From contig NZ_VIGB01000003.1 in NCBI RefSeq assembly GCF_006636205.1, positions 1,860,001 to 1,924,000 of the forward strand: a stretch of 64,000 nucleotides of DNA. The letters run 5' to 3'. The notes below the pieces were generated by a model, which did no database searches, was not told where the DNA came from, and saw nothing but the letters and a program-made list of their open reading frames with translations. The position numbers and the translations under genes are program-made. This DNA is from Kitasatospora acidiphila. GTDB taxonomy: Bacteria; Actinomycetota; Actinomycetes; Streptomycetales; Streptomycetaceae. Positions 1-64,000 of the stretch are shown piece by piece. Positions within the stretch are counted from its first letter, which is position 1. The number at the start of each line of letters is the position of its first letter.

Positions 1-109
1 CCCGCCGTCGTGAACCGGCGGCCCCGTACCAGTGCGGCACCTCCGGTCCCCGGCGGTGTGACCTGGTCGACGTTGTGGCCGTGCGCGACCGCTGCCGACA
101 CTGGGCGGT

Positions 110-1783
110 GTGAACACGACACCTGGCAGTGTGCACCCGATGCCGCCCCGCCCGGCCGCGCTGGCCTTCGCCGAGCGGTTGCTCGACCCCGACTCGTTTC
201 GTAGCTGGGACACCCCGCCGCAGTACGCGGACGCCGGGCCGGAGTACCTCGCCGACCTGGCGCGGGCCCGGGAGCGCAGCGGGGCCGACGAGGCGGCGCT
301 CACCGGTGAGGGGCGGCTCGGCGGCCACCGGGTGGCGCTGGTGCTGAGCGAGTTCGCGTTCCTGGGCGGCTCGATCGGTACCGCCACCGCTGCCCGCCTG
401 CTGCACGCCATCGAACGGGCGACGGCCGAGGGCCTGCCACTGCTCGGCTTCCCGGCCTCTGGCGGCACCCGGATGCAGGAGGGCACCCCGGCCTTCGTCC
501 GGATGATCGCGATCACCAACGCGGTGACCGCGCACAAGGCCGCCGGGCTGCCCTATCTGGTCCATCTGCGCCACCCCACCACGGGCGGGGTGCTGGCGTC
601 ATGGGGCTCACTCGGCCAGCTCACTACGGCCGAACCCGAGGCACTGATCGGGTTCCTCGGGCCGCGCGTCTACGAGGCGCTGTACGGTGCACCGTTCCCG
701 GCCGGCGTGCAGCAGGCCGAGCATCTGGAGCGGTTCGGCACGGTGGATGCGGTGCTCGGCCCTGAGCAGTTGCGGGAGCGGCTGGTGGCGACCCTGGACG
801 TGCTGCTGGCGGCGGACCGGGTGGGTGAGGCGGTTAATAATGCCGATTACCCGGACGGCCGGGTAATCGATGCTGCGATTAATACTGCCCATTATTCGAG
901 CCGAGCTGCGGCTGACGGGGTCGACGCCAGCGTTAATAATGGCCATTATTCGGCCCGAGCGGCGGCCAGCGAGCCCGGCGAGATCGGCGAGGCCACCGAG
1001 GCCACCGAGGCAATCAGTAATAATGGGCATTATTACGACCCCCCAACCCCCCGCCCAGTCTGGGAGTCTGTCGAAATCACCCGCGACCCGGGGCGGCCTG
1101 GCCTGGCCGAACTACTGGCCCGGGCCGACGCGGTGGTGCCGCTCTCGGGCACCGGGGCGGGCGAGCGTGATGACGCGCTGCGCCTGGCGCTGGCCCGAAT
1201 CGAAGGGGTCTCCTGCGTGGTGGTCGGCCACGATCGGGCGGCGGCCGAGCGGCACGGGCCGGTCGGGCCGGCCGGACTGCGCACCGCGCGGCGCGGCATG
1301 CGGCTGGCGACCGAGCTGCGGCTGCCGCTGCTGACGGTGATCGACACCCATGGGGCGTTGCTCAGCCAGGCCGCCGAGGAGGGCGCGCTGGCGGGTGAAA
1401 TCGCCCGTTGCACAGCCGAGTTGAGCAGCATCCCGGTGCCGGTGGTGAGCCTGCTGCTCGGCGAGGGAGCGGGCGGCGCGGCGCTGGCGCTGCTACCGGC
1501 CGACCGTGCGCTGGCGGCGGAGCATGCCTGGCTGTCACCGCTGCCGCCCGAGGGTGCCTCGGTGATCCTGCACCGCACCCCGGACCAGGCACCCCGGCTG
1601 GCCGAGCAGCAGCGGATCGGCGCGGCGGAGCTGCTGCGCGAGGGCGTGGTGGACCGGCTGCTCCCGGAGTCCGGGGACTTCCTGGCCCGTACCGTCACCG
1701 CCGTGGCCGCCGAACTCGCCCGTGCCGCCACTCTGTCACCGCCGACGACCCGGCTCGACCGTTTCCGCTCGCTGGCGCGCTGA
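110..1783 (+). CDS. AccD/AccA-type fused carboxyltransferase
   Basis: Predicted biotin-dependent carboxyltransferase of about 557 residues, moving CO2 from carboxybiotin to an acyl-CoA such as acetyl- or propionyl-CoA. The N-terminal half (to about residue 230) carries the beta-type motif SGGTRMQEG. The C-terminal half (about 340-557) is alpha-like, with a GEGAGGAALALLPAD stretch followed by SPLPPEGASVIL. No zinc-finger cysteines precede the N-terminal domain. The linker (about 240-310) holds repeated NNxHYSxRAA-like peptides encoded by AT-rich palindromes, listed separately. The GTG at 110 is the longest start; ATG 140 is possible and neither has a clear Shine-Dalgarno sequence. The domain assignment is secure; the exact acyl-CoA substrate is not known. 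Confidence 0.85.
   Translation: MNTTPGSVHPMPPRPAALAFAERLLDPDSFRSWDTPPQYADAGPEYLADLARARERSGADEAALTGEGRLGGHRVALVLSEFAFLGGSIGTATAARLLHAIERATAEGLPLLGFPASGGTRMQEGTPAFVRMIAITNAVTAHKAAGLPYLVHLRHPTTGGVLASWGSLGQLTTAEPEALIGFLGPRVYEALYGAPFPAGVQQAEHLERFGTVDAVLGPEQLRERLVATLDVLLAADRVGEAVNNADYPDGRVIDAAINTAHYSSRAAADGVDASVNNGHYSARAAASEPGEIGEATEATEAISNNGHYYDPPTPRPVWESVEITRDPGRPGLAELLARADAVVPLSGTGAGERDDALRLALARIEGVSCVVVGHDRAAAERHGPVGPAGLRTARRGMRLATELRLPLLTVIDTHGALLSQAAEEGALAGEIARCTAELSSIPVPVVSLLLGEGAGGAALALLPADRALAAEHAWLSPLPPEGASVILHRTPDQAPRLAEQQRIGAAELLREGVVDRLLPESGDFLARTVTAVAAELARAATLSPPTTRLDRFRSLAR
833..1037. repeat. Four AT-rich palindromic repeats inside the carboxyltransferase gene
   Basis: Four copies of a TAATAATGGCCATTATT-like element sit in frame in the interdomain linker at 833-850, 877-898, 932-952 and 1016-1037. 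The third contains a perfect 16-bp palindrome, AATAATGGCCATTATT. The others are degenerate. Their base composition is strikingly unlike the surrounding GC-rich gene, and each encodes an NN-x-HY-like peptide. Confidence 0.8.
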
Positions 1784-1785
1784 TC

Positions 1786-2030
1786 GATTGCATGAAGATG
1801 CTCGAATCTGACCGGGCAGTCGTCCTGGGCCAGGCTTGCCGGGTTTTCGGCACTCTGACGGAAAGCGCGCTGATCGGGCGGATGTCCTGAACCCGCGGCG
1901 GCCCTGGCCGGCATGAGCCCGACCCGGGGCCGCTGCGGGCTTCTCCCAGGATCACGAGGTCTTCGGCAAGGGGCGCGCGAGGCGGAGGTGGCTGTGCGCC
2001 GCGGTGACGATCCAGTCCAGCGGTCGGCCG
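1786..2030 (-). pseudogene. Decayed C-terminus of an actinobacterial IS transposase
   Basis: Reading the minus strand with frame changes gives pieces that match my memory of the C-terminus of a common streptomycete transposase family: HSHLRLARP, then LAEDL in another frame, then RRGFR, then RKPGKPGPGR. There is no open frame across the pieces, no catalytic region and no visible terminal inverted repeats. It is best read as an old insertion-sequence remnant. The assignment depends on remembered family motifs and is moderate. The rest of 1784-2335 shows no gene. Confidence 0.45.
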
Positions 2031-2335
2031 CCGCCTCGGGGGCGCAAAGCTTGGAGCGGGTCCAGCCGAGGGTCTACTCGAACAACCGGAATGAACAACC
2101 GGAATGTGTGCCCAATAAGCGTCCCCCGCAGTTGTCGAGAGCCTCAGGACCCAACACGGGCCAAGGCCCAATACGGGCCAGGATCCAACTCGGACAGGGA
2201 CTCGACGCTTTCGGCGTCATTCAGCGCACTCAAGCTCACGGCCTCGGCGGTGATCAACGTCGACCTCAGCGAGAAGACATGATCACGCAGGGGCCGCGCC
2301 GCTGTCTGGTGAACGGCTGAACCCTCGGGCTCGCG

Positions 2336-2660
2336 CTAGGGCGTGAGAACGATCTTTCCCTTTGCGCGATTGGTCTCGCTGAGTTCGTGGGCCTTGGAGG
2401 CGTGCTACAGCGGCAGGGCCTGGTCGACGATCACCCGCAGTCCGGCTTCTTCCACCAGGGCGGCGATGGAGTCCAGGTCGCTGCCTGCCGGGGTGAAGTA
2501 GAACTCGGTGAACCGCAGACTACGTATGTCGACCTGCTGGCGGACGATCTCTCGGTGGGCATGGGATCCGGTGGAGCCGGTCACATCGATGAGTATCCCG
2601 CCGGGTCCTCCCAATGCCCCGTCAACCGCTGCGCTGAGAGCCCCATCCGCGACTTGACAC
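2336..2660 (-). pseudogene. Remnant of a quinone oxidoreductase / zinc-type alcohol dehydrogenase
   Basis: The minus strand encodes the C-terminal end of a medium-chain dehydrogenase/reductase. It includes GGILIDVTGS and LVEEAGLRVIVDQALPL, then an in-frame TAG at 2405-2407, then a tail whose last residues AKGKIVLTP close the family at the stop 2336-2338. The nucleotide-binding N-terminal domain is absent, replaced by the 8-bp tandem repeat upstream. Truncation plus an internal stop make this a clear pseudogene. Confidence 0.65.
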
Positions 2661-2688
2661 CAGCCTTGTCCGCTCAAGCCTGAGCCCG

Positions 2689-2757
2689 GCATCGCGGCAT
2701 CGCGGCATCGCGGCATCGCGGCATCGCGGCATCGCGGCATCGCGGCATCGCGGCATC
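2689..2757. repeat. 8-bp tandem repeat (GCATCGCG), nine copies
   Basis: GCATC recurs exactly every 8 bp from 2689 to 2757 (GCATCGCG units) with no sequence variation, next to the broken oxidoreductase. Perfect short-period arrays like this arise by slippage. Confidence 0.95.
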
Positions 2758-2779
2758 CCAGGGTGTCGGCCCCCTGCCC

Positions 2780-3202
2780 CTAACCGCCCACGTACAGCCG
2801 TCGGTGCCACCACGGATACGGATTTCCGCTCCAGTCCACCCAGTGGCTCGGATCAGGATCGTGGAGGGTCCTGCGGCCGAACTCCGCATCGAGGTCGACG
2901 AGTAGCCGTCGCAACTCGGCGCGCGCCAGTAGCGGAAGGAAGCTCACTATCTCTTCCAGCGCATCCCTGACCACCGCGACGTCGTCGTACTGGCACCCCG
3001 GACAGGCCGGGCACTCCGAGGCGACCAGCCTCAGCCTCCGAGCGGGCTGTCGCAAGAACTTCCGGTAGCTGTGAAGGAATTGCGAGGTCCGCCCGGACTG
3101 AAGATCAAAGAGGTGATAGCCATGGCTGTGATCGCCGTGCTCCAGCATGTGGATCACGGCACTCGTGTCACGCGACAGACGGTCGATGGGGGGGCAGCTC
3201 AC
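2780..3202 (-). CDS. Conserved hypothetical protein with a CPACPGC motif
   Basis: A 140-residue soluble protein of unknown function. Visible features are HGDHSHGYHLFDLQSG near the N-terminus, a cysteine cluster (ECPACPGCQYDD, about 64-75) that could bind metal, a helical segment (ALEEIVSFLPLLARAELRRL) and a tryptophan-rich C-terminus ending in WWHRRLYVGG. Composition is that of a real protein and it resembles small streptomycete proteins I cannot name. The start is GTG 3202; a later ATG at 3148 is the alternative. It lies between two low-complexity stretches, so the N-terminus could itself be truncated. Confidence 0.6.
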   Translation of the reverse strand: MSCPPIDRLSRDTSAVIHMLEHGDHSHGYHLFDLQSGRTSQFLHSYRKFLRQPARRLRLVASECPACPGCQYDDVAVVRDALEEIVSFLPLLARAELRRLLVDLDAEFGRRTLHDPDPSHWVDWSGNPYPWWHRRLYVGG

Positions 3203-3765
3203 GCGCCCACTGGGGCGGTTGGCGCTCCCGTACGGCGCGGATCGCGCCGGGACGCTTACGCGGCATGAGCCTTTCTGGTGGTCATCATGGAGATCATCCT
3301 GTCATCAGCAACACTCGATGCGCCAGCGCGGTTGCGCGCCAACCACCGGCGAGCGCATGCAGATTCCACGGACGAAACGGCGCTGCGCGAGGCAACCGGG
3401 CCGGCCGACCCGCTGGCCGCTGGCCGCTGGCCGCTGGCCGCTGGCCGCTGGCCGAAGCCTGCTCACCCGTGGCGCGGGCACGGTGGTCACCCCCGTGGGC
3501 CGTCAGGTGGCGTTCCAGGTGCCGAACGCCCGGGAGGCGACCGAACGAGCCCGGGTAGCGGGGCCGAGGTGATCGCCGAACCGATGGTGACGCCGTGGAG
3601 CTCGTCCAACTCCCGGCTGGCCAGCTCGGCCGGCCGGCCGGTCTCCAGCTGTCCCTGCTCGAGGACTTGGGCGACCAGTCGACCAGCCGGGCCAGCTCCC
3701 AATTGAACATCTCGTTCAACATTATCCGTTGACAACGATACGACTCGCCCGTGATGCTGATTCCC
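3203..3765. other. Gene-poor, low-complexity interval
   Basis: No convincing gene is seen. It contains six copies of the 7-bp unit CTGGCCG at 3413-3454. On the minus strand, around 3560-3720, fragments such as MFNWELARLV and RELDELHGV fall in different frames and may be a decayed short gene, but I cannot assign it. Confidence 0.5.
3413..3454. repeat. 7-bp tandem repeat (CTGGCCG), six copies
   Basis: CTGGCCG starts at 3413, 3420, 3427, 3434, 3441 and 3448 without variation. Confidence 0.95.
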
Positions 3766-4212
3766 ATGACTTCCACGGATATTGACGACCCGTTTGCCGC
3801 TCCCGACCCGGATCGCGCCCGCGCGGAGCGAGCGCCCGCCGCACTGTTCCGGATCGCCGAGCGGCACGCCTCCACCGATGAGCAGCGGCGGCGGCAGGTG
3901 CACCCCTATGTGCTGGGGCCGCATGAGGCGGTTCGGCTGGTGAGTTTCCTGCTCAGCGGGGCGGCGCTCGCGGAGGAGGACGAACCGCCGGTGGACCGCA
4001 GCGACATGATGGCCGCGCTCACTCTGCTGCCGCTGGTCCGGGCCGAGTTGGACGAGTTGGAGAGCGGTCTGCTGCAGATGGCCCGGGGCCGCGGTCTGAC
4101 CTGGCAGGACATCGCCTTCGGTCTGGGCCTCGGCACCCCGCAGGCCGCCCGCCAGCGCGCCGAGCGGCTGGCCGAGCGGGTCGCCACCGATGGTGATCTG
4201 AACGGGAGTTGA
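3766..4212 (+). CDS. Small HTH DNA-binding protein
   Basis: A 148-residue protein conserved in streptomycetes as a DNA-binding protein. The C-terminal part reads GRGLTWQDIAFGLGLGTPQAARQRAERL, a helix-turn-helix of the kind found in small regulators that test the reading of sigma-like helices. The middle (HPYVLGPHEAVRLVSFLLSGAAL) is a conserved, probably helical segment. ATG 3766 is chosen over the ATG at 3751 because family members begin MTxTDxDDPFAAPDPDRAR. It stands alone, followed by repeats. The target is unknown. Confidence 0.75.
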   Translation: MTSTDIDDPFAAPDPDRARAERAPAALFRIAERHASTDEQRRRQVHPYVLGPHEAVRLVSFLLSGAALAEEDEPPVDRSDMMAALTLLPLVRAELDELESGLLQMARGRGLTWQDIAFGLGLGTPQAARQRAERLAERVATDGDLNGS

Positions 4213-4228
4213 CGGAGCCCGGTTCCCA

Positions 4229-4343
4229 CTCACGCCCCGCCCCCACCACCTCCCACCTCACGCCCCGCCCCACGACGTCACGCCCCGCCCCGCCCCCACC
4301 ACCTCCCACCTCACGCCCCGCCCCACGACGTCACGCCCCGCCT
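4229..4343. repeat. Two tandem C-rich ~50-bp repeats
   Basis: The block CCCACCACCTCCCACCTCAC followed by GCCCCGCCCCACGACGTCAC occurs twice in tandem, starting about 4241 and 4295, between the HTH gene and the end of the MFS gene. The sequence is almost free of G on the plus strand. Confidence 0.8.
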
Positions 4344-5793
4344 CACGCCCCCGCGTCAGCCCCGCCGCCCGCCCGCCGGGCACCGGCCGCCCGCGCCCAG
4401 AGCGCCACCGCCGCACCCAGCACGCACATCAGAATGGCCACCAGGATCGCGTGGTTGGCCCCGGTGGCGACCGCGGCGGCGGGGTGCCCAGCGGACCGGA
4501 CGGAGTTGATCACGGCGAGGAAGATCGCAATGCCGAGCGACGAACCCAGGTAGCGGGCGGTGTTGTTGACACCTGACCCCATCGCGGCCCGGTGCGCCGG
4601 CACGCTGCTGACGGCGAGTCGGGCCAGCCCCGCGTTGAGCACGCCGCTGCCGATCCCGGCCACCACCAGCCCGGGCGCCAGGCGCACCCAGCCGTCACCG
4701 GAGCTCAGCCCGTAGAGGGCGGCCTCGCCCACCCCGCAGGTGAGCAGGCCGATGGCCAGCTGGGAGGCGGGCGCCAGCCGGGTGGCCAGGTGGCGGGCCT
4801 GCAGGGCGGCGACCACGGAGAGCCCGGACCAGATCGCCAGCACGAGACCGGCGGCCAGCGGGGTGAGACCGAGAGCGCGCTCCAGGATCAGCGGCACGCA
4901 GCTCATCAGGCCGACCAGTGAGAGGCCGGTGAAGAGCGCGCCGGCACCGGCGGCGACGAAGCCGGGGGTGCGGAACAGCGCCAGGTCGAGCATCGGCTCC
5001 GCGACCTTGGCCTCCACCAGCGCGAAGCCGGCCAGCCCCACCACCCCGAGGCCGAGCAGGATCGCCACCGACGGCTGCCCCAGCCGCTGCGGCCCTGGGC
5101 GAGGCCCGCGTTGAGCAGCGCCACGGCCACCGAGAGGGTCAGGGCACCGAAGACGTCGAGCCGGCGCGGCCGTTCGCTGCGCGACTCGGCCAGGCAGCGC
5201 GTGGAGAGCGCCAACAGCAGCAGGGCCAGCGCCCCGATCACCCAGTAGACGGTGCGCCAGCCGCCGTGGTCGACGAGCAGCGCGGCGTAGACCGGGCCGA
5301 CGGCGATGCCGAGGCCGACCGCCGCACCCCAGCCGCCGAGGGCTCGCACCCGGGCCGGGCCGGGCGGGAAGGCCTCGCTGATCAGGCCGAGGCTGGGCGC
5401 CAGGATCGCCGCCGAGGCACCGCCCTGGAGCACCCGGGCGATCAGGAAGACCGCGGGGTCCGGCGCGACCGCGCCCAGCACCGAGCTGACCGCCAGGGCC
5501 AGTGCGCCAAGCCCGAAGACCCGCTTGCGCCCATGGTCGTCGGCCACCCCGCCCATGATCAGCAGCAGTGCGGTCAAGCCGACCGAGGTGGCGGTCAGGA
5601 TCCAGGTCTGAGCCGCGGCGCCGGCGTGCAGCGAGGCGGCGGTGGGCGCCAGCGTGGTGGTGGTCACGGTGTAGTTGACCAGCACCAGGAAGGTGCCGAA
5701 GCAGGCCGTCAGCAGCGTGGGCAACGCCGAGGCCGTCGGTGCGGTGGTGGTGCTGCTGGCCCGCGAAGGCGGCGTCAGCTCGCGGATGGCCAT
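4343..5793 (-). pseudogene. MFS drug/proton antiporter, frameshifted
   Basis: A multidrug exporter of the major facilitator superfamily, about 483 residues if one base is restored. The N-terminal part (from ATG 5793) has the GGVADDHGRKRVFGLG loop typical after helix 2 and a LIARVLQGGASAA helix. The C-terminal part continues in another frame from VAILLGLGVVGLAGF to GGGADAGA. The break is at the C4 run 5078-5081 (plus strand), where one missing base explains the shift. It is divergent from an HxlR regulator, with operator-like repeats between them, so it is probably regulated by that protein. The shift is more likely a sequencing undercount than decay. Confidence 0.75.
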
Positions 5794-5860
5794 GACGGAT
5801 CCCCCTGGATTCAGCTAGGTCTGGTGAATGAACCTACTACCCGCCTCACGGTACACCATG

Positions 5861-5944
5861 AGTCTGTTCATTGAACCGACTCGGCTTGCCCGAATCCGGG
5901 TCGAATTCGTTGATTGAACTCAAGAGTCTGTTCAACGAACCGAC
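5861..5944. promoter_or_regulatory. Probable HxlR operator pair
   Basis: AGTCTGTTCA-nn-GAACCGAC occurs at 5861-5880 and again at 5925-5944, differing only at the two central bases. Each copy holds the inverted repeat GTTC-nn-GAAC. A related GAATGAAC lies at 5826. They fill the divergent promoter region between the MFS pump and the HxlR gene, the second ending 18 bp before the start codon. Confidence 0.65.
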
Positions 5945-5962
5945 CCCGAGTAGACTGGCGCC

Positions 5963-6505
5963 ATGGCGCTTGGAACGGACTACGCCCAGCAGGACTGCTC
6001 ACTCGCCCGTGCCCTGGAGGTGGTCGGCGAGCGGTGGAGCATGCTCATCGTCCGCGACGCCTTCTACGGCGTGAGCCGGTTCAACGACTTCCTCGCCCAC
6101 TTGGACATCCCGCGCGCGGTGCTCACCGCGCGGCTGCGGACCCTGGTCGAGGCGGGCGTGCTGCGCAAGGAGCCCTACCAGGACTCCCCCGTGCGCTACG
6201 GCTACCACCTCACCGATGCCGGGCGCGAGCTATGGCTGCCGGTGCACTCGCTGGCCCGCTGGGGCGAGAAGCACGCCTCCCAGAACAGCGCGCGGTTCCT
6301 GTTCACGCACGACGTCTGTGGTCACCGGCTGAGTCCGTCCGGCTTCTGCGTCCCCTGCGGGGTGCTGGTCCACCCGGACGAGGTGATCATCCGCCAGTCC
6401 ACCGACGCCAGCCCCAACCCGCGCACCGACGCGGTCACCAAGGCGCTGGCCGCGCCGCACCGCCTGCTGACGCCGCTGGACACGGAAAGCAGTCAGCGCC
6501 GATAG
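5963..6505 (+). CDS. HxlR family transcriptional regulator
   Basis: A 180-residue winged-helix regulator. CSLARALEVVGERWSMLIVRDAF (about 12-34) is the HxlR signature, followed by FNDFLAHLDIPRAVLTARLRTLVEAGVL (recognition helix) and the wing YGYHLTDAGREL. The C-terminal extension has CGH..SPSGFCVPCG, which could bind a metal. Divergent from the MFS exporter with paired operators between, so most likely its local repressor and autoregulated. The 3' end overlaps the end of the convergent anti-sigma gene by 13 bp. Confidence 0.85.
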   Translation: MALGTDYAQQDCSLARALEVVGERWSMLIVRDAFYGVSRFNDFLAHLDIPRAVLTARLRTLVEAGVLRKEPYQDSPVRYGYHLTDAGRELWLPVHSLARWGEKHASQNSARFLFTHDVCGHRLSPSGFCVPCGVLVHPDEVIIRQSTDASPNPRTDAVTKALAAPHRLLTPLDTESSQRR

Positions 6506-6951
6506 GAAGCCGCCGAGGCGCTCACCGGCTCGCCCCGCTGTCCGAGTGGCGCCCGCTTGGCGGCGAAGGCGAAGTAGACCACCTTCCCGCCGGGCACCAT
6601 CCGCCAGCCCCACCTGCCGGCCAGCGCCTCCACCAGCACTAAGCCACGCCCCGACGGCAGTTCGTCGCCGGCGACGAGCACGGCGGGCGGACGCCGGCAG
6701 CCGTCGGCCACCTCCACCCGCAGTTCGTCGGCGACCCAGTCGACCGTCACCAGGCAGCTGCCGCCCGCGTGTTCAAGCGCATTGGCCACCAACTCGCTGG
6801 CGCACAGCCGGACATCCGACAATGCGTCCGCGGAGAGCGGCACCCCCCAGTGCTCCGCGGCTGCCACGACCCGTTCCCGGGCCCGCCGCACCGCTTCCAC
6901 ACCGACGGTGACGTGGAATTCGTCCCGCATAGGACGGTACTCGCGCTCCAT
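6493..6951 (-). CDS. RsbW-like ATP-binding anti-sigma kinase
   Basis: A 152-residue stand-alone HATPase_c domain of the RsbW/SpoIIAB type very abundant in streptomycetes. The N box is LCASELVANALEHAGG (about 51-66) and the ATP-lid region includes VEVADGCRRPP and SGRGLVLVEALAGRWG (G box). Such proteins bind sigma factors or anti-sigma antagonists and signal in stress and development. ATG 6951 is preceded by GAGGAG at good distance. It is divergent from an XRE/TPR regulator, a common pairing in streptomycetes. The partner sigma factor is not in the window. Confidence 0.85.
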   Translation of the reverse strand: MEREYRPMRDEFHVTVGVEAVRRARERVVAAAEHWGVPLSADALSDVRLCASELVANALEHAGGSCLVTVDWVADELRVEVADGCRRPPAVLVAGDELPSGRGLVLVEALAGRWGWRMVPGGKVVYFAFAAKRAPLGQRGEPVSASAASYRR

Positions 6952-7158
6952 GACGGCATCTCCTCGACCATCCGGAGAACGGCCGAGCAGACGTGCTGCC
7001 GCCGTCCCCCCACGACTGATACACAGTCAACCGGGTTACGCCAGCAATGAGAACGGGCCATGCTTGACCCAGTCGTGAATGACGTGAATCACGACGCGAC
7101 CCTGGACGCGGGGGTGTCCGAGGGGGTGCGATTAACGGGGGCGAAGAACGGGGGAGCC

Positions 7159-8505
7159 ATGACCCGCACACCGAACAGACAGCTCGCAGCCCTACTGGCG
7201 GAGGCCCGTTGGGGCAACGATCAGCTGGCCAGAGCGGTCAACCGTACCGGCCGGGACACCGGTCTCGAACTGACCTACGACCACTCGGCGGTCTCGCACT
7301 GGCTCAAAGGCGTCAAGCCCAGGCTGGTCGTTCGACCAGTGATCGCCGAGGCCTTCGCCAGACGACTGGGACGCCCGGTGACCTCGCAGGAAGCCGGTTT
7401 CGGCAAGGCGCCGACCGGCGCCCGCGACAATGACCGACTGGGGGGATTGGCCGATCTGGTGCGGGACGACATGGACCCGTCCCGGCGCACCATGCTGGCC
7501 GCGGGGCTCTACTCGGCGGCGATGCTGGTGCCCGGCTACACGGAGCTCGCGCAGCGCCTGGACGGCGCGCAGCAGGAGGTTCGCGCCGGGCGCACGGTCC
7601 GGATCGGGGAGAGCGAAGTCGAGACCGTGCGCGCCATGACGGACCGGATCGCGGCCATCCTGGACGAGTTGGGCGGCGGCCACGCCCGTCCGATGAGCGC
7701 GGCGTTCCTGGCCAACACGGTGATGCCCTGGCTGTCGGCCGACGGCAGCCCGGCCACCAAGAAGTCGATGCTCGCCGCCGCCTCCGACCTGGTCTACCTG
7801 ACCGGTTGGATGGCGATGTACGAGCGGGCCCACGGCCTGGGCCAGCAGTACTTCACCGAGGCCCTGCAACTGGCCCAGGACGGTCAGGACCACGTGACCT
7901 ACTGCCGCACCCTGCGCGGCATGTCCCTGCAGGCGGCCAACCTCGGCTACGGCCCGCGCGCCCTGGAGTACGCGGACGCCGCCGCCGAGTGCGCCCCCGC
8001 CGCCGGCCCCCGGCTGACCGCCTTCCTGCGCGGCCAGCAGGCGCACGGCGCCGCCCTGGTGAAGGACCAGCGACTCGCCTTCACCCGGCTGCAGGAGACC
8101 GAAGCGGCACTGAGCAAGGCGGACGGCCGCAATGACGCGGTGGGCGGCTACGACTGGGCCGCCTACCACTTCCACGTCTCCAGCGTGCTCTACGCGCTCG
8201 GCGACCTGCCGGGCTCGATCCAGGCGATGCGACAGTCCAACCGGACGCGTCCGGTCAATGAGCGCCAGGGCCGGCTGCACGCCAACGGGGTGCTCGCCGC
8301 CCGCCAGTGGGAGCTCGGGCACATCGAGGCCGCCACCGCGACCTGGGGCGAGTTCCTGGACGACTACACCACCCTCTCCACCTCGCGCGGCGACGAGCAC
8401 TTCGACAAACTGCGCGCCAGTCTGGCCGCCCAGGTCGGCAACCGCCAGGTCCGCCGCCTCGGCGAACGCGTCCGGGAGGTGGCCCGCCAGAAGGCGGCAG
8501 TCTGA
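7159..8505 (+). CDS. XRE/TPR-type transcriptional regulator (NsdA-like)
   Basis: A 448-residue regulator. The N-terminus (RQLAALLAEARWGNDQLARAVNRTGR, then YDHSAVSHWLKGVKPR) is a helix-turn-helix, followed by a long helical region with repeated TPR-like units from about residue 180 to the end (for example YFTEALQLAQDGQD, ALEYADAAAECAP, LGDLPGSIQAMRQS). This architecture matches NsdA-type and related streptomycete regulators that repress antibiotic production or sporulation. ATG 7159 is chosen because GGGGGAG lies just upstream, although the frame is open to 7060. Which regulon it controls cannot be read here. Confidence 0.75.
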   Translation: MTRTPNRQLAALLAEARWGNDQLARAVNRTGRDTGLELTYDHSAVSHWLKGVKPRLVVRPVIAEAFARRLGRPVTSQEAGFGKAPTGARDNDRLGGLADLVRDDMDPSRRTMLAAGLYSAAMLVPGYTELAQRLDGAQQEVRAGRTVRIGESEVETVRAMTDRIAAILDELGGGHARPMSAAFLANTVMPWLSADGSPATKKSMLAAASDLVYLTGWMAMYERAHGLGQQYFTEALQLAQDGQDHVTYCRTLRGMSLQAANLGYGPRALEYADAAAECAPAAGPRLTAFLRGQQAHGAALVKDQRLAFTRLQETEAALSKADGRNDAVGGYDWAAYHFHVSSVLYALGDLPGSIQAMRQSNRTRPVNERQGRLHANGVLAARQWELGHIEAATATWGEFLDDYTTLSTSRGDEHFDKLRASLAAQVGNRQVRRLGERVREVARQKAAV

Positions 8506-8649
8506 CCGCCAGCCAGCCCCGGCGGGCCGACCAGACACACCCGGCGGCACGACCGGGCGCACCCAGCGGGGTGGCCGCGAGGACCGCGGCCACCCCCGCT
8601 CGGCTACCCGCGCGCACGCTCCGGCGAGGGAACGCGGGCCGTGCGCGCG

Positions 8650-8905
8650 GCGGTTCTGACCGGGCTGCTCGCCGTGCACACATCGCGACCGCGATGACGA
8701 TCAGCCCCGCCTCGACGGCCAGGCTCAGCAGACCCAGCGGCTCGGTCCAGTTGCCCTTGTCGTCCGAGTAGTCGGGCAGGCCGGGCCCGCGCGACAGCAC
8801 GTAGCCGACCAGCGGCCCGAGGCCGATCCCGGCCGCCAGCCCCCAGACCGGCAGCGCCGGCACCTTCCGGCCGGCCAGCGGCAGCAGCACCGCGGCAATC
8901 CCACA
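8650..8905 (-). pseudogene. C-terminal remnant of a membrane protein
   Basis: The minus-strand frame contains a convincing membrane-protein end: AVLLPLAGRKVPALPVWGLA, then GPLVGYVLSRGPGLPDYSDD, then NWTEPLGLLSLAVEAGLIV and a basic tail. This resembles the C-terminus of a conserved streptomycete integral membrane protein. No N-terminal part is present upstream, where the CsoR-like palindrome and a divergent gene begin, so it is called a remnant. The limits are approximate. Confidence 0.4.
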
Positions 8906-8921
8906 TCCCCCCGGGGGGTAT
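8905..8921. promoter_or_regulatory. CsoR-like copper operator candidate
   Basis: ATCCCCCCGGGGGGTAT is a near-perfect 17-bp G-tract palindrome with AT flanks, the pattern described for CsoR-family operators. It lies about 95 bp before a small His/Met-rich secreted protein gene and a His/Met-rich lipoprotein gene. No csoR gene is in the window. Confidence 0.5.
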
Positions 8922-9015
8922 ATGATCCTTGGGTCCGGTCCTCCGGTCCGGACCTCGGGTGTGACGCGGCAGCCTCGCCGCGCCCATCCGGTCATGTCGG
9001 CGACGAGGAGCAGCG

Positions 9016-9482
9016 GTGCCCAGCCCCAGCAGCACACCCCGGCGGTTCGCCGCCCGGTTGCTGCTGCTCACCACCCTGCTGCTCGGGCTCTTCCTGATGC
9101 ACGGCGCACCCATGACGGCCGGCACCGGCTGCCACTCGGACGCGCCGGCCCCGGCGCGGCACGTGATGGCGATGACCCCGACCGCGCAGCAGGCCTCCCA
9201 CCAGGCCGGCCCAGCCGCCTACCAGGTCACCCCGCCCATGCACCAGCCCACCCCGCCGCACAGCAGTCCCCCGGAATGGCGCACAGCACCGTCAACTGCC
9301 TTGCGCTGCCCGCCCGCAACGGCAGCCCGCTGCCGCTCCCGCTGCTCAGCCTGCTCCCCGCCCTGCCGATCGCGCTGCCCCTGGGCCCGGGCAGCGCGGC
9401 GCGGCGCCGGCTGCCGGCCCGCCGCGGGCCACCGCGCGGCGGGCGCGAGCTGCTGCTCCAGGTCTGCGTCGCGCGGAACTGA
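9016..9482 (+). pseudogene. Small secreted DUF6153-like protein, frameshifted
   Basis: About 155 residues if one base is restored. The N-terminus is a signal or anchor segment (RRFAARLLLLTTLLLGLFLMHGAP), followed by a Cys/His/Met-containing region (GCHSD, HVMAMT, PPMHQP). The C-terminal half continues in another frame from GMAHSTVNCLALP to RGGRELLLQVCVARN, a tail reminiscent of DUF6153 proteins. The break is the C5 run 9268-9272, where one missing C explains the shift. It sits between a CsoR-like palindrome and a His/Met-rich lipoprotein gene, which suggests extracytoplasmic copper handling. Family naming is from memory. Confidence 0.55.
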
Positions 9483-9557
9483 GCCGACCCCTCCGGGCCT
9501 CACCAGGAGCGCCCGGCACGGTGTCCTGCTCGGCTTCCGTTCCGAAAGACCTGACCC

Positions 9558-10457
9558 ATGAACCTTCGCCGTACCCTCACGCTGTCCGCCGCCGCCACCG
9601 CACTCGCCCTCACCCTCACGGCCTGCGGCTCCTCCGGCCACGCCATGCCGATGAACTCCACTCCCAGCGCGCCTGGTTCGAGCCTGCCCGGTTCAAGCAT
9701 GCCGGGGATGGACATGTCCGGCCCGGACACCGACGGCCTCTCCGACACCCTGGACGGCTACCACCTGACCGGCCTGCCCGGCACCCTCCCGGCCGGCCAG
9801 GACAGCGCCGTCACCTTCCGGATCACCGGCCCGGACGGCAAGCCGGTCACCGCGTTCGCCACCGAGCAGACCAAGCAGCTGCACTTCTACGCGATCCGCG
9901 GCGACCTGACCGGCTTCCAGCACCTGCACCCCTCCCTGGCCCCCGACGGCACCTGGACGGCGCCGGTCAGCGCACTGCAGTCCGGCAGTTGGCGGTTCTT
10001 CACCACCTTCACCCCGAGCAGCGGCCCGGGTGCGGGCAAGGGCTATGTGCTGAGCGGCACGGCCACCGTCGGCGGGCAGCAGCAGACCGTCCCGCTGCCC
10101 GCGCCGACGGCCAGCGTGACCACCCCGGACGGCTACCAGGTGACCGCCGGCACGCCCGGCGGCCACCTGATGGCGGGGATGGAACACCAGTTGACCGTCA
10201 CCATCAGCAAGGACGGCAAACCGGTCACCGACCTGCAGCCCTACCTGGAGACCTACGCCCATCTGACCGCCTTCCACGCGGGCGACCAGGCGTTCGCCCA
10301 CCTGCACCCGCAGACCGCGGTCAACGGCGACCACGGCGGACCCGAGCTGACCTTCCACGCCGAGCTGCCCAAGCCCGGTGACTGGCGGCTCTTCCTGCAG
10401 TTCCAGACCGGCGGCCGGCTGCACACCGCCGCGCTCACCATGACCGCCGAAGGCTGA
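9558..10457 (+). CDS. His/Met-rich secreted lipoprotein, probably copper-related
   Basis: A 299-residue lipoprotein. The signal ends in the lipobox LTLTACGS, so the mature protein begins at Cys 23. Next comes a flexible segment rich in Met and His (GHAMPMNS, SMPGMDMSG), then two similar beta-domains, each with an H-L-H motif (FQHLHPSLAPDG and FAHLHPQTAVNGDHGG). The repeated HLHP and Met-rich tract look like copper-binding features. The protein lies 75 bp after the small secreted gene and shares the upstream CsoR-like palindrome. The role as a periplasm-like copper buffer is inferred. Confidence 0.7.
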   Translation: MNLRRTLTLSAAATALALTLTACGSSGHAMPMNSTPSAPGSSLPGSSMPGMDMSGPDTDGLSDTLDGYHLTGLPGTLPAGQDSAVTFRITGPDGKPVTAFATEQTKQLHFYAIRGDLTGFQHLHPSLAPDGTWTAPVSALQSGSWRFFTTFTPSSGPGAGKGYVLSGTATVGGQQQTVPLPAPTASVTTPDGYQVTAGTPGGHLMAGMEHQLTVTISKDGKPVTDLQPYLETYAHLTAFHAGDQAFAHLHPQTAVNGDHGGPELTFHAELPKPGDWRLFLQFQTGGRLHTAALTMTAEG

Positions 10458-10498
10458 GCTCCCGTGCGATGACGGACCGTCGGGCTACCCTCCCGACC

Positions 10499-11665
10499 AT
10501 GGCCACCCACCTCACCGACGACCAGCGCCGCATCCGACTGGCGCACCGCCACCTGCTGCACCCGGCCGCCCGCGCCACCCGGGTGGAGCAGGTGGCGGAC
10601 GCGCTGGTCGGGCTGCACGCCACCGATGCCGCCACCGTCTTCCTCTCCGCCAACGCCCGGCTGGCCGAGCCGTCGGCGGCCGAGGTGGAGCGGGCGCTGT
10701 ACCAGGACGTCGCCCTGGTGAAGCTGCTCTCGATGCGGCGCACCATCTTCGCCGTCACCGCCGAGCTGGCCCCGCAGGTGAGCGCGGCGGCGGCCCGGGC
10801 GATCGCGGTCAAGGAGCGGGCCACCCTGCTCAAGCACCTGGCCACGGGCGCCGAGGGCTGGGACGAGCGGCGGTTGGCGGAGACCGAGCGGGAGGTACTG
10901 GCGGCGCTGGCCGAGCGCGGGGAGGCGACCACCGCCGAGCTGTCCGTGGATGTGCCCGCACTGAAGGAGACCATCCTGATGTCGCCGGGCAAGCCCTACG
11001 AGGCGCGCCAGAGCGTGGGCAGCCGGCTGCTGCGGCTGCTCGCCTCGGACGGGCACATGAGGCGCTGCAAGCCGCGCGGTTCCTGGTTGAGCAGCAGCTA
11101 TCCGTGGGCGCTGGTGCCGCCGTGGCCGGACGTGCCGGTGCGGGAGGCGAAGGCGGCGGTGATCGGCCGCTGGCTGGCGGGCTACGGCCCGGGCACCCTG
11201 GCCGACCTCAAGTGGTGGACGGGCTGGACGCTGGGCGAGGTGCGCACCGCGGTGGCCGATCTGGGGGCCGTCGAGGTGGCGTTGGACGGCGGTGCGACCG
11301 GCCTGGTGCTGCCCGGTGACGAGGCCGAGCTGCCGCCGGTCGAGCCGTGGGCGGCGCTGCTGCCCGCGCTGGATCCGACGGTGCTGGGCTGGCGCGAGCG
11401 CGACTGGTACCTGAGCCCGGAGCTGGTGCCCGCGCTGTTCGACCGGAGCGGCAACAACGGCCCCACCGTCTGGTGGAACGGCCGGGTGGTGGGCGGCTGG
11501 GCGCAGCGCGCGGGTGGCGAGCTGGTCTGGCGGCTGCTCACCGACATCGGCGCCGAGGGGGAGGCCGCCGTGGCCGCCGAGGCGGAGCGACTGGCCGGCT
11601 GGCTGGGCACCGTCCGGGTCACTCCGCGCTTCCGCACGCCGCTGGAGCGCGAACTGACGAGCTGA
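10499..11665 (+). CDS. Winged-helix DNA-binding protein of the AlkZ/HTH_42 family
   Basis: A 388-residue protein of the winged-helix family PF06224, which includes the AlkZ DNA glycosylase that unhooks azinomycin crosslinks. Visible family features are VADALVGLHATDAATVFLSA near the N-terminus, the central LADLKWWTGWTLGEVR, and the C-terminal SGNNGPTVWWNGRVVGGWAQ. ATG 10499 is chosen; the frame is open to 10469. Members occur as general repair proteins and as self-resistance factors in clusters for DNA-damaging natural products. No such cluster is seen here, so a housekeeping repair role is more likely. Activity is not proven by sequence. Confidence 0.8.
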   Translation: MATHLTDDQRRIRLAHRHLLHPAARATRVEQVADALVGLHATDAATVFLSANARLAEPSAAEVERALYQDVALVKLLSMRRTIFAVTAELAPQVSAAAARAIAVKERATLLKHLATGAEGWDERRLAETEREVLAALAERGEATTAELSVDVPALKETILMSPGKPYEARQSVGSRLLRLLASDGHMRRCKPRGSWLSSSYPWALVPPWPDVPVREAKAAVIGRWLAGYGPGTLADLKWWTGWTLGEVRTAVADLGAVEVALDGGATGLVLPGDEAELPPVEPWAALLPALDPTVLGWRERDWYLSPELVPALFDRSGNNGPTVWWNGRVVGGWAQRAGGELVWRLLTDIGAEGEAAVAAEAERLAGWLGTVRVTPRFRTPLERELTS

Positions 11666-11852
11666 CGAGCTGACCGCCCGACGAGATGACGAGCCAGCCA
11701 CCTGACGAGCCAACGAGCCGGCAATCTCACCTAATCAACGTATTCCAACACAAGAATCGACTCTGGCGCGGTTATTGACGCCAGTACAGAACATGAGCAA
11801 CCTACTTCCAACAGAATGGCTCAGCTGACCCTCCATCCCCCTGGGAGTGTTC

Positions 11853-13457
11853 ATGCAGATCCGCCGACTGACCCGCGCCCTGCTCGGCAAGGCCGCGGTA
11901 CTCGCCCTGCTGCTGCCGGGCGTACCGGCCGTCATGCTCACCGCCACCGCTCCCCCGGCCGCGGCGCTGGACAACGGCCTGGCCGCCACCCCGCAGATGG
12001 GGTTCAACGATTGGAACGCGTTCGGCTGCAACGTCTCCGAGGCACTGATCAAGTCGACCGCCGACGCGATGCACAGCAACGGCATGCAGGCCGCCGGCTA
12101 CGACTACGTCAACATCGACGACTGCTGGATGACCTCGACCCGCGACGCCAACGGCAACCTGGTGCCGGACCCGGCCAAGTTCCCGGACGGCATCACCGGC
12201 ACGGCCGCCTATGTGCACGGCCTGGGCCTGAAGCTGGGCATCTACGAGGACGGCGGCACCGCCACCTGCGCGGGCTATCCGGGCAGCCTCGGCCATGAGC
12301 GCCAGGACGCCGCCTCGTTCGCCTCCTGGGGTGTCGACTACCTGAAGTACGACAACTGCAACAACACCGGGGTCAGCGCGACCACCCGCTACACCACGAT
12401 GCGGGACGCGCTGGCGGCGACCGGCCGGCCGATCCTGTTCAGCCTCTGCAACTGGGGCCAGGAGTCGGTCTGGACCTGGGGTGCGCCGGTCGGCGACTCC
12501 TGGCGCACCACGGGCGACATCAGCGCCGGTTACGGCAGCATGCTCGCCAACTTCCATGCCAATGTGGGCCTGGGCGCCTTCGCCGGGCCGGGGCACTGGA
12601 ACGACCCGGACATGCTGGAGGTCGGCAACGGCATGTCGACCACCGAGGACCGCACCGAGTTCAGCCTGTGGGCCGAGATGGCCGCGCCGCTGATCTCCGG
12701 CACCACCATCACCACCGCCTCCGCCGACACCCTTGGCATCCTGACGAACCGCGGTGTGATCGCCGTGGACCAGGATCCGCTCGGCAAGCAGGGCCAACTG
12801 ATCGCGAACAACGGCGGGTTGGACGTGCTGGCCAAGCCGCTGGCCAACGGTGACATCGCGGTGGCGCTGTTCAACGAGAACTCCGCGGCGGCCACCATCA
12901 GCACCTCGGCGGCGGCCATCGGCAAGACCGGCGCGGCGGGTTACACCCTCACCGATCTGTGGAGCGGCGCCACCGGCCGCACCACGGGCGCGATCAGCGC
13001 CACCGTGCCCGGCCACGGCACGGTGATGTACCGGGTGGCGGGCGGCAGTTCGGGGCCGATCCCGTCGGGCGTGGTCTCCGCGACCGGTGCCGGCAAGTGC
13101 CTGGACGTCCCCTGGGGCTGGACCACCCCCGGCACCCAGCCGGAGATCTGGGACTGCAACGGCGGCGGCAACCAGGTGTGGACCCAGACCCCGAGCGGCC
13201 AACTGACCGTCTACGGCGCTGGCAGCACCATGTGCCTGGACGCCTACAACAACCAGACCACGCCCGGCACCAAAGTGGAGATCTGGAACTGCAACGGGCA
13301 GACCAACCAGCAGTGGCGTCTCAACTCGAACGGCACGATCACCGGCGTGCAGTCGGGCCTCTGTCTGGACGTCACGGGCGGCAGCACGGTGAACGGTGCA
13401 CTGGCCGAGCTGTGGACGTGCAACGGCGGCAGCAACCAGCAGTGGAAGCTGAGTTGA
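11853..13457 (+). CDS. Secreted GH27 alpha-galactosidase with ricin-type CBM13
   Basis: A 534-residue exported glycoside hydrolase that releases alpha-galactosyl (or related) residues from oligo- and polysaccharides. A signal peptide (RRLTRALLGKAAVLALLLPG, cleavage near AAALDNG) leads into a family 27 barrel. Motifs are TPQMGFNDWNAF, YVNIDDCW, the nucleophile in YLKYDNC and the acid/base in SWRTTGD. After a Greek-key domain, the C-terminal 130 residues form a ricin B lectin domain with three subdomains ending NQVW, NQQW and NQQW. ATG 11853 is chosen over GTG 11847, with GGGAG upstream. A strong hairpin follows the stop codon. Confidence 0.92.
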   Translation: MQIRRLTRALLGKAAVLALLLPGVPAVMLTATAPPAAALDNGLAATPQMGFNDWNAFGCNVSEALIKSTADAMHSNGMQAAGYDYVNIDDCWMTSTRDANGNLVPDPAKFPDGITGTAAYVHGLGLKLGIYEDGGTATCAGYPGSLGHERQDAASFASWGVDYLKYDNCNNTGVSATTRYTTMRDALAATGRPILFSLCNWGQESVWTWGAPVGDSWRTTGDISAGYGSMLANFHANVGLGAFAGPGHWNDPDMLEVGNGMSTTEDRTEFSLWAEMAAPLISGTTITTASADTLGILTNRGVIAVDQDPLGKQGQLIANNGGLDVLAKPLANGDIAVALFNENSAAATISTSAAAIGKTGAAGYTLTDLWSGATGRTTGAISATVPGHGTVMYRVAGGSSGPIPSGVVSATGAGKCLDVPWGWTTPGTQPEIWDCNGGGNQVWTQTPSGQLTVYGAGSTMCLDAYNNQTTPGTKVEIWNCNGQTNQQWRLNSNGTITGVQSGLCLDVTGGSTVNGALAELWTCNGGSNQQWKLS

Positions 13458-13479
13458 GCTTGCTGCTGTGAACACGGCG

Positions 13480-13522
13480 GTGGGGCCGGTGACTTGGGGA
13501 GCTCCCAGGCCACCGGCCCCAC
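13480..13522 (+). terminator. Terminator hairpin after the alpha-galactosidase
   Basis: GTGGGGCCGGTG at 13480-13491 pairs perfectly with CACCGGCCCCAC at 13511-13522, with a second small palindrome in the loop. It could act in both directions, also for the tRNA-Cys gene. Confidence 0.8.
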
Positions 13523-13532
13523 TGTCATCGCG

Positions 13533-13603
13533 AGGTGGAGACAGGATTCGAACCTATGTGCACGGCTCTGCAGGCCGCTGCCTCGCCTCTCGGCCACTCC
13601 ACC
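13533..13603 (-). tRNA. tRNA-Cys (anticodon GCA)
   Basis: On the minus strand the acceptor arm GGTGGAG pairs with CTCCACC and the discriminator is U, as in bacterial tRNA-Cys. The T-loop region reads GGTTCGAATCC and the anticodon loop contains CTGCAGA with anticodon GCA. Length is 71 nt; CCA is not encoded. Confidence 0.93.
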
Positions 13604-13689
13604 ACTGACGCGCTGCTGTGGACGATCATGCCGATCGCAGCGGGCGCGCGCCAAGCAGCACGCCACGAGTTCACCCGCATGGCGGCAGC

Positions 13690-14601
13690 TCAGTTTGGCG
13701 GCAGCTCGGTCCTTGCGCCGGCGCCACGCAGGGCGGCCCGGGCGCGGGTCAGCAGGGCCCGGCCGGCCGGGCTGCCCGGTCGACCGGCCCGCCAGGCCAG
13801 CACCAATCGGCCGCGCAGCGCGGGCGGGTCGATGGTGATGCTGTGCAGCCGGTCGGCACAGGCGGCCGCATAGCCGCCCGGCAGGATGGCGGCGCCGAGC
13901 CCCCGGGCGGCTAACTGGGCGAGCATCACCGGGTCGCTGGCCTCGAAGGCGATCCGCGGCGCGAACCCGGCCGTGGCGCAGCCCTCCATCAGCCGGGTCC
14001 GCAGGCCGGTGCCGTTCGGCAGGCTGATCAGCGGCACATCGCGCAGCGCGGTGAGCGGCAGCACGGTGTGCCGGGCGAGTTCGTGCCCGTGGCTGACGGC
14101 CGCGACCAGTGGCTGGTCGTCGATCACCTGGAGCGCCAGCCCCTCCGGTGCGTCCGGTCCGACGCTGACGATCGCCAGGTCGAGGGAGCCCGAATGCAGC
14201 CCGTCCAGCAGGTCGGCGGAGTCGCCCTCCCGCAGCGTGATCTCGACCGCCGGGTGGTCCTGGTTGAACCCGGCCAGCAGGCCAGGCAGGTCGACATTGT
14301 GCGAGGTCACCATGCCGATCGCGACCCGGCCGCGGAGCAGGCCGGTCAGCTCGTCGACCGCCTGGCGGGCCCCGGCCACCGCGGCCAGCGCCGCTCGCGC
14401 GTACGGCAGGACGGCTTCCCCCACCTCGGTGAGCTGCACCGCCCGCCCCGAGCGGTCGAACAGCTCCTGCCCCAACTCCCGTTCCAGTCGCCGGATCTGC
14501 GCGCTCACCCCAGGCTGGGCGACATGCACCTGCTCCGCCGCCCTGGTGAAGTTCCGCTCCTCGGCCACGGCCACGAAGTACTGAAGCTGTCGCAGTTCCA
14601 T
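13690..14601 (-). CDS. LysR family transcriptional regulator
   Basis: A 303-residue LysR-type regulator. The HTH is at the N-terminus (MELRQLQYFVAVAEERNFTR, then AAEQVHVAQPGVSAQIRRLE), followed by the effector-binding domain (IGMVTSHNVDLPGLLAGF, LISLPNGTGLRTRL, GLGAAILPGG). LysR proteins usually control an adjacent divergent gene, but here the upstream neighbour is a TetR gene in the same direction about 100 bp away. The target and ligand are unknown. Confidence 0.85.
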   Translation of the reverse strand: MELRQLQYFVAVAEERNFTRAAEQVHVAQPGVSAQIRRLERELGQELFDRSGRAVQLTEVGEAVLPYARAALAAVAGARQAVDELTGLLRGRVAIGMVTSHNVDLPGLLAGFNQDHPAVEITLREGDSADLLDGLHSGSLDLAIVSVGPDAPEGLALQVIDDQPLVAAVSHGHELARHTVLPLTALRDVPLISLPNGTGLRTRLMEGCATAGFAPRIAFEASDPVMLAQLAARGLGAAILPGGYAAACADRLHSITIDPPALRGRLVLAWRAGRPGSPAGRALLTRARAALRGAGARTELPPN

Positions 14602-14703
14602 ACCCGGGGAGTATAGGCAGCGGGCTGATCAGCACGGCCCGTTCTGGTGATCAACGGCCCGTTCCGAGGATCGGTCAGTCAACCCTCCGCAGCCCGGCGC
14701 CGA

Positions 14704-15285
14704 TCAGTCGGCCGGCCCGCGCACCGCGGTGTCGACCAGGGCGCGCAGCTGGGCGGGCGGCACGGTGCCGCCCGCCAGCAGCCGGTCGAAGACCAGCCCG
14801 TCGACGCAGGCCAGCAGGGTGTCGGTGCGCTCCTCGACGGTCGGCTCCGGTACGCCCTGGGCGCGCAGGAAGTCCTGCACCGCCTCCCTGGCGGCGTTCT
14901 GACGCGGCATCAGGATCTCGCGCAGCTCTGGCTGGTGGACACTCTCCACCGCGCAGGCGTAGCGGGCCAGCGAGCGCCGCCGGCCGGCGCCGGCCAACCG
15001 TAGCTCGGTGAACCGGACCAGCCCGTCGGCCAGTTCGGCCGCCGAGCGGGGCGGTGGCGCGGCCTCGCCGAGCGCCTGCAGCTCGGCCTGGTCAAGCGCG
15101 ACAAGCTGCCGCACCAGGGCGGTGAGCAGGTCCTTGCGGGTGCGCAGATAGGCCGAGGTGGTGCCGGCCGGCAGTCCGGCGGCGCGGTCCACGGCGCGGT
15201 GGGTCAGGCCGCGCATCCCGGCCTCGGCGAGGACGTCGATGGCGGCCTCGGCGAGGAGGGTGCGGCGTTCGGTGGTCACCCCCAT
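14704..15285 (-). CDS. TetR family transcriptional regulator
   Basis: A 193-residue TetR regulator. The HTH lies at about residues 10-50 (LLAEAAIDVLAEAGMRGLTHRAV, then RAAGLPAGTTSAYLRTRKDLL), with a helical ligand domain after it. It is divergent from an FAD monooxygenase gene, with two palindromes in between, so it very probably represses that gene and itself. ATG 15285 is the only sensible start. Confidence 0.88.
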   Translation of the reverse strand: MGVTTERRTLLAEAAIDVLAEAGMRGLTHRAVDRAAGLPAGTTSAYLRTRKDLLTALVRQLVALDQAELQALGEAAPPPRSAAELADGLVRFTELRLAGAGRRRSLARYACAVESVHQPELREILMPRQNAAREAVQDFLRAQGVPEPTVEERTDTLLACVDGLVFDRLLAGGTVPPAQLRALVDTAVRGPAD

Positions 15286-15286
15286 T

Positions 15287-15352
15287 TCTACACCTGTAGA
15301 GGGCGCGTTGTACGCTCCGTCCGGAACGCCCCTTCTACAGACGTAGAAGGGG
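15287..15352. promoter_or_regulatory. TetR operator palindromes
   Basis: Two inverted repeats share CTAC/GTAG half-sites: TCTACACCTGTAGA at 15287-15300, touching the tetR start, and CCCCTTCTAC-AGAC-GTAGAAGGGG at 15329-15352, with 10-bp perfect arms, 34 bp before the monooxygenase start. Confidence 0.75.
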
Positions 15353-15385
15353 CCGGATGTGGAAGACCGGCGAGAGGAGCTGGGC

Positions 15386-16546
15386 ATGGACAGCGGCACT
15401 GCGGTGGTGGTCGGCGGCGGCATCGGTGGGCTGTCCGCCGCGATCGGACTGCGCCGGGCGGGCTGGCAGGTGACGGTCGTCGAGCGTGCCGAGCAACTGG
15501 ACGACGCGGGCGCGGGCATCTCGCTCGCCGCCAACGGGATCCGCGCCCTGGAGGCGCTGGGCGTCGGCGCGGCGGTACGGGCGGCCTCCCGTGGCCAGTA
15601 CACCGGCGGCACCCGCACCCCCGACGGCCGCTGGCTGGCCCGGATGGACGGCGCGGCCCTGGAGCGCGCCCTCGGCACGCCGATCGTCGGCATCCCGCGC
15701 GCCACCCTGCACCGGATCCTGCGCGACGCCCTGCCCGAGCAGCAGCTGCTGATCGGCGAGGAGGTGACCGGGATCGACCGCTCCGACCCGGCCCGCCCCG
15801 CCGTGCGACTCGGCTCGACCACACTGACCGCCGACCTGGTGGTGGCCGCCGACGGGGTGCGCAGCCGGATCCGCACCCAGCTCTTCCCCGGCCACCCCGG
15901 CCCGCAGTACAGCGGCTCGACGGTGCTGCGCGCGATCACCGAGCAGCCGGTCGACGTGCGCACCGACTTCGAGCTGACCTGGGGCCACGGCGCCGAGTTC
16001 GGGCACATCCTCTTCCCCGACGGCCGGGCCGAGTGGCACGCGGTGCTCAACTCCCCGTCCGGGGTGCGCTATCCGGATCCGCTCGCGGTGCTGGCCGAGC
16101 GGTTCCGCGACTGGCACCAGCCGGTCCCCGCGCTGCTCGCCGCCACCCGCCCGCAGGACGTGCTGCACCACGACATCCATGAACTCAACCCCGGCCTGCC
16201 GAGTTTCACGGTCGACCGGATCGCGCTGCTCGGCGACGCCGCGCACGCCATGACCCCCAACCTGGGCCAAGGCGCCTGCCAGGCCCTGGAGGACGCGGCC
16301 ACCCTGACGGCGGCCGTGGCCAGCGCCCGCACCATCGAGGACGCGCTGCGGCGCTATGACACCGAACGGCGCCCGCGCAGCCAGGCGGTGGCCCGCGCCG
16401 CCCGCCAAGCCGGACGCCTCGGCGCCCAGTTGGAGCACCCGCTCGCCGTCCGGCTGCGCAACACCGCCCTGCGGCTCGCCCCCTCCGGCGCCACCCTGCG
16501 AGCGATCCTGCGCCACGCCGACTGGCAACCGCCACTGGCGGCCTGA
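15386..16546 (+). CDS. FAD-dependent monooxygenase
   Basis: A 386-residue flavoprotein hydroxylase of the PHBH/UbiH type. The N-terminal Rossmann motif is VVVGGGIGGLSAAIGLRRAG, the DG fingerprint is VVAADGVRSRIR, and the FAD ribityl-binding motif is ALLGDAAHAMTPNLGQGACQALEDA. These enzymes hydroxylate aromatic or polyketide-like compounds with NAD(P)H and O2, or inactivate drugs such as rifamycin or tetracycline. ATG 15386 follows GAGAGGAGC. The divergent TetR gene and the operator suggest induction by the substrate. No biosynthetic cluster surrounds it, so detoxification or catabolism is the likelier role. Confidence 0.88.
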   Translation: MDSGTAVVVGGGIGGLSAAIGLRRAGWQVTVVERAEQLDDAGAGISLAANGIRALEALGVGAAVRAASRGQYTGGTRTPDGRWLARMDGAALERALGTPIVGIPRATLHRILRDALPEQQLLIGEEVTGIDRSDPARPAVRLGSTTLTADLVVAADGVRSRIRTQLFPGHPGPQYSGSTVLRAITEQPVDVRTDFELTWGHGAEFGHILFPDGRAEWHAVLNSPSGVRYPDPLAVLAERFRDWHQPVPALLAATRPQDVLHHDIHELNPGLPSFTVDRIALLGDAAHAMTPNLGQGACQALEDAATLTAAVASARTIEDALRRYDTERRPRSQAVARAARQAGRLGAQLEHPLAVRLRNTALRLAPSGATLRAILRHADWQPPLAA

Positions 16547-16611
16547 CCAGCTCCTCGGCGGGATGTGTAGTGTCGGTCTCTCATGCGTATGGATGTTGAG
16601 GGGGCTTCATC

Positions 16612-17466
16612 ATGACGAACGGTCAGATTTCCGACACCGCGCGGCGCTGGCTGATCACCGGCGCCAACAGCGGCCTCGGCGCGGCGTTCGCCCGGGCTGC
16701 GCTGGCGGCGGGCGATGTGGTGATCGCGGGGGTGCGGCGGCCGGAGACCATGACGGGGCTGGCCGCCGAATTCCCCGGGCGGGTCTTCGCGGTGCGACTG
16801 GACGTCACCGACGCCGAGCAGTGCGAGCAGGCCGTGAAGCAGGCCGTCGCCGAGCACGGCCGGATCGATGTGCTGGTCAACAACGCGGGCTTCGCCATCA
16901 TCGGTGCCGTGGAGGAGACCAGCGAGGCCGAACTGCGGGGCGCCATGGAGGTGATGTTCTTCGGCGCGATGCGGCTGACCCGGCTGGTGCTGCCGCACCT
17001 GCGGGCGCAGCGCAGCGGCGCCATCGTGCAGGTCAGCAGCATGGGCGGGATGCTCTCGTTCCCCGGTGCCAGCGCCTACAGCGCGGCCAAGGGCGCCCTG
17101 GAGCTGGCCTCGGAGGCGCTGGCCGCCGAGGTGACGCCGCTCGGGATCCGGGTGCTGATCGTCGAACCGGGCGCGTTCCGCACCGAGTTCAACGGTCCTT
17201 CGCTGCAGAGCGCGACCGTGATCGAGGACTACCAGGACACCGTCGGGCCGGTGCGGGGCGTCATGACTCAGGTGCACGGCCAGCAGCCCGGCGACCCGGC
17301 GAAGGCCGCCGCCGCGCTGCTCACCGCCCTGGCGCTGCCCGAGCCGCCGCTGCGCCTGGTGCTCGGCGCGGACGCGGTGGCCGGGATCCGCGGCAAGCTG
17401 GCGGCCGTCGGTGCCGACCTGGACCGCACCGCCGAGCTCAGCTTCAGCACGGCCGTCACCGACTGA
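16612..17466 (+). CDS. SDR family oxidoreductase
   Basis: A 284-residue short-chain dehydrogenase. It has the cofactor motif TGANSGLGAAFARAAL, the NNAG motif (VLVNNAGFAIIG), the catalytic Ser in VSSMGGMLSFPG and YxxxK as YSAAK. The EPGAFRTEF region is typical of the subgroup that acts on small carbonyls. It is followed 33 bp later by an RraA-like gene in the same direction. The substrate is unknown. Confidence 0.88.
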   Translation: MTNGQISDTARRWLITGANSGLGAAFARAALAAGDVVIAGVRRPETMTGLAAEFPGRVFAVRLDVTDAEQCEQAVKQAVAEHGRIDVLVNNAGFAIIGAVEETSEAELRGAMEVMFFGAMRLTRLVLPHLRAQRSGAIVQVSSMGGMLSFPGASAYSAAKGALELASEALAAEVTPLGIRVLIVEPGAFRTEFNGPSLQSATVIEDYQDTVGPVRGVMTQVHGQQPGDPAKAAAALLTALALPEPPLRLVLGADAVAGIRGKLAAVGADLDRTAELSFSTAVTD

Positions 17467-17499
17467 CCGCTGCGGACGCAGCACGTGAAGGAGCATGTG

Positions 17500-18210
17500 A
17501 TGGACCAGGAGACGTTGCGTCAGCGGTTCGCCTCGCTCAGCACCGCGCATGTGGCCGACGCCTGCATCCGGGCCAAGCTGCCGGTGCGCTGCGCACCGGC
17601 GGGGATGCGGCCGCTGGAGCCCGGGAGCAAGGTGGCCGGGCGGGTGGCGCCGGCCCGGCACGTCGGCAGCGTGGACATCTTCCTGGAGGTGTTCGAGCGC
17701 CATGCCGGCCTCGGCGACGTCCTGGTGGTCGACAACGCAGGCCGGCTGGACGAGGCCTGCGTGGGCGACCTGGCGGTTCTCGAGGCCGCGGCGGCCGGGC
17801 TGTCCGGGGTGGTGATCTGGGGTCTGCACCGGGACACCGCCGAGCTGCGGGCGATCGGCCTGCCGGTGTTCAGCCTGGGGGCGCTGGCCACCGGCCCGCA
17901 GCGCCTGGACGCCCGTCCGGCGGATGCCGTGCACGGCGCCGAGCTCGGGCCGTGGCGGGTCACCTCGGACGACGTGGTGCTCGGCGACGACGACGGGGTG
18001 ATCGTCATCGCCGCCGACCGGGCGGATGAGCTGCTCACCCTGGCCGAGTCGATCCGCGACACCGAGCGCCGGCAGGCCGAGCGGATCCGCTCCGGCACCA
18101 CGCTGCGGGCCCAACTCCGGTTCGCCGACTACCTGGCCGCCCGCGACCGGGATGGCGAGCTGACCTTCCGCGCCCATCTGCGCGGCATCGGGGGCGCCAT
18201 CGAGGAGTAG
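17500..18210 (+). CDS. RraA-like family protein
   Basis: A 236-residue RraA/HMG-aldolase-like protein. Family features are STAHVADAC near the N-terminus, then GDVLVVDNAGRLDEACVGDLAVLEAAAAGLSGVVIWGLHRD, which holds the conserved G-x-x-x-R-D substrate or metal region, and a closing GDDDGVIVIAADRADE. In bacteria such proteins are RNase E inhibitors or 4-hydroxy-4-methyl-2-oxoglutarate aldolases; the acidic metal-binding residues fit the aldolase side. ATG 17500 is selected because GAAGGAG lies 7 nt upstream. Probably co-transcribed with the SDR gene. Confidence 0.8.
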   Translation: MDQETLRQRFASLSTAHVADACIRAKLPVRCAPAGMRPLEPGSKVAGRVAPARHVGSVDIFLEVFERHAGLGDVLVVDNAGRLDEACVGDLAVLEAAAAGLSGVVIWGLHRDTAELRAIGLPVFSLGALATGPQRLDARPADAVHGAELGPWRVTSDDVVLGDDDGVIVIAADRADELLTLAESIRDTERRQAERIRSGTTLRAQLRFADYLAARDRDGELTFRAHLRGIGGAIEE

Positions 18211-18214
18211 CTCG

Positions 18215-19102
18215 CTAGGGCCGCTGGTGCGCCACCACGGTCTCGGCGAACTCCAGGGCCGGTCGGCTGAGCGCGTCCCACTGGCGGACCGCCCAGCCGA
18301 CCGCCAGCGGGGGCAGGCCGGGGATCGGGATCAGGCGCAGCGACGGGTGCTCGGTGGCCTGCCAGCCGGGCAGCGCGGGCACCACGGCGGTGCCCGCGTC
18401 CAGCCCGGCCAGCAGCATCGCGGTGTCCCAATCGGCCACGCTAGTGGTGGCGTTGGGCTCGGTGGCGGGGTGGGCGAGCTGGCCGTCCAGATGGGCGCGG
18501 CCGGCCGAGTTCTCCGGCAGCCGGATCGGCTGCAGCCCGCTCAGCTCGCCGGGGTCTATGGCCTCCCGCCGGGCCAGCGGGTGGTTGACGTGCACGGCGA
18601 GCACCCAGGGCAGTTCGAGCACCGGGCGCTGCTCGATGCCGCGCACGGGGGTGCTGATGGTGATCCAGCCGAGGTCGGCCTCGTTGGCGGCGAGTGCGTC
18701 GAAGCAGCTGCGGCTGGAGGTCTCGGTGCGGAACTCCAGGTGCACATCGGGGTGTCGGCGCCGGAACGCCACCACCGCGTCCGCCATGAAGTGCCGTACC
18801 GTGGTGGCCCCGGTGGTGATCCGCACGGTGCCGCTCTCCCCCTCGCGCAGATCCCGCAGCCGGCGCAGCGCCTGGTCCAGCTGCCCGATGCCCTGCGCCG
18901 CCGCCCGGTGCAGGATCCGCCCGGCCTGGGTGGGCACCACACCGCGCGACTGGCGCTCCAGCAGGGTCAGCCCGAGCTCGGCCTCCAGTCGGCGGACGTG
19001 CTGGCTGATCGCCGACTGGGTGCGCTGCAGGTCACGGGCGACGGCGCTGAGGTTGCCCGCCTCGCAGGCGGCGACGAAGACACGGAGGTCGTCCAAGGTC
19101 AT
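18215..19102 (-). CDS. LysR family transcriptional regulator
   Basis: A 295-residue LysR regulator: HTH MTLDDLRVFVAACEAGNLSA and RTQSAISQHVRRLEAELGLTLL, then the effector domain with VRITTGATTVRHFMADAV. It runs tail to tail with the RraA gene, 4 bp apart, and its promoter faces a DUF6817 gene about 210 bp away. A direct repeat directly upstream of ATG 19102 may be its binding site. Target unknown. Confidence 0.86.
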   Translation of the reverse strand: MTLDDLRVFVAACEAGNLSAVARDLQRTQSAISQHVRRLEAELGLTLLERQSRGVVPTQAGRILHRAAAQGIGQLDQALRRLRDLREGESGTVRITTGATTVRHFMADAVVAFRRRHPDVHLEFRTETSSRSCFDALAANEADLGWITISTPVRGIEQRPVLELPWVLAVHVNHPLARREAIDPGELSGLQPIRLPENSAGRAHLDGQLAHPATEPNATTSVADWDTAMLLAGLDAGTAVVPALPGWQATEHPSLRLIPIPGLPPLAVGWAVRQWDALSRPALEFAETVVAHQRP

Positions 19103-19103
19103 G

Positions 19104-19142
19104 GGCAGCCAAGGTATCCGCTGGGGAGGCAGCCAAGCTATT
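19104..19142. promoter_or_regulatory. Direct repeat in front of the LysR gene
   Basis: GGCAGCCAAG followed by GTAT or CTATT occurs at 19104-19117 and 19128-19142, 24 bp apart, with CTTGG completing an inverted repeat after the second. Position and spacing fit LysR binding boxes. Confidence 0.45.
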
Positions 19143-19315
19143 CCTTGGAGATCTGGAAGAAAACCCGAGGATTGACTTGGATCTCGGGGTGCTGAACGAT
19201 CGTCAGTGGCCCGGGACGGCACCTGTCCAGGGACGGCGGCGGCGATCCGGACGCGGACGACGACCGCAGGGACAGGGGCCGGTCTCGGGAACGCCACCCA
19301 CTCGGAGGAACCCCG

Positions 19316-19861
19316 ATGCCCGATCCCATCCAGCAGGCCGACGCCCTGCTCCGCTCGCTCGGGGCCGCCGAACTCGACCACCCCGGCGGCACCCTGCTCG
19401 CCCATCTGCACCGGGTCCGGGAACTGCTCGCCGACTGGGGTGCCCGCCCCGAGCTGCAACTGGCCGGCCTGTGCCACGCCTGCTACGGCACCGACGGCTT
19501 CCCCGCAGCCCTGCTGCCGGCCGCCCGCCAGGACTCGCGCGACCGGCTGGCCGCCGTGATCGGGCCGGGCGCCGAACGGATCGTCCATGACTACGCCGGC
19601 TGCGAGCGGGGCCCCACCTATCGGGAGCTGACCGGTGAACCGCCGCGCATCCACGACCGGTTCACCGGCCGTCCGTACCAGCCGACACCTCATCAGCAGC
19701 GCGACTTCGCGGAACTGACCGCGGCCAACGAGCTGGACCTGGCCCGCCATAGCCAGGATTTCCGAGCTCGCCACGGAGCCGCGCTGCTGACGCTCTTCAC
19801 CCGGTGGCGCCCACTGCTCAGTGAACCGGCCTGGGCGACCGCCGAGTTGCTGTTGGGCTGA
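19316..19861 (+). CDS. DUF6817 domain protein
   Basis: A 181-residue protein matching the remembered DUF6817 family, with HPGGTLLAHLHRVRELLADWG near the N-terminus and LAGLCHACYGTDGFP in the middle. The regularly placed H, HACYGTD and HDYAGCER residues recall an HD-like metal site. GGAGG lies 8-9 nt before ATG 19316. Function is not known. It is tail to tail with the DinB-like gene, 8 bp apart. Confidence 0.75.
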   Translation: MPDPIQQADALLRSLGAAELDHPGGTLLAHLHRVRELLADWGARPELQLAGLCHACYGTDGFPAALLPAARQDSRDRLAAVIGPGAERIVHDYAGCERGPTYRELTGEPPRIHDRFTGRPYQPTPHQQRDFAELTAANELDLARHSQDFRARHGAALLTLFTRWRPLLSEPAWATAELLLG

Positions 19862-19869
19862 CCGCCGGG

Positions 19870-20424
19870 TCAGGCGGCCGGCTGCCCGGTCACGTCGTAC
19901 AGGTGGTGGACCGGGTCGTGGATGAAGTACTGGGCGAAGCTGCTCACCGTGAAGCGGGCGCCGTCGGAGCGGTTGCCGGTGCGGTCCCACTGCTCGCCGG
20001 TGACCCGCTCGAAGGCGGCGGCGATCACCTCGGCCGCCTCGGCCAGTTCGCCGCAGACCACGGCCGGGTCCTGCTCCCAGTAGCGCTCGGCGAGCGCGGT
20101 CTCGTCCTGGTCCCAATTGGGGAAGAGCGGGCTGTCCTGGGTGAGCATCAGGTCGAGGCGGTAGGCGAAGAGCCGGAAGACGTCGCGGACGTGGCAGCCG
20201 TACTCCAGCGTCGACCAGATGGCCGGCTCGGGGCGGCGGCGCAGCTCGGCCGGGTCGCCGGCCAGCAGCGCGGTCCAGCCGGCGGCGTTGGCGCGGACCA
20301 GCTCGGGCACCTCGGCGGGGTGGACGGCGGGGGTGTCCAGGCCGCAGTCGGGGCAGGCCCGCTCCAACACCCAGGTCCAGTCCTTGGTGTCGGGGACGAT
20401 GGCGGCGGTCTCTTCGTTGCTCAT
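19870..20424 (-). CDS. DinB family protein
   Basis: A 184-residue protein of the DinB/YfiT four-helix superfamily. Family features are WSTLEYGCHVRDVFRLFAYRL in the middle, with the first metal-binding His, and FAQYFIHDPVHHLYDV near the end, with the other metal-binding histidines. WTWVLERACPDCGLD near the N-terminus is typical of an actinobacterial subgroup. Such proteins are mycothiol- or other thiol-dependent transferases or are uncharacterised. ATG 20424 is chosen although the frame is open further upstream. Its reaction cannot be inferred. Confidence 0.8.
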   Translation of the reverse strand: MSNEETAAIVPDTKDWTWVLERACPDCGLDTPAVHPAEVPELVRANAAGWTALLAGDPAELRRRPEPAIWSTLEYGCHVRDVFRLFAYRLDLMLTQDSPLFPNWDQDETALAERYWEQDPAVVCGELAEAAEVIAAAFERVTGEQWDRTGNRSDGARFTVSSFAQYFIHDPVHHLYDVTGQPAA

Positions 20425-20613
20425 GGCTCCATGATCGTCGGTGTGACGGGGTGCCGGCCAGTGGCAGTCATGCCACACGTCATCAAGATCCTGCCAACCA
20501 GATCCCGCCAGCGGCCGGTCAGGCCTCATGGCGGCGGCAACCACGGCGCACCGAGCGGATGTGGCGGTACGCCACATGGGTGACCAAGTCACGGATCCCT
20601 ACCGTTTGTGACC

Positions 20614-21381
20614 ATGGAGAACTATCGGACAACCGGGCAGTTCCTGACCGGCCGCACCGCGCTGGTCACCGGCGCGGCGGGCGGGATCGGCCGGGCCTGC
20701 GCGCATGCGCTCGCGGCGGCGGGCGCCACGGTCCATGTGGTGGACCTGGCCGCCGAGGCGGCCAGGTCGGTGGCGGCCGAGATCGGCGGCACCGCCCAGG
20801 TGGTCGACCTGTCCGACCCGGCGGCGGTGGACACCCTGCCGTGCGAGGTCGACATCGTGGTCAACAACGCCGGCCTGCAGCACGTGGCGCCGGTGCAGGA
20901 CTTCCCACCGGAGCGGTTCGCGCTGATCCAGCGGGTGATGGTGGAGGCGCCGTTCCTGATCCTGCGCCGCACGCTGCCGCACATGTACCGGCGGGGCTGG
21001 GGACGGGTGGTGAACATCTCCTCGGTGCACGGCTTGCGGGCCAGCCCGTTCAAGGTCGCCTATGTGGCCGCCAAGCACGGGCTGGAGGGGCTGAGCAAGG
21101 TGGTCGCACTGGAGGGCGCCCCGCACGGGGTGACCAGCAACTGCGTCAACCCCGGCTATGTGCGCACTCCGCTGGTGGAGCGCCAGATAGCCGACCAAGC
21201 GCTTGCTCATCAGATCCCCGAGCAGGAGGTGGTCGAGCGGGTGATGCTGGAGCGCAGCGCGATCAAGCGCCTGATCGAGCCGACCGAGGTGGCCCAGGCC
21301 GCGCTCTGGCTCAGCTCCGACGCCGCCGCCTTCATGACCGGCACCTCGCTCACCCTGGACGGCGGTTGGACCGCCCACTGA
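20614..21381 (+). CDS. 3-hydroxybutyrate dehydrogenase (SDR)
   Basis: A 255-residue SDR enzyme that interconverts 3-hydroxybutyrate and acetoacetate with NAD. It shows VTGAAGGIGRACAHALAAAG, NNAGLQHVAPVQDFP, VVNISSVHGLRASPFK, the catalytic YVAAK and the family segment VNPGYVRTPLVERQI. The LQHVxP and QIPEQEV pieces are diagnostic of this SDR subfamily. ATG 20614 lies two codons after a GTG that could also be used. Monocistronic here. In streptomycetes it serves ketone-body or polyhydroxybutyrate metabolism. Confidence 0.85.
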   Translation: MENYRTTGQFLTGRTALVTGAAGGIGRACAHALAAAGATVHVVDLAAEAARSVAAEIGGTAQVVDLSDPAAVDTLPCEVDIVVNNAGLQHVAPVQDFPPERFALIQRVMVEAPFLILRRTLPHMYRRGWGRVVNISSVHGLRASPFKVAYVAAKHGLEGLSKVVALEGAPHGVTSNCVNPGYVRTPLVERQIADQALAHQIPEQEVVERVMLERSAIKRLIEPTEVAQAALWLSSDAAAFMTGTSLTLDGGWTAH

Positions 21382-21452
21382 AGCCGCAGCTGCCCGTTGC
21401 CCACTGCCCGCCGCCCGGAGTCAACACCCTTCGGACAGCGGGCGGCGGGGAG

Positions 21453-22087
21453 TCAGCGCGGGTCCGGCCGGTCCAGGTTCCAGTGCCGGACCACCAGGCC
21501 GACCCAAGCCTCGGTCTGCACGCCCGGGATCAGCGAGAAACGGCTGATGGTGCGCTGCCCGCCCTCGGAGTCGCCGTAGAGCAGATCGATGTCGACCCGC
21601 TCCCGGTTCTCGATCAGCTTCCACAGCGGGCCGAAGTCGGGGTCCTCCGCGTCGCGGACCGCCGCGTGCCAGAAGCTGGTGTCCCCGGGCGCCACATAGA
21701 GGTCGCGGGCCTGCCGTCGGAAGTCCGCCGGATCGGGGTGCTCGGCCCGTACGAAGACGTGCTCCCCACCCAGCGCCAGCCGTGGATCACGCCGAGCCCC
21801 GGCCCCACGTTGCGCAGCGAGATGGCCAGGTAGACGTTGCCGTCGACGAGCATCACATAGCCCGCGCCGCCGTCCAGATGGGTCCAGTGCGCGTCGTGCC
21901 AGACCACCTTCTGCGTGGGCGAATCCAGTTGGGAGCCGATCAGCAGCGGGCGCAGCGAGGCGAGCACCGCCCGCTCGGCCGAGAGGGCGGCCCGGTCGGC
22001 CGAGCGGATCGAGGCGAATGAGGCCCCGGCGAGCACCAGGGTGCCCCCGGCGGTGGCGAGGTTGGAGATGGTGGACCAGTCGACCAT
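21453..22087 (-). pseudogene. Conserved hypothetical protein, frameshifted
   Basis: About 211 residues if one base is restored. The N-terminal part (ATG 22087) begins with an anchor-like segment TISNLATAGGTLVLAGASFAS, then LASLRPLLIGSQLDSP and VYLAISLRNVGPGLGVIHGWRW, a beta-rich domain seen in membrane-anchored streptomycete proteins. The C-terminal part resumes in another frame with APGDTSFWHAAVRD and ends in VVRHWNLDRPDPR. The break is the C4 run at 21764-21767. Function unknown; probably intact in the organism. Confidence 0.6.
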
Positions 22088-22098
22088 GGCGGGAGGCG

Positions 22099-22857
22099 TC
22101 AGAACATCGCGCCGTTGGCGCGCACGGTCTGGCCGGAGACCCAGCTTGCCTCCTCGCTGACCAGCCAGCCCACCACCGGCGCGATGTCGCCGGGCTGCCC
22201 GAGCCGACCGCGCGGGCTGTGGTGCGCGGCGGCGGCCATCGACTCCGGCGTCTCGGCGTTGCGGTAGAAGTCGGTGTCCACCGGGCCGGGCGCGACCGCG
22301 TTCACCGTGATGCCGCGCGCGCCCAGTTCCTTGGCCGCGGCCAGCACCATCCGCTCGACGGCCGCCTTGCTGCCCGAGTAGAGGCCGTACGGACCGGTCA
22401 TCACGGCGGTCAGCGTGGTGGAGAAGACCACGTACCGGCCGCCGTCGCCCAGCAGCCGGGCGGCGGCCCGCAGGGTGTAGAAGGCACTGCGGGTGTTGAG
22501 GCCGATCACGCGGTCGAAGTCCTCGTCGGTGACCTCGGCCAGCGGCTTCTTCAGCACCATGCCGGGCAGGTGCACCACGATGTCAAGTCGCCCGTGCTGC
22601 CGCACCGTCGACTCGAACAGCTCATTGACGTCCGCCGACACCGTCGCGTCGGAGCGGACCGCCTCGGCCGCCACGCCGTGCTTGCGCAGCGCGGCCACGG
22701 TCTCCTGGGCCGCCTCGGCGCCATTGACGTAGCTGATCACCACGGTGGCCCCGCGTGCCGCCAACTCCTCGGCGCAGGCGGCACCCTGGTTCCGGCTGCC
22801 GCCCACCACGATGGCGACCTTGCCCTCAAGATCGCGCACGGCCGTCGTCCCGCTCAT
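22099..22857 (-). CDS. SDR family oxidoreductase
   Basis: A 252-residue SDR, with VVGGSRNQGAACAEELAARG as cofactor loop, VVHLPGMVLKKPL where NNAG is usual, VVFSTTLTAVMTGPYGLY with catalytic YSGSK, and GPVDTDFYRNAETPE. The NNAG motif is replaced by HLPG, an unusual change for the family. A short inverted repeat GATAG-n7-CTATC lies upstream at 22909-22925 and may be an operator. The gene upstream on the same strand is an ArsR regulator about 200 bp away. Confidence 0.85.
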   Translation of the reverse strand: MSGTTAVRDLEGKVAIVVGGSRNQGAACAEELAARGATVVISYVNGAEAAQETVAALRKHGVAAEAVRSDATVSADVNELFESTVRQHGRLDIVVHLPGMVLKKPLAEVTDEDFDRVIGLNTRSAFYTLRAAARLLGDGGRYVVFSTTLTAVMTGPYGLYSGSKAAVERMVLAAAKELGARGITVNAVAPGPVDTDFYRNAETPESMAAAAHHSPRGRLGQPGDIAPVVGWLVSEEASWVSGQTVRANGAMF

Positions 22858-23054
22858 CCCGTCCCCCAGCTGATCGCAGAAAACTGACGGCTGATCATAT
22901 TGGCCGAAGATAGCGTTTCACTATCGCCAGCTCTGCTCGTACGAGGGGACCGACCGTCATCACCGGTCCACCGCAACGGAGTTCGCATACCCAGCACTCC
23001 CGGCGCCCCGAGCCTCCGCCCCAGCACCCCCGGCTTTCCCAGTCCCTCAGCGAC

Positions 23055-23333
23055 TCAGCAGGCCCCGAGTACCGAGGCCAGCAGCCCCGGGAAGCGCGCG
23101 TCGAGCTCCGCGCGGCGCAGCGACATGATGCGGTTCTTGCCCTCCTGCCGGGTACTGGTGAGACCGGCCTCGCGCAGGATGCGCCAGTGATTGGTGAGCG
23201 TCGACCGCGGCACCGTGAGGCCGTCGGGGCTGCAGGCGCTCTCACCCTCGGCCGCCATCCGGCGCACCAGCGCGAGGCGCACCGGGTCGCCGAGCGCGTG
23301 CAGCACGGCGGCCAGTTCCAGATCGTCTGCCAT
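23055..23333 (-). CDS. ArsR family transcriptional regulator
   Basis: A 92-residue winged-helix ArsR/SmtB regulator: LAAVLHALGDPVRLALVRRMA, then TVPRSTLTNHWRILREAGLTST (recognition helix) and the wing RQEGKNRIMSLRR. It ends in a single Cys and has no obvious metal-binding cluster. It is divergent from a VOC gene, with an inverted repeat of TTTCGA type between them, and most likely represses it. Confidence 0.85.
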   Translation of the reverse strand: MADDLELAAVLHALGDPVRLALVRRMAAEGESACSPDGLTVPRSTLTNHWRILREAGLTSTRQEGKNRIMSLRRAELDARFPGLLASVLGAC

Positions 23334-23348
23334 GGCAGTAGTGTGCCA

Positions 23349-23381
23349 ATCGTTTCGATATTTCGGGAAAGTCGAAATGAT
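23349..23381. promoter_or_regulatory. Probable ArsR operator
   Basis: ATCGTTTCGA at 23349-23358 is inverted as TCGAAATGAT at 23372-23381, with an extra TTTCG between. It is 15 bp from the arsR start and about 40 bp from the divergent VOC gene. Confidence 0.55.
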
Positions 23382-23421
23382 CTCCCGACAGCCGCGATCC
23401 AGCACCTCCGGAGGCTTCGCC

Positions 23422-23760
23422 GTGCCCGCACTCGCCACCCTCGCCCGGATCTACGTGGATGACCTGGACGCCGCCCTGCCCACCTTCACCGCCCTCGCCG
23501 GTGAGCCGCCGCAGTTGCGGTTCGGCTACCGCGGCCTGGAGCTGGCCCGCGTCGGCGGCTTCTTGCTGATCGCCGGCCCACCCGAGGCGCTCGCCCCCTA
23601 CCGGGACACGCACGCCACCGTGCTCGTCGGCTCACTCGACGAGATCCTGGACAGCGGCACCGTGCTCGACGGCCCCAACGAGGTGCCCACCGGCCGCAAC
23701 GCGACCCTGCGGCACCCGGGCGGCGCGGTCATCGAGTACGTGGAGTTCGCATCCGCGTGA
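23422..23760 (+). CDS. VOC family protein
   Basis: A 112-residue single-module vicinal oxygen chelate protein (ARIYVDDLDAALPTFTALAGE at the start, GGAVIEYVEF at the end). These bind small ligands or act as glyoxalase-like isomerases or dioxygenases. GTG 23422 follows GGAGG. Divergent from the ArsR gene, so probably induced by the ArsR ligand. Confidence 0.75.
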   Translation: MPALATLARIYVDDLDAALPTFTALAGEPPQLRFGYRGLELARVGGFLLIAGPPEALAPYRDTHATVLVGSLDEILDSGTVLDGPNEVPTGRNATLRHPGGAVIEYVEFASA

Positions 23761-23897
23761 GCCGCCGGGCGTGCTCTCCGCTCCGGTGATCCCGCTCGGT
23801 TGACCCGCACGCCCGGTGGGCGCGACTCTTGAGGGGCCGACCCACCAGCAGGCCGACCACCGGCAGGCCGGCCCACCACCAGAAGGACCGCCGCCCC

Positions 23898-24302
23898 GTG
23901 CCCCGCATACCCATCGCCGACCTCGTCCGCCTGCGCCAGGCCCGGGACCGGATGGACCGCGACTACGCGGAGCCCCTGGACGTCCCGGCACTTGCGCGGG
24001 ACGCCCTGATGTCACCGGGCCACTTCTCGCGCAGCTTCCGCGCCGCCTACGGCGAGACGCCGTACAGCCATCTCATGACCCGCCGGATCGAACGGGCCAA
24101 GACGCTGCTGCGGCGCGGCGACATGACGGTGACGGAGGTGTGCATGGCGGTCGGCTGTACGTCTCTCGGATCGTTCAGTTCGCGGTTCACCGAGCTGGTC
24201 GGCGAGAGCCCGAGCGCCTACCGGGCCCGCGACCACGAGCACAGCGCGGGCATCCCGGCGTGCATCGCCAAGATCCACACCAGGCCGGTCCGGAACGGCT
24301 AG
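23898..24302 (+). CDS. AraC family helix-turn-helix regulator
   Basis: A 134-residue protein that is little more than an AraC DNA-binding domain: two HTHs (VPALARDALMSPGHFSRSFRA and VTEVCMAVGCTSLGSFSSRFTE) and the conserved GESPSAYRAR. It lacks the usual N-terminal sensing domain. GTG 23898 is preceded by AAGGA. A VOC gene follows 56 bp later in the same direction, a very common pair in streptomycetes (AraC plus VOC), so the two are probably an operon. Confidence 0.82.
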   Translation: MPRIPIADLVRLRQARDRMDRDYAEPLDVPALARDALMSPGHFSRSFRAAYGETPYSHLMTRRIERAKTLLRRGDMTVTEVCMAVGCTSLGSFSSRFTELVGESPSAYRARDHEHSAGIPACIAKIHTRPVRNG

Positions 24303-24358
24303 CGCGGGTATGGCCGGAACGCGGGCGAAAAGCCCCGCCAGTCCCTAGGGTGCTGATC

Positions 24359-24775
24359 ATGGATCTCAAGCTTGCACAGTGCTTCATCGCCGTCGACGAC
24401 CACGAGAAGGCGCTCGCCTTCTACCGCGATGTGCTCGGCCTGGAGGTGCGCAGCGACATCGGGTTCGAGGGGATGCGCTGGGTGACCGTCGCCTCCCCGG
24501 ACCAGCCGGACGTGGAGATCGTCCTCGAACCGCCGGTCGCCGACCCGCACGCCACCGAGGCCGACCGGCAGGCGGCGGCCGAGCTGATGGCCAAGGGCCA
24601 GCTGCGCGGCGTCATCTTCCGCACCGACGACTGCGACGCCCTCTTCGAGAAGATCCGCGCCAGCGGCGCCGAGGTGCTCCAGGAGCCGATGGACCAGCCG
24701 TACGGGGTGCGCGACTTCGCGTTCCGCGACCCGTCCGGCAACATGCTGCGGTTCAACCAGCCGCGCGCCGAGTAG
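24359..24775 (+). CDS. VOC family protein (glyoxalase-like)
   Basis: A 138-residue glyoxalase/bleomycin-resistance-type protein: LAQCFIAVDDHEKALAFYRDVLG at the N-terminus and YGVRDFAFRDPSGNMLRFNQP at the C-terminus, the two beta-alpha-beta modules of the fold. The metal-ligand positions appear partly replaced. Linked to the upstream AraC gene. Confidence 0.85.
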   Translation: MDLKLAQCFIAVDDHEKALAFYRDVLGLEVRSDIGFEGMRWVTVASPDQPDVEIVLEPPVADPHATEADRQAAAELMAKGQLRGVIFRTDDCDALFEKIRASGAEVLQEPMDQPYGVRDFAFRDPSGNMLRFNQPRAE

Positions 24776-24778
24776 CCG

Positions 24779-25096
24779 TCAGGCCGGGCGTTCGCCCGTC
24801 ACCACCTCGCGGTCGGTGAAGGGCAGCTGGTCGGCGTCCGGCCCGCTCAGCACCAACCCGCAGCCGTGCCCTGCCTCCAGCTGCGGCAGCCGCACCCCGC
24901 GGTACTTGTGGATCTCGAGCAGCACCAGCTCCACCTCCCGCCCGTCCGGCGTCGTGCGGCGGAACCGGTCGCCCTCGCGGACCTCCGCGTAGGTCCGCGC
25001 GGCCACGGCGACCAGCCCGGGCCTGCGGCCCAGCACCCGGTCCAGATAGAACTGCGGAGCCTCGGCCGCAGGCGTTTCCATGATCGACTCAGTCAT
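24779..25096 (-). CDS. Hypothetical protein
   Basis: A 105-residue soluble protein with a clear beta-rich core (VAVAARTYAEVREGDRFRR, then EVELVLLEIHKYRGVRLPQL). It is translated like a real gene and is convergent with the VOC gene. I do not recognise the family; the GDRF and EIHKYRGV pieces recall proteins that bind small ligands in a beta barrel. ATG 25096 is the first start; ATG 25081 is also possible. Confidence 0.6.
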   Translation of the reverse strand: MTESIMETPAAEAPQFYLDRVLGRRPGLVAVAARTYAEVREGDRFRRTTPDGREVELVLLEIHKYRGVRLPQLEAGHGCGLVLSGPDADQLPFTDREVVTGERPA

Positions 25097-25211
25097 CCCG
25101 TCAGCATGCCACGGCGCCGGCGGCTCCCTCTCCGGCTTTCCGAGCCGCGCCCTACTGAACCGCCGGCTGTTGAGCCGCGCGCTGCTGAGCCGCCGGCTGT
25201 TGAGCCGCTCG

Positions 25212-26135
25212 CTACTGAGCCGCCAGCGCCCGGACCGCCCAGCTCAGCGCCGGGTCCGGCGGCTCCGGTGCCGACCAGCCGTTGACCACCGCGAGCAGCC
25301 GGCGGTAGCGCGCCAGCCTGGGGTCGGCGGCCTGGGCCAGCCGCTCGGCCAGCCGGTCGCGCAGGGCGGGGTCGTCGGCACGGCCGCGGGCTCGCGCATA
25401 GCGGGACACCAGTGCTGCGGCGATCGGTGCCGCCTCGGGTGCGTCCGGTGCGGTGCCGGCGGCGAGCGCCGGGCGCACCAGGTCGCACAGCACGGTGACC
25501 AGGTCGGGGCGCGGGACGCTGTTCGGGGACCGCTCCACCGCGTGTTCCTCGGCCAGCCGGCGGAGCACGGCGCGGAACTCCCGCTCCTGGGTGAGCTCGG
25601 CGAGCTCCACCCAGGCTTGGAGCTGCGCGGCTTCCGGTTCGGCCGGCAGGACGGGGGTCAGTGAGCAGGCGATCCCCTGGAACGCCCCCTCGGTGTCGAC
25701 ACCGCCGAAGACCGCGGTGAGGAAGTCGTCGATCAGCCGTCGGCGCTGCTGCTCGGTGAGCGTGGCCAGTCGGTGCATGAGTTCCATCTCCTGGGTGCCG
25801 GCGCCGCGTTCGGCCACTGCCGCCAGCACCGCCTGGCGCAGCCGCAGGCTGCGGATCTGCACCTCCAGGGCCGCGACGTGTGCCGCGGCCACCTCGGGGA
25901 GGGCGAGCTCCCGCTCCACCACCTTGCGGACGGTGGCGAGGTCCAGGCCCAACTCGCGCAGGGTGCGCACGAGTTCCAGCCGGGCCAGGGCGTGGGTGTC
26001 ATAGCGGCGGTAGCCCGACGGGCTGCGATCGGTGGGCGAGACGATCCCGCGGTCGGAGTAGAAGCGCACGGTCTTGACCGTCAGTCCGGTCCGCCGGGCC
26101 AGCTCGCCGATCGAGTAGAGCGCATCGCCGTTCAT
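25212..26135 (-). CDS. MerR family transcriptional regulator
   Basis: A 307-residue MerR regulator. The N-terminal winged helix (YSIGELARRTGLTVKTVRFY, then SPSGYRRYDTHALARLELVR) is followed by the coiled-coil helix and a C-terminal helical domain of about 200 residues rich in Ala and Arg, typical of TipA-like or long actinobacterial MerR proteins that sense drugs. No target gene is evident; the neighbours are a ferritin-like gene upstream and a hypothetical gene downstream. Confidence 0.85.
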   Translation of the reverse strand: MNGDALYSIGELARRTGLTVKTVRFYSDRGIVSPTDRSPSGYRRYDTHALARLELVRTLRELGLDLATVRKVVERELALPEVAAAHVAALEVQIRSLRLRQAVLAAVAERGAGTQEMELMHRLATLTEQQRRRLIDDFLTAVFGGVDTEGAFQGIACSLTPVLPAEPEAAQLQAWVELAELTQEREFRAVLRRLAEEHAVERSPNSVPRPDLVTVLCDLVRPALAAGTAPDAPEAAPIAAALVSRYARARGRADDPALRDRLAERLAQAADPRLARYRRLLAVVNGWSAPEPPDPALSWAVRALAAQ

Positions 26136-26241
26136 GCCGCCAGCTTGGCGCCTCCCCTTGGTGGAGACTCAAGTCGGGGCCGGGCTCAGTACCGGGGCCG
26201 GGCTCAGGGGCCGGGGCCGGGGCCGGGCTCAGCGGTCGGGC

Positions 26242-26988
26242 TCAGGCCGGTGCGCGGTGGGCGGCCGCCGCGCCCGGGGTGCCGACCGCGCCGAGCAGGC
26301 CGGCGGCGACCGGCACCGAGCTCCGCAGCACCCCGAGGACGAACCCGGTGCGGGAGGCCCGCAGGCTGTGCAGCGCCGGGCCGTGGTCCACCGCCACGAA
26401 CAGTGCGGCCGCCAGCAGCAGCAACCGCCAACCGGTCACCGCCAACGGGCGCAGGGCGATGGGCAGCTCGGCGATGGAGTCGTGCAACCTGCGGGTGTGG
26501 AACGGGATGTGCCGCTGCTCGTCCCGCAGGATCCGGGCGGCGACCTCGCGGGTGAGCGGGTCGGCGACGCCGTCGCGCAGGTCGCGGTAGTACTCCACGG
26601 CGACCAGTTCGGCGGTCATCAGCACCATCAGCTCCAGCCGCAGCCCGAGCAGCCGCCGGACCCGCATGAAGATCCGGTCGCTCCAGTGCCCGGTCAGCGT
26701 CGCCACCCCGGCGGTCTCCAGCAGCCGGGCCAGCAGCCGCGCATGGTTGCTCTCCTCGCCGATGAACAGCCGCACCGCCGCCGCGTAGTGCGGGCCACCC
26801 GCCAGGTCGGCCTTGCCGATCAGGTTCCGCCCGTCGCCGTCCTCGCCGATCTGGAACTTCTGCAGGCTCCGGCAGACCGTCGCCGGCAGGTTCGCGCCCC
26901 ACTCCCACCGCGGCTCCTCCAGTCGCGCCCGCCGTGCCCGCTCCCCCTCGAACTCCGCCACCCAGTCGGCGAACCCGTCCTCGCTCAT
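26242..26988 (-). CDS. Ferritin-like di-iron protein with C-terminal hydrophobic segments
   Basis: A 248-residue protein. Two ExxH pairs mark a ferritin-like or rubrerythrin-like di-iron site: EESNHARLLARLLE and DEQRHIPFHTRR, with a further acidic residue in TAELVAVEYYRDL. The last 80 residues are hydrophobic (WRLLLLAAALFVAVDHGPAL, then GFVLGVLRSSVPVAAGLLGA), suggesting membrane attachment. ATG 26988 is chosen. It could be an oxidase, a hydroxylase or an iron-handling protein; the sequence does not decide. Confidence 0.7.
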   Translation of the reverse strand: MSEDGFADWVAEFEGERARRARLEEPRWEWGANLPATVCRSLQKFQIGEDGDGRNLIGKADLAGGPHYAAAVRLFIGEESNHARLLARLLETAGVATLTGHWSDRIFMRVRRLLGLRLELMVLMTAELVAVEYYRDLRDGVADPLTREVAARILRDEQRHIPFHTRRLHDSIAELPIALRPLAVTGWRLLLLAAALFVAVDHGPALHSLRASRTGFVLGVLRSSVPVAAGLLGAVGTPGAAAAHRAPA

Positions 26989-27136
26989 GCCCCTCGCTCC
27001 CCCGCGTCCCGAGCCCGCCCGGCACTGACCTCCTGCGGGCACACCGAGGTGGACGCCCGTCCTGGGCGCCTACCGTGGCCGCCAACGCTAGCGCACAATT
27101 GAACGCGTTCAAATGACGGCGCGCAGCTGGGCGGGG

Positions 27137-28141
27137 TCAGTACCCGTAGTCGCCGCGGACGGGGTCGGGGAAGCGCTCCGCCACCTCCCTCAGCCGGTGG
27201 CCGGCGAAGACGGCGCGGAGCATGTTGGTGGGATGCTCGGCGTGGCCGTCGAAGCGGAAGCGCTGGCGGATGAAGACGGTGCCGGTCCAGTAGTTGTCAG
27301 CCGCATAGGGAGTGCCGGGGAGGGCGTCCGGGTTGGGCTCCAGATACTGCCAACGGGCCTTCTTCCACATGACCACGCACTCGCCCGCATACCAGGCGGC
27401 GTGCATCCAGAAGTCCTCCTTGGCAACCGCGTTGTACTCCTCGACCGACGCGAAGCGCTCAACCAGCAGCTCCTCCAGGGCATCCAGCGACTCCGGCCGG
27501 TAGTTCCAGCGCTCCTCGCCGCCGCCCGCCTCCTCGGCCCAGCTCCAGCGGTGCAGATTCCGGTGGTACCAGCCCCAGTTCAGCAGCCGCTTGGCCATCG
27601 TGAACGACTCCAGCTCCGCCCGCGCTATCCACGGGGTGGGCAGCCGCTCGGGCTCCCAAGTCCCGTTGCCCTTGCGTCGTTTGCGGGCTCGCACCGCGCC
27701 GCGCAGCCGGCGGGCCTCCTCGGCGAAGACCGTGCCCGTCTTCTCGGCCACGGCGCGCTCGACGATCTCCAGGGGGACGACCGGCGCCAACTCCAGCACC
27801 GGGTCCGGGAAGACGACCGGCAGCCCGATGCCGCCGTCCAGGCTCTCGTCCCAACCCCAGCGCCCGCCGGCCTGGTTGAGCAGGGTCTCGCCCAGGTAGC
27901 CCGCGACCGACCGCAGCAGCAGGGTGTCCATGTCACCGCCGAGTCGGCGGTCCAGGAACCAGTGCAGCGTCCTCTCCAGGCGCTTCAGCGAGGGCGCCTG
28001 ATAGGTGTGCGACCAACCGTCGTAGCTGAAGGTGCCGTTGAGCAGGTCCATCGCCTCGTGCAGATCCTGGATCCAGGCGTACAGCTCGAAGTCGGCCGTG
28101 CCCCTGGGGGCGTTCATACCGCGGATGTAGACGTCGTCCAT
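27137..28141 (-). CDS. Hypothetical protein, tryptophan- and arginine-rich
   Basis: A 334-residue soluble protein with many aromatic residues and no recognised motif. It begins MDDVYIRGMNAPRGTADFELY, contains WSHTYQAPSLKRLERTLHWFLD and LLLRSVAGYLGETLLNQAGGRWGWDE, and ends PVRGDYGY. YLGETLLNQAGGRW recalls immunity-type or DUF proteins. ATG 28141 is chosen by composition, since the frame runs on upstream into the broken gene next to it. Function unknown. Confidence 0.6.
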   Translation of the reverse strand: MDDVYIRGMNAPRGTADFELYAWIQDLHEAMDLLNGTFSYDGWSHTYQAPSLKRLERTLHWFLDRRLGGDMDTLLLRSVAGYLGETLLNQAGGRWGWDESLDGGIGLPVVFPDPVLELAPVVPLEIVERAVAEKTGTVFAEEARRLRGAVRARKRRKGNGTWEPERLPTPWIARAELESFTMAKRLLNWGWYHRNLHRWSWAEEAGGGEERWNYRPESLDALEELLVERFASVEEYNAVAKEDFWMHAAWYAGECVVMWKKARWQYLEPNPDALPGTPYAADNYWTGTVFIRQRFRFDGHAEHPTNMLRAVFAGHRLREVAERFPDPVRGDYGY

Positions 28142-28690
28142 GGGGCCAGACCCTATGGGCCGGGTATGACGACGGGTCAGGCCGGTCCATACGGCGACCA
28201 GGAGGCGCTGCTCGCTCGGGCCGCTCTCGCACGTGCCGCCGGCGCAGCTGCCCGCGGCCCCCGCACAGACCAGCCAGACGTAGATGCCCGGGAACTTCGG
28301 GGTGAAGCTGTAGCGGCTGTCGGCCTGCCAGGGACCGTCCGTCCACTTGCCGTCGGGGGACTCGACGGACACCCGGGAAACTGTCGCCCGTGCCGTTCCA
28401 GCTGAGCTCGACCGGTTGGCCGACCGGCTCGGTGGCCTGGTCGAGCGGGGCGACCGGCATCGGCGAGTCAGGGGCCTCGGCCACCGGGTTGTCGGCGGAC
28501 GAGCCCTGCGACTCGACGAACAGGTAGCGGCTCGCGCTCCAACCGCTGGACATCCCGTGGCCCTCGTTCTCGGCGACCGCGGCCCACTGGTAGAGCCCCG
28601 TGACGGTGGGCGTGGAGATGCAGCCGGGGCTGCTCAGAGGTCCGAGAGCCACCGCCGGATCACCGGCCCGCAACGCCTCCATGCACCCAC
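28142..28690 (-). pseudogene. Broken gene for an extracellular or surface-type protein
   Basis: Two minus-strand frames give pieces of one protein: VTGLYQWAAVAENEGHGMSS and ATEPVGQPVELSWNGTGDS in one, then VSVESPDGKWTDGP and FPGIYVWLVCAGAAGSCAGG in the other. Removing one C near 28375 joins them as DSFRVSVESP. The joined frame then runs into the next gene without a stop, so a second defect or a fusion must exist. A beta-sandwich surface protein is a guess. The limits are approximate. Confidence 0.4.
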
Positions 28691-28787
28691 CCCCGGCGCG
28701 GTTCAGCACTCCTGACGGATCATCAGCCACATCGGTGGAGCATGCATCGTGGCAGGTGCGGCGGCTGTGCGGAAGGCGTAAAGAGAA

Positions 28788-28828
28788 CGTGCCCGGCGCG
28801 GCGGCCGAAGCCGTCGCACCGGGCACGT
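28788..28828 (-). terminator. Terminator hairpin downstream of the lectin gene
   Basis: ACGTGCCCGG at 28788-28797 pairs with CCGGGCACGT at 28819-28828, just beyond the stop codon of the lectin gene. Confidence 0.65.
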
Positions 28829-28866
28829 CAGGCCCTGCTAGGAACCCTGTCGGGCCCTACGGTCGA

Positions 28867-29799
28867 TCAGTACTGGCCGTAGGTGCCGGAGCTCCAGATC
28901 GAGCTGTTGGACGTGTTGTAGACCACGAAGTTCAGGTCGAACTGGATCTTCGCGGTGGCGCCCGGGCTGTTCCAGGTGTTGCTGTCCCAGTAGGCGTTGC
29001 CCGTGGTCTTGTCGATCACGGCGAGCACACCGTAGGTGGCGTCCATGACGGTCTCGACGTTGGACTTGTTCCAGGTGCCGGAGCTCCACAGAGCCTGGCC
29101 GTCCCGCTTGCGGTAGACCACCAGGTTGCCGTCCGGCTGCATCAGCACCCAGGCGTTGGCGGACTCGATCCAGTGACCGGGGGTCAGGGCGTAGCCGGAG
29201 TGGAGCGTGTCCGACGGGACGTCCGGGTAGGTGCCGTTGACCTGGTTGACCAGGTAGCCGGTGTGGCTGGCCCAGTACGCCGTCTGCGCGGCGTCGTTGC
29301 CGACCATCAGGTCACCGTAGTAGAACTCGGCGTAGCTGTTGGTCTTGCCCCAGGTGCCGGAGCTCCACAGGGCGCCACCGGTGGTCGGGCCGCCACCCTG
29401 CTTGTAGAGCACCAGGTTGCCGTCGGCCTGCATGGTCAGGTAGGCGCCCCAGTTGCCCCAGGTGCCGGTGGACCAGAGCGACTTGAAGTGCTGGCCGTTG
29501 GAGAAGTTCATGTAGACGACGAGGTTGCCGTCCGACTGCATCTCCAGCGTGGTGTCGTTGTCCACGATCTTCTGACCCGAGGCCAGGGTCTGGCCCGGGT
29601 TCAGGACGCCACCGTTGTTGCCCACGTTCGGAGTGGCCGTCTTGGCCGTCCGCGACGCCTGCTGGTGGAACGGCTCCGCGGTGACCGGCGCCTTCACGTT
29701 CTGGGCCGCCGGCGCTGCCACTGCCGCCGGCGCGACAGCGGCCGCAAGGCCCGCGCCGACCAGCATCGAGGCAGCACGCATGAGCATGCGCTTGCGCAT
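28867..29799 (-). CDS. Secreted bulb-type (B-lectin) mannose-binding lectin
   Basis: A 310-residue exported lectin. The signal peptide (RKRMLMRAASMLVGAGLAAA, cleavage near AVAAPAA) is followed by repeated B-lectin units. The mannose-binding pattern QxDxNxVxY is seen as MQSDGNLVVY, MQADGNLVLY, MQPDGNLVVY and the weaker QFDLNFVVY, each paired with an LWSSGTW-type strand. Such lectins occur alone or as adhesive or bacteriocin-like (LlpA) proteins. Upstream, on the same strand, lies an S53 protease gene with its own terminator, so the two are separately transcribed. Confidence 0.88.
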   Translation of the reverse strand: MRKRMLMRAASMLVGAGLAAAVAPAAVAAPAAQNVKAPVTAEPFHQQASRTAKTATPNVGNNGGVLNPGQTLASGQKIVDNDTTLEMQSDGNLVVYMNFSNGQHFKSLWSTGTWGNWGAYLTMQADGNLVLYKQGGGPTTGGALWSSGTWGKTNSYAEFYYGDLMVGNDAAQTAYWASHTGYLVNQVNGTYPDVPSDTLHSGYALTPGHWIESANAWVLMQPDGNLVVYRKRDGQALWSSGTWNKSNVETVMDATYGVLAVIDKTTGNAYWDSNTWNSPGATAKIQFDLNFVVYNTSNSSIWSSGTYGQY

Positions 29800-29890
29800 G
29801 ATGAGGTAACCCCCCTCGTAGGTTGAGCTTGAGGAGGATATTCATACACCCTTGCGAAGACATCGTGTGCGGCAGGGCGGGGTGCATTGA

Positions 29891-29933
29891 CGGCCGGGGC
29901 CGGCACACCCCAGGAGTGTGCCGGCCCCGGCCG
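29891..29933 (-). terminator. Terminator hairpin downstream of the S53 protease gene
   Basis: CGGCCGGGGCCGGCACAC at 29891-29908 pairs with GTGTGCCGGCCCCGGCCG at 29916-29933, a perfect 18-bp stem with a 7-nt loop. Confidence 0.85.
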
Positions 29934-29952
29934 CTCGGAGAATGGCGGCAGG

Positions 29953-31263
29953 TCAGCCGGTGAAGGCCGCCAGGCCGTTCGGGGTGCCCAGGCCGGTCGG
30001 GCCGTCGTAGCCGGCGCCGGCGGTGCACAGGTAGGACGGCGAGCAGGTGCCGTTGCTACCGCTGGTCACGTCGTTCAGCGCGCCCGGGTGGGCGTAGGCG
30101 TCGGCGGCCGGGATGGCGACGGTCGGCGCGCCCGCGTCGGCGTAGACGCCCGCGATGATCGGGGACGAGGCGCTGGTGCCGCCGTAGACGGACCAGCCGG
30201 AGGCGCCGTAGGTCTGGTAGACGGCGACACCCGTGGCCGGGTCGGCGACGGCCGAGACGTCGGCGACGGTGCGCTTGGCGCAGCCGCTGTCGGTCTGCCA
30301 GGTCGGCTTGCTCTCGTAGGCCGAGCAGCCGGAGCCGGTGCCCTCGGTGGAGCTGGTGGACCACACCGACTCGCTCCAACCGCGGGCGCTGGAGTCCCGC
30401 TTGAGCGCGGTGCCGCCGACCGCGGTGACGTATGGCGAGGAGGCCGGGTACTGCGCGCCGTACGCCGAGTCGCCGGCCGAGGCGGTGATCGCCACGCCCG
30501 GGTGGTTGAAGTAGGTGGTGTCGTACGAGGTGTCGGCCGAGGACTCGCCGCCGCCGTAGCTGTTGGAGACGAACTTGGCGCCCAGCTTGACGGCCTCGTT
30601 CACGCTGGCACCCAGGTTGGTCATGCTGGCGGTGTTGGCCTCGACCAGGATGATGTGGGCATTGGGCGCGATCGCCGAGACCATGTCGAGGTCGAGCGAT
30701 ATCTCGCCGGCCCAACCGGAGTTGCTGGCGGGCAGCCTGCTGGTGCTGCCGGTCTGACTGACCTTCTTGAAGCAGCCGTTGGCGGTGGTGCAGGCCGGCA
30801 GGCCGAACTGCGAGCGGTAGACGGCCAGATCGGACTCCGCGTTGGGGTCGTTGTAGGCGTCCACGATGGCGATGGTCTGCCCGGCACCGCCGTTGGCCGG
30901 CAGGTTGTAGGCGCTGATCAGGTCGCTCGGGCCGAAGCCGGACGGGGTGGCGTTGGGGGTGACGCCGAGCGCGTGGACGTGCTGGGCGGCGTTGGTGACC
31001 TTCAGCGCGTTGCACGCCATGGTGTCACCGGCCGCGAGGGTGGCGCACGAGCGGATCCAGGAGGTCCCGCCCTTGGTGTAGACGGTCGCGGGGGCCGCGT
31101 TGGCGGGCGCGGCGGTCGCGGCCAGCGTCGCGGTGGCGAGCGCCGCGGTACCGGTGAGGGCGACGGCGAGGCGACGGATCCGGGCGCTGGCGGGGGAGCT
31201 GAACAACGAACTGCCTCCTGAGGTGGGGGAACCGGGGGCACTGCGCATGACGCGTCCACTCAT
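29953..31263 (-). CDS. Secreted S53 (sedolisin-like) serine protease
   Basis: A 436-residue exported peptidase. A twin-arginine-like basic N-terminus and hydrophobic core (RIRRLAVALTGTAALATATL) are followed by the S53 catalytic domain. The Glu and Asp of the triad lie in WAGEISLDLDMVSA, the oxyanion Asp in TASAGDSAYG and the nucleophile in GGTSASSP. The C-terminal calcium site region reads DGPTGLGTPNG. Unlike classical sedolisins it lacks a long activation prodomain, a form common in actinomycetes. ATG 31263 is kept; ATG 31248 is possible. Confidence 0.88.
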   Translation of the reverse strand: MSGRVMRSAPGSPTSGGSSLFSSPASARIRRLAVALTGTAALATATLAATAAPANAAPATVYTKGGTSWIRSCATLAAGDTMACNALKVTNAAQHVHALGVTPNATPSGFGPSDLISAYNLPANGGAGQTIAIVDAYNDPNAESDLAVYRSQFGLPACTTANGCFKKVSQTGSTSRLPASNSGWAGEISLDLDMVSAIAPNAHIILVEANTASMTNLGASVNEAVKLGAKFVSNSYGGGESSADTSYDTTYFNHPGVAITASAGDSAYGAQYPASSPYVTAVGGTALKRDSSARGWSESVWSTSSTEGTGSGCSAYESKPTWQTDSGCAKRTVADVSAVADPATGVAVYQTYGASGWSVYGGTSASSPIIAGVYADAGAPTVAIPAADAYAHPGALNDVTSGSNGTCSPSYLCTAGAGYDGPTGLGTPNGLAAFTG

Positions 31264-31621
31264 GGGCCGTGGGGTGGCTCATGGGCGGCGTGCGAGGGGG
31301 TTGTCGAATCCTCGTTCGGACCGACCAACTGGCGATGAGGCTAATGAGTCATGGTCAGGTCAACAAGAGGTGAGCACGAATTAAATGTTCCGGTTACCGG
31401 CGTTGGCCGGAAGTGACCCTCCGTTAGCTGAAACGCCGTCGCAGGGCAACGCGGCAGTAACAATTCGCTGGATGGCAGCACCTCGCTCAGCTCGCTGAGC
31501 AGCGAGTACGATCACACCGCCAGATCGACCAGCCTTCAGGTACCAACACCAGGAACGCGCGTTCGCACGACAGCCCCGGGCCGTCTAGCAGCGGCGGTTC
31601 GGGCAGAGCCCAGGAGACTCG
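31264..31621. other. Divergent promoter region, no gene seen
   Basis: About 360 bp between the S53 protease and the XRE membrane protein genes. It is less GC-rich around 31330-31400 than its flanks and must hold the promoters of both genes. A palindromic CTCAGCTCGCTGAG occurs at 31486-31499. No coding potential was recognised. Confidence 0.5.
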
Positions 31622-33151
31622 TTGGCCCGCAAACCACGTCCCATCGACCCGACTGAGGGGCCCCTGCAGGCCTTCGCCCACGATTTGCGGCTCGTGCGCG
31701 AAGCCGCCGGCAACCCCACCTACCGAGCCCTCGCCACCACAGCGGGATTCGGCGCTACTACCCTGAGTGACGCCGCCGGCGGAGTGCGGCAGCCCAGCCT
31801 GGAGGTGACCCTGGCGTATGTCGGGGCCTGCGGCGGTGACGTCGCCGCCTGGGAGCAGCGCTGGCGGGAGCTCAACCGCACATTGGAGGAGCAGCGGGCG
31901 GGCGCGAAGCACGAGGACGCGGACGAACCCGAGGCCCAAGCCGGGGAACCGGCACCCGCTGGATCCGACACACCCTCAGCCGATGCGCCCTCAACCGATG
32001 CGCCCTCAACCGAGCCCCTCGCACCCGACGCCCCCGCGCCGGACGCCTCTTCGGCCACGGCCGCCGCTCCCGGCGCCGCCGAACCCGACGCCCCGTCAGC
32101 CGAGGCCCCCGCACCCGGCGCCGCCGAACCCGACGGCGATGGGGACTCCCCGGAGTCCAACGGCCACCCCGGCGCCCCCGCCCGCCCGATGTGGCGGCGC
32201 CCGGTCACCATCGCCGCCGTCGCCGTGATCGCCCTGATAGCCACCCTGCTGGTGACCCGGCCGCCGATCATGGAGGACGCGAAGGCCCAGGAGAGCACCC
32301 CGAGCGCCTGCGGCCCGGTGCCGCCGCCCGCCGCCACGGGTGCCGGCTCCTCGGACTTCGTCGGCATCACCTACGGCGACGGCGCGCACGTCCGCACCGG
32401 CGCCAGCCGCAACTCCCCCACCATCCGCACCATCCCGGCCGGCTGCCAGCTGCACTTCACCGGCTACTGCCTGGGCGACGTCATCTACGACAGCCACGGC
32501 GCCTCGGCGGACATGCGCTGGTTCGAGCTCTACGGCGGCGGTGTGATCGCCTCGGCGATCATCCACGGCAACCCGCCGAACGCCATGGCGCCCTCGCAGT
32601 GCCCGGCGGACCGCCCGATGCCCGACGCGATCTCGCTCAACATGATGCGCACCGCCGACGCCTCGGACACCGTGCGGCTGTGGGCCACCGGCACCAATCT
32701 GGGGATCGTCGGCTTCGCCGCGCGCTACGTCACCCCGAGCATCCCTCCCAGCGCCTCCCCGACCGCCCGGTCGACCGCCGGGTCGAGTCCGGTCGCCGGC
32801 ACCACCGGTCAGCCCACCCCGACCGGCAACGCGGCGCCCGCCGCACCGACCTGGCACCACCTGGACGTGATCAACAGCGACACCAACGCGTTCAGCTACC
32901 CGTGGCGCCTGGGCCCGCTGTCCGGCACTGAGCAGCCCGGCAACCCCGGCACCGCCATCGCGGTGATCGCCGTCGCCTGCCTGGGCGGCGACGGGCCGAC
33001 CGATGTGACCGACGTCCGCCTGGTGCCGGCCCCCAGCAGCACCGACCCCGCGCAGCAGCTGCCGAGCCCCCCACAGCAGATCAAGCTGAGCGCCGCGGAG
33101 CAGATCACCGCGTCGCACGCCGCCTGCCGGTACCCCGACGTCAACGGCTGA
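31622..33151 (+). CDS. Membrane-spanning XRE protein with extracytoplasmic SH3-like domain
   Basis: A 509-residue predicted transmembrane regulator or sensor. Residues 10-80 form an XRE-type HTH (FAHDLRLVREAAGNPTYRAL, ATTAGFGATTLSDAAGG). Next is a 100-residue Ala/Pro/Asp-rich linker, one transmembrane helix (VTIAAVAVIALIATLLVT, about 200-218), then an outside domain with SH3-like text (GDGAHVRTGASRNSPTIRTI) and a Cys-bearing C-terminal region. The start is TTG 31622, chosen because AGGAGA lies 6 nt upstream and no ATG gives a full HTH. This one-component HTH-TM-SH3 layout is widespread in streptomycetes without an agreed function. Confidence 0.75.
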   Translation: MARKPRPIDPTEGPLQAFAHDLRLVREAAGNPTYRALATTAGFGATTLSDAAGGVRQPSLEVTLAYVGACGGDVAAWEQRWRELNRTLEEQRAGAKHEDADEPEAQAGEPAPAGSDTPSADAPSTDAPSTEPLAPDAPAPDASSATAAAPGAAEPDAPSAEAPAPGAAEPDGDGDSPESNGHPGAPARPMWRRPVTIAAVAVIALIATLLVTRPPIMEDAKAQESTPSACGPVPPPAATGAGSSDFVGITYGDGAHVRTGASRNSPTIRTIPAGCQLHFTGYCLGDVIYDSHGASADMRWFELYGGGVIASAIIHGNPPNAMAPSQCPADRPMPDAISLNMMRTADASDTVRLWATGTNLGIVGFAARYVTPSIPPSASPTARSTAGSSPVAGTTGQPTPTGNAAPAAPTWHHLDVINSDTNAFSYPWRLGPLSGTEQPGNPGTAIAVIAVACLGGDGPTDVTDVRLVPAPSSTDPAQQLPSPPQQIKLSAAEQITASHAACRYPDVNG

Positions 33152-33343
33152 GTGACTGTCAGAGCATAGCGCCGTCGCGGCCCGCGACCAGCGGGCCGTG
33201 ACCGCCGCGATACGGCGGCGATACGTCCACCAACGACAGTGGGCGCACCCGCACGCAAGCCTCCGGGCCCCGGCTCCTCACCTCGGCCGGGGGCCGGCGC
33301 CATGCGTGCGGGCCGTCCACGTCCCCGCTTCCCAAGGACCACG

Positions 33344-34681
33344 GTGAACGTCACTCGCCTTCTGCACCGGATATCCGGCGCCGCGGCGGTTCTGCTGATG
33401 CTCGGCTTCGTCTCGCTGGCCCCGGTGACCGCCGCCTCGGCGGCCACCGGCGCCGACGTGGCCTCCCTGGCCACCGCCAACATCACCAAGACCGCCGGCA
33501 CCTGCGCCAACAACCCCACCTACAACAGCCTGGGCGGCTCGGAGTTCGAGCACAGCTGCGACGGCAACAACGGCACCCCGGAGTACTGGTGCGCCGACTT
33601 CGCCATGTGGGTCTGGCAGAACGCCGGCTACTACACCGGTGGCCTGGACGCCGGTGCGGCCAGCTTCTACACCTACGGCCAGAACAACGGCACCCTGCAC
33701 ACCGGCACCGGCTACACGCCGCAGGTCGGTGACGCCGTGGAGTACGGCTCCACGCAGGACAGCGAGATCCACCACGTGGGCATCGTGACCGCCGTGAACG
33801 CGGACGGCTCGGTCGACACCGTCAACGGCGACTGGGGCGGCACCACCGGCACCGGCTCGATGGCCGGCTTCGCGGTCAGCTCAAGTGTCGTCAAGATCAC
33901 CCTGCCGGCCGGCCAGACCTCGGTCGGCAGCGTGCCGAGCACCGTCGACACCAAGGACGGCTACAAGATCGTCGGCTACACCACCCCGGTGACCGGCAGC
34001 GGCTCGTTCGGCACCAACCCGTACACCGCGCCCCAGGTCTGCGGCAGCGGCTACGGCATCATCGACTCGCACGACCTCGGCTCCGCCACGGTCTTCCTGC
34101 TCTACAACGGCTCGACCGGCAGCAACTGCGTCACCACCCTGGTGAAGAACCCGTCCGGTCCGGTCGCGCTGAACGCCAACCTCACGGTCCAGGGCGGCAG
34201 CCCCGTCACTGACACCGGCACCTACACCGACTACGCCGGTCCGGTCTCGGCCGCCGCCGCCAACTCCTGCGTGCAGTGGGGCGGCAGCTACGCCGGCACC
34301 TCGTGGACCAGCCCGTGGGGCCACTGCGGCACCGGCGCGCCGACGCCCTCCCCGGCCACCGGCAACCCGTACACCGCCGGCCAGGTCTGCGGGAGCGGCT
34401 ACACCGTGACCGACAGCCACGCCCTCGGCAACGCCACCGTCTACCTGCTCTACAACTCCGCGACCGGCAACAACTGCGTGACCACCCTGGCCGACAACCC
34501 GTCCGGTGCGGTCTCGATGAACGCCACCCTCGCCGTCCAGGGCGGTAGCTCCGGCAGCAACCCCGGCAGCTTCACCTACTACGCCGGCCCGGTCGTCGAG
34601 AACGCGCCCACCGCCTGCGTGATGTGGGGCGGCGGCTACGGCACCACCTCCTGGACCAGCCCCTGGAGCCACTGCGGCTGA
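33344..34681 (+). CDS. Secreted CHAP hydrolase with two SapA-like domains
   Basis: A 445-residue exported protein. After a signal peptide (HRISGAAAVLLMLGFVSLAP, cleavage near ASAATG), a CHAP-type amidase/peptidase domain has the catalytic Cys in EYWCADFAMWVW and His in SEIHHVGIVTAV. Two tandem repeats of about 100 residues follow, each starting NPYT-P-QVCGSGY, with TVYLLYN or TVFLLYN, then CVTTL, an YAGPV segment and W-S-PW-HCG. These match the spore-associated protein A fold. GTG 33344 is chosen since AAGGA lies 6 nt upstream. Likely acts on the cell wall or spore surface; the SapA domains may bind it. Confidence 0.8.
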   Translation: MNVTRLLHRISGAAAVLLMLGFVSLAPVTAASAATGADVASLATANITKTAGTCANNPTYNSLGGSEFEHSCDGNNGTPEYWCADFAMWVWQNAGYYTGGLDAGAASFYTYGQNNGTLHTGTGYTPQVGDAVEYGSTQDSEIHHVGIVTAVNADGSVDTVNGDWGGTTGTGSMAGFAVSSSVVKITLPAGQTSVGSVPSTVDTKDGYKIVGYTTPVTGSGSFGTNPYTAPQVCGSGYGIIDSHDLGSATVFLLYNGSTGSNCVTTLVKNPSGPVALNANLTVQGGSPVTDTGTYTDYAGPVSAAAANSCVQWGGSYAGTSWTSPWGHCGTGAPTPSPATGNPYTAGQVCGSGYTVTDSHALGNATVYLLYNSATGNNCVTTLADNPSGAVSMNATLAVQGGSSGSNPGSFTYYAGPVVENAPTACVMWGGGYGTTSWTSPWSHCG

Positions 34682-34706
34682 CGCGGCACTCCGGTAGGTC
34701 CCACAG

Positions 34707-34741
34707 ACGTCAGCTCGGCCCGTCAAGGGTCGAGCTGACGT
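34707..34741 (+). terminator. Terminator hairpin after the CHAP-SapA gene
   Basis: ACGTCAGCTCG at 34707-34717 pairs with CGAGCTGACGT at 34731-34741, followed by TCTGTTGT. Confidence 0.8.
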
Positions 34742-34842
34742 TCTGTTGTACGGAATTGATTGACCGATTGCACCCGGACTCGCCGAACAATCCGACGTCG
34801 CGCTACACATGGCCTCACCAGCGAAAAGAGGGGGCCACTTCG

Positions 34843-36555
34843 GTGGAGTTCGGGATTCTCGGACCACTGCTGATCAAAGACGCGGCAGGGGCCCGCACCG
34901 TTCCTGCGCCCAAGCAGCGCATCCTGCTGGCCGCGCTACTGGTCCGGGCCGGCCAGCCGGTGACCGCAGAGCGGCTCGCGGAGATCGTCTGGGACGGCCG
35001 ACCGCCGCGCAGCGCGTCCAGCACGCTGCGCAACTACGTGATGCGGCTGCGCCAGGTGCTCGGCGAGGCCGGCGAGCGGATCGAGACCCGGGACGGCGGC
35101 TACCTGCTGCGCGCCGCGCCCGCCGAGGTCGACCTGCACCGGTTCGCCGAGCTGCGCGACCGCGGACTGGCGGCGCTGCGCGCCGACGCCGTGCCGGACG
35201 CCGCCGCACTGCTGCGGGACGCCCTGGCGCTGTGGCGCGGCCCGGCCCTCGCCGACGTGCCCTCCGACGCACTGCACCGCGAGGAGGCCGAGCGGCTGGC
35301 CGAAGTGCGCCTGGACGCCCTGGAACTGCGGCTGGCAGCCGAACTGCGGCTCGGCCGGCACACCGCCGCGCTGGCCGAACTGCGCGAGCTCACCACCGCG
35401 CACCCCGAGCGCGAGCGGTTCTGGGCCCAGCTGATGACCGCCCTGGAGCTGGACGGCCGCCCCTGGGAGGCGCTGACCGCCTACCGGCGGGTCCGGGCCG
35501 CCCTGGCCGACGAGCTCGGGGTGGAGCCAGGACCGGAGCTGCAGGAGGCGCACCACCGGATCCTGTCCGGGCAGGACACCCCGGTGATGCTCAACCAACT
35601 GCCTCCGCAGCTGCCCGACTTCACCGGGCGGGCGGTCGAGCTGCGCCGGCTGACCGAGCAGTTGGCCGCCCCGCAACCGCACGGCGCGCCGCAGGTCGCC
35701 GTGCTCACCGGCGGGCCGGGGATCGGCAAGAGCGCCCTGGCACTGCGGGCCGGATACCTGGTCGGGAGCTGCTTTCCGGACGGCACGCTGTACGCCGAAC
35801 TCGGCGGCGCCACCGGCATCTCCGCGGTGCTGGGCACCCTGCTCGGCTCGCTGGGCCTGCCGCCGTCCGCGATCCCGGCCGGGACGGCGGCCCGCACCGC
35901 GCTCTACCGTTCGGTGCTGGCCGACCGCCGGGTCCTGGTGGTGCTGGACGACGCGCAGTCCGGCGCCCAGGTGGGCCCGCTGCTGCCCACCGGGCCGGGC
36001 AGCGCCGCCCTGGTCACCACCCGGGACCGGATGGCCGACCTGCCCGGCGCCCAGGTGGTCCAGCTGGAGCCGCTGGGCCTCCCGGAGAGCCGGCAGCTGC
36101 TGGCCCGGCTGATCGGTCCCGAACGGGTGGCCCGCGAACCGCTGGCCGCCACCGCGCTGGTGGAGCGGTGCGACGGGGTGCCGCTGGCCCTGCGGATCTG
36201 CGCGGCACGGCTGGCGGCCCGCCCGTGCTGGCAGTTGGCGCAGCTCGCCGAGCGGCTCGCCGACCAGGTGCTGGAGGAGCTGCGGATCGGCCGGCTGGAC
36301 CTGTGGGCCGGGTACACCGCCAGTTTCCGGCGGCTCGACCCGGCCGCCGCCCGGGCCTTCCGGGCGCTGGCCGAGCGCGGTTCGGAGGCCCTGGTCCGCT
36401 GCCGTCCCGATCCGGTGCTGGAGCGGCTGGTCGACGCCCATCTGCTGACCAGTCCGGCGCCGGGCCACTACCGGGTGCGACCGCTGGCCCGGGCGTTCGG
36501 CCGCTCGTTGCGCCAGGCCCTCCGGGTGCCGCCACAGGTTAGGCTCAACCCATGA
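34843..36555 (+). CDS. SARP (AfsR-type) regulator with NB-ARC domain
   Basis: A 570-residue regulator. Residues 1-90 are an OmpR-like winged helix (EFGILGPLLIKDAAGART, then TLRNYVMRLRQVLGEAG). Residues 95-245 are the bacterial transcriptional activator domain (EVDLHRFAELRDRGLAALRA, ELGVEPGPELQ). Then comes an NB-ARC ATPase with Walker A GGPGIGKSALA and Walker B VLVVLDDAQ. The C-terminal TPR region of AfsR is missing, so this is a mid-length form. GTG 34843 is the start supported by the EFGILGPL family beginning. Its ATGA end overlaps the Hsp15-like gene. It may activate a distant biosynthetic cluster; none is adjacent. Confidence 0.88.
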   Translation: MEFGILGPLLIKDAAGARTVPAPKQRILLAALLVRAGQPVTAERLAEIVWDGRPPRSASSTLRNYVMRLRQVLGEAGERIETRDGGYLLRAAPAEVDLHRFAELRDRGLAALRADAVPDAAALLRDALALWRGPALADVPSDALHREEAERLAEVRLDALELRLAAELRLGRHTAALAELRELTTAHPERERFWAQLMTALELDGRPWEALTAYRRVRAALADELGVEPGPELQEAHHRILSGQDTPVMLNQLPPQLPDFTGRAVELRRLTEQLAAPQPHGAPQVAVLTGGPGIGKSALALRAGYLVGSCFPDGTLYAELGGATGISAVLGTLLGSLGLPPSAIPAGTAARTALYRSVLADRRVLVVLDDAQSGAQVGPLLPTGPGSAALVTTRDRMADLPGAQVVQLEPLGLPESRQLLARLIGPERVAREPLAATALVERCDGVPLALRICAARLAARPCWQLAQLAERLADQVLEELRIGRLDLWAGYTASFRRLDPAAARAFRALAERGSEALVRCRPDPVLERLVDAHLLTSPAPGHYRVRPLARAFGRSLRQALRVPPQVRLNP

Positions 36556-36944
36556 GCGCTGAGGAGGGTTCGGTCCGGGTGGACGCCTGGGTCTGGTCGG
36601 TGCGGCTGGCCAAGACCCGCTCGGTCGCGGCCGGGCTCTGCCGGGCCGGGCACGTCCGGGTGAACGGCGAACGGGCGAAGCCGGCCCAGCCGTTGAAGGT
36701 GGGCGACGAGGTCCGGGTGCGCCAGGAGGACTGGGACCGGGTGGTGGTGGTCACCAAGCTGCTGAGCAAGCGGGTGGGCGCCTCGGTGGCGGTGGACTGC
36801 TACATCGACAACAGCCCGCCGCGCCCGGCCTCCGACCCGTTCCACGTCAACGCGCCGGTCGCGGTGCGCGAGCGCGGGGCCGGCCGGCCGACCAAGCGGG
36901 AACGCCGCGACCTCGACCAGCTGTCCGGCCGCCGGGGGCGCTGA
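36552..36944 (+). CDS. RNA-binding S4 domain protein (Hsp15-like)
   Basis: A 130-residue protein with one S4 domain at the N-terminus (VRVDAWVWSVRLAKTRSVAA, then CRAGHVRVNGERAKPAQPLKVGDEV) and a basic tail. Hsp15 binds 50S subunits carrying stalled nascent chains; actinomycete members are presumed similar. Its ATG overlaps the TGA of the SARP gene (ATGA), which implies translational coupling even though the two functions are unrelated. Confidence 0.85.
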   Translation: MSAEEGSVRVDAWVWSVRLAKTRSVAAGLCRAGHVRVNGERAKPAQPLKVGDEVRVRQEDWDRVVVVTKLLSKRVGASVAVDCYIDNSPPRPASDPFHVNAPVAVRERGAGRPTKRERRDLDQLSGRRGR

Positions 36945-37114
36945 CCCCGGGCCCGGATGCACGGCGACCGGGGACGCTGACGCCCGGCCCGGATGCACGG
37001 CCCCTCCGCAGCGCCGACGATGGCCGCGCATAGCGGGGTGAGGCCGGGTTTCGGCCCACCGAGCTGAGGAAAACCGGTGGCTTCCTCCCGGTTCGCCGCC
37101 TTAGGGTCGCGCGC

Positions 37115-37468
37115 ATGACCGAACGTGACTTCCGGATCATCGTGCGCGGCGCCTTCGACTCGCTCACCGACGACCAGCGGGCCGCGCTGCGCGCCGAGGC
37201 CGCCGGCCACGACGTGCTGTTCGCGAGCTTCACCCGCGAGGGCCACCTCAGCTATGACATCGCGGCCCGCGCCGACTTCGCCTTCCGCTTCCTGGAGTCG
37301 GGCAGCGCCGACGAGGACATCGTGCCGGCGACCGCCCGCGCCGAGGCGGCCGCCGAGGCCTGGCTGAGCGAGCGCGGCTACGCCTGGAAGAACCTGCGCT
37401 CCACCGCCGAGGACATGTCGAAGGCCGCCCTCTCCAAGCGCCAACGCAAGGCGCAGGCTAGCCCCTGA
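37115..37468 (+). CDS. DUF6204-like protein
   Basis: A 117-residue soluble protein of unknown function, with FRIIVRGAFDSLTDDQRAALRAEA at the N-terminus and FTREGHLSYDIAARADFAFRF in the middle, matching the remembered DUF6204 family. Basic C-terminus (SKRQRKAQ). Stands alone, followed tail to tail by glpD. Confidence 0.72.
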   Translation: MTERDFRIIVRGAFDSLTDDQRAALRAEAAGHDVLFASFTREGHLSYDIAARADFAFRFLESGSADEDIVPATARAEAAAEAWLSERGYAWKNLRSTAEDMSKAALSKRQRKAQASP

Positions 37469-37556
37469 GCAGCACCGGCTCGGCGGCGGCTTCGGCCTCT
37501 TGAGGGTCCACCGACCCAGCTCCCACCTCGGCCTACTGACGGACCACCGGCCCCAA

Positions 37557-39116
37557 CTAACCCCCCACCACCGACTCCGCTGCCGCCTCGGCCTGCTGGC
37601 GGTCCGTTGGGCTCAGGCCGATCCGGGTGCGCCGGTCCAGTAGGTCGCCCACGTCGAGGGCGCCCTCGTGGCGGGCGGCGAAGCGGAGTTCGGCCAGGGT
37701 GGTTTCGGTGCCGGGGGCGATCGGGGTGAGGGCGGCGGGGTCGCCGTCGGCCTCGGCGAGTACGGCGGGGGCCTCGGTGCCGTAGCGGCGGACCAGTCGC
37801 GGCGGGGCCGGCACGGCGGCCAGCATCGCCGGGGAGCCGGCGCCCACCAGGGGGAGGGCCCGGGTGCGGCAGGGGCGGGCCTGGATGCCGGCGCGGGCCA
37901 GGGCGGCGTCCAGGGCGTCCTCGGCCATCCGGCGGTAGGTGGTGAGCTTGCCGCCGACCACCGTGACCAGGCCGTCGGGGGCGGTGAGCACCGCGTGCTT
38001 GCGTGACACGTCGGCCGTGCGGCCGGTGCCGTCGTCCAGCAGCGGGCGCAGGCCGGCGAAGCTGCCGAGCAGGTCGGCGCGGGTGAGCGGGCGGCGCAGC
38101 GCGGTGTTGATGGTGCCGAGCAGGAACTCGATCTCGCTGTCGGCGGGTTCGGGCACATCGGGCACCGGGCCGGGCGCCGCCTCGTCGGTGAGGCCGACGT
38201 AGACCCGGCCGTCCGGGGCAGGCAGCGCGAAGACGAAGCGGTTGGACTCGCCGGGCACCGGCACGGTGAGCCCGGCGGTCAGCCCGCCGAACGCGGACTG
38301 CGGCAGCACCAGGTGGGTGCCCCGGCTGGGCCGCAGGGTCAGTCCGGGGGCCAGCTCGCCCGCCCACACCCCGGTGGCGTTGATCACCGTGCGGGCCGCC
38401 AACCGGAAGCTCTCGCCGGTCAGTTCGTCCCGCAGCCGGGCGCCGGAGCCGTCGGCCTCCAGGGCGGCGCACCTGGTCAGCACCCGGGCGCCGTGCTTGG
38501 CGGCGGTGCGGGCCAGGGCGACCACCAACCGGGCGTCGTCGACCAGTTGGCCGTCCCAGAAGACCAGGCCGCCGCGCAGCCCGGCGGCCTCGACGGTGGG
38601 CGCGTAGCGGAGCACCTCGGCGGGGCGCAGCCGGCGGGAGCGGGGCAGCAGGGCGGACGGGGTGCCGGCGCTGACCCGCAGCGCGTCTCCGGCCAGGAAG
38701 CCGGCCCGGACCAGGGCGGCCCCGGCGAAGGTGGTGCCGGGCAGCAGCGGGACCACCTGCGGCAGCGGCTGGACCAGGTGCGGGGCGGTGCGGCGGAGCA
38801 GGATGTCGCGCTCCACCGCGCTCTCCCGGGCGATCCCGACCGCGCCGGAGGCCAGGTAGCGCAGCCCGCCGTGGACCAGTTTGGAGCTCCACCGACTGGT
38901 GCCGAAGCCCAGGTCGTGCTTCTCCACCAGCACGGTGCGCAGGCCCCGGGAGGCCGCGTCCAGCGCGACGCCGGCGCCGGTCACCCCGCCGCCGATGACC
39001 AGGACGTCGACCGAGTCGACTTCCGGTGAGCGGAGTTCGGCCAGCTCACGGGCCCGGCGGTCGGCGTTCAGCGACGCGGCGTTCACGGACGCGGCGTTCA
39101 GGGACGCGGGATTCAT
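37557..39116 (-). CDS. glpD: Glycerol-3-phosphate dehydrogenase/oxidase
   Basis: A 519-residue FAD enzyme that oxidises sn-glycerol 3-phosphate to dihydroxyacetone phosphate at the membrane. Motifs are VLVIGGGVTGAGVALDAASRG for FAD, the family signature GFGTSRWSSKLVHGGLRYLA, VINATGVWAGE and VVGGKLTTYRRMAEDALD. The first 18 residues (ASLNAASVNAASLNAD) are encoded by a 15-bp tandem repeat and are absent from usual members; Met and Val codons inside give alternative starts. The ATG at 39116 overlaps the tetR stop by one base (TGATG), so regulator and enzyme are translationally coupled. Confidence 0.92.
   Translation of the reverse strand: MNPASLNAASVNAASLNADRRARELAELRSPEVDSVDVLVIGGGVTGAGVALDAASRGLRTVLVEKHDLGFGTSRWSSKLVHGGLRYLASGAVGIARESAVERDILLRRTAPHLVQPLPQVVPLLPGTTFAGAALVRAGFLAGDALRVSAGTPSALLPRSRRLRPAEVLRYAPTVEAAGLRGGLVFWDGQLVDDARLVVALARTAAKHGARVLTRCAALEADGSGARLRDELTGESFRLAARTVINATGVWAGELAPGLTLRPSRGTHLVLPQSAFGGLTAGLTVPVPGESNRFVFALPAPDGRVYVGLTDEAAPGPVPDVPEPADSEIEFLLGTINTALRRPLTRADLLGSFAGLRPLLDDGTGRTADVSRKHAVLTAPDGLVTVVGGKLTTYRRMAEDALDAALARAGIQARPCRTRALPLVGAGSPAMLAAVPAPPRLVRRYGTEAPAVLAEADGDPAALTPIAPGTETTLAELRFAARHEGALDVGDLLDRRTRIGLSPTDRQQAEAAAESVVGG
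39065..39112. repeat. 15-bp tandem repeat at the glpD start
   Basis: About three copies of GCGTTCA-n-GGACGC, period 15 bp, cover the first codons of glpD and encode the Ala-Ser-Leu/Val-Asn repeats. Confidence 0.75.
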
Positions 39117-39757
39117 CAGGCGGCTCCATCCAGGTACCGGTCAAGCAGCAGGCGCAACTCTTCGTCCAGCCGGTCCGACTCGGGCCCGGAGCCGTCCGGT
39201 TCGCCCGTGAGGACCGGGCCGGTGAGGGTGAACGACCAGGCCGTCAGCAGCACCGCGCGGGCCAGCAGCGCGGGATCACCGGCCCGCACCGAGCCCTCCG
39301 CGATGGCCAGGCGCAGCGCCGTCTCCAGCATCTCCAGCTGGTGGTTGGTGTTGCTGCCGCGCCGGGTGAGCAGGTAGGGCGTCAGGAAGTCCGGGTCCAG
39401 CTCGACGATTCGGCGCAGCAGCGGGTGCACCCGGATCAGCCGGACCAGCCGCACCACGCCGTCCACCAGCTGCGCCCGGCTCGGCGCCCGGCCGGGCGGC
39501 AGGCCGTCGGCGGGCATGGCGGCGAGGGTGAGCGCCGACCACTCCCGGGTGGTGAGCGCGCCGATCACCTCGCGCACCCCGCCCCAGCGGCGGTAGAGGG
39601 TGGCCCGGGAGACCCCGGCCTGGCGGGCGATGTCGGCCATGGTCATCCGCTGCATGCCGATGGTCAGCAGCAGCTGGTACGCCGCGTCGAGGATCCGCTC
39701 CTCGGGGATGGCGTTGGCCGCCTTCGGCTGGGCACCATTGTTGATTCGCTGCGACAT
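39116..39757 (-). CDS. TetR family regulator coupled to glpD
   Basis: A 213-residue TetR regulator: ERILDAAYQLLLTIGMQRMT, then IARQAGVSRATLYRRWGGVREV as HTH, and a C-terminal helical domain (TAWSFTLTGPVLTGEPD) typical of members beside glpD in actinomycetes. ATG 39757 is chosen. Just upstream (39758-39777) a near-palindrome around TTGTACA could be its operator, lying also near the divergent oxidase gene. It probably controls the glpD side and the AGPS/diacylglycerol kinase side. Confidence 0.85.
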   Translation of the reverse strand: MSQRINNGAQPKAANAIPEERILDAAYQLLLTIGMQRMTMADIARQAGVSRATLYRRWGGVREVIGALTTREWSALTLAAMPADGLPPGRAPSRAQLVDGVVRLVRLIRVHPLLRRIVELDPDFLTPYLLTRRGSNTNHQLEMLETALRLAIAEGSVRAGDPALLARAVLLTAWSFTLTGPVLTGEPDGSGPESDRLDEELRLLLDRYLDGAA

Positions 39758-39822
39758 CACATGTACAAGTGTATCAGCGCGCTCCTGAGCAATGGCAGCC
39801 CTGAGTTTTCTTGAGGACCTCA

Positions 39823-41451
39823 ATGACCTCCATGAACGAGTCGGACCTCCCCGTCACGGACTTCCATCCGTACCGCTGGGGCGACCCCGCGCGCCGCACC
39901 ACGCTGCCGGCCGCCGCCACCGAGACGCTCGCCGCCTTCGGCGTCAAGGCACCGGCCGAGGAGCCGGTCGACCTCGCCGAACTCACGCTGCCGGAGCCGG
40001 GTTTCGACCTCGCCCCGATCACCGGGGTGGTGGGCGCCGGGCAGCTGCGCACCGATGCCGCCACCCGGATCGGGCACACCCGCGGCTGGTCCACCCCCGA
40101 CCTGCTGCGCCTGCGGGCCGGCGACCTGACCGATGCGCCCGACGCCGTCGCCTACCCGGGCAGCCATGACGAGGTGGTGGCGCTGCTGGCCTGCTGCGAG
40201 CGGCTGGGCGTGGCGGTCGTGCCGTACTCGGGCGGCACCTCGGTGGTCGGCGGTCTGGCCCCGGACCGGGCCGGCTTCGCGGGCGTGCTGGCCCTGGACC
40301 TGGGGCGGCTGGACGCGGTGCTCGCCGTCGACACCGTCTCCCGGACGGCCACCCTGCAGGCCGGCCTGCGCGGCAGTGAGGCCGAACGCCTGCTCCGCGA
40401 GCAGGGTCTGACGCTGGGTCACTTCCCGCAGTCCTACGAGGGCGCCAGCATCGGCGGCTACGCGGCGGCCCGCTCGGCCGGCCAATCCTCGGCCGGCTAC
40501 GGGCGGTTCGACGAGATGGTGGTGGCGCTGGAGCTGGCCACCCCGCGCGGCACCGTCAGCATGGGCACCGCGCCCAAGTCGGCGGCAGGGCCGGACCTGC
40601 GCCAGCTGGTGCTGGGTTCCGAGGGCACCCTGGGTGTGATCACCTCGGTGACCGTGCGGGTCCGGCCGCTCCCTGCCGAACGGGTCTTCGAGGGTTGGCA
40701 GTTCGACTCCTTCGAGGCCGGCGCGGCGGCGCTTCGCCGACTCGCCCAGGACGGCCCGCTGCCCACCGTGCTGCGGCTCTCCGACGAGGCCGAGACCTCG
40801 ATCAACCTGGCCGACCCGGCCGCGATGTTCGCCGGCGGCCCCGGCGGCTGCCTGGCCGTCACCGGCTACGAGGGCAGCGCCGCCGAGGTGGCCGCCCGCC
40901 GGGCCGCGGCGAGCGAGGTGCTGGCGGCGGCCGGCGGGCAGCCGCTGGGCGAGGAGCCCGGCGAGTCCTGGCGGCACGGCCGCTTCAAAGCCCCCTACCT
41001 GCGCGATCCGCTGCTGGACGCCGGGGTGCTGATCGAGACCCTGGAGACCGTGACCTTCTGGTCCAAGCTGTCCGAGCTGCGTGCCGCCGTCACCACGGCG
41101 CTCACCGACGCACTCACCGCCCAGGGCACGCCGCCGCTGGTGCTCTGCCACATCTCGCACGTCTACGAGACCGGCGCCTCGCTCTACTTCTCGGTGGCCT
41201 GCGCCCAGACCGAGGACCCGGTGGCCCAGTGGCAGCAGGCCAAGGCCGCGGCCAACCGGGCGATCCGGGCCACCGGCGCGGCGATCACCCACCACCACGG
41301 GGTCGGCACCGACCACCGGGCCGGCTACGCCGAGGAGGTCGGGCCGCTGGCGATCGAGGCGCTGCGGGCCGTCAAGCGGGTGCTGGACCCGGCCGGGATC
41401 CTCAACCCCGGTGTGCTGTTCGAAAGCGGCTCGTCCGAGGGTGACCACTGA
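39823..41451 (+). CDS. FAD-binding oxidase, alkyl-DHAP synthase-like
   Basis: A 542-residue FAD-linked oxidase of the vanillyl-alcohol-oxidase superfamily, closest in layout to alkyldihydroxyacetonephosphate synthase. The PP-loop is VAVVPYSGGTSVVGGL, the FAD shell includes LTLGHFPQSYEGASIGGYAA and LVLGSEGTLGVITSVTV, and the C-terminal cap ends with ITHHHGVGTDHRAGY and LDPAGILNPGVLF. AGPS forms the ether bond of ether lipids. ATG 39823 with GAGGACC upstream is chosen. Its stop codon overlaps the diacylglycerol kinase gene by 11 bp, so the two are an operon. Confidence 0.85.
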   Translation: MTSMNESDLPVTDFHPYRWGDPARRTTLPAAATETLAAFGVKAPAEEPVDLAELTLPEPGFDLAPITGVVGAGQLRTDAATRIGHTRGWSTPDLLRLRAGDLTDAPDAVAYPGSHDEVVALLACCERLGVAVVPYSGGTSVVGGLAPDRAGFAGVLALDLGRLDAVLAVDTVSRTATLQAGLRGSEAERLLREQGLTLGHFPQSYEGASIGGYAAARSAGQSSAGYGRFDEMVVALELATPRGTVSMGTAPKSAAGPDLRQLVLGSEGTLGVITSVTVRVRPLPAERVFEGWQFDSFEAGAAALRRLAQDGPLPTVLRLSDEAETSINLADPAAMFAGGPGGCLAVTGYEGSAAEVAARRAAASEVLAAAGGQPLGEEPGESWRHGRFKAPYLRDPLLDAGVLIETLETVTFWSKLSELRAAVTTALTDALTAQGTPPLVLCHISHVYETGASLYFSVACAQTEDPVAQWQQAKAAANRAIRATGAAITHHHGVGTDHRAGYAEEVGPLAIEALRAVKRVLDPAGILNPGVLFESGSSEGDH

Positions 41452-42331
41452 AGTGGCCGCCGACGTGCCCGCGTTCACCGCGATAGTGAACCCGATCTCG
41501 GGCGGCGGCCACGCCACCGCCCACTGGGAGCCGGTCGCCGCGCGGCTGCGCGCCGCCGGCGCCGCCGTACGGGTCGAGCCGACCCGCAGCCGGGAACACG
41601 CCATCGAGTGCGCCACCGCGGCCGCCGAACGCGGTGACGTGGTGGTCGCGGTCGGCGGCGACGGCCTGGTGCGGGACGTCGCCGAGGGCGCGGTCCGGGG
41701 CGGCGGCACGCTCGCCCTGGTCCCGGCCGGGCGCGGCAACGACCTGGCCCGGGCGCTCGACCTGCCGTCCGACCCGGCGGCCCTGGCCGGGCTGCTGCTG
41801 TCCGGTGCCACCCGCCGGCTCGATGTGCTGGAGGTCAACGGGGTGATCGTGCCGGGCAACGTCTACATCGGCATCGACTCGGTGGCCACCCAGCTGATCA
41901 ACGCGGGCCGCGGTCTGCCCGCCCTGCTGGTCTACCGACTGGCTCCGGTGCGGGCGATCCTCGGCTGGCGTTCGGTCGGCTACACCCTGACCGTGGACGG
42001 CGAGCGGCAGTCGGTGCGCGGGCACACCGTGGTGCTGGCCAACTCCGGCGCCTACGGGCACGGCCTGCGGATCGTGCCGGACGCCCAGCTGGACGACGGG
42101 CGGCTGCGGCTGATGGTGGTCGGCGACGGACCGCGCTGGAAGATCGCCTCCTTCATGCAGGAGGTCAAGCGCGGCACCCACACCCGCCGGCCCGACGTCT
42201 CGCTGCGCCACGCCCACGAGGTGACGGTGGAGACCGACCGCCCGGTCCCGGTCTGCGCCGACGGGGACGAAGTCACCACGCTGCCCGCCACCATCAGGGT
42301 CCTACCGGGGGCGCTGCGCATCATCGCGTAG
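41441..42331 (+). CDS. Diacylglycerol/lipid kinase family protein
   Basis: A 296-residue DagK-type lipid kinase: IVNPISGGGHATAHWEPVA, the nucleotide motif VVAVGGDGLVRDVAEG and LVPAGRGNDLARALDLP, and the C-terminal beta-sandwich. It phosphorylates diacylglycerol or related lipids. GTG 41441, overlapping the AGPS-like gene, gives the best N-terminus; GTG 41453 is an alternative. Together with the glpD/TetR pair it forms a glycerolipid locus. Confidence 0.85.
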   Translation: MTTEVAADVPAFTAIVNPISGGGHATAHWEPVAARLRAAGAAVRVEPTRSREHAIECATAAAERGDVVVAVGGDGLVRDVAEGAVRGGGTLALVPAGRGNDLARALDLPSDPAALAGLLLSGATRRLDVLEVNGVIVPGNVYIGIDSVATQLINAGRGLPALLVYRLAPVRAILGWRSVGYTLTVDGERQSVRGHTVVLANSGAYGHGLRIVPDAQLDDGRLRLMVVGDGPRWKIASFMQEVKRGTHTRRPDVSLRHAHEVTVETDRPVPVCADGDEVTTLPATIRVLPGALRIIA

Positions 42332-42336
42332 CCCAA

Positions 42337-42430
42337 CGGCCGTGCGGTGAGCCCACGTTCGGGACGTCTCTCCGCACGGCCGGCGGCCCGTGCCCAGAGC
42401 GGCCTCGCGCTCCCACCGCACGGGCCGCCG
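42337..42430. terminator. Double terminator between the lipid kinase gene and murF
   Basis: CGGCCGTGCGG (42337-42347) pairs with CCGCACGGCCG (42372-42382), and CGGCGGCCCGTGC (42381-42393) pairs with GCACGGGCCGCCG (42418-42430). The two hairpins serve the convergent transcripts. Confidence 0.8.
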
Positions 42431-42456
42431 GGAGCACACACAGCAGGCCCTCCTCC

Positions 42457-43851
42457 TCACCGCGCCGCCTCGGGCAGCGCGCAGAGCTGCTCCGCCGTCT
42501 CGGCCAGGCCGGTGGCGTGCGAGCCCTTCACCAGCACCAGGTCACCGGGCCGCAGCAGCTGACGCAGCACCTCCAGCGCCGCCACGCGGTCGGCCACCAG
42601 CATGCTCGCCACCCCGGCCGCCCGCGCCTGGCGGTGGATCAGCTCCGCCTCCCGCTCCCCCACCGCGATCAGCGAGTCGACCTTGGCGGCGGCCACCAGC
42701 CGGCCCACCTCCTCATGGTGGTCGCCCGAGTGCTCCCCCAACTCGGCCATCTCACCGAGCACCGCCACGGTGCGCCGCCGGCCGCCGGCCATCGCGGCGA
42801 GCGCCATGAGGGCGACCGCCACCGAGTCCGGGTTGGCGTTGAACGCGTCGTTCACCACCGTCACCCCGTCCGGGCGCTCCAGCACCTGCATCCGGCCCGG
42901 CGTCAACGGCTGTGCCTTGCTGAGCAGTTCGGCCACCTCGTCGAGCGGCAGGCCGAGGCCAAGCGCCACCGCGGCGGCCCCCGTGGCATTGGCCACCTGG
43001 TGCGCGCCGTAGAGGGCCAGCCGCACCGGGGCGACCTCGCCGTGCTGGTCGGTCAGGGTGAAGTACGGGCGCCCGGCCTCGTCCAACTCCACCGCACCGG
43101 CCCTGACATCGCCACCTGAGCGGCCAAAGGTGAGCACCCGGGCGGCAGTTCGGGACGCCATCGACATCACGTACGGGTCGTCGGCGTTCAGCACCGCCAG
43201 GCCGTCCGACGGCAGCGCCTCGACCAACTCCCCCTTGGCGGCGGCGATCGCCTGCTTGGTGCCGCCGAACTTGCCGATGTGCGCGGTGCCGATGTTCAGC
43301 ACCAGGCCGACCCGCGGCGGCGCGATGCCGGTCAGCCAGGCGATGTCGCCGGCCTGGCTGGCCCCCATCTCCAGCAGCAGGTAGCGGGTCTCGGCATCGG
43401 CCCGCAGCACGGTCAGCGGCAGCCCGATCTGGTTGTTGTAGGAGAGCGGGGTGGCCACCGTGCGGCCCAGCGCGGGCAGCACTTGGGAGAGCAGGTCCTT
43501 GGTGCTGGTCTTGCCGGCCGAGCCGGTCAGCGCCACCACCGTGGCGTCGGTCAGCCGCCCGGCGGCGGCCCGGGCGAGCTCCGCCAGCGCGGCGAGCACC
43601 TCGGGCACCACCACCGCGGGCACGCCCACCGGTCGTTCCGCCAGCACAGCCACCGCGCCGGCCTCCACCGCCTCCACCGCGAACCGGTGGCCGTCGGTGC
43701 GGTCGCCGGCCAGCGCGGCGAAGAGCGATCCCGGCTCGGCCAGCCGGGAGTCGACCACGGCGGGGCGGTCGACCATGGCGGCCGGGTCGGGCGCGTCGTA
43801 CAGCGTGCCGCCGACTAGCTGGGCGATCTGGTGCAGCGTCAGCGGGATCAC
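42457..43851 (-). CDS. murF: UDP-N-acetylmuramoyl-tripeptide--D-alanyl-D-alanine ligase
   Basis: A 464-residue Mur ligase that adds D-Ala-D-Ala to the UDP-MurNAc tripeptide in the cytoplasm. The N-terminal domain (QIAQLVGGTLYDAPDP, VVDSRLAEPGSLF) is followed by the ATPase with VVALTGSAGKTSTKDLLSQV and LLLEMGASQAGDIAWLT, and the C-terminal domain with VVNDAFNANPDSVAVALMAL. The DAFNANP motif is specific for MurF. It stands outside a division/cell-wall cluster, next to a GT2, murJ and murE. Whether this is the main or a second murF of the genome cannot be told here. Confidence 0.9.
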   Translation of the reverse strand: MIPLTLHQIAQLVGGTLYDAPDPAAMVDRPAVVDSRLAEPGSLFAALAGDRTDGHRFAVEAVEAGAVAVLAERPVGVPAVVVPEVLAALAELARAAAGRLTDATVVALTGSAGKTSTKDLLSQVLPALGRTVATPLSYNNQIGLPLTVLRADAETRYLLLEMGASQAGDIAWLTGIAPPRVGLVLNIGTAHIGKFGGTKQAIAAAKGELVEALPSDGLAVLNADDPYVMSMASRTAARVLTFGRSGGDVRAGAVELDEAGRPYFTLTDQHGEVAPVRLALYGAHQVANATGAAAVALGLGLPLDEVAELLSKAQPLTPGRMQVLERPDGVTVVNDAFNANPDSVAVALMALAAMAGGRRRTVAVLGEMAELGEHSGDHHEEVGRLVAAAKVDSLIAVGEREAELIHRQARAAGVASMLVADRVAALEVLRQLLRPGDLVLVKGSHATGLAETAEQLCALPEAAR

Positions 43852-44009
43852 GGGAGGCTCCGTTCATGGGATTGCGGTGAGGGTGCTCCCGACGCTAACT
43901 GCGGCCACCCGGGTTTCCTCGGCTACGCCACGCCCGGTGCCTCCCGCCGTTCGAGCGGGTGGCTTGCAAGCATGCTTCGGGGCCGATCCGAGTGTGAGCG
44001 AGGTGGCAG

Positions 44010-44978
44010 ATGGCTGAGCAGTTGGCAGATGACGTGGCACCGATGGGCGGCGAGGTGGCGCCGGTGAGCGTGGTGATCGCCGCTTACAACGCCGCGCAGA
44101 CCCTGGGTGCGGCGCTCGCCTCGGCGCTCGGACAGGTGCCCCGGCCGGCCCAGGTGATCGTGGTCGACGACGGGTCGCAGGACGGCACGGCCAGGGTGGC
44201 GGCCGCGTTCCCGGAGGTGCTGGTGGTCCGCCAGCGCAACCAGGGTCCGTCGGCCGCCCGCAACGCCGGCATCCGGGAGAGCAACCAGCCCTGGGTGGCG
44301 TTCCTGGACGCCGACGACCTCTGGCTGCCGGGCAAGCTGGCCCGGCAGCTGGCGGCGCTGCGCGAGCACCCGCACGCGGTGCTGCTGGCCGGCGACTGGG
44401 TGCGCACGCTGCCCGAGGGCGGGGTCGACGCCGAGGCCGGGATCGGGGCTGAACGAGCGCTTGGTCAGCGCGTGCCCAGCCGCGTGGTCGGCTACCGCGA
44501 CGTCCTGGTGCTCAACCGGTTCCAGACCTCCACCGTGCTGGTCCGGGCCGAGGTGCTGGGCCGCGCCGGCAGCTTCGACCCCGCGCTGGACGGCGCCGAG
44601 GACTGGGACCTGTGGCTGCGCTGCGCCCGCCACGGCACCGTGGTCAAGCTGGATGCCCCGCTGGCGGTCTACCGGGACGAGCCCGGCGGCTACAGCAAGG
44701 ACCTCGGCCGGCTCTACGCCCGGATGCTGACCATGCTGGGCCGGGAGGGGCGCGGCGGCGTGCTGCCGGCCGCCGCCTTCGCCCAGGTGCTCACCTGGCA
44801 CTACCTGCGCTTCGCGGTCGCCTTCGCGCTGGCCGGCCAGCGCACCAGCGCCCGCACCGTGCTGACCGAGCTCCGCGCCGCCGGCCTGGCCCGCCACATC
44901 CCCGCCGCCACAGCCCGCTACCTCGCCCCGTTCCTCGGCGGCCGGGCGCTACGGCGCCTGCGGAGCCGGGCGCTCTGA
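44010..44978 (+). CDS. Family 2 glycosyltransferase
   Basis: A 322-residue GT-A inverting glycosyltransferase: VSVVIAAYNAAQTLGAALAS, VIVVDDGSQDGT, QGPSAARNAGIRES, AFLDADDLW (DxD) and AEDWDLWLRCARHG. The polypeptide is soluble or peripheral. Divergent from murF and tail to tail with murJ (8 bp). Location suggests a wall- or lipid-linked saccharide, but the acceptor is unknown. Confidence 0.88.
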   Translation: MAEQLADDVAPMGGEVAPVSVVIAAYNAAQTLGAALASALGQVPRPAQVIVVDDGSQDGTARVAAAFPEVLVVRQRNQGPSAARNAGIRESNQPWVAFLDADDLWLPGKLARQLAALREHPHAVLLAGDWVRTLPEGGVDAEAGIGAERALGQRVPSRVVGYRDVLVLNRFQTSTVLVRAEVLGRAGSFDPALDGAEDWDLWLRCARHGTVVKLDAPLAVYRDEPGGYSKDLGRLYARMLTMLGREGRGGVLPAAAFAQVLTWHYLRFAVAFALAGQRTSARTVLTELRAAGLARHIPAATARYLAPFLGGRALRRLRSRAL

Positions 44979-44986
44979 GCAAGCGC

Positions 44987-46654
44987 TCAGTCAGCACCCT
45001 CCCCCTCAGTCAGCACCCTCATCCTCGGTCTCACCCTCCTCCCCCTCCTCGCCCCACTCCCCCACGCCCCGCCCGCGAACCACCGCCACCCCGCCACCCC
45101 GCACCCCAGCGGCAGCGCCGCCCCCACCACCGCCGCGCCGCCCAGCAGCGCCGGCAGCGCAGCCAGCCCGGTGGCGCCCCCAGCGCCCCCACCCGCCACC
45201 AGGCGAGCAGGCCCACCGGCACCCCGCTCGCCAGCGCCCGCCCCAGCACCGGTGCGGGCAGCAGCGGCGCCCCGCCGAACCGCCTGCGCAGCAGGCCAGC
45301 GGCGGCCAGCGCGGCGGCGGCGTAGCCGACCGCCACCGCGACCGCCACCCCCGCACCCCGGCCGGCCGGTAGAGCGCCAGCGCCGCCACCACCGTCACCC
45401 CGTTGTTGACCAGGTAGAGCCCGAACGCCGTCCGCAGGTCGCGCATCGCCTGGAGCACCCGGATGAAGTACAGGTACGCCGAGAAGCTCGGCAGCCCCAG
45501 GGTGAGCAGCGCCAGCACCTGTCCGGTGAGGGTCGCGCCGCCGACCCCCGCCGCGCCGTGGCCGAGCAGCAGTCGGGCGATCGGGTCGGCCAGCGCGGCG
45601 AGCACCGCCGCGATCGGGACCATCAGCAGCGTCAGCAGCCGTAGCCCGTCGGCCACTTGGGCGCCCAGCTCGTCGACCTGCCCGGCCGCCCAGGTGGCCG
45701 CCCAGCCGGGTTGCCGGGCGCCCGTGATGGAGACCGCGACCACACCGAACGGCACCTGGAAGAACGCGAAGGCGTAGGTGTAGGCGCTCACCCCGCCCGG
45801 TTCGGCGGCGGCCAGCAGCAGCACCGCGAACAGCCCGGCCTGGTTGGCCGCCACCATGGCGAAGGTCCAGCCGGACAGCCCGGCCACCTGGCGCACCGCC
45901 GGATGCCGCGGCCGCCAGCGCCAGCGCAGCGGCGCCCCGGTCCGGCGCACCCCGCCGACCAGCACCAGCGCCTGGGCGGCCACCCCGGCCGTGGTGCCCA
46001 GCCCCAGCAGGGTGAGCAGCCCGGGGGTGCCGAGCACCGCGGTGACGGAGCTGTGCCGCAGCCGGGGCGCGGCGGCCAGCAGCAGCCCGATCAGCACCAG
46101 GTTGTTGGCGATCGGCGCGAACGCGGCCAGGGCGAACCGGCGCACGCTGTTGAGCACGGCGGTGGCCAGCGCGATCACGCCGTAGAGCAGCACCTGCGGC
46201 GCGAACAGTCGCAGCAGCCGGACGGCGACGGCGCGTTCCGGCCCGGCCGTGGCGTGCGCGGTGGCCAGCGTGTAGCCGCGCATCAGCACCCCGGCACCGC
46301 CCGCCACCAGCGCGGCGGCGGCAACCAGCAGCACCAGGCAGACCGTCAGCACCGCGCTGATCCCCTCCCAGTCCGCGCGCGAGCGCTGCAGCCGGGCGAC
46401 GAACACCGGGATCAGGGTGGCCGAGAGCACACCGCCGAGGACCAGGTCGTAGACCATGTTGGGGGTGGTGTTGGCCAGGTTGTAGGCGTCGGCGAGCGGG
46501 CTGACGCCGAGTGCGTAGGAGAGCGCGAAGACCCGCCCGAGGCCGGTCAGCCGGGACAGCGCGGTGCCCGCGGCCATCGCCAGCTCGGGCCGGATCCGGG
46601 GGTGCGCGACTGCTCGTGCCGCTCCTGCTCGGGGGCCTGCTCGACGGCCGTCAC
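44987..46654 (-). pseudogene. murJ: Lipid II flippase MurJ, three frameshifts in this sequence
   Basis: A MurJ-type (MATE-like) flippase of about 556 residues when three bases are restored. The main part has GLGRVFALSYALGVSPLADAY, NTTPNMVYDLVLGGVLSATLIPVFVARL and FGLYLVNNGVTVVAALALY. The N-terminus (GTG 46654, TAVEQAPEQE) joins at the G5 run 46598-46602. The C-terminus changes frame at the C5 run 45348-45352 and again at C5 runs near 45177-45190, ending in LTEGEGAD. All three are single-base undercounts. The GTGA start overlaps the murE stop, so murE and murJ form an operon. Confidence 0.8.
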
Positions 46655-48281
46655 GACCGGACCACGTCCGCGTCCGGCGCCGCGCCGCCGGTCACCCGGT
46701 GGCAGTGCACCACGCCGAGCCCGAGCCGGTCGGCCTTGACCTGCCAGGTCGCGGCCCGGTCGCCGTCGCCGCCCCAGCCCTGGGCCAGCAGTGCGGCCCT
46801 GGCCTGCTTGCGGTCGTCGAACGGCAGGTTGTGCCCGGCCACGTACTGGATGGTCTCGTGTCCCCGGCCGACGATCAGCACCACGTCGCCCGGACCGGCC
46901 ACCGCTATCGCCAGGTTGATCGCGATCGCCCGGTCCAGCTCCACCACCACCTGCCCGTCGGCCTGGCCCAGCGTGCCGGCCAGCATCTGGTCGACGATGG
47001 CGCGCGGGTCCTCTTCCCCGGGGCTGTCGCTGGTCAGGATCGCGGTGTCGGCGGTGATGGCGACCCGTCCGGCGTCCTGGCGCTTGTAGCGGTCGCGGCC
47101 GCCGCGGCAGCCCACCACCAGGTGGACTCGGCCGCCCGCCACCGCCAGGGTGCGGGCGGTGGCCAGCTGGGCGGCGATCGCGCCGGGGGTGTGGGCGTAG
47201 TCGACCAGCACCAGGAACGGCTGGCCGACGTCGACCGCCTCGGAGCGGCCGGGGATCCCGCCGCAGTGGGCGATCCCCGCCACCGCCGTCTCCTGCGGCA
47301 CGCCGAGCGCACGCGCCGCCAGGTAGGCGGCGGCCACGTTGGTGGCGTTGCACTCGCCGATCAGCGGGGCGGACAGGTCGACCGGGCCGTCCGGGCCGGT
47401 GAGGCGCAGCCGGATGCCGCGCCGGTCGGCCCGCACCTCGGTGATCCGGGCCTGGGCGCGTTCGCTGAGACCGAAGCCTATGGTCGGCACGGTGGTCTGG
47501 GCGGCGAGCCGCTCCCCCACTCGTCGTCGACGCAGACCAGCGCGGCGCGGCAGCGTTCGGGGGTGAAGAGCAGCGACTTGGCGTAGTAGTACTGCTCGAT
47601 GGTGCCGTGGTAGTCGAGGTGTTCGGGCGTCAGGTTGGTGAAGATGCCGACGTCGAAGGCGATTCCGCCGACCCGGTGCTGGTCCAGCGCGTGCGAGGAG
47701 ACCTCCATCACGGCGGCCTCCACGCCGCCGGCGCGCATCCGGGCCAGGGTCCGCTGCAGGTCCGGCGCCTCCAGGGTGGTCAGCTTTGCGGACCAGCGGC
47801 GGCAACCGATCCGGGTCTCCACGGTGCCCAGCTGTCCGGCGGTCCAGCCGGCGGCGCTGAAGGCGGAGTACAGCAGGTAGCTGGTGGTGGTCTTGCCGTT
47901 GGTGCCGGTGATCCCGGCCAGCGCCAGGCCGTCGGCCGGGTGGCCGTGCAGGGCGGCGGCGACCGGGCCGATCGCCCACCGCACGCTGGGCACCCGAAGT
48001 TGCGGCACGGCCAGGTCGAGCGGGTGCTCCACCAGCAGGGCCCGGGCTCCGGCCTCGACGGCGGCCGCCGCGTAGTCATGGCCGTCGGTGTGGGCGCCGG
48101 GCAGCGCGCAGAACAGCCAGCCCGGGCGGACCTGCCGGCTGTCGTGCGTGCAGTCGAGCAACCCCACGTCCCCACCGGTCTGTTCGGCCCCCGCCCAGAC
48201 CGCGGCGAGCTGGGACAGCGCCACCGGGCGCCGCACTGCCGGCCACGGTGCGGTGTCTCTGTTCACCTCGCTGCTGCCCAT
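46651..48281 (-). pseudogene. murE: MurE-like Mur ligase, frameshifted, without DNPR motif
   Basis: About 543 residues if one base is restored. MurE adds the third amino acid (meso-DAP or L-Lys) to UDP-MurNAc-L-Ala-D-Glu. Motifs are LLDCTHDSRQVRPGWLFCAL, ALAGITGTNGKTTTSYLLYS, AVMEVSSHALDQHRVGGI and FTNLTPEHLDYHGT. The frame breaks at the C5 run 47514-47518, then continues GERLAAQTTVPTIGFG, FLVLVDYAHTPGAI and VVGCRGGRDRYKRQ. Where DAP-adding MurE has DNPR, this protein reads TSDSPGEEDPR, so its amino-acid specificity may differ. GTGA overlap with murJ. A second, canonical murE elsewhere in the genome is likely. Confidence 0.8.
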
Positions 48282-48354
48282 GGCTCATTACGCTAAGCGC
48301 ATGATCAGTGACGTGCAGCTTATGTGTGGCCACCGGGGTAGCGATCACAGCGCG

Positions 48355-48890
48355 TCAGGCGAGCCGCTTGTAGTAGAAGCTCCCGTCGCGCAGCCGGCCG
48401 AGCGGGTCGGTGGCATAGCCAGGGACGACGCCGAACCTGGTCCAGCCGGCCCCTGGTAGAGCGCCTCGGCGCCGCTGCCGGCCTCGGTGTCGAGCAGCAG
48501 CAGGCCGACGCCGTGTCGGCTCGCCGTCTGCTCGGCGGCGGCCAGCAGGCGGGCGGCCAGGCCTCGGCGGCGGCTGCCCGGGTGCACCATCAGCTTGACG
48601 ATCTCGGCGCGGTGGCTGCCGTTGGCCTTGCGGGTCAGGGCCAGGCCGACGGTGCCGGCCAGGGCGCCGTCCGGGCGGCGGGCCGTCCAGACCAGCAGGT
48701 CGCCGGCGGCGACGGCCGGGCGCTGCGCCTGCCACCAGTCGGCGGCCTCGGCGGGGCCGAACGGATCGCGGAAACCGAGCGAGGCGCCGTCGGCCACGGC
48801 GGCGGCGAGCAGCTCGGCCAGCGCGGGGACGGTGGCGTCGAAGTCGGCGGCGGCGAGCCTGGCGGGCGTCAACTGCGGTGCGGCGCTCAT
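48355..48890 (-). pseudogene. GNAT family N-acetyltransferase, frameshifted
   Basis: About 178 residues if one base is restored. GNAT features are LVWTARRPDGALAGTVGLAL, the acetyl-CoA loop VHPGSRRRGLAARLLAAAE, LLLLDTEAGSGAEALYQG and the continuation AGWTRFGVVPGYATDP found in another frame. The break is the C4 run 48450-48453. Its ATG overlaps the stop of the XRE-cupin regulator (ATGA), so the two are co-translated; this pairing suggests that the regulator controls it. Substrate unknown. Confidence 0.8.
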
Positions 48891-49474
48891 GGCATGACCA
48901 CCAGCACTGCGTAACGGACCGGCTCGGGCCCGGGGTTGTGGAAGCGGGTCGGCCCCCAGAGCCGGAACCGCAGGCAGTCCCCCGCCCGCAGCCGGTGCGT
49001 CGCGCTGCCCACCGTGAGCTCCAACTCGCCGTCCAGCACCCAGACATGCTGCTCCAGTCCGGGGACGGGTGCCTCCTGGTAGGCGATGTCCGCACCTGCC
49101 CGCAGCACGCCCTCGACGACCTCGCCGCGCAGCCCGGCGTGCGGCGGGGAGACGGCGCGACGGGTGAAGCCGGCCGCCTCGTCCCGCCAGACGGCCTGCT
49201 CATCGGCACGCACCAGCTGCGGCGGCTCGGCCTCGACCTCGGCCAGCAGCCGGGACATGGTGCGCCCGTAGGCGGTGCAGAGGCGGCCCAGCAGGGCGGC
49301 GGTCGGGCTGATCTCGGCGCGCTCCAGCCGGGAGAGCGTGGAGCGGCTGACTCCGGTGCGGCGGGCCAGTTCGTCCAGCGACCAGCCCTGGTCGGTGCGC
49401 AGTTCGGCGAGCCGCTCGGCCAGCCGCGCGGTGACCGGGTCGCTCTCGGCTTCTTCAGGGCCAGGAGTTCTCAT
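48887..49474 (-). CDS. XRE family regulator with cupin domain
   Basis: A 195-residue regulator. The HTH (LAERLAELRTDQGWSLDELA, RRTGVSRSTLSRLERAEISP) is followed by a cupin domain (HVWVLDGELELTVGS, RAGDCLRFRLWGPTRFHNPG) that senses a small ligand. ATG 49474. First gene of a two-gene operon with the GNAT enzyme. Confidence 0.87.
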   Translation of the reverse strand: MRTPGPEEAESDPVTARLAERLAELRTDQGWSLDELARRTGVSRSTLSRLERAEISPTAALLGRLCTAYGRTMSRLLAEVEAEPPQLVRADEQAVWRDEAAGFTRRAVSPPHAGLRGEVVEGVLRAGADIAYQEAPVPGLEQHVWVLDGELELTVGSATHRLRAGDCLRFRLWGPTRFHNPGPEPVRYAVLVVMP

Positions 49475-49580
49475 ATTCGGGAGGATATCCCAGATACGGA
49501 CGGGTAACCTCAGGGGTCACATGATCCTCGCCGCGGGCTAGGGTCGGACCCAAGGAAGCGACGGCGACAGGGGACGCGAC

Positions 49581-50387
49581 ATGACGGTCGACCAACTCGG
49601 CGTGACCACCGAGGAGTCGTTCTACCGGGACCTCGGCGACGGCCGGTTCGAGAGCACCGGCGCCACCGCCGGGCCCTGGAGCCCCAAGGCGCAGCACGCC
49701 GGACCGCCCTCGGCCCTGCTCGGCCGGGCCCTGGAGCGGCACCAGCCGCGCGAGGGGATGCGGATCGCCCGGGTCACCCTGGAGGTGCCCTACCCCGTGC
49801 CGGTCGGCGAGCTGGCGGTCAACGTCCGCACCGTGCGGGGCGGTTCGCGCACCGAGCTGCTGGAGGCTGAACTGACCTCGCAGGGGCGGGCCGTGATGCT
49901 GGCCCGCGCCTGGCGGGTGGTGGCGAGCCCTGCGGACACGCCCGCGCTGCGCCCCGAGCCGGGGCCGGCCGCGCTGCCCGACGCGCAGCCCCTGCACGCC
50001 GTGGCCGGCACCAACGCCGACGGCTATGTCTCCGCGATGGAGTGGCGCTTTCCCAGCGGCGACTTCAACACCCCGGGCCCGGGCAGCGCCTGGGTGCGAC
50101 AGCGGATCCCGCTGGTCGCGGGCGAGCCGGACACCCCGCTGGCCCGGGCCCTCACGGTGGCCGACAGCAACTGGGCGGTCGCCTTCGAACTCGACCACGT
50201 CCGCCGCATGGTGATCAACACCGACATCACCCTGGCCCTGCACCGCGACCCGGTCGGCGAGTGGCTCTGCCTGTCCGCCGCGACCGCGGCCAGCCCGGCC
50301 GGCTCAGGCCTGGCCGCCGGCCGGATGGACGACCGGGCCGGCGACTGCGGCCGCATCCTGCAGACGCTGCTGGTGACCGAGCGCTGA
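49581..50387 (+). CDS. Acyl-CoA thioesterase family protein (double hotdog)
   Basis: A 268-residue TesB-like or thioesterase-family protein. Two hotdog halves are visible: FYRDLGDGRFESTGATAGPW with QHAGPPSALLGRALERH and VTLEVPYPVPVGEL in the first, then SAWVRQRIPLVAGEPDTPLARALTVADSNWAV and MVINTDITLALHRDPVGEW in the second. The INTDITL(x)LHR segment is typical. It hydrolyses acyl-CoA esters; chain length not predictable. Tail to tail with an MFS gene, with no gap. Confidence 0.8.
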   Translation: MTVDQLGVTTEESFYRDLGDGRFESTGATAGPWSPKAQHAGPPSALLGRALERHQPREGMRIARVTLEVPYPVPVGELAVNVRTVRGGSRTELLEAELTSQGRAVMLARAWRVVASPADTPALRPEPGPAALPDAQPLHAVAGTNADGYVSAMEWRFPSGDFNTPGPGSAWVRQRIPLVAGEPDTPLARALTVADSNWAVAFELDHVRRMVINTDITLALHRDPVGEWLCLSAATAASPAGSGLAAGRMDDRAGDCGRILQTLLVTER

Positions 50388-51637
50388 TCAACTCGCGGGA
50401 GCCAGTCGCCTCCCGCGCACCGACGGCACCAGCAGCGGCAGCAGCGTGAGCCCGGTCAGCGTGATCCCGCCCGCCACCGCCACCCGGCTCGCGCCGAAGG
50501 CGGCGGCGAGCGGGATCACGCCCAACTGGCCCACCGGAATGGCGACCCAGGAGCCGAAGTCGTCATAGGAGGTGACCCGCGAGATCAACTCCCTTGGGAT
50601 GCCGGTCTGCAGGGTGCTGTCCCAGAGGATGCCGCAGACCGCCGAGCCGGCCCCCGCCGTGAAGGTGGCCGCCGCGAGCGGCACCACCCCGGCATGCAGG
50701 CCGAGCAGCACCAGCGGCAGGCCGCTCAGCGCCGCGGCCGCCATCGCGACCACCAGCGGCCGGCGCACCGTCAGCCGCAGCATCAGCAGGCTGAGCAGCA
50801 GCAGTCCGACCGCCTTGGCGCTGTTGGCCGCGCCCCAACCCGCGGCGCCCATGGTGTGTTTGACGATGCTCGGCCCCAGCACCTGCCAACTGCCCACCTG
50901 GATCAGGTTGAACACTGTGAAGGTGGCGGTGACCGACCAGACCCACGGCAGCGAGCGGAAGTACTGCCAGCCTTCGCGCAGTTCGGCCGGCAGCCGGCGC
51001 GATGGACCGGACTGCCGCGCCGGGAGCCGGACTTGGGTCAGGCAGGCCGCCGAGACCAGGAACCCGGCGGCATCGCAGGCGATCCCCAGCCGCCTCCGAT
51101 GCCGGCCGCCAGCACCCCGGCCAGCGACGGACCGAGCACCTTGGCGGCGTTGCGGGTCGACGCCAGCATCGAGTTGGCCCGCTGGATCGCCTCCGGCGCC
51201 ACCAGCTCCGGCACGATGCCGCGCAGCGCGGGCGTGGTGAACGCCTCCGCCACCCCGTTCAGCACCGAGGCCGGCAGCAGCAGCCACAGGCTCGCCCCGC
51301 TGAGCACCACGAAGGCCACGAACGCCTGGGTGAGCCCGGCCGACAGGTTGGCCAGCCGCAGCAGCCGATCCCGCCGGTACCGGTCGGCCAGCCCGCCGCC
51401 GAGGATCAGCAGTGCGATCATCGGGGTCATCTGGGCGGCCAGCACATAGCCCAACCAGTGCGGATCCGAGGTGCGTTGCAGGACGGCGAAGGCCAGCGCC
51501 ACCGAGGTCATCGACCCCCCGAACAGCGAGGCCGCCCGCCCGATGAAGAACCATCGGAACGGGCGGTCCCGCAACGGACTGGGCGGCTTGGCCCGTTCGG
51601 CGTCGAGGGCGGCTGCTTCGTGATCGGTGTCGGTCAT
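50388..51637 (-). pseudogene. MFS transporter, frameshifted
   Basis: A 416-residue MFS exporter (12 helices) if one base is restored. N-terminal part from ATG 51637: FRWFFIGRAASLFGGSMTSV, then LGGGLADRYRRDRLLRLANL (loop 2-3 motif). C-terminal part in another frame: IACDAAGFLVSAACL, then GWQYFRSLPWVWSVTATFTV and SRVTSYDDFGSWVAIPVGQL, typical of the macrolide/enterobactin-exporter-like group. The break is the C4 run 51084-51087. Probably intact in the organism. Confidence 0.78.
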
Positions 51638-51737
51638 GGCGGGTCAGTCTGCCAGCGAAGCACCCTTGCCCGCCGCCGAATTCAGCCGCTCGGGCTCAGC
51701 CGCTCGGGCTCAGCAGCCCGGGCTCAGCAGCCCGGGC

Positions 51738-52319
51738 TCAGCCGTGGGTCTTGGCCAGTAGCTCCAGGACCTCGGCCGTGGTGCCGGTCTCGCCGAGGCG
51801 CGGGAAGATCCGCTCCACGCTGTTGCGGTGGGCCTCCCCGTCCCGGTCCGCCATTGCGTCGGTGGCCAGGGTCACGTGGTAGCCGTGCTCATGGGCGGCA
51901 CGGGCGGTGGACTCGACGCCGATGCTGGTGGCGATCCCGCCCAGGACGATCTGGCTGATCCCGCGGCGGCGCAGCTGCAGGTCCAGGTCGGTGCCGTAGA
52001 AGGCGCCCCAGTTGCGCTTGGTCACCTGGATGTCGCCGTCGTGGCCGGCCAGCTGCTCGATGATCTGGTCCCAGCCGGAGGGGAAGACTGCGGCCGACAG
52101 GCGCGGCTCGTCGGTGCGGCCGGGCAGCATGTCGTCCGCGCCGAAGGTGACCCGCACCAGCACCACGGGCAGGCCCTTCGCCCGGAAGGCGTCGGCCAGT
52201 TCGATGCCGTTGGCAACCACCTGGTCGCTGCCGTACGGGAGGGTGGGCATGCCGACGATGCCGTTCTGCAGGTCGATCAGGACGAGTGCGGTGCGCGGGT
52301 CGAGGGTGGTGAGAGCCAT
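51738..52319 (-). CDS. Isochorismatase-family hydrolase lacking the nucleophilic Cys
   Basis: A 193-residue isochorismatase-superfamily protein. ALVLIDLQNGIV supplies the catalytic Asp, VTKRNWGAFYGTDLD the Lys, and the third motif reads GGIATSIGVESTARAAHEHG. In cysteine hydrolases the triad Cys would fall where GVEST has Gly, so it is absent, as in true isochorismatases. Located 88 bp downstream of an MFS gene in the same direction; a TetR-type operator sits in front of that gene, so both may respond to the same compound. A tandem CCGCTCGGGCTCAG-like repeat follows the stop (51685-51742). Confidence 0.82.
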   Translation of the reverse strand: MALTTLDPRTALVLIDLQNGIVGMPTLPYGSDQVVANGIELADAFRAKGLPVVLVRVTFGADDMLPGRTDEPRLSAAVFPSGWDQIIEQLAGHDGDIQVTKRNWGAFYGTDLDLQLRRRGISQIVLGGIATSIGVESTARAAHEHGYHVTLATDAMADRDGEAHRNSVERIFPRLGETGTTAEVLELLAKTHG

Positions 52320-52407
52320 GGCTGATGCCTTTCTCAGGAAGGGTCTTCAGGGATATTCAACAAGTCGGTGACGATCGATCGGGCCCTGCACGCGGACGAC
52401 ACGTGCG

Positions 52408-53817
52408 CTACCGGCGGCGGCGCAGCGAGCGGTCCAGCAGGCTCACCACCAGCAGCAGTGCCGCGCAGGGCAGCATGAAGAGCGCCAGCTCGTGCAGGCC
52501 CGGGGTGTCGGCGCCGTGCCGGAAGGAGGCGGCGACGGCGGCCGAGGCCAGCATCGCGCCGAGGTACATGAAGGTGCGCAGCAGGCCGGCGGCGGTGCCC
52601 ATCCGCTCGGCGTCCGCCTGGTGGTAGAGGGCGTTCTGGTTGGCCAGGCCGATGGTGCCCTGGGGGATCCCGATCAGCACGCCGGCCGCCAACAGCACCG
52701 GGATCGGGGTGTCGGACCGCAGCACGGTGAGCAGGCCGCAGGCGGCGATCATCACCGTGCCGCCGAGCACCAGCTTGCCGCGCAGTTCGGGTCGGCGCCC
52801 GGAGAGGACGCCGGCCACGATGGCGACCGCCGAGCCGGGCAGCATCAGGGTCCCGGTGAGCGAGGTGGCGAGTCCGCGCCCCTGCTCCAGCCACTGCGCG
52901 TAGCCGTAGAGGAAGGCGTAGGAGACGGTGTACGCGAGCACCTGGCGCAGGTAGGTGCCGAGCAGCGGCCGGTTGCCACCGAGCACCCGCAGGTCCAGGA
53001 ACGGTTCCGGGCAGCGCAGTTCGCGCACCGCCAGGGCTGCGGCCGCCAGCACGGCGAGCACCGGCAGGTACCAGCGGTCGGGGCGCGGCGCCATCAGGAA
53101 GAGCAGCAGGCCGGTGAGGGCCAGCCCGAAGAGCACCATGCCGAGCACGTCCACCGGGCCGGCCTGGCGCTCGGCGGTGGCGGTCGGCCGCGCGCGGGGC
53201 AGCCGACGGGCGCCGAGCACCACGCAGGCCAGGCCGAGCGGGAGGTTGACGACGAAGACGGTGCGCCAGCCGCCGAAGCCCACCAGCAGGCCGCCCAGCG
53301 TCGGGCCGATCATGGCGGTGGCCTGGGCGGCCACCGAGAGCGCGGTGAGGATGCCGCCGGGGGTGTCCCGCCCGGTCCGGGTGGCCTCGCTGCGGATCAC
53401 GTACATGGCCGCCGGGTAGGCCGCCGAGGTGCCCAGGCCGATCAGCACCCGGGCGACGATCAGCACCCCGAGGCTGGGGGCCACCATGCCGAGCAGGCCG
53501 GCCAGCCCGATCAGCGTGGAACCGCCCAGGTAGAGCGGCCGGGGGCCGAACCGGTCCACCAGGCGGCCGATCACCGGCTGGGCGATCGAGGTGGTCAGGT
53601 ACAGCGCCGAGACCAGCCAGACCGTCTCGGCGGCCGGTGCGCCGAAGGCGATGCCGATCGGCACCAGCGAGACCGCGATCATCGTGGAGTTGACCGGGTT
53701 GAGCATCGACCCCAGTACCAGCGGGGCGGTCAGCCGGCGGTCGAAGGAGGGCGCTGCGTCGGCGGGCGCGGTGTCGGCGGGTGCCGTGCCGCGGCGTAGT
53801 TCGGAGAGCCCCCTCAT
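52408..53817 (-). CDS. MFS transporter, DHA2-type
   Basis: A 469-residue drug/proton antiporter with about 14 helices. It shows NPVNSTMIAVSLVPIGIAFG, LTTSIAQPVIGRLVDRFGPR (helix 2-3 loop), IVARVLIGLGTSAAYPAAMY, GPTLGGLLVGFGGWRTVF (motif C) and ending helix EL-ALFMLPCAALLLVVSLLD. ATG 53817. The upstream region carries a 20-bp inverted repeat, so it is probably repressed by a regulator not in the immediate vicinity. Likely co-transcribed with the downstream isochorismatase gene. Confidence 0.88.
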   Translation of the reverse strand: MRGLSELRRGTAPADTAPADAAPSFDRRLTAPLVLGSMLNPVNSTMIAVSLVPIGIAFGAPAAETVWLVSALYLTTSIAQPVIGRLVDRFGPRPLYLGGSTLIGLAGLLGMVAPSLGVLIVARVLIGLGTSAAYPAAMYVIRSEATRTGRDTPGGILTALSVAAQATAMIGPTLGGLLVGFGGWRTVFVVNLPLGLACVVLGARRLPRARPTATAERQAGPVDVLGMVLFGLALTGLLLFLMAPRPDRWYLPVLAVLAAAALAVRELRCPEPFLDLRVLGGNRPLLGTYLRQVLAYTVSYAFLYGYAQWLEQGRGLATSLTGTLMLPGSAVAIVAGVLSGRRPELRGKLVLGGTVMIAACGLLTVLRSDTPIPVLLAAGVLIGIPQGTIGLANQNALYHQADAERMGTAAGLLRTFMYLGAMLASAAVAASFRHGADTPGLHELALFMLPCAALLLVVSLLDRSLRRRR

Positions 53818-53883
53818 GACGCACTCGGCCGTTCGCGGGTGGCCAGCCTCGTCGTCTCGTCCATGACCTCCACCGTAAATCCT

Positions 53884-53937
53884 TCAATCGAAACTGTCCA
53901 GCTTGGCTGTTCAGTTCAGCTGGACAGTCTCGATTGA
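53884..53937. promoter_or_regulatory. 20-bp inverted repeat in front of the DHA2 transporter
   Basis: TCAATCGAAACTGTCCAGCT at 53884-53903 is inverted at 53918-53937 with one mismatch, 14-bp spacer TGGCTGTTCAGTTC. It lies 66 bp upstream of the MFS start and 22 bp after the ThrRS stop, so it fits a two-site operator for a TetR-like protein or, less likely, a terminator. Confidence 0.65.
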
Positions 53938-53959
53938 TGATCCGGTTGGGAATCCGGGG

Positions 53960-55177
53960 TCAGTCCACCCAGAGCGCCGCCCCACGGGCCGCCACCCGGG
54001 CGGCGATCCGGTCGAGCGCCTCGCCCTGCGGCAGCGGGTCGAGCCGGCGGCCGTCCCGCAGCCGCAGCGCCAGCAGGCCGTCCGCCGCCTCCCGGGCACC
54101 GATCACCGCCTGGTACGGCACCAGCCGGGCCTCGCGGATCCGGGCCCCGAGGCTGCCCTGCTCCGGAGCGGCCAGCTCGACCCGCAGGCCCGCCTCCAGG
54201 CAGCGCGCCCGCAGCGCCTCGGCCTGCGGCAGCTCGTCCTCGCTCACCGGCAGCAGCGCCACCTGCACCGGCGCCAGCCAGGCCGGGAACGCCCCGCCGT
54301 GCTGCTCGATCAGGTGCGCCACCGCACGCTCCACGCTGCCGATGATCGCCCGGTGCACCATCACCGGCCGGTGTTTGGCGCCGTCGGCCCCGATGTAGTG
54401 CAGGTCGAACCGCTCCGGCTGGTGGAAGTCGACCTGCACGGTGGACAGGGTCGCCTCCCGGCCGAGCGAGTCGCGGATCTGCACGTCGATCTTCGGACCG
54501 TAGAAGGCGGCCTCGCCCTCCTCCGCCTGGTACTCGATCCCCTCGCTCTCCAGCACCTCGGTCAGCAGCGCCACCGAGCGCTCCCAAAGCTCGGGTGCCG
54601 CAACATACTTGCCGCCGGCGCCGGGCAGCGACAGCCGGTAGCGGGCCGCCTCGATGCCCAGCGCCTGGTACGCCCGCCGGATCAGCCGCAGCGCGCCGCG
54701 GGCCTCGTCGGCCACCTGCTCCAGGGTGCAGAAGATGTGGCCGTCGTTCAGCTGGATCGCCCGCACCCGGGTCAACCCGCCCAGCACGCCGGAGAGTTCA
54801 GAGCGGTACATGGGCCCGAGCTCGGCCATCCGCAGCGGCAGCTCGCGGTAACTGTGCGACCGGGAGCGGTAGATGACGGCGTGGTGCGGACACAGGCTCG
54901 GTCGCAGCACGACCTCCTCCTCGCCCAGCTGCATGGGCGGGAACATGTCCTCGCTGTAGTGCGACCAGTGGCCGGAGATCTCATACAGCTCCCGCTTGCC
55001 CAACACCGGTGAGTAGACGTGCTGGTAGCCGGCCCGCCGCTCCTCGCCGCGGATGTACTCCTCCAACTCGTGCCGCACCACGGCGCCGTCCGGCAGCCAG
55101 TACGGCAGCCCCGCACCCACCAGCGGGTCACTCCCGAACAGGCCCAGTTCCCGCCCGAGCTTCTTGTGGTCGAACAT
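53960..55177 (-). CDS. Threonyl-tRNA synthetase, short form without editing domain
   Basis: A 405-residue class II synthetase with only the catalytic and anticodon-binding domains of ThrRS; the N-terminal TGS and editing domains (about 240 residues) are absent. Motif 2 is YRSELSGVLGGLTRVRAIQLND-like, with metal ligands HHAVIY and ILRPSLCPHH region, and motif 3 lies in VHRAIIGSVERAVAHLIE. The anticodon domain starts WLAPVQVALLPVSE. A leader peptide with three Thr codons and a hairpin precede the gene. It may be an auxiliary, stress-induced or inhibitor-resistant ThrRS; a full-length thrS should exist elsewhere. Confidence 0.85.
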   Translation of the reverse strand: MFDHKKLGRELGLFGSDPLVGAGLPYWLPDGAVVRHELEEYIRGEERRAGYQHVYSPVLGKRELYEISGHWSHYSEDMFPPMQLGEEEVVLRPSLCPHHAVIYRSRSHSYRELPLRMAELGPMYRSELSGVLGGLTRVRAIQLNDGHIFCTLEQVADEARGALRLIRRAYQALGIEAARYRLSLPGAGGKYVAAPELWERSVALLTEVLESEGIEYQAEEGEAAFYGPKIDVQIRDSLGREATLSTVQVDFHQPERFDLHYIGADGAKHRPVMVHRAIIGSVERAVAHLIEQHGGAFPAWLAPVQVALLPVSEDELPQAEALRARCLEAGLRVELAAPEQGSLGARIREARLVPYQAVIGAREAADGLLALRLRDGRRLDPLPQGEALDRIAARVAARGAALWVD

Positions 55178-55241
55178 CGTGTTCTCGCCTCGCCCTCTCG
55201 AATTCCCCCGAGGGGCGGGCACCCGGCCGAACGCGCAAACG

Positions 55242-55275
55242 CAGCAGCCCCGGGGCACTCGCCCCGGGGCTGCTG
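55242..55275 (-). terminator. Attenuator-type hairpin before the ThrRS gene
   Basis: CAGCAGCCCCGGGGC at 55242-55256 pairs perfectly with GCCCCGGGGCTGCTG at 55261-55275 (15-bp stem, 4-nt loop). On the minus strand it follows the leader peptide stop by 15 nt, is followed by CGTTTGCG, and ends 64 bp before the ThrRS start. Confidence 0.8.
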
Positions 55276-55290
55276 TCAGTCAAGCATCAA

Positions 55291-55344
55291 TCAGCGCGCC
55301 GGGACCTCCACCGGCGTCGTCGTCACTGCGGCACGCTGCATCAT
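55291..55344 (-). CDS. Thr-rich leader peptide of the ThrRS gene
   Basis: A 17-codon ORF reading MMQRAAVTTTPVEVPAR, with three consecutive ACG threonine codons at positions 8-10. It ends with TGA 15 nt before a perfect 15-bp hairpin and about 110 nt before the ThrRS ATG, all on the minus strand. This is the arrangement of a ribosome-mediated transcription attenuator: when Thr-tRNA is scarce the ribosome would stall on the ACG run and let the synthetase gene be transcribed. The antiterminator pairing was not worked out. The initiation site has only a weak GGA upstream. Confidence 0.65.
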   Translation of the reverse strand: MMQRAAVTTTPVEVPAR

Positions 55345-55384
55345 GTGATCCACGGTAGCAGAGAAGACGGTGGGCAGGAGCGTT

Positions 55385-56392
55385 CTACCGGTCGGGCGCA
55401 CGGGCCCCCCGGTCGATGTGCGTCAGCACCGGGTTCAGCTTCCCCGTGAAGTACTTGTTGAGCCTGCGCTGGTTGCTGCCCTTCACCGCCGACCTGTCGA
55501 AGTGGGCGAGGTGGGGCTCCCATCCCTCGCTGAAATAGACCATGGCTTTGAAGAAGAACGCCTGCGAGGTCTTGGGATTCGCCGGGGCCGGCAACTCCGG
55601 CAGGACCGGGGGCTGCCAGAAATCACCGTACTTACGCTTCAGTTCGAACAGCACGCCCTCGGCCTCGGCGATGCTCGAAGCCTTGAAGCGCAGGTAGTCG
55701 TCCACGTCCGTGACCAGGATGACCAACCGGGACGGCTCCCGGCGCCGCATGACCTCGACGTACTCCCAGACCGTGCCCGGGCCCGGGCCGGCTCCGAGGA
55801 TGATGAGGCGGGCGTTGTCCATCAACTCCCGGACGGTGTCCTTCCAGTCATCGAGGGGGAGGTAGGTCCGCTGCGCTCCGGAGCCGCCGGGCAGTTCTTC
55901 ACCAGGCCTGCCGACCGCGACCAGTGGTCCGTACTTCCGGAACGTCCTTCCGAGCCGCTCCTCGTAGGTGCGACCCGATCGGGCGATCGCCTGAACGGGG
56001 TTGGCGAAGGCGTTGCTGTTCGATGCCGCGGGGGCGATGCCGGAGGAGATCAGGTCCTGGGTGAACGGTCGCAGGTAGAGCACGTAGGAGCCGGGTAGCA
56101 GACCTGCCACGGACGGGAGGGTGCGTGCCAGGAGAACCCGAGCGCGCCTACCCACGGACAGGCTGCCGACGAGGAGCACGGAGCCCACGATCATGATGCC
56201 GGCGTACATGAGCACCGCAACGAAGAAGGGCGGCCCGTCGTAGCCCGGTGCGTTCACCGCGCTCGCCAGCGACCTCCCCCGGAAGGCGCTGATGAGAACG
56301 GCTGCACCGCCCACCAGTCGCATGACCCAGCTCGTGCAGCGCATCGCCCAGCCGCGGCCCCTGCGCTGCACCGGGAAGGTGACATCGCCCAT
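55385..56392 (-). CDS. Membrane-anchored protein with a TIR/SLOG-like cytosolic domain
   Basis: A 335-residue protein. Two N-terminal hydrophobic segments (CTSWVMRLVGGAAVLISAF and VAVLMYAGIMIVGSVLLVGS) precede a cytosolic domain. That domain reads YVLYLRPFTQDL, then TYEERLGRTFRKYGPLVAVG, RPGEELPGGSGAQRTYLPLD, DNARLIILGAGPGPGTVWEY and LVILVTDVD. The alternating strands with GPLVAVGRPGE and LGAGPG resemble nucleotide-binding TIR- or SLOG-like folds that I remember in streptomycete membrane proteins of unknown function. ATG 56392. A nucleotide-processing or signalling role is a guess. Confidence 0.6.
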   Translation of the reverse strand: MGDVTFPVQRRGRGWAMRCTSWVMRLVGGAAVLISAFRGRSLASAVNAPGYDGPPFFVAVLMYAGIMIVGSVLLVGSLSVGRRARVLLARTLPSVAGLLPGSYVLYLRPFTQDLISSGIAPAASNSNAFANPVQAIARSGRTYEERLGRTFRKYGPLVAVGRPGEELPGGSGAQRTYLPLDDWKDTVRELMDNARLIILGAGPGPGTVWEYVEVMRRREPSRLVILVTDVDDYLRFKASSIAEAEGVLFELKRKYGDFWQPPVLPELPAPANPKTSQAFFFKAMVYFSEGWEPHLAHFDRSAVKGSNQRRLNKYFTGKLNPVLTHIDRGARAPDR

Positions 56393-56488
56393 CCGACAGC
56401 TTCCCCCCGCTTCCGAGCGATCCCTGCCTCCGTTCCACTGTGCCAGAAGATCCGGCGCGCTGTCAGACGTCTCCCGGAAGAGGTGCGC

Positions 56489-57610
56489 TCAGTACCGCAG
56501 GACGGCCGCGATGGACTGACGGTCCGTCAGGGTCTCGTCCGGCACGAAGGTCACCGTGCCGCCGGCTTGGAGGGTGCGCTCGACGATCTCGTCGACGACG
56601 TCCTCGCGGATCTCGCCGGTGCCGGTGGGCTGGGCGTCGGCGAGGGCCGGGGCCAGGTGGCCGTCGGTGACCTCGACGGTCTCCTGGTAGTGCTCCTCCA
56701 CCACGAGCTCGGCCACCCGGCCCTCGGTGACGGCGACCCAGATCTCGTCCAGCCCGGCGGCCAGCGTCTTGCGGCTCGCCGCCTGGTCGAGGCGGGCCAG
56801 CGCCGCCTCCCGCTCGGCGCGCACCTGCTCGGCGCGCACCAGGGCCAGGGCCGGCGCCAGCGCGGTCGCCGGGCCGGCGCCCAGCCCGCCCTTCTCCAGC
56901 CGGGCGACGATCACCTCGCGGTGCGAAGTGATCGACTCGAAGAGGCTCACCGCCTCCGGCACGCCCACCAGGTAGCACGGGCGCGGCGCTTCCTTGAGCA
57001 GCGCGTCCAGGGCGGCATCCACCTCGCGGTAGAAGATCTTGGTGTCCTCGTGGCTGTACACGCTCGGCGTGTCGCCGATCTGCTCCTCGCGTTGCGGGTC
57101 GAACTTCTCGGGGTTGGCCGGCCGCTGCGGGAACCCGCCGGCTGTCGACTCCGCCAGGTCAGGACCGGCACCGCTCCACAGACGCACCTGCTCCGCCCCC
57201 AGCGTGAGCACCCAGTAGGGCGCGTAGACGGCGCGGGCCGCCACCAGGTTGCGGGTGAGGAAGGTGTCCGAGACCACCACCCGGACCGGGACGGTGCGCG
57301 GCAGCTTCCACATCTGGTGCTCGCCGGGCGCCGCGAACAGCAGCAACCCGTCCTGCGCGGCGTGCCGCAGGTCCACCTCGCCGGCCGCCTTGTCCAACTG
57401 GTCCAGCACGTCCAGCCGGTCCGCGCGGCCGAGCGTGTCGTCCGCCTCGATCCGGCGGCGCGCCTCGGCCAGCAGGTTCTTCAGCTGCAGCGTGTCCTGC
57501 TCGGTCCCGGTGGCCTGCCGATGGGTGGGCATCGCCACGGTGACCGCCGGCCGGGGGCGGGGCGCGGCCAGCGCGGCCAGGATCGCGGGGGTGAGGTCGG
57601 TGACGTCCAC
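56489..57610 (-). CDS. baeRF-type release-factor-like protein
   Basis: A 373-residue protein of the bacterial archaeo-eukaryotic release factor family (baeRF3-like). It begins VDVTDLTPAILAALAA, with VAMPTHRQATGTEQDTLQLKNLLAEARRRI, then DGLLLFAAPGEHQMWKLPRTV, YWVLTLGAEQVRLWSG and PCYLVGVPEAVSLFESIT, and ends VTFVPDETLTDRQSIAAVLRY. Members are thought to act on stalled ribosomes or as ribosome-associated hydrolases. GTG 57610 matches the family start; the longer frame to 57718 runs into a 32-bp repeat. It lies just outside the graspetide cassette. Confidence 0.75.
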   Translation of the reverse strand: MDVTDLTPAILAALAAPRPRPAVTVAMPTHRQATGTEQDTLQLKNLLAEARRRIEADDTLGRADRLDVLDQLDKAAGEVDLRHAAQDGLLLFAAPGEHQMWKLPRTVPVRVVVSDTFLTRNLVAARAVYAPYWVLTLGAEQVRLWSGAGPDLAESTAGGFPQRPANPEKFDPQREEQIGDTPSVYSHEDTKIFYREVDAALDALLKEAPRPCYLVGVPEAVSLFESITSHREVIVARLEKGGLGAGPATALAPALALVRAEQVRAEREAALARLDQAASRKTLAAGLDEIWVAVTEGRVAELVVEEHYQETVEVTDGHLAPALADAQPTGTGEIREDVVDEIVERTLQAGGTVTFVPDETLTDRQSIAAVLRY

Positions 57611-57678
57611 GGGCGGCCTTCCGATTCGGGATGCGGGACGGGTACGTATCCCACCCTCCCCGCGCCGGTCCGCTCCCG

Positions 57679-57710
57679 CATCCGGAGCGTGCGCGGGGAG
57701 TGCCGGAGGG
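57679..57710. repeat. Left copy of the 32-bp direct repeat
   Basis: The block CATCCGGAGCGTGCGCGGGG followed by AGTGCCGGAGGG is identical to 61229-61260, and 4 of the next 5 bases also match. It lies 50 bp from the stop of the last cassette gene. The ends TCCGG and CCGGA are inverted. Confidence 0.9.
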
Positions 57711-57760
57711 AGTGGCATCCGGTCGGCCGGGACCCCTGCTTTCGGGTTCCGCCCAGCCTC

Positions 57761-58051
57761 CTATCGGGGCTTCCGGTGGCGGCCGGCAGGCTTGCGCGGT
57801 TGCGGTGCTGGCATGGGAATCATCCCGTCACCCTTGATCCCGTGAAGGATGCGCTGGGCGGTGGGGTAGTCGTCGGCGACGGTGTGGGGCACCCACTCGA
57901 CCCCGTCCCAGCAGAGGATCAGCCGGGGCTCTGTCGGACGGACGTGGGTGGCCGCCAGCCCGTCCAGCATGACCGCTTTCAGCTCGCCGACCGGCCGCCG
58001 CATCGCGTCCCGCCGCGCTGCCCACTGTTCCAGCGGCTCGTCTTCGTCCAC
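57761..58051 (-). CDS. Small DUF6087-like protein of the graspetide cassette
   Basis: A 96-residue protein starting at GTG 58051 with GAGGAG upstream. It reads MDEDEPLEQWAARRDAMRRP, then RLILCWDGVEWVPHTVADDYPTAQ, and a basic tail ending RKPAGRHRKPR. DEPLxxWAARRDxxRRPVG and the WDG-W strand match my memory of DUF6087, which often lies beside ATP-grasp RiPP genes. It begins 37 bp after the methyltransferase stop, so it is the last gene of the operon. Function unknown; a regulatory or partner role is possible. Confidence 0.65.
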   Translation of the reverse strand: MDEDEPLEQWAARRDAMRRPVGELKAVMLDGLAATHVRPTEPRLILCWDGVEWVPHTVADDYPTAQRILHGIKGDGMIPMPAPQPRKPAGRHRKPR

Positions 58052-58088
58052 CGGGTGCTCCTCTCCTCGGGGTGGCCAGCGTAATGGC

Positions 58089-58866
58089 TCAGGGGCCGAG
58101 CGGTGGCGGAAGCTGGGGTCGGGCAAGCATGAAGGAGATCTGCCCGCCAAGGAACCGGCCGATGGCGGTGCCGTCCTCGCGCACGGTGAGCCGGGCCAGC
58201 TCGGAGGAGTACAACCAGCCGCACAGGGTGGCCAGGATGATTCCGCCGGGCCGGGTCTGCGATCCACTCGGGCGGGATCTCCAGCACGCCGCATGTCATG
58301 GTGATGCGGTCGTAGGGCGCGCCGTCCTTGTGCCCGAGCAAGCCGTTACCCACCACCAGGTTCGGCCCGTGCCCGCAGACCCCGAGGGCGTTCCGCGCCC
58401 GCAGGCTCACTTCCTGGTCCACTTCGACAGAGGTCACCAAGTCATCGCCGAGCCGGTGGCATAGGAGGGCGGTGGAGTATCCGGTGCCTGTTCCGATTTC
58501 CAATACCCGCTGACCGTCCACGACTTGGAGGTCCTCGTGCATTCGGACGACCAGGCTCGGCATGGTGCTGGAGGAAGTCGGGGCGCGTAGGATCTCCCCC
58601 CGGTAATCGCCCGGCACGATGGTGCCGGCGATTTGCGTCACCAGCGACTCGTCGGCGTAGCAGCGCTCCAACCAGCCATCGGTTCCCGGCATCACCGGCC
58701 GCCAAGCGGTCGGCACCGAGTCCCGAACCGGCTCGAAGAAACCACCCCTCAGGAACTCTTGACGCGGTACCGCCTCAACTGCCCGCCGCCACGGCTCAGT
58801 ACGCAGGTACCCGCCTGCGGCGAGATCGCCGGCGAGCCTCGTGCGCAGCTCGACGTCACTGGTCAT
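58089..58866 (-). pseudogene. PIMT-like methyltransferase of the graspetide system (TgmC-like), frameshifted
   Basis: About 258 residues when one extra C is removed. The protein is a protein-L-isoaspartate O-methyltransferase homologue: YADESLVTQIAGTIVPGDYR, then SSTMPSLVVRMHEDLQV, SAM motif I VLEIGTGTGYSTALLCHRLG and [20 protein letters not shown]. After EIPPEWIAD the frame must shift by one base near 58247 to read [20 protein letters not shown] and [19 protein letters not shown]. In graspetide clusters such enzymes methylate an Asp so that it closes to an aspartimide. ATG 58866 overlaps the ATP-grasp stop (ATGA). It is shorter than the TgmC enzymes I remember, so the C-terminal part is missing too. 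Confidence 0.75.
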
Positions 58867-59813
58867 CCCGTCTTCCTCTCCAGCAGATCCGCCATCGCCG
58901 CGACCATCGGCAGGCCGGTCTCCGGTTCCATCCAGGCCCATTGTCCGGACGGGTTGCACTCCAGGAACCACCATTGCCCACGCCGGTCGATCGCGAAGTC
59001 GAAAGCGCCGAACACCAACCCGAAGCGGTTCAGGTAGGCACGCGACTGCTTCTCCAGACCAACCGGCGGCAGCACCACCGAGTACCTCAGGCGACCGTAG
59101 TCGGTGCGCCAGTCCAACAGGTCGGAGTCGATGCGGACGTGGAACACCCGGTTGCCGATGACGGTCACCCGTACATCGGCGGCCTTGTCGATGCGCTGCT
59201 GGAACAGGTGGGCGGTGCCGACCACGGAATCGTCGATCTCGTCGGCCGCCACGTCCAGGACCTCGACTGTGCAGGACACGCCGTCGATGCGGTAGAGCGG
59301 GGTGGAGAGCGGCTTATAGATCACCGGCCCGTGGCGCTTGGTGAAGGCCCGTGCGGCGCCGGGGTCGGAGGTGATCAGGGTCGGGGGAAGCTGGAAGCCG
59401 CAGGCGGCGGCGACAGCCAGGCCGGAGGGCTTGAACTCGGCGTCGCCGATCCGGTGGGGGTGGTTGACGTACAGGCAGCCCGGCAGGGATGCCACGACCC
59501 CGCCGAGGCCGTACCGGGCTTGGGTGATGGCGAAGCGGGCGTTCTGCTCGTCCAGGTGCGGGAAGGTGAAGCCGGAGGGCCGCCGGTAGTACAGGGATCG
59601 CACATTGGCGAGGTCAGCCGTGCGGGTCGGGGTGCTCAGCGTGCCCTTGATGCCGTGAGGCGTGATGGTGGCCGCGAACGACAAGGTGGCCGGGAAGTCC
59701 CCGGAGTCGAACCGCACGACCGGGACGCCCCGGCCGTGCAGTTCGTCGATCACCAGGTCGGTCGTGGGGTCATCCAGGTTGGTGACGACCAGAACCGGAC
59801 CTGGGTTGGTCAC
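58863..59813 (-). CDS. ATP-grasp RiPP maturase (TgmB-like, graspetide ligase)
   Basis: A 316-residue ATP-grasp ligase that forms ester or amide side-chain crosslinks in a precursor peptide. The N-terminal domain (VLVVTNLDDPTTDLVIDELHG, VVRFDSGDFP) is typical of TgmB/MvdD-like enzymes. The ATP-binding Lys is in GPVIYKPLSTPLY, the conserved LFQQRIDKAADVRVTVIG follows, and the metal and ATP site ends with FDFAIDRRGQWWFLECNPSG and QWAWMEPETGLPM. The GTG start at 59813 overlaps the TGA of the precursor gene (GTGA). It is followed by the methyltransferase (ATGA overlap). Target peptide: the adjacent 41-residue gene. Confidence 0.88.
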   Translation of the reverse strand: MTNPGPVLVVTNLDDPTTDLVIDELHGRGVPVVRFDSGDFPATLSFAATITPHGIKGTLSTPTRTADLANVRSLYYRRPSGFTFPHLDEQNARFAITQARYGLGGVVASLPGCLYVNHPHRIGDAEFKPSGLAVAAACGFQLPPTLITSDPGAARAFTKRHGPVIYKPLSTPLYRIDGVSCTVEVLDVAADEIDDSVVGTAHLFQQRIDKAADVRVTVIGNRVFHVRIDSDLLDWRTDYGRLRYSVVLPPVGLEKQSRAYLNRFGLVFGAFDFAIDRRGQWWFLECNPSGQWAWMEPETGLPMVAAMADLLERKTG

Positions 59814-59935
59814 TGGTCGCTGTCGTTCCCGGTGTCCTGGTCGCCGCCGCCGGAGCCGCCGGGCCCGGAGCCGTCAGACGGATTGCCGGTGTTGGTGGCC
59901 GGGTTGGTGCCGGTGCTGGTGCCATGGCCAGGCAC
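59810..59935 (-). CDS. Graspetide precursor candidate, 41 residues, leader missing
   Basis: A 41-residue peptide starting at GTG 59935 with AGGGG 6 nt upstream. It begins MPGHGTSTGTNPATNTG and ends GGDQDTGNDSDQ. Thr 6, 8, 10, 14 and 16 could donate hydroxyls and Asp 21, 32, 34, 38 and 40 could accept. Asp21-Gly22 is an aspartimide-prone pair. The text resembles the core end of TgmA-type precursors (remembered KHGT start and DxD-rich end), which normally carry a leader of some 40-60 residues. Here the frame has no further start before the stop at 60041-60043, so the leader is absent or encoded elsewhere. Stop overlaps the maturase start (GTGA). Confidence 0.75.
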   Translation of the reverse strand: MPGHGTSTGTNPATNTGNPSDGSGPGGSGGGDQDTGNDSDQ

Positions 59936-59955
59936 TTTGTGCCCCTGGCATGGAG

Positions 59956-61176
59956 TCAGGCAGCCACCCCGGTTGCGGTCGCCAGCTTCCGGGCTTGAGC
60001 CCTGGTGGACGCTGGTCCGGCCAGCAGGCCGCGGACCATCTCATGGGTCTCGCGGTTCCATCGCGCGGTCTCGGGCGCGGTCTTCACAGCGGCACTCAAC
60101 AGGCTGGCGACCTGGTCGTGTTCGCTGCGGAGGGCGTGAGCCCGGGCAACCTCGATCAGGTGCCGGGCTCGGCACGGACGGGCGGGCACCGCCTCGGGGG
60201 AGACGCGGTCGGCCCACCGCAGAGCCGTGCCGGCTTGCCTCAGCTCCACGGCAACTGTCACACCGTGCAACGGAATCACCCGGGCAGACCCGGAGGTGGG
60301 CGAGTGCCAGTACTCTGCGGGCAAGGTTCGCGCGGTAGCTTCGGCTCGATCGAACCATCCCCACGCGCTCCCGGCCTCACCAGCGGCAGCGTGCGTGATC
60401 GCAGCATGGAAGGCCATGTCCGCCCATGCCCGCGCCAAAGCCGCCGAATCGCCCTTGACCGGGCCCAGCAATCGGAGCGCTTCCTCAGTGAGCGTCTGGG
60501 CACTGTCCCACTGACCGGATTTGCGGAACGCCTCGACGAGGAACCAGCAGGCTTGACCCACGGCTGCCAGATCGCCGGAGGCGCGGGCAGTGGCAAGAGA
60601 GCGTTCAGCGACCCGCCAGACCAAGTTGCCGTCTCCCTGGTAGGCCGCGAACATCTGTGTGAGGTTCAACGCGCTGGCATACATGGCCTCAGCACGGCGC
60701 CGATCCGAGCACTCCGGGTGGGACGCGGCCGTTGATGCCGCCATCACAAGGCTCGGCAGCAGCTCGGCCAGAGCCGTTCGGTGGTTGCCGGACGCATCCC
60801 GGGCTCGCCAAGCAGCGGACAGCTGAGCCGAGATGTGACCCGAATCGGGAACTGGCCCTGCTACCAGCCCGAGTGGCGCGGTGTCGACCGCCCGCCGGAC
60901 CACGGACAGCGCCGGGTGCTCCGTCCCGGAGAACAGGGCGCGAGGCAGTGACACATCCCCGGTCAGCTGCGACAGATCGTCAATTCCCAAGTGCTCAGCA
61001 AGCTTGATCAGGAGGGGCAGCCGGGGCGGGAGGAGACGGCCGTTCTCAACAGCCTTCAGCCAGCTCTCCGACCGCCCCACCAGCCCTGCGAGCGCCGCAC
61101 GGGACTTGCCGGCACGTTCACGAAACAGCTTGATGCGCATCCCTACGGGTAGCGCCGGATCAAGAGCCATCGCCAT
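59956..61176 (-). CDS. XRE family regulator with TPR region, head of the graspetide operon
   Basis: A 406-residue regulator. The HTH is [20 protein letters not shown], then [20 protein letters not shown]. After it is a long helical TPR-like region (for example [20 protein letters not shown] and [20 protein letters not shown]) likely to bind a signal peptide or protein. It ends 20 nt before the precursor gene and shares its direction, so it is the first gene of the operon and probably regulates it. The TPR region could sense the mature peptide, which is inference. Confidence 0.82.
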
Positions 61177-61228
61177 GGAAACAGCGTAGAGCCAATCTGC
61201 GGTGTCCCAAGCGGTGTCGGTCCCCGCC

Positions 61229-61260
61229 CATCCGGAGCGTGCGCGGGGAGTGCCGGAGGG
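61229..61260. repeat. Right copy of the 32-bp direct repeat
   Basis: Identical to 57679-57710 and in the same orientation, 52 bp upstream of the regulator start. The pair encloses the five-gene graspetide cassette and nothing else. The 61177-61517 interval contains no gene otherwise. Confidence 0.9.
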
Positions 61261-61517
61261 GGTGGTGGGGGGCGGTCGTCGGGCGGGGCTGTCGTGGCCG
61301 GTGGGCCTACCGGGTGAAACGGGGCCGGCGCTGGATGGGGAGGAACGCTGGCACTCCCTTCTTGTCGGACTGGTGTCAACTTCGCGAGGGTTCGGAGTTG
61401 GAGCTATCGGATCCGCCGGGCCGATCCCGTAGCCTGACCCGCGTCATCGGACACACACGCTCCGTGCCCGACCGAGCAGTCCGCACGGAGCATCCCCCTT
61501 CTCTGCCAGGAGCCGAC

Positions 61518-62309
61518 ATGAGTTCCGACCGCTACCACTGGGATCGCTCGCACCCCGGCCTGACGGCGCTGCGCGAGGCGATCGAGCCCGTGCGCCGGGA
61601 GGTCGTCAGCCATCCGATCTACCAGGGGCTGAACTCCTTGGAGCGGGTCCGGACGTTCCAGGAGCGCCATGTGTTCGCGGTCTGGGACTTCATGTCGCTG
61701 CTCAAGTGCCTGCAGCGGCGGCTCACTTGCGTGGAGCTCCCGTGGCTGCCGAGCGGGCCGACGGCGAGCCGCCGGTTGATCAACGAGATCGTGCTGGTCG
61801 AGGAGAGCGATGAGCTCGGCGACGGCTACATCAGCCACTTCGAGCTCTACCTGGACGGGATGGCCCGGGCCGGCGCCGACACCGGGCCGGTGAACGACTT
61901 CCTGCGGCTGCTCGGCAACGGGACCGGCGTGACCGAGGCGGCGAAGTCGGCCGAGATCCCGTCGGCGGCCGCCGAGTTCATGGCGGTCACCTGGGACATC
62001 ATCGAGAACTCGCCGGTGCACTGCCAGGCCGCGGCGTTCGCGTTCGGCCGCGAGGACCTGATCCCGGAGATGTTCGAGCAGGTGATCCGGATCGAGGACG
62101 CGAACGGCCGGCTGACCGTGTTCAAGGACTACCTCGCGCGCCACATCGAGGTGGACGGCGAGCAGCACACGCCGATGGCCATGCAGATGCTGATCGACCT
62201 CTGCGGCGACGACAAGGAACGCTGGACCCAGTGCGCCGACACGGTCACCCGCGCGCTGTCCGCCCGGGTCGCCCTGTGGGACGGGATCCTCGCCGACTGC
62301 GGCGCGTGA
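61518..62309 (+). CDS. DUF3050 / haem-oxygenase-like protein
   Basis: A 263-residue helical protein of the DUF3050 family, in the haem-oxygenase-like fold that also holds di-iron oxidases. Motifs are [65 protein letters not shown] and [16 protein letters not shown]. The regularly placed His and Glu (ERH, EESDE, SHFE, ARHIE, GEQH) could form an iron site. ATG 61518 follows CAGGAG. Divergent from the graspetide cassette. Function unknown; an oxidase role is inferred. Confidence 0.78.
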
Positions 62310-62450
62310 GCCCGAACGGACTCCGAGTGGGGGACTCGGGAGGCCGCTGACCTGGGGGTTTCACAGGTTCACCCGTGCGGGGTGCGGCGCTGCCCGGCTC
62401 GTTGGGGAACGAGCTGGGCAGCCCAGTCCCCCACCCCAGGGAGAACCCCC

Positions 62451-62741
62451 TTGAAGCGCATCCTTCACGCGGCCGGCGTCGTCGCCGCCGCTGCCGCCCT
62501 GTGCCTGACCACCGCCACCAGCGCCGGCGCGGCCACCGGGACGCTCGTCCTCAACGGCCAGCGGATCACGAATCCGCAAGGCTGCTACAACTCGGATCTC
62601 TGGCCGATGGGAGTCGGCAACGAGACCGACAAGGCCGTGCTCGTCTTCGACGGCGGCGACTGCGATGGGCAGGTCATCGCCTCGCTGCCGCCCGGTCGGA
62701 ACGGCGTCTTCGAGTTCGGTGCCAGCGTGCGCGTCCCCTGA
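62451..62741 (+). CDS. Small secreted protein
   Basis: A 96-residue exported protein. The signal peptide (KRILHAAGVVAAAAALCL, cleavage near GAATG) is followed by about 65 residues: TLVLNGQRITNPQGCYNSD, WPMGVGNETD, VLVFDGGDCDGQVI and FEFGASVRV. Two cysteines probably form a disulfide. The start is TTG 62451 with AGGGAGA upstream; no ATG gives a signal peptide. I know similar small secreted streptomycete proteins of unknown function. A terminator hairpin follows. Confidence 0.75.
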   Translation: MKRILHAAGVVAAAAALCLTTATSAGAATGTLVLNGQRITNPQGCYNSDLWPMGVGNETDKAVLVFDGGDCDGQVIASLPPGRNGVFEFGASVRVP

Positions 62742-62750
62742 CCGACCGCA

Positions 62751-62786
62751 GGCCGCCCCCGCCCACGACGGCGGGGGCGGCCTTTT
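62751..62786 (+). terminator. Terminator after the small secreted gene
   Basis: GGCCGCCCCCGCC at 62751-62763 pairs perfectly with GGCGGGGGCGGCC at 62770-62782 and is followed by TTTT. It lies between convergent genes. Confidence 0.9.
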
Positions 62787-62792
62787 CGCGTG

Positions 62793-63689
62793 TCACGCCT
62801 GCCCGTTGAGCGCCCGCACCGCCGCCCATGGGTGGCCGTGGTGGGCGGCGAGGGCGGCGCGGGCGGCGGTGGGGGTGGCGCCGGTGACCAGGGTGACCAG
62901 GGCGGTGGGGGTTTCGTCGGCGCAGGCGGCCAGCACCTCGGCGGCGGTATCCGGGGTGACCTGGCAGGCCGTCACCAGGGTGCGGACGGCGCGCTCGCGC
63001 AGCTTGGCGTTGCGGGCGGAGGCGGCGATCATCAGGTTGGACCAGGTGCGGCCGCTGCGCACCATCAAGGCGGTGGAGAAGGCGTTGAGGGCCAGCTTCT
63101 GCGCGGTGCCCGCCTTCATCCGGGTGGAGCCGGTGACCACCTCGGGGCCGGTGTCCAGGGCGATGTGCAGGTCGGCCAACTGGGCGATGGGGGCTGCCGG
63201 GTCGCCGGAGAGCAGCGCCGTCGCCGCACCGATCGAACGGGCCTCGCGCAGGGCGGCGGCGACGTAGGGGGTGCGGCCGCTGGCGGTGACCCCGATGACC
63301 AGGTCGCCGCGGACCGGGGCGTCCTCGGGGTGCTCGTCGGGCGCGTGGTCCTCGGCGTCCTCGCGTGCGGTGCCGCGGGCGCCGGGGCCGCCGGCGAGGT
63401 GGGCGATCACGGTCTCGGGGCCGACGCCGTAGGTGGGGCCGAGTTCGACGGCGTCGCCGAGGGCGATCCGGCCGCTGGTGCCGGCACCGTAGTAGTGGAT
63501 CCGCCGGCCCGCGCGCAGCACGGCGAGGGCGGTGTCCACCAGTTCGGCCAGTTGCGGGAGCGCGGCGCGGACGGCGGCGGGCACGGTGGCGTCCTGGTCG
63601 TTGATCAGCTCCAGGAGTTCGAAGGTGCCGAGTCGGTCGATCGTGAGGGTGTCGGGGTTGCGTTGCTCGGTCGGCGGCAGGGAAGGCAT
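62793..63689 (-). CDS. murQ: N-acetylmuramic acid 6-phosphate etherase
   Basis: A 298-residue SIS-domain lyase that splits MurNAc-6-P into GlcNAc-6-P and D-lactate in peptidoglycan recycling. The family text TEQRNPDTLTIDRLGTFELL opens it, the sugar-phosphate site is IHYYGAGTSGRIALGDAVEL and GPTYG, then VIGVTASGRTPYVAAAL and EVVTGSTRMKAGTAQKLALN. The C-terminal part is helical. ATG 63689 is chosen with GGAG upstream; the frame runs on to 63791. Divergent from the AhpD-like gene. Confidence 0.92.
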   Translation of the reverse strand: MPSLPPTEQRNPDTLTIDRLGTFELLELINDQDATVPAAVRAALPQLAELVDTALAVLRAGRRIHYYGAGTSGRIALGDAVELGPTYGVGPETVIAHLAGGPGARGTAREDAEDHAPDEHPEDAPVRGDLVIGVTASGRTPYVAAALREARSIGAATALLSGDPAAPIAQLADLHIALDTGPEVVTGSTRMKAGTAQKLALNAFSTALMVRSGRTWSNLMIAASARNAKLRERAVRTLVTACQVTPDTAAEVLAACADETPTALVTLVTGATPTAARAALAAHHGHPWAAVRALNGQA

Positions 63690-63789
63690 CGGCGGCTCCT
63701 GGATGTGTGCGTCAACTGCCCGGCAGCGTAGGGGACCAAGCGGGTGAATCGGCGCCGGTAGGGCAGCGGGACGTCGGTATATTGCGGCC

Positions 63790-64000
63790 ATGACAGCACC
63801 TGAGCCCCGCCTGAACCTGCGTCAACTCTCCCGCGACAACTACGCCGCGATGCTGAAGCTGACTGCCGTCGTCGACCAGGCCGCCGTGGACGCCGGTCTG
63901 GAGAAGCCGCTCCTCGAGCTGGTCCGGATCCGCGCCTCGCAGATCAACGGCTGCGCGTTCTGCCTGGACATGCACACCAAGGACGCCCGGCACGCGGGCG
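63790..64000 (+). CDS. Carboxymuconolactone decarboxylase (AhpD-like), partial
   Basis: The first 70 residues are present; the gene runs off the window. It has PRLNLRQLSRDNYAAMLKLT, then LLELVRIRASQINGCAFCLD, MHTKDARHAG. E-x11-C-x-x-C-x3-H is the AhpD-like redox motif, so this is an alkylhydroperoxidase-type CMD-domain protein. ATG 63790; the upstream gene is divergent murQ, about 100 bp away. Confidence 0.88.
   Translation, partial: MTAPEPRLNLRQLSRDNYAAMLKLTAVVDQAAVDAGLEKPLLELVRIRASQINGCAFCLDMHTKDARHAG

Follow-up and report, generated by a model that had tools for sequence, protein, structure and literature searches.

A group-13 graspetide operon of Kitasatospora acidiphila that has probably lost its precursor leader by recent deletion

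Group-13 graspetides (graspimiditides) such as fuscimiditide, amycolimiditide, albusimiditide and SsfA are specified by operons in which a precursor of family TIGR04186, an ATP-grasp ligase of family TIGR04187 and a PIMT-type methyltransferase of family TIGR04188 follow one another. For the ligase ThfB it has been reported that the core alone pulls down, yet that no modification takes place without the leader, and truncations of that leader placed the recognition sequence around RPFG; the methyltransferase ThfM, in the same report, acts leader-free on the crosslinked core and not on the linear peptide (PMC13003496). A WXXXGXP motif has been described for graspetide PIMT-type methyltransferases (PMC13001092), and their C-terminal domain has been proposed to serve in substrate recognition (PMC13001092, PMC10787088). 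In the titles and abstract openings of the graspetide and graspimiditide literature searched, no report of a natural leaderless graspetide precursor was found.

The window, meaning the whole stretch of 64,000 nucleotides of K. acidiphila DNA that was analysed, carries five minus-strand genes from 61176 down to 57761, with the GTGA and ATGA overlaps that an earlier note on this DNA had described. Relatives of TIGR04186, TIGR04187 and TIGR04188 are all present, in agreement with the assignment to aspartimide-forming graspetide operons made there. The regulator, the 41-residue frame, the ATP-grasp gene and the DUF6087 gene were correctly recognised in that note, whereas the methyltransferase, listed there as an ordinary member of the set, is frameshifted and has lost its 3' third. 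Judged by its genes, the locus can be classed as a group-13 graspetide (graspimiditide) operon of a Kitasatospora, but as a damaged one. Its features are as follows.

59956 to 61176, minus strand: XRE/TPR regulator, 406 aa, intact (PF13560, 47 bits)
59936 to 59955, minus strand: 3' flank of the XRE gene; CAGGGGCACAAA at 59947-59936 is the present SD-like site of the 41-aa ORF
59810 to 59935, minus strand: leaderless tgmA remnant, core only, 41 codons, GTG start (partial TIGR04186 match)
58863 to 59813, minus strand: ATP-grasp ligase (graspetide synthetase), 316 aa, reading frame intact (TIGR04187, 432 bits)
58089 to 58866, minus strand: remnant of a PIMT-type methyltransferase gene with a frameshift near 58260; it ends in a stop at 58091-58089 and lacks about 117 C-terminal residues
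57761 to 58051, minus strand: DUF6087 protein (PF19565, 101.9 bits)
57679 to 57715, plus strand: 37-bp direct repeat, left copy
61229 to 61265, plus strand: 37-bp direct repeat, right copy, 36/37 identical

Between the upstream stop and its GTG, the 41-residue frame contains none of the start codons ATG, GTG and TTG, as had been noted before. An alignment to TIGR04186-type precursors, which the earlier note had suggested, shows that the peptide corresponds to the C-terminal part of the model only: in the profile search its residues cover positions 44-72 of the 72 and score 21.6 bits, where the cut-off is 25, and leader plus core over the full TIGR04186 length are not found in the window precursor. 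The same 41 residues form the C-terminus of the leader-bearing precursors of Streptomyces verrucosisporus CPB1-1 (L075) and Streptomyces sp. CNQ085 (L129), two of the 61 loci, out of 80 scan loci, in which the searched motif was found. In both, MPGHG is preceded by GQVME and its ATG lies within the gene, and in all ten relatives compared the codon aligned to the GTG of the window is an internal ATG, the usual leader in relatives reading MFAHSDRLPTGTPLP..PWGLRRMAPYP..GQVME. Related genomes, of other species rather than other strains, hence show 59810-59935 to be the end of a longer tgmA, a relationship that the earlier note had named as speaking against a genuinely leaderless precursor.

The region in front of the GTG was compared with XRE homologues, which were found at 11 places in 10 other Kitasatospora genomes and align from residue 1-5 to 406 with 65-80% identity. 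That the joint stems from a truncation of the XRE gene was ruled out, since the C-terminus in the window ends as in the 10 homologues compared (of the 11 places). Behind the XRE stop codon, the window has eight bases, followed by CAGGGGCACAAA and by the core, GTGCCTGGCCATGGC, while in genome G010 the stop codon of the XRE homologue (80% identity) is followed by eight bases and then CAGGGGCACAAACTGTGCCTCT. The 12-mer CAGGGGCACAAA therefore stands at the identical offset of 8 nt after the stop in G010, and 11 of its 12 bases recur in G008, whereas the eight bases between stop and 12-mer are not conserved. By this comparison, the 12 bases that lead up to the GTG, with the AGGGG that looks like a ribosome site among them, are the 3' flank of the XRE gene, and the shared 12-mer at the same offset implies that a deletion created both the ribosome-site-like element and the start of the 41-codon ORF. 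TGCC is common to both sides of the joint, which lies in or beside it, and the GTG falls inside TGCC. By eye, a GGGGCAcAgACTgTGCCcC-like element follows the XRE stop codon in nine of the ten homologues L040-L049; it is possibly an operator for the next gene. Against shuffled sequences, at most 1 of 200 shuffles reached the value of the palindrome in just 2 of the 10 homologues, and 63 of 200 did so for the window. The palindrome was set aside as statistical proof because it is weak singly in most homologues, and the 12-mer at its identical offset was taken as evidence instead.

The methyltransferase carries damage of its own. TIGR04188 (363 positions) is matched at 1-193 in one frame and at 193-247 in another, positions 248-363 being unmatched. 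A nucleotide alignment that includes K. griseola and three Streptomyces shows that two bases are missing from the window near 58260 and that the 3' third is lost, the stop lying just ahead of the DUF6087 gene. WXXXGXP is present in the tails of intact relatives (e.g., L051 and L054), and the part absent here would contain this motif together with the proposed substrate-recognition domain, so that the window locus does not encode a PIMT-type methyltransferase with both. Among 84 loci including the window (L081 and L137 in this set being the same K. griseola locus), 70 have a single full-length methyltransferase frame; the other 14 have a split or truncated one or no adjacent match. A stretch similar to DUF6087 lies 3' of the methyltransferase match in 17 of the 83 other loci, and no mention of DUF6087 was found in the graspetide literature searched.

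The ATP-grasp gene, on the other hand, fully qualifies for its family, with 432 bits against a cut-off of 350 over profile positions 1-312 of 312. Relaxed selection, which would have been a further sign of decay, was not seen in it: dN/dS is 0.16-0.22 against K. griseola and three Streptomyces, compared with 0.18-0.23 among four Streptomyces pairs, and over 271 codons the window branch has 17 silent and 8 replacing changes (16 and 15 for K. griseola). Hence either the damage to the operon is very recent or the ligase is still of some use.

When GTDB genomes were scanned with the ATP-grasp protein of the window, 99 relatives emerged, and the loci of the best 80 were searched with a precursor model built in this analysis. 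Leader and core were found in 79 of these 80, the leader of L053 being cut by a contig edge and the core of L068 frameshifted, and the exception, L081 from Kitasatospora griseola, has no detected precursor. Among the 29 other Kitasatospora ATP-grasp loci in the best matches listed, 22 have a leader-bearing precursor of the TIGR04186 family, six lack a clear match to that family and K. griseola again has none. As a conserved variant, a leaderless core thus occurs in none of the 80 scan loci (best 80 of 99) and in none of the 29 best-matching Kitasatospora loci; the loci of both sets were picked out through their ATP-grasp gene, and a bare core without one would escape them. Apparent frameshifts in the core, ATP-grasp or methyltransferase gene were observed in other Streptomyces tgm operons (L068, L126, L127, L129, L085, L059, L080 and L114), and decay of tgm-type operons, or else sequencing error, seems to be common.

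The earlier note had also asked whether a full-length precursor with the usual leader exists elsewhere in the genome, and one does. A second operon in the same 8.58-Mb genome, at C3:4609552, encodes a 96-residue precursor that matches TIGR04186 positions 1-72 with 83 bits, followed by an ATP-grasp protein above the cut-off, 48% identical to that of the window, and a methyltransferase with a full-length frame. When the genome was searched with the L075 precursor, solely the window core and the precursor of the second operon scored at E < 0.01. A displaced leader elsewhere in the genome was not detected, as the searches with TIGR04186 and with the L075 precursor otherwise gave weak matches only (E >= 0.19 and E >= 0.012, respectively).

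The whole operon is bracketed by the 37-bp direct repeat, with 3550 bp from start to start, and a 30-base part of this repeat occurs at two places only in the genome, even with up to three mismatches allowed. The repeat may mark the insertion of the 3.5-kb segment as a unit. An empty site for the whole operon was not found when both flanks were searched in 70 genomes of the genus; in the two genomes in which both flanks were matched at 79% or more, they are split between contigs (G066) or separated by about 4 Mb (G040).

Taken together, these observations are best explained, with a probability of about 0.88, by a recently damaged group-13 graspetide operon whose precursor leader was deleted and which is being pseudogenised, rather than by leader-independent modification. 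The deletion would have had one end at the boundary of leader and core and would have fused the tail of the upstream XRE gene to the precursor core, taking with it some 60-70 leader residues of tgmA as well as its own start and ribosome site; the short TGCC match would have been used at the joint, and the AGGGG before the GTG derives from the XRE 3' flank. The methyltransferase bears two further lesions, the frameshift and the loss of the C-terminal domain. The missing leader, the source of the 12 bases, the methyltransferase lesions and the second operon are direct observations; we infer the order of events as well as the loss of the original tgmA promoter. Most likely, the ATP-grasp ligase of the window makes no graspetide from the 41-residue core, because this substrate is without a leader, and the operon would then be non-functional. 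By analogy with ThfB and ThfM, the core would not be crosslinked, and such a methyltransferase, even in intact form, would be left without a substrate. The short peptide may nevertheless be translated, given the well-spaced SD-like site ahead of its GTG. Against decay speaks the unchanged core, which ends in frame with the GTGA overlap, and the main evidence against simple decay is the intact ATP-grasp gene without relaxed selection.

The earlier note had considered that the peptide is modified without a leader, that the leader was lost or that it is provided in trans, and only the loss has gained positive support. A working leaderless variant, in which the ligase modifies the 41-residue peptide as it stands, would fit the intact and normally constrained ATP-grasp gene, the correctly placed SD-like site and GTG and the unchanged core. 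It is nonetheless very improbable, considering that no leaderless core was met in the other loci (best 80 of 99 relatives and 29 best-matching Kitasatospora loci), that the operon also has a broken methyltransferase, that the start region derives from the flank of the XRE gene and that the related ThfB is reported to need its leader (PMC13003496). The precursor at C3:4609552 could in principle act as a source of leader in trans, and it is reported that RiPP enzymes can be made to act in vitro on leaderless cores by a leader supplied as a separate peptide (PMC13003496). However, the two ATP-grasp enzymes are just 48% identical, the two precursors differ in leader and core, and the leader of the second operon is joined to its own core; this explanation is very improbable too. 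There is likewise only a very slight chance that the cell still produces the bare core now placed behind the XRE gene and that the ATP-grasp ligase crosslinks it, leader-free or with a trans leader, in which case it would be a natural leader-free graspetide.

The deletions and the frameshift might also be products of an assembly or sequencing error, considering that a single assembly is the source and that the frameshift lies in a G+C-rich stretch, with the K. griseola frameshift 17 alignment columns off. This is unlikely to a high degree, as both lost stretches (the leader and the C-terminus of the methyltransferase) are large and cleanly joined, the sequence to the left of the leader joint agrees with what truly follows an XRE homologue, and the contig spans 8.3 Mb.

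As it stands, the locus matters little, being another decaying RiPP operon. It does offer a clear natural example of how a deletion can leave behind a short ORF that looks convincing, start codon and ribosome site included, and could be taken for a leaderless precursor; in genome mining such short precursors should be compared with relatives before a new mode of maturation is claimed.

Among the matches listed, the closest ATP-grasp (87%) belongs to Kitasatospora griseola JCM 3339 (L010, identical with L081 and part of L137), and this locus is decaying too: no precursor is present and the first 43 residues of the ATP-grasp protein are gone. Unlike in the window, the joint lies at ATP-grasp codon 44, where the inside of another gene is fused out of frame (L010 1019-2322). 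The fused gene perhaps encodes a helix-turn-helix regulator (HTH_31, 17.2 bits, under the cut-off of 27). The K. griseola methyltransferase is one base short 17 alignment columns upstream of the window lesion, a separate event, and its C-terminus, in contrast to that of the window, is still there in another frame. A programmed frameshift common to both was ruled out, since two bases are missing in one and one base in the other, at different positions. The K. griseola locus is a case of parallel deletion and decay in the closest relative among the matches listed, and it speaks for decay of the K. acidiphila operon as well.

The two Streptomyces operons that share the core have kept the leader. 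That of S. verrucosisporus CPB1-1 has full-length ligase and methyltransferase frames, unlike the window operon with its broken methyltransferase (the length in L075 stems from a crude longest-ORF rule, the family-wide counts from the separate 84-locus comparison), whereas in Streptomyces sp. CNQ085 the ligase and methyltransferase frames are both broken. Measured against the described group-13 graspetides, the K. acidiphila operon has the same order of precursor, ATP-grasp and PIMT-type methyltransferase and a similar core, Thr-rich, then Asp-rich, with Asp-Gly in between; it differs from them in that its precursor has no leader and its methyltransferase is frameshifted and without the C-terminal domain.
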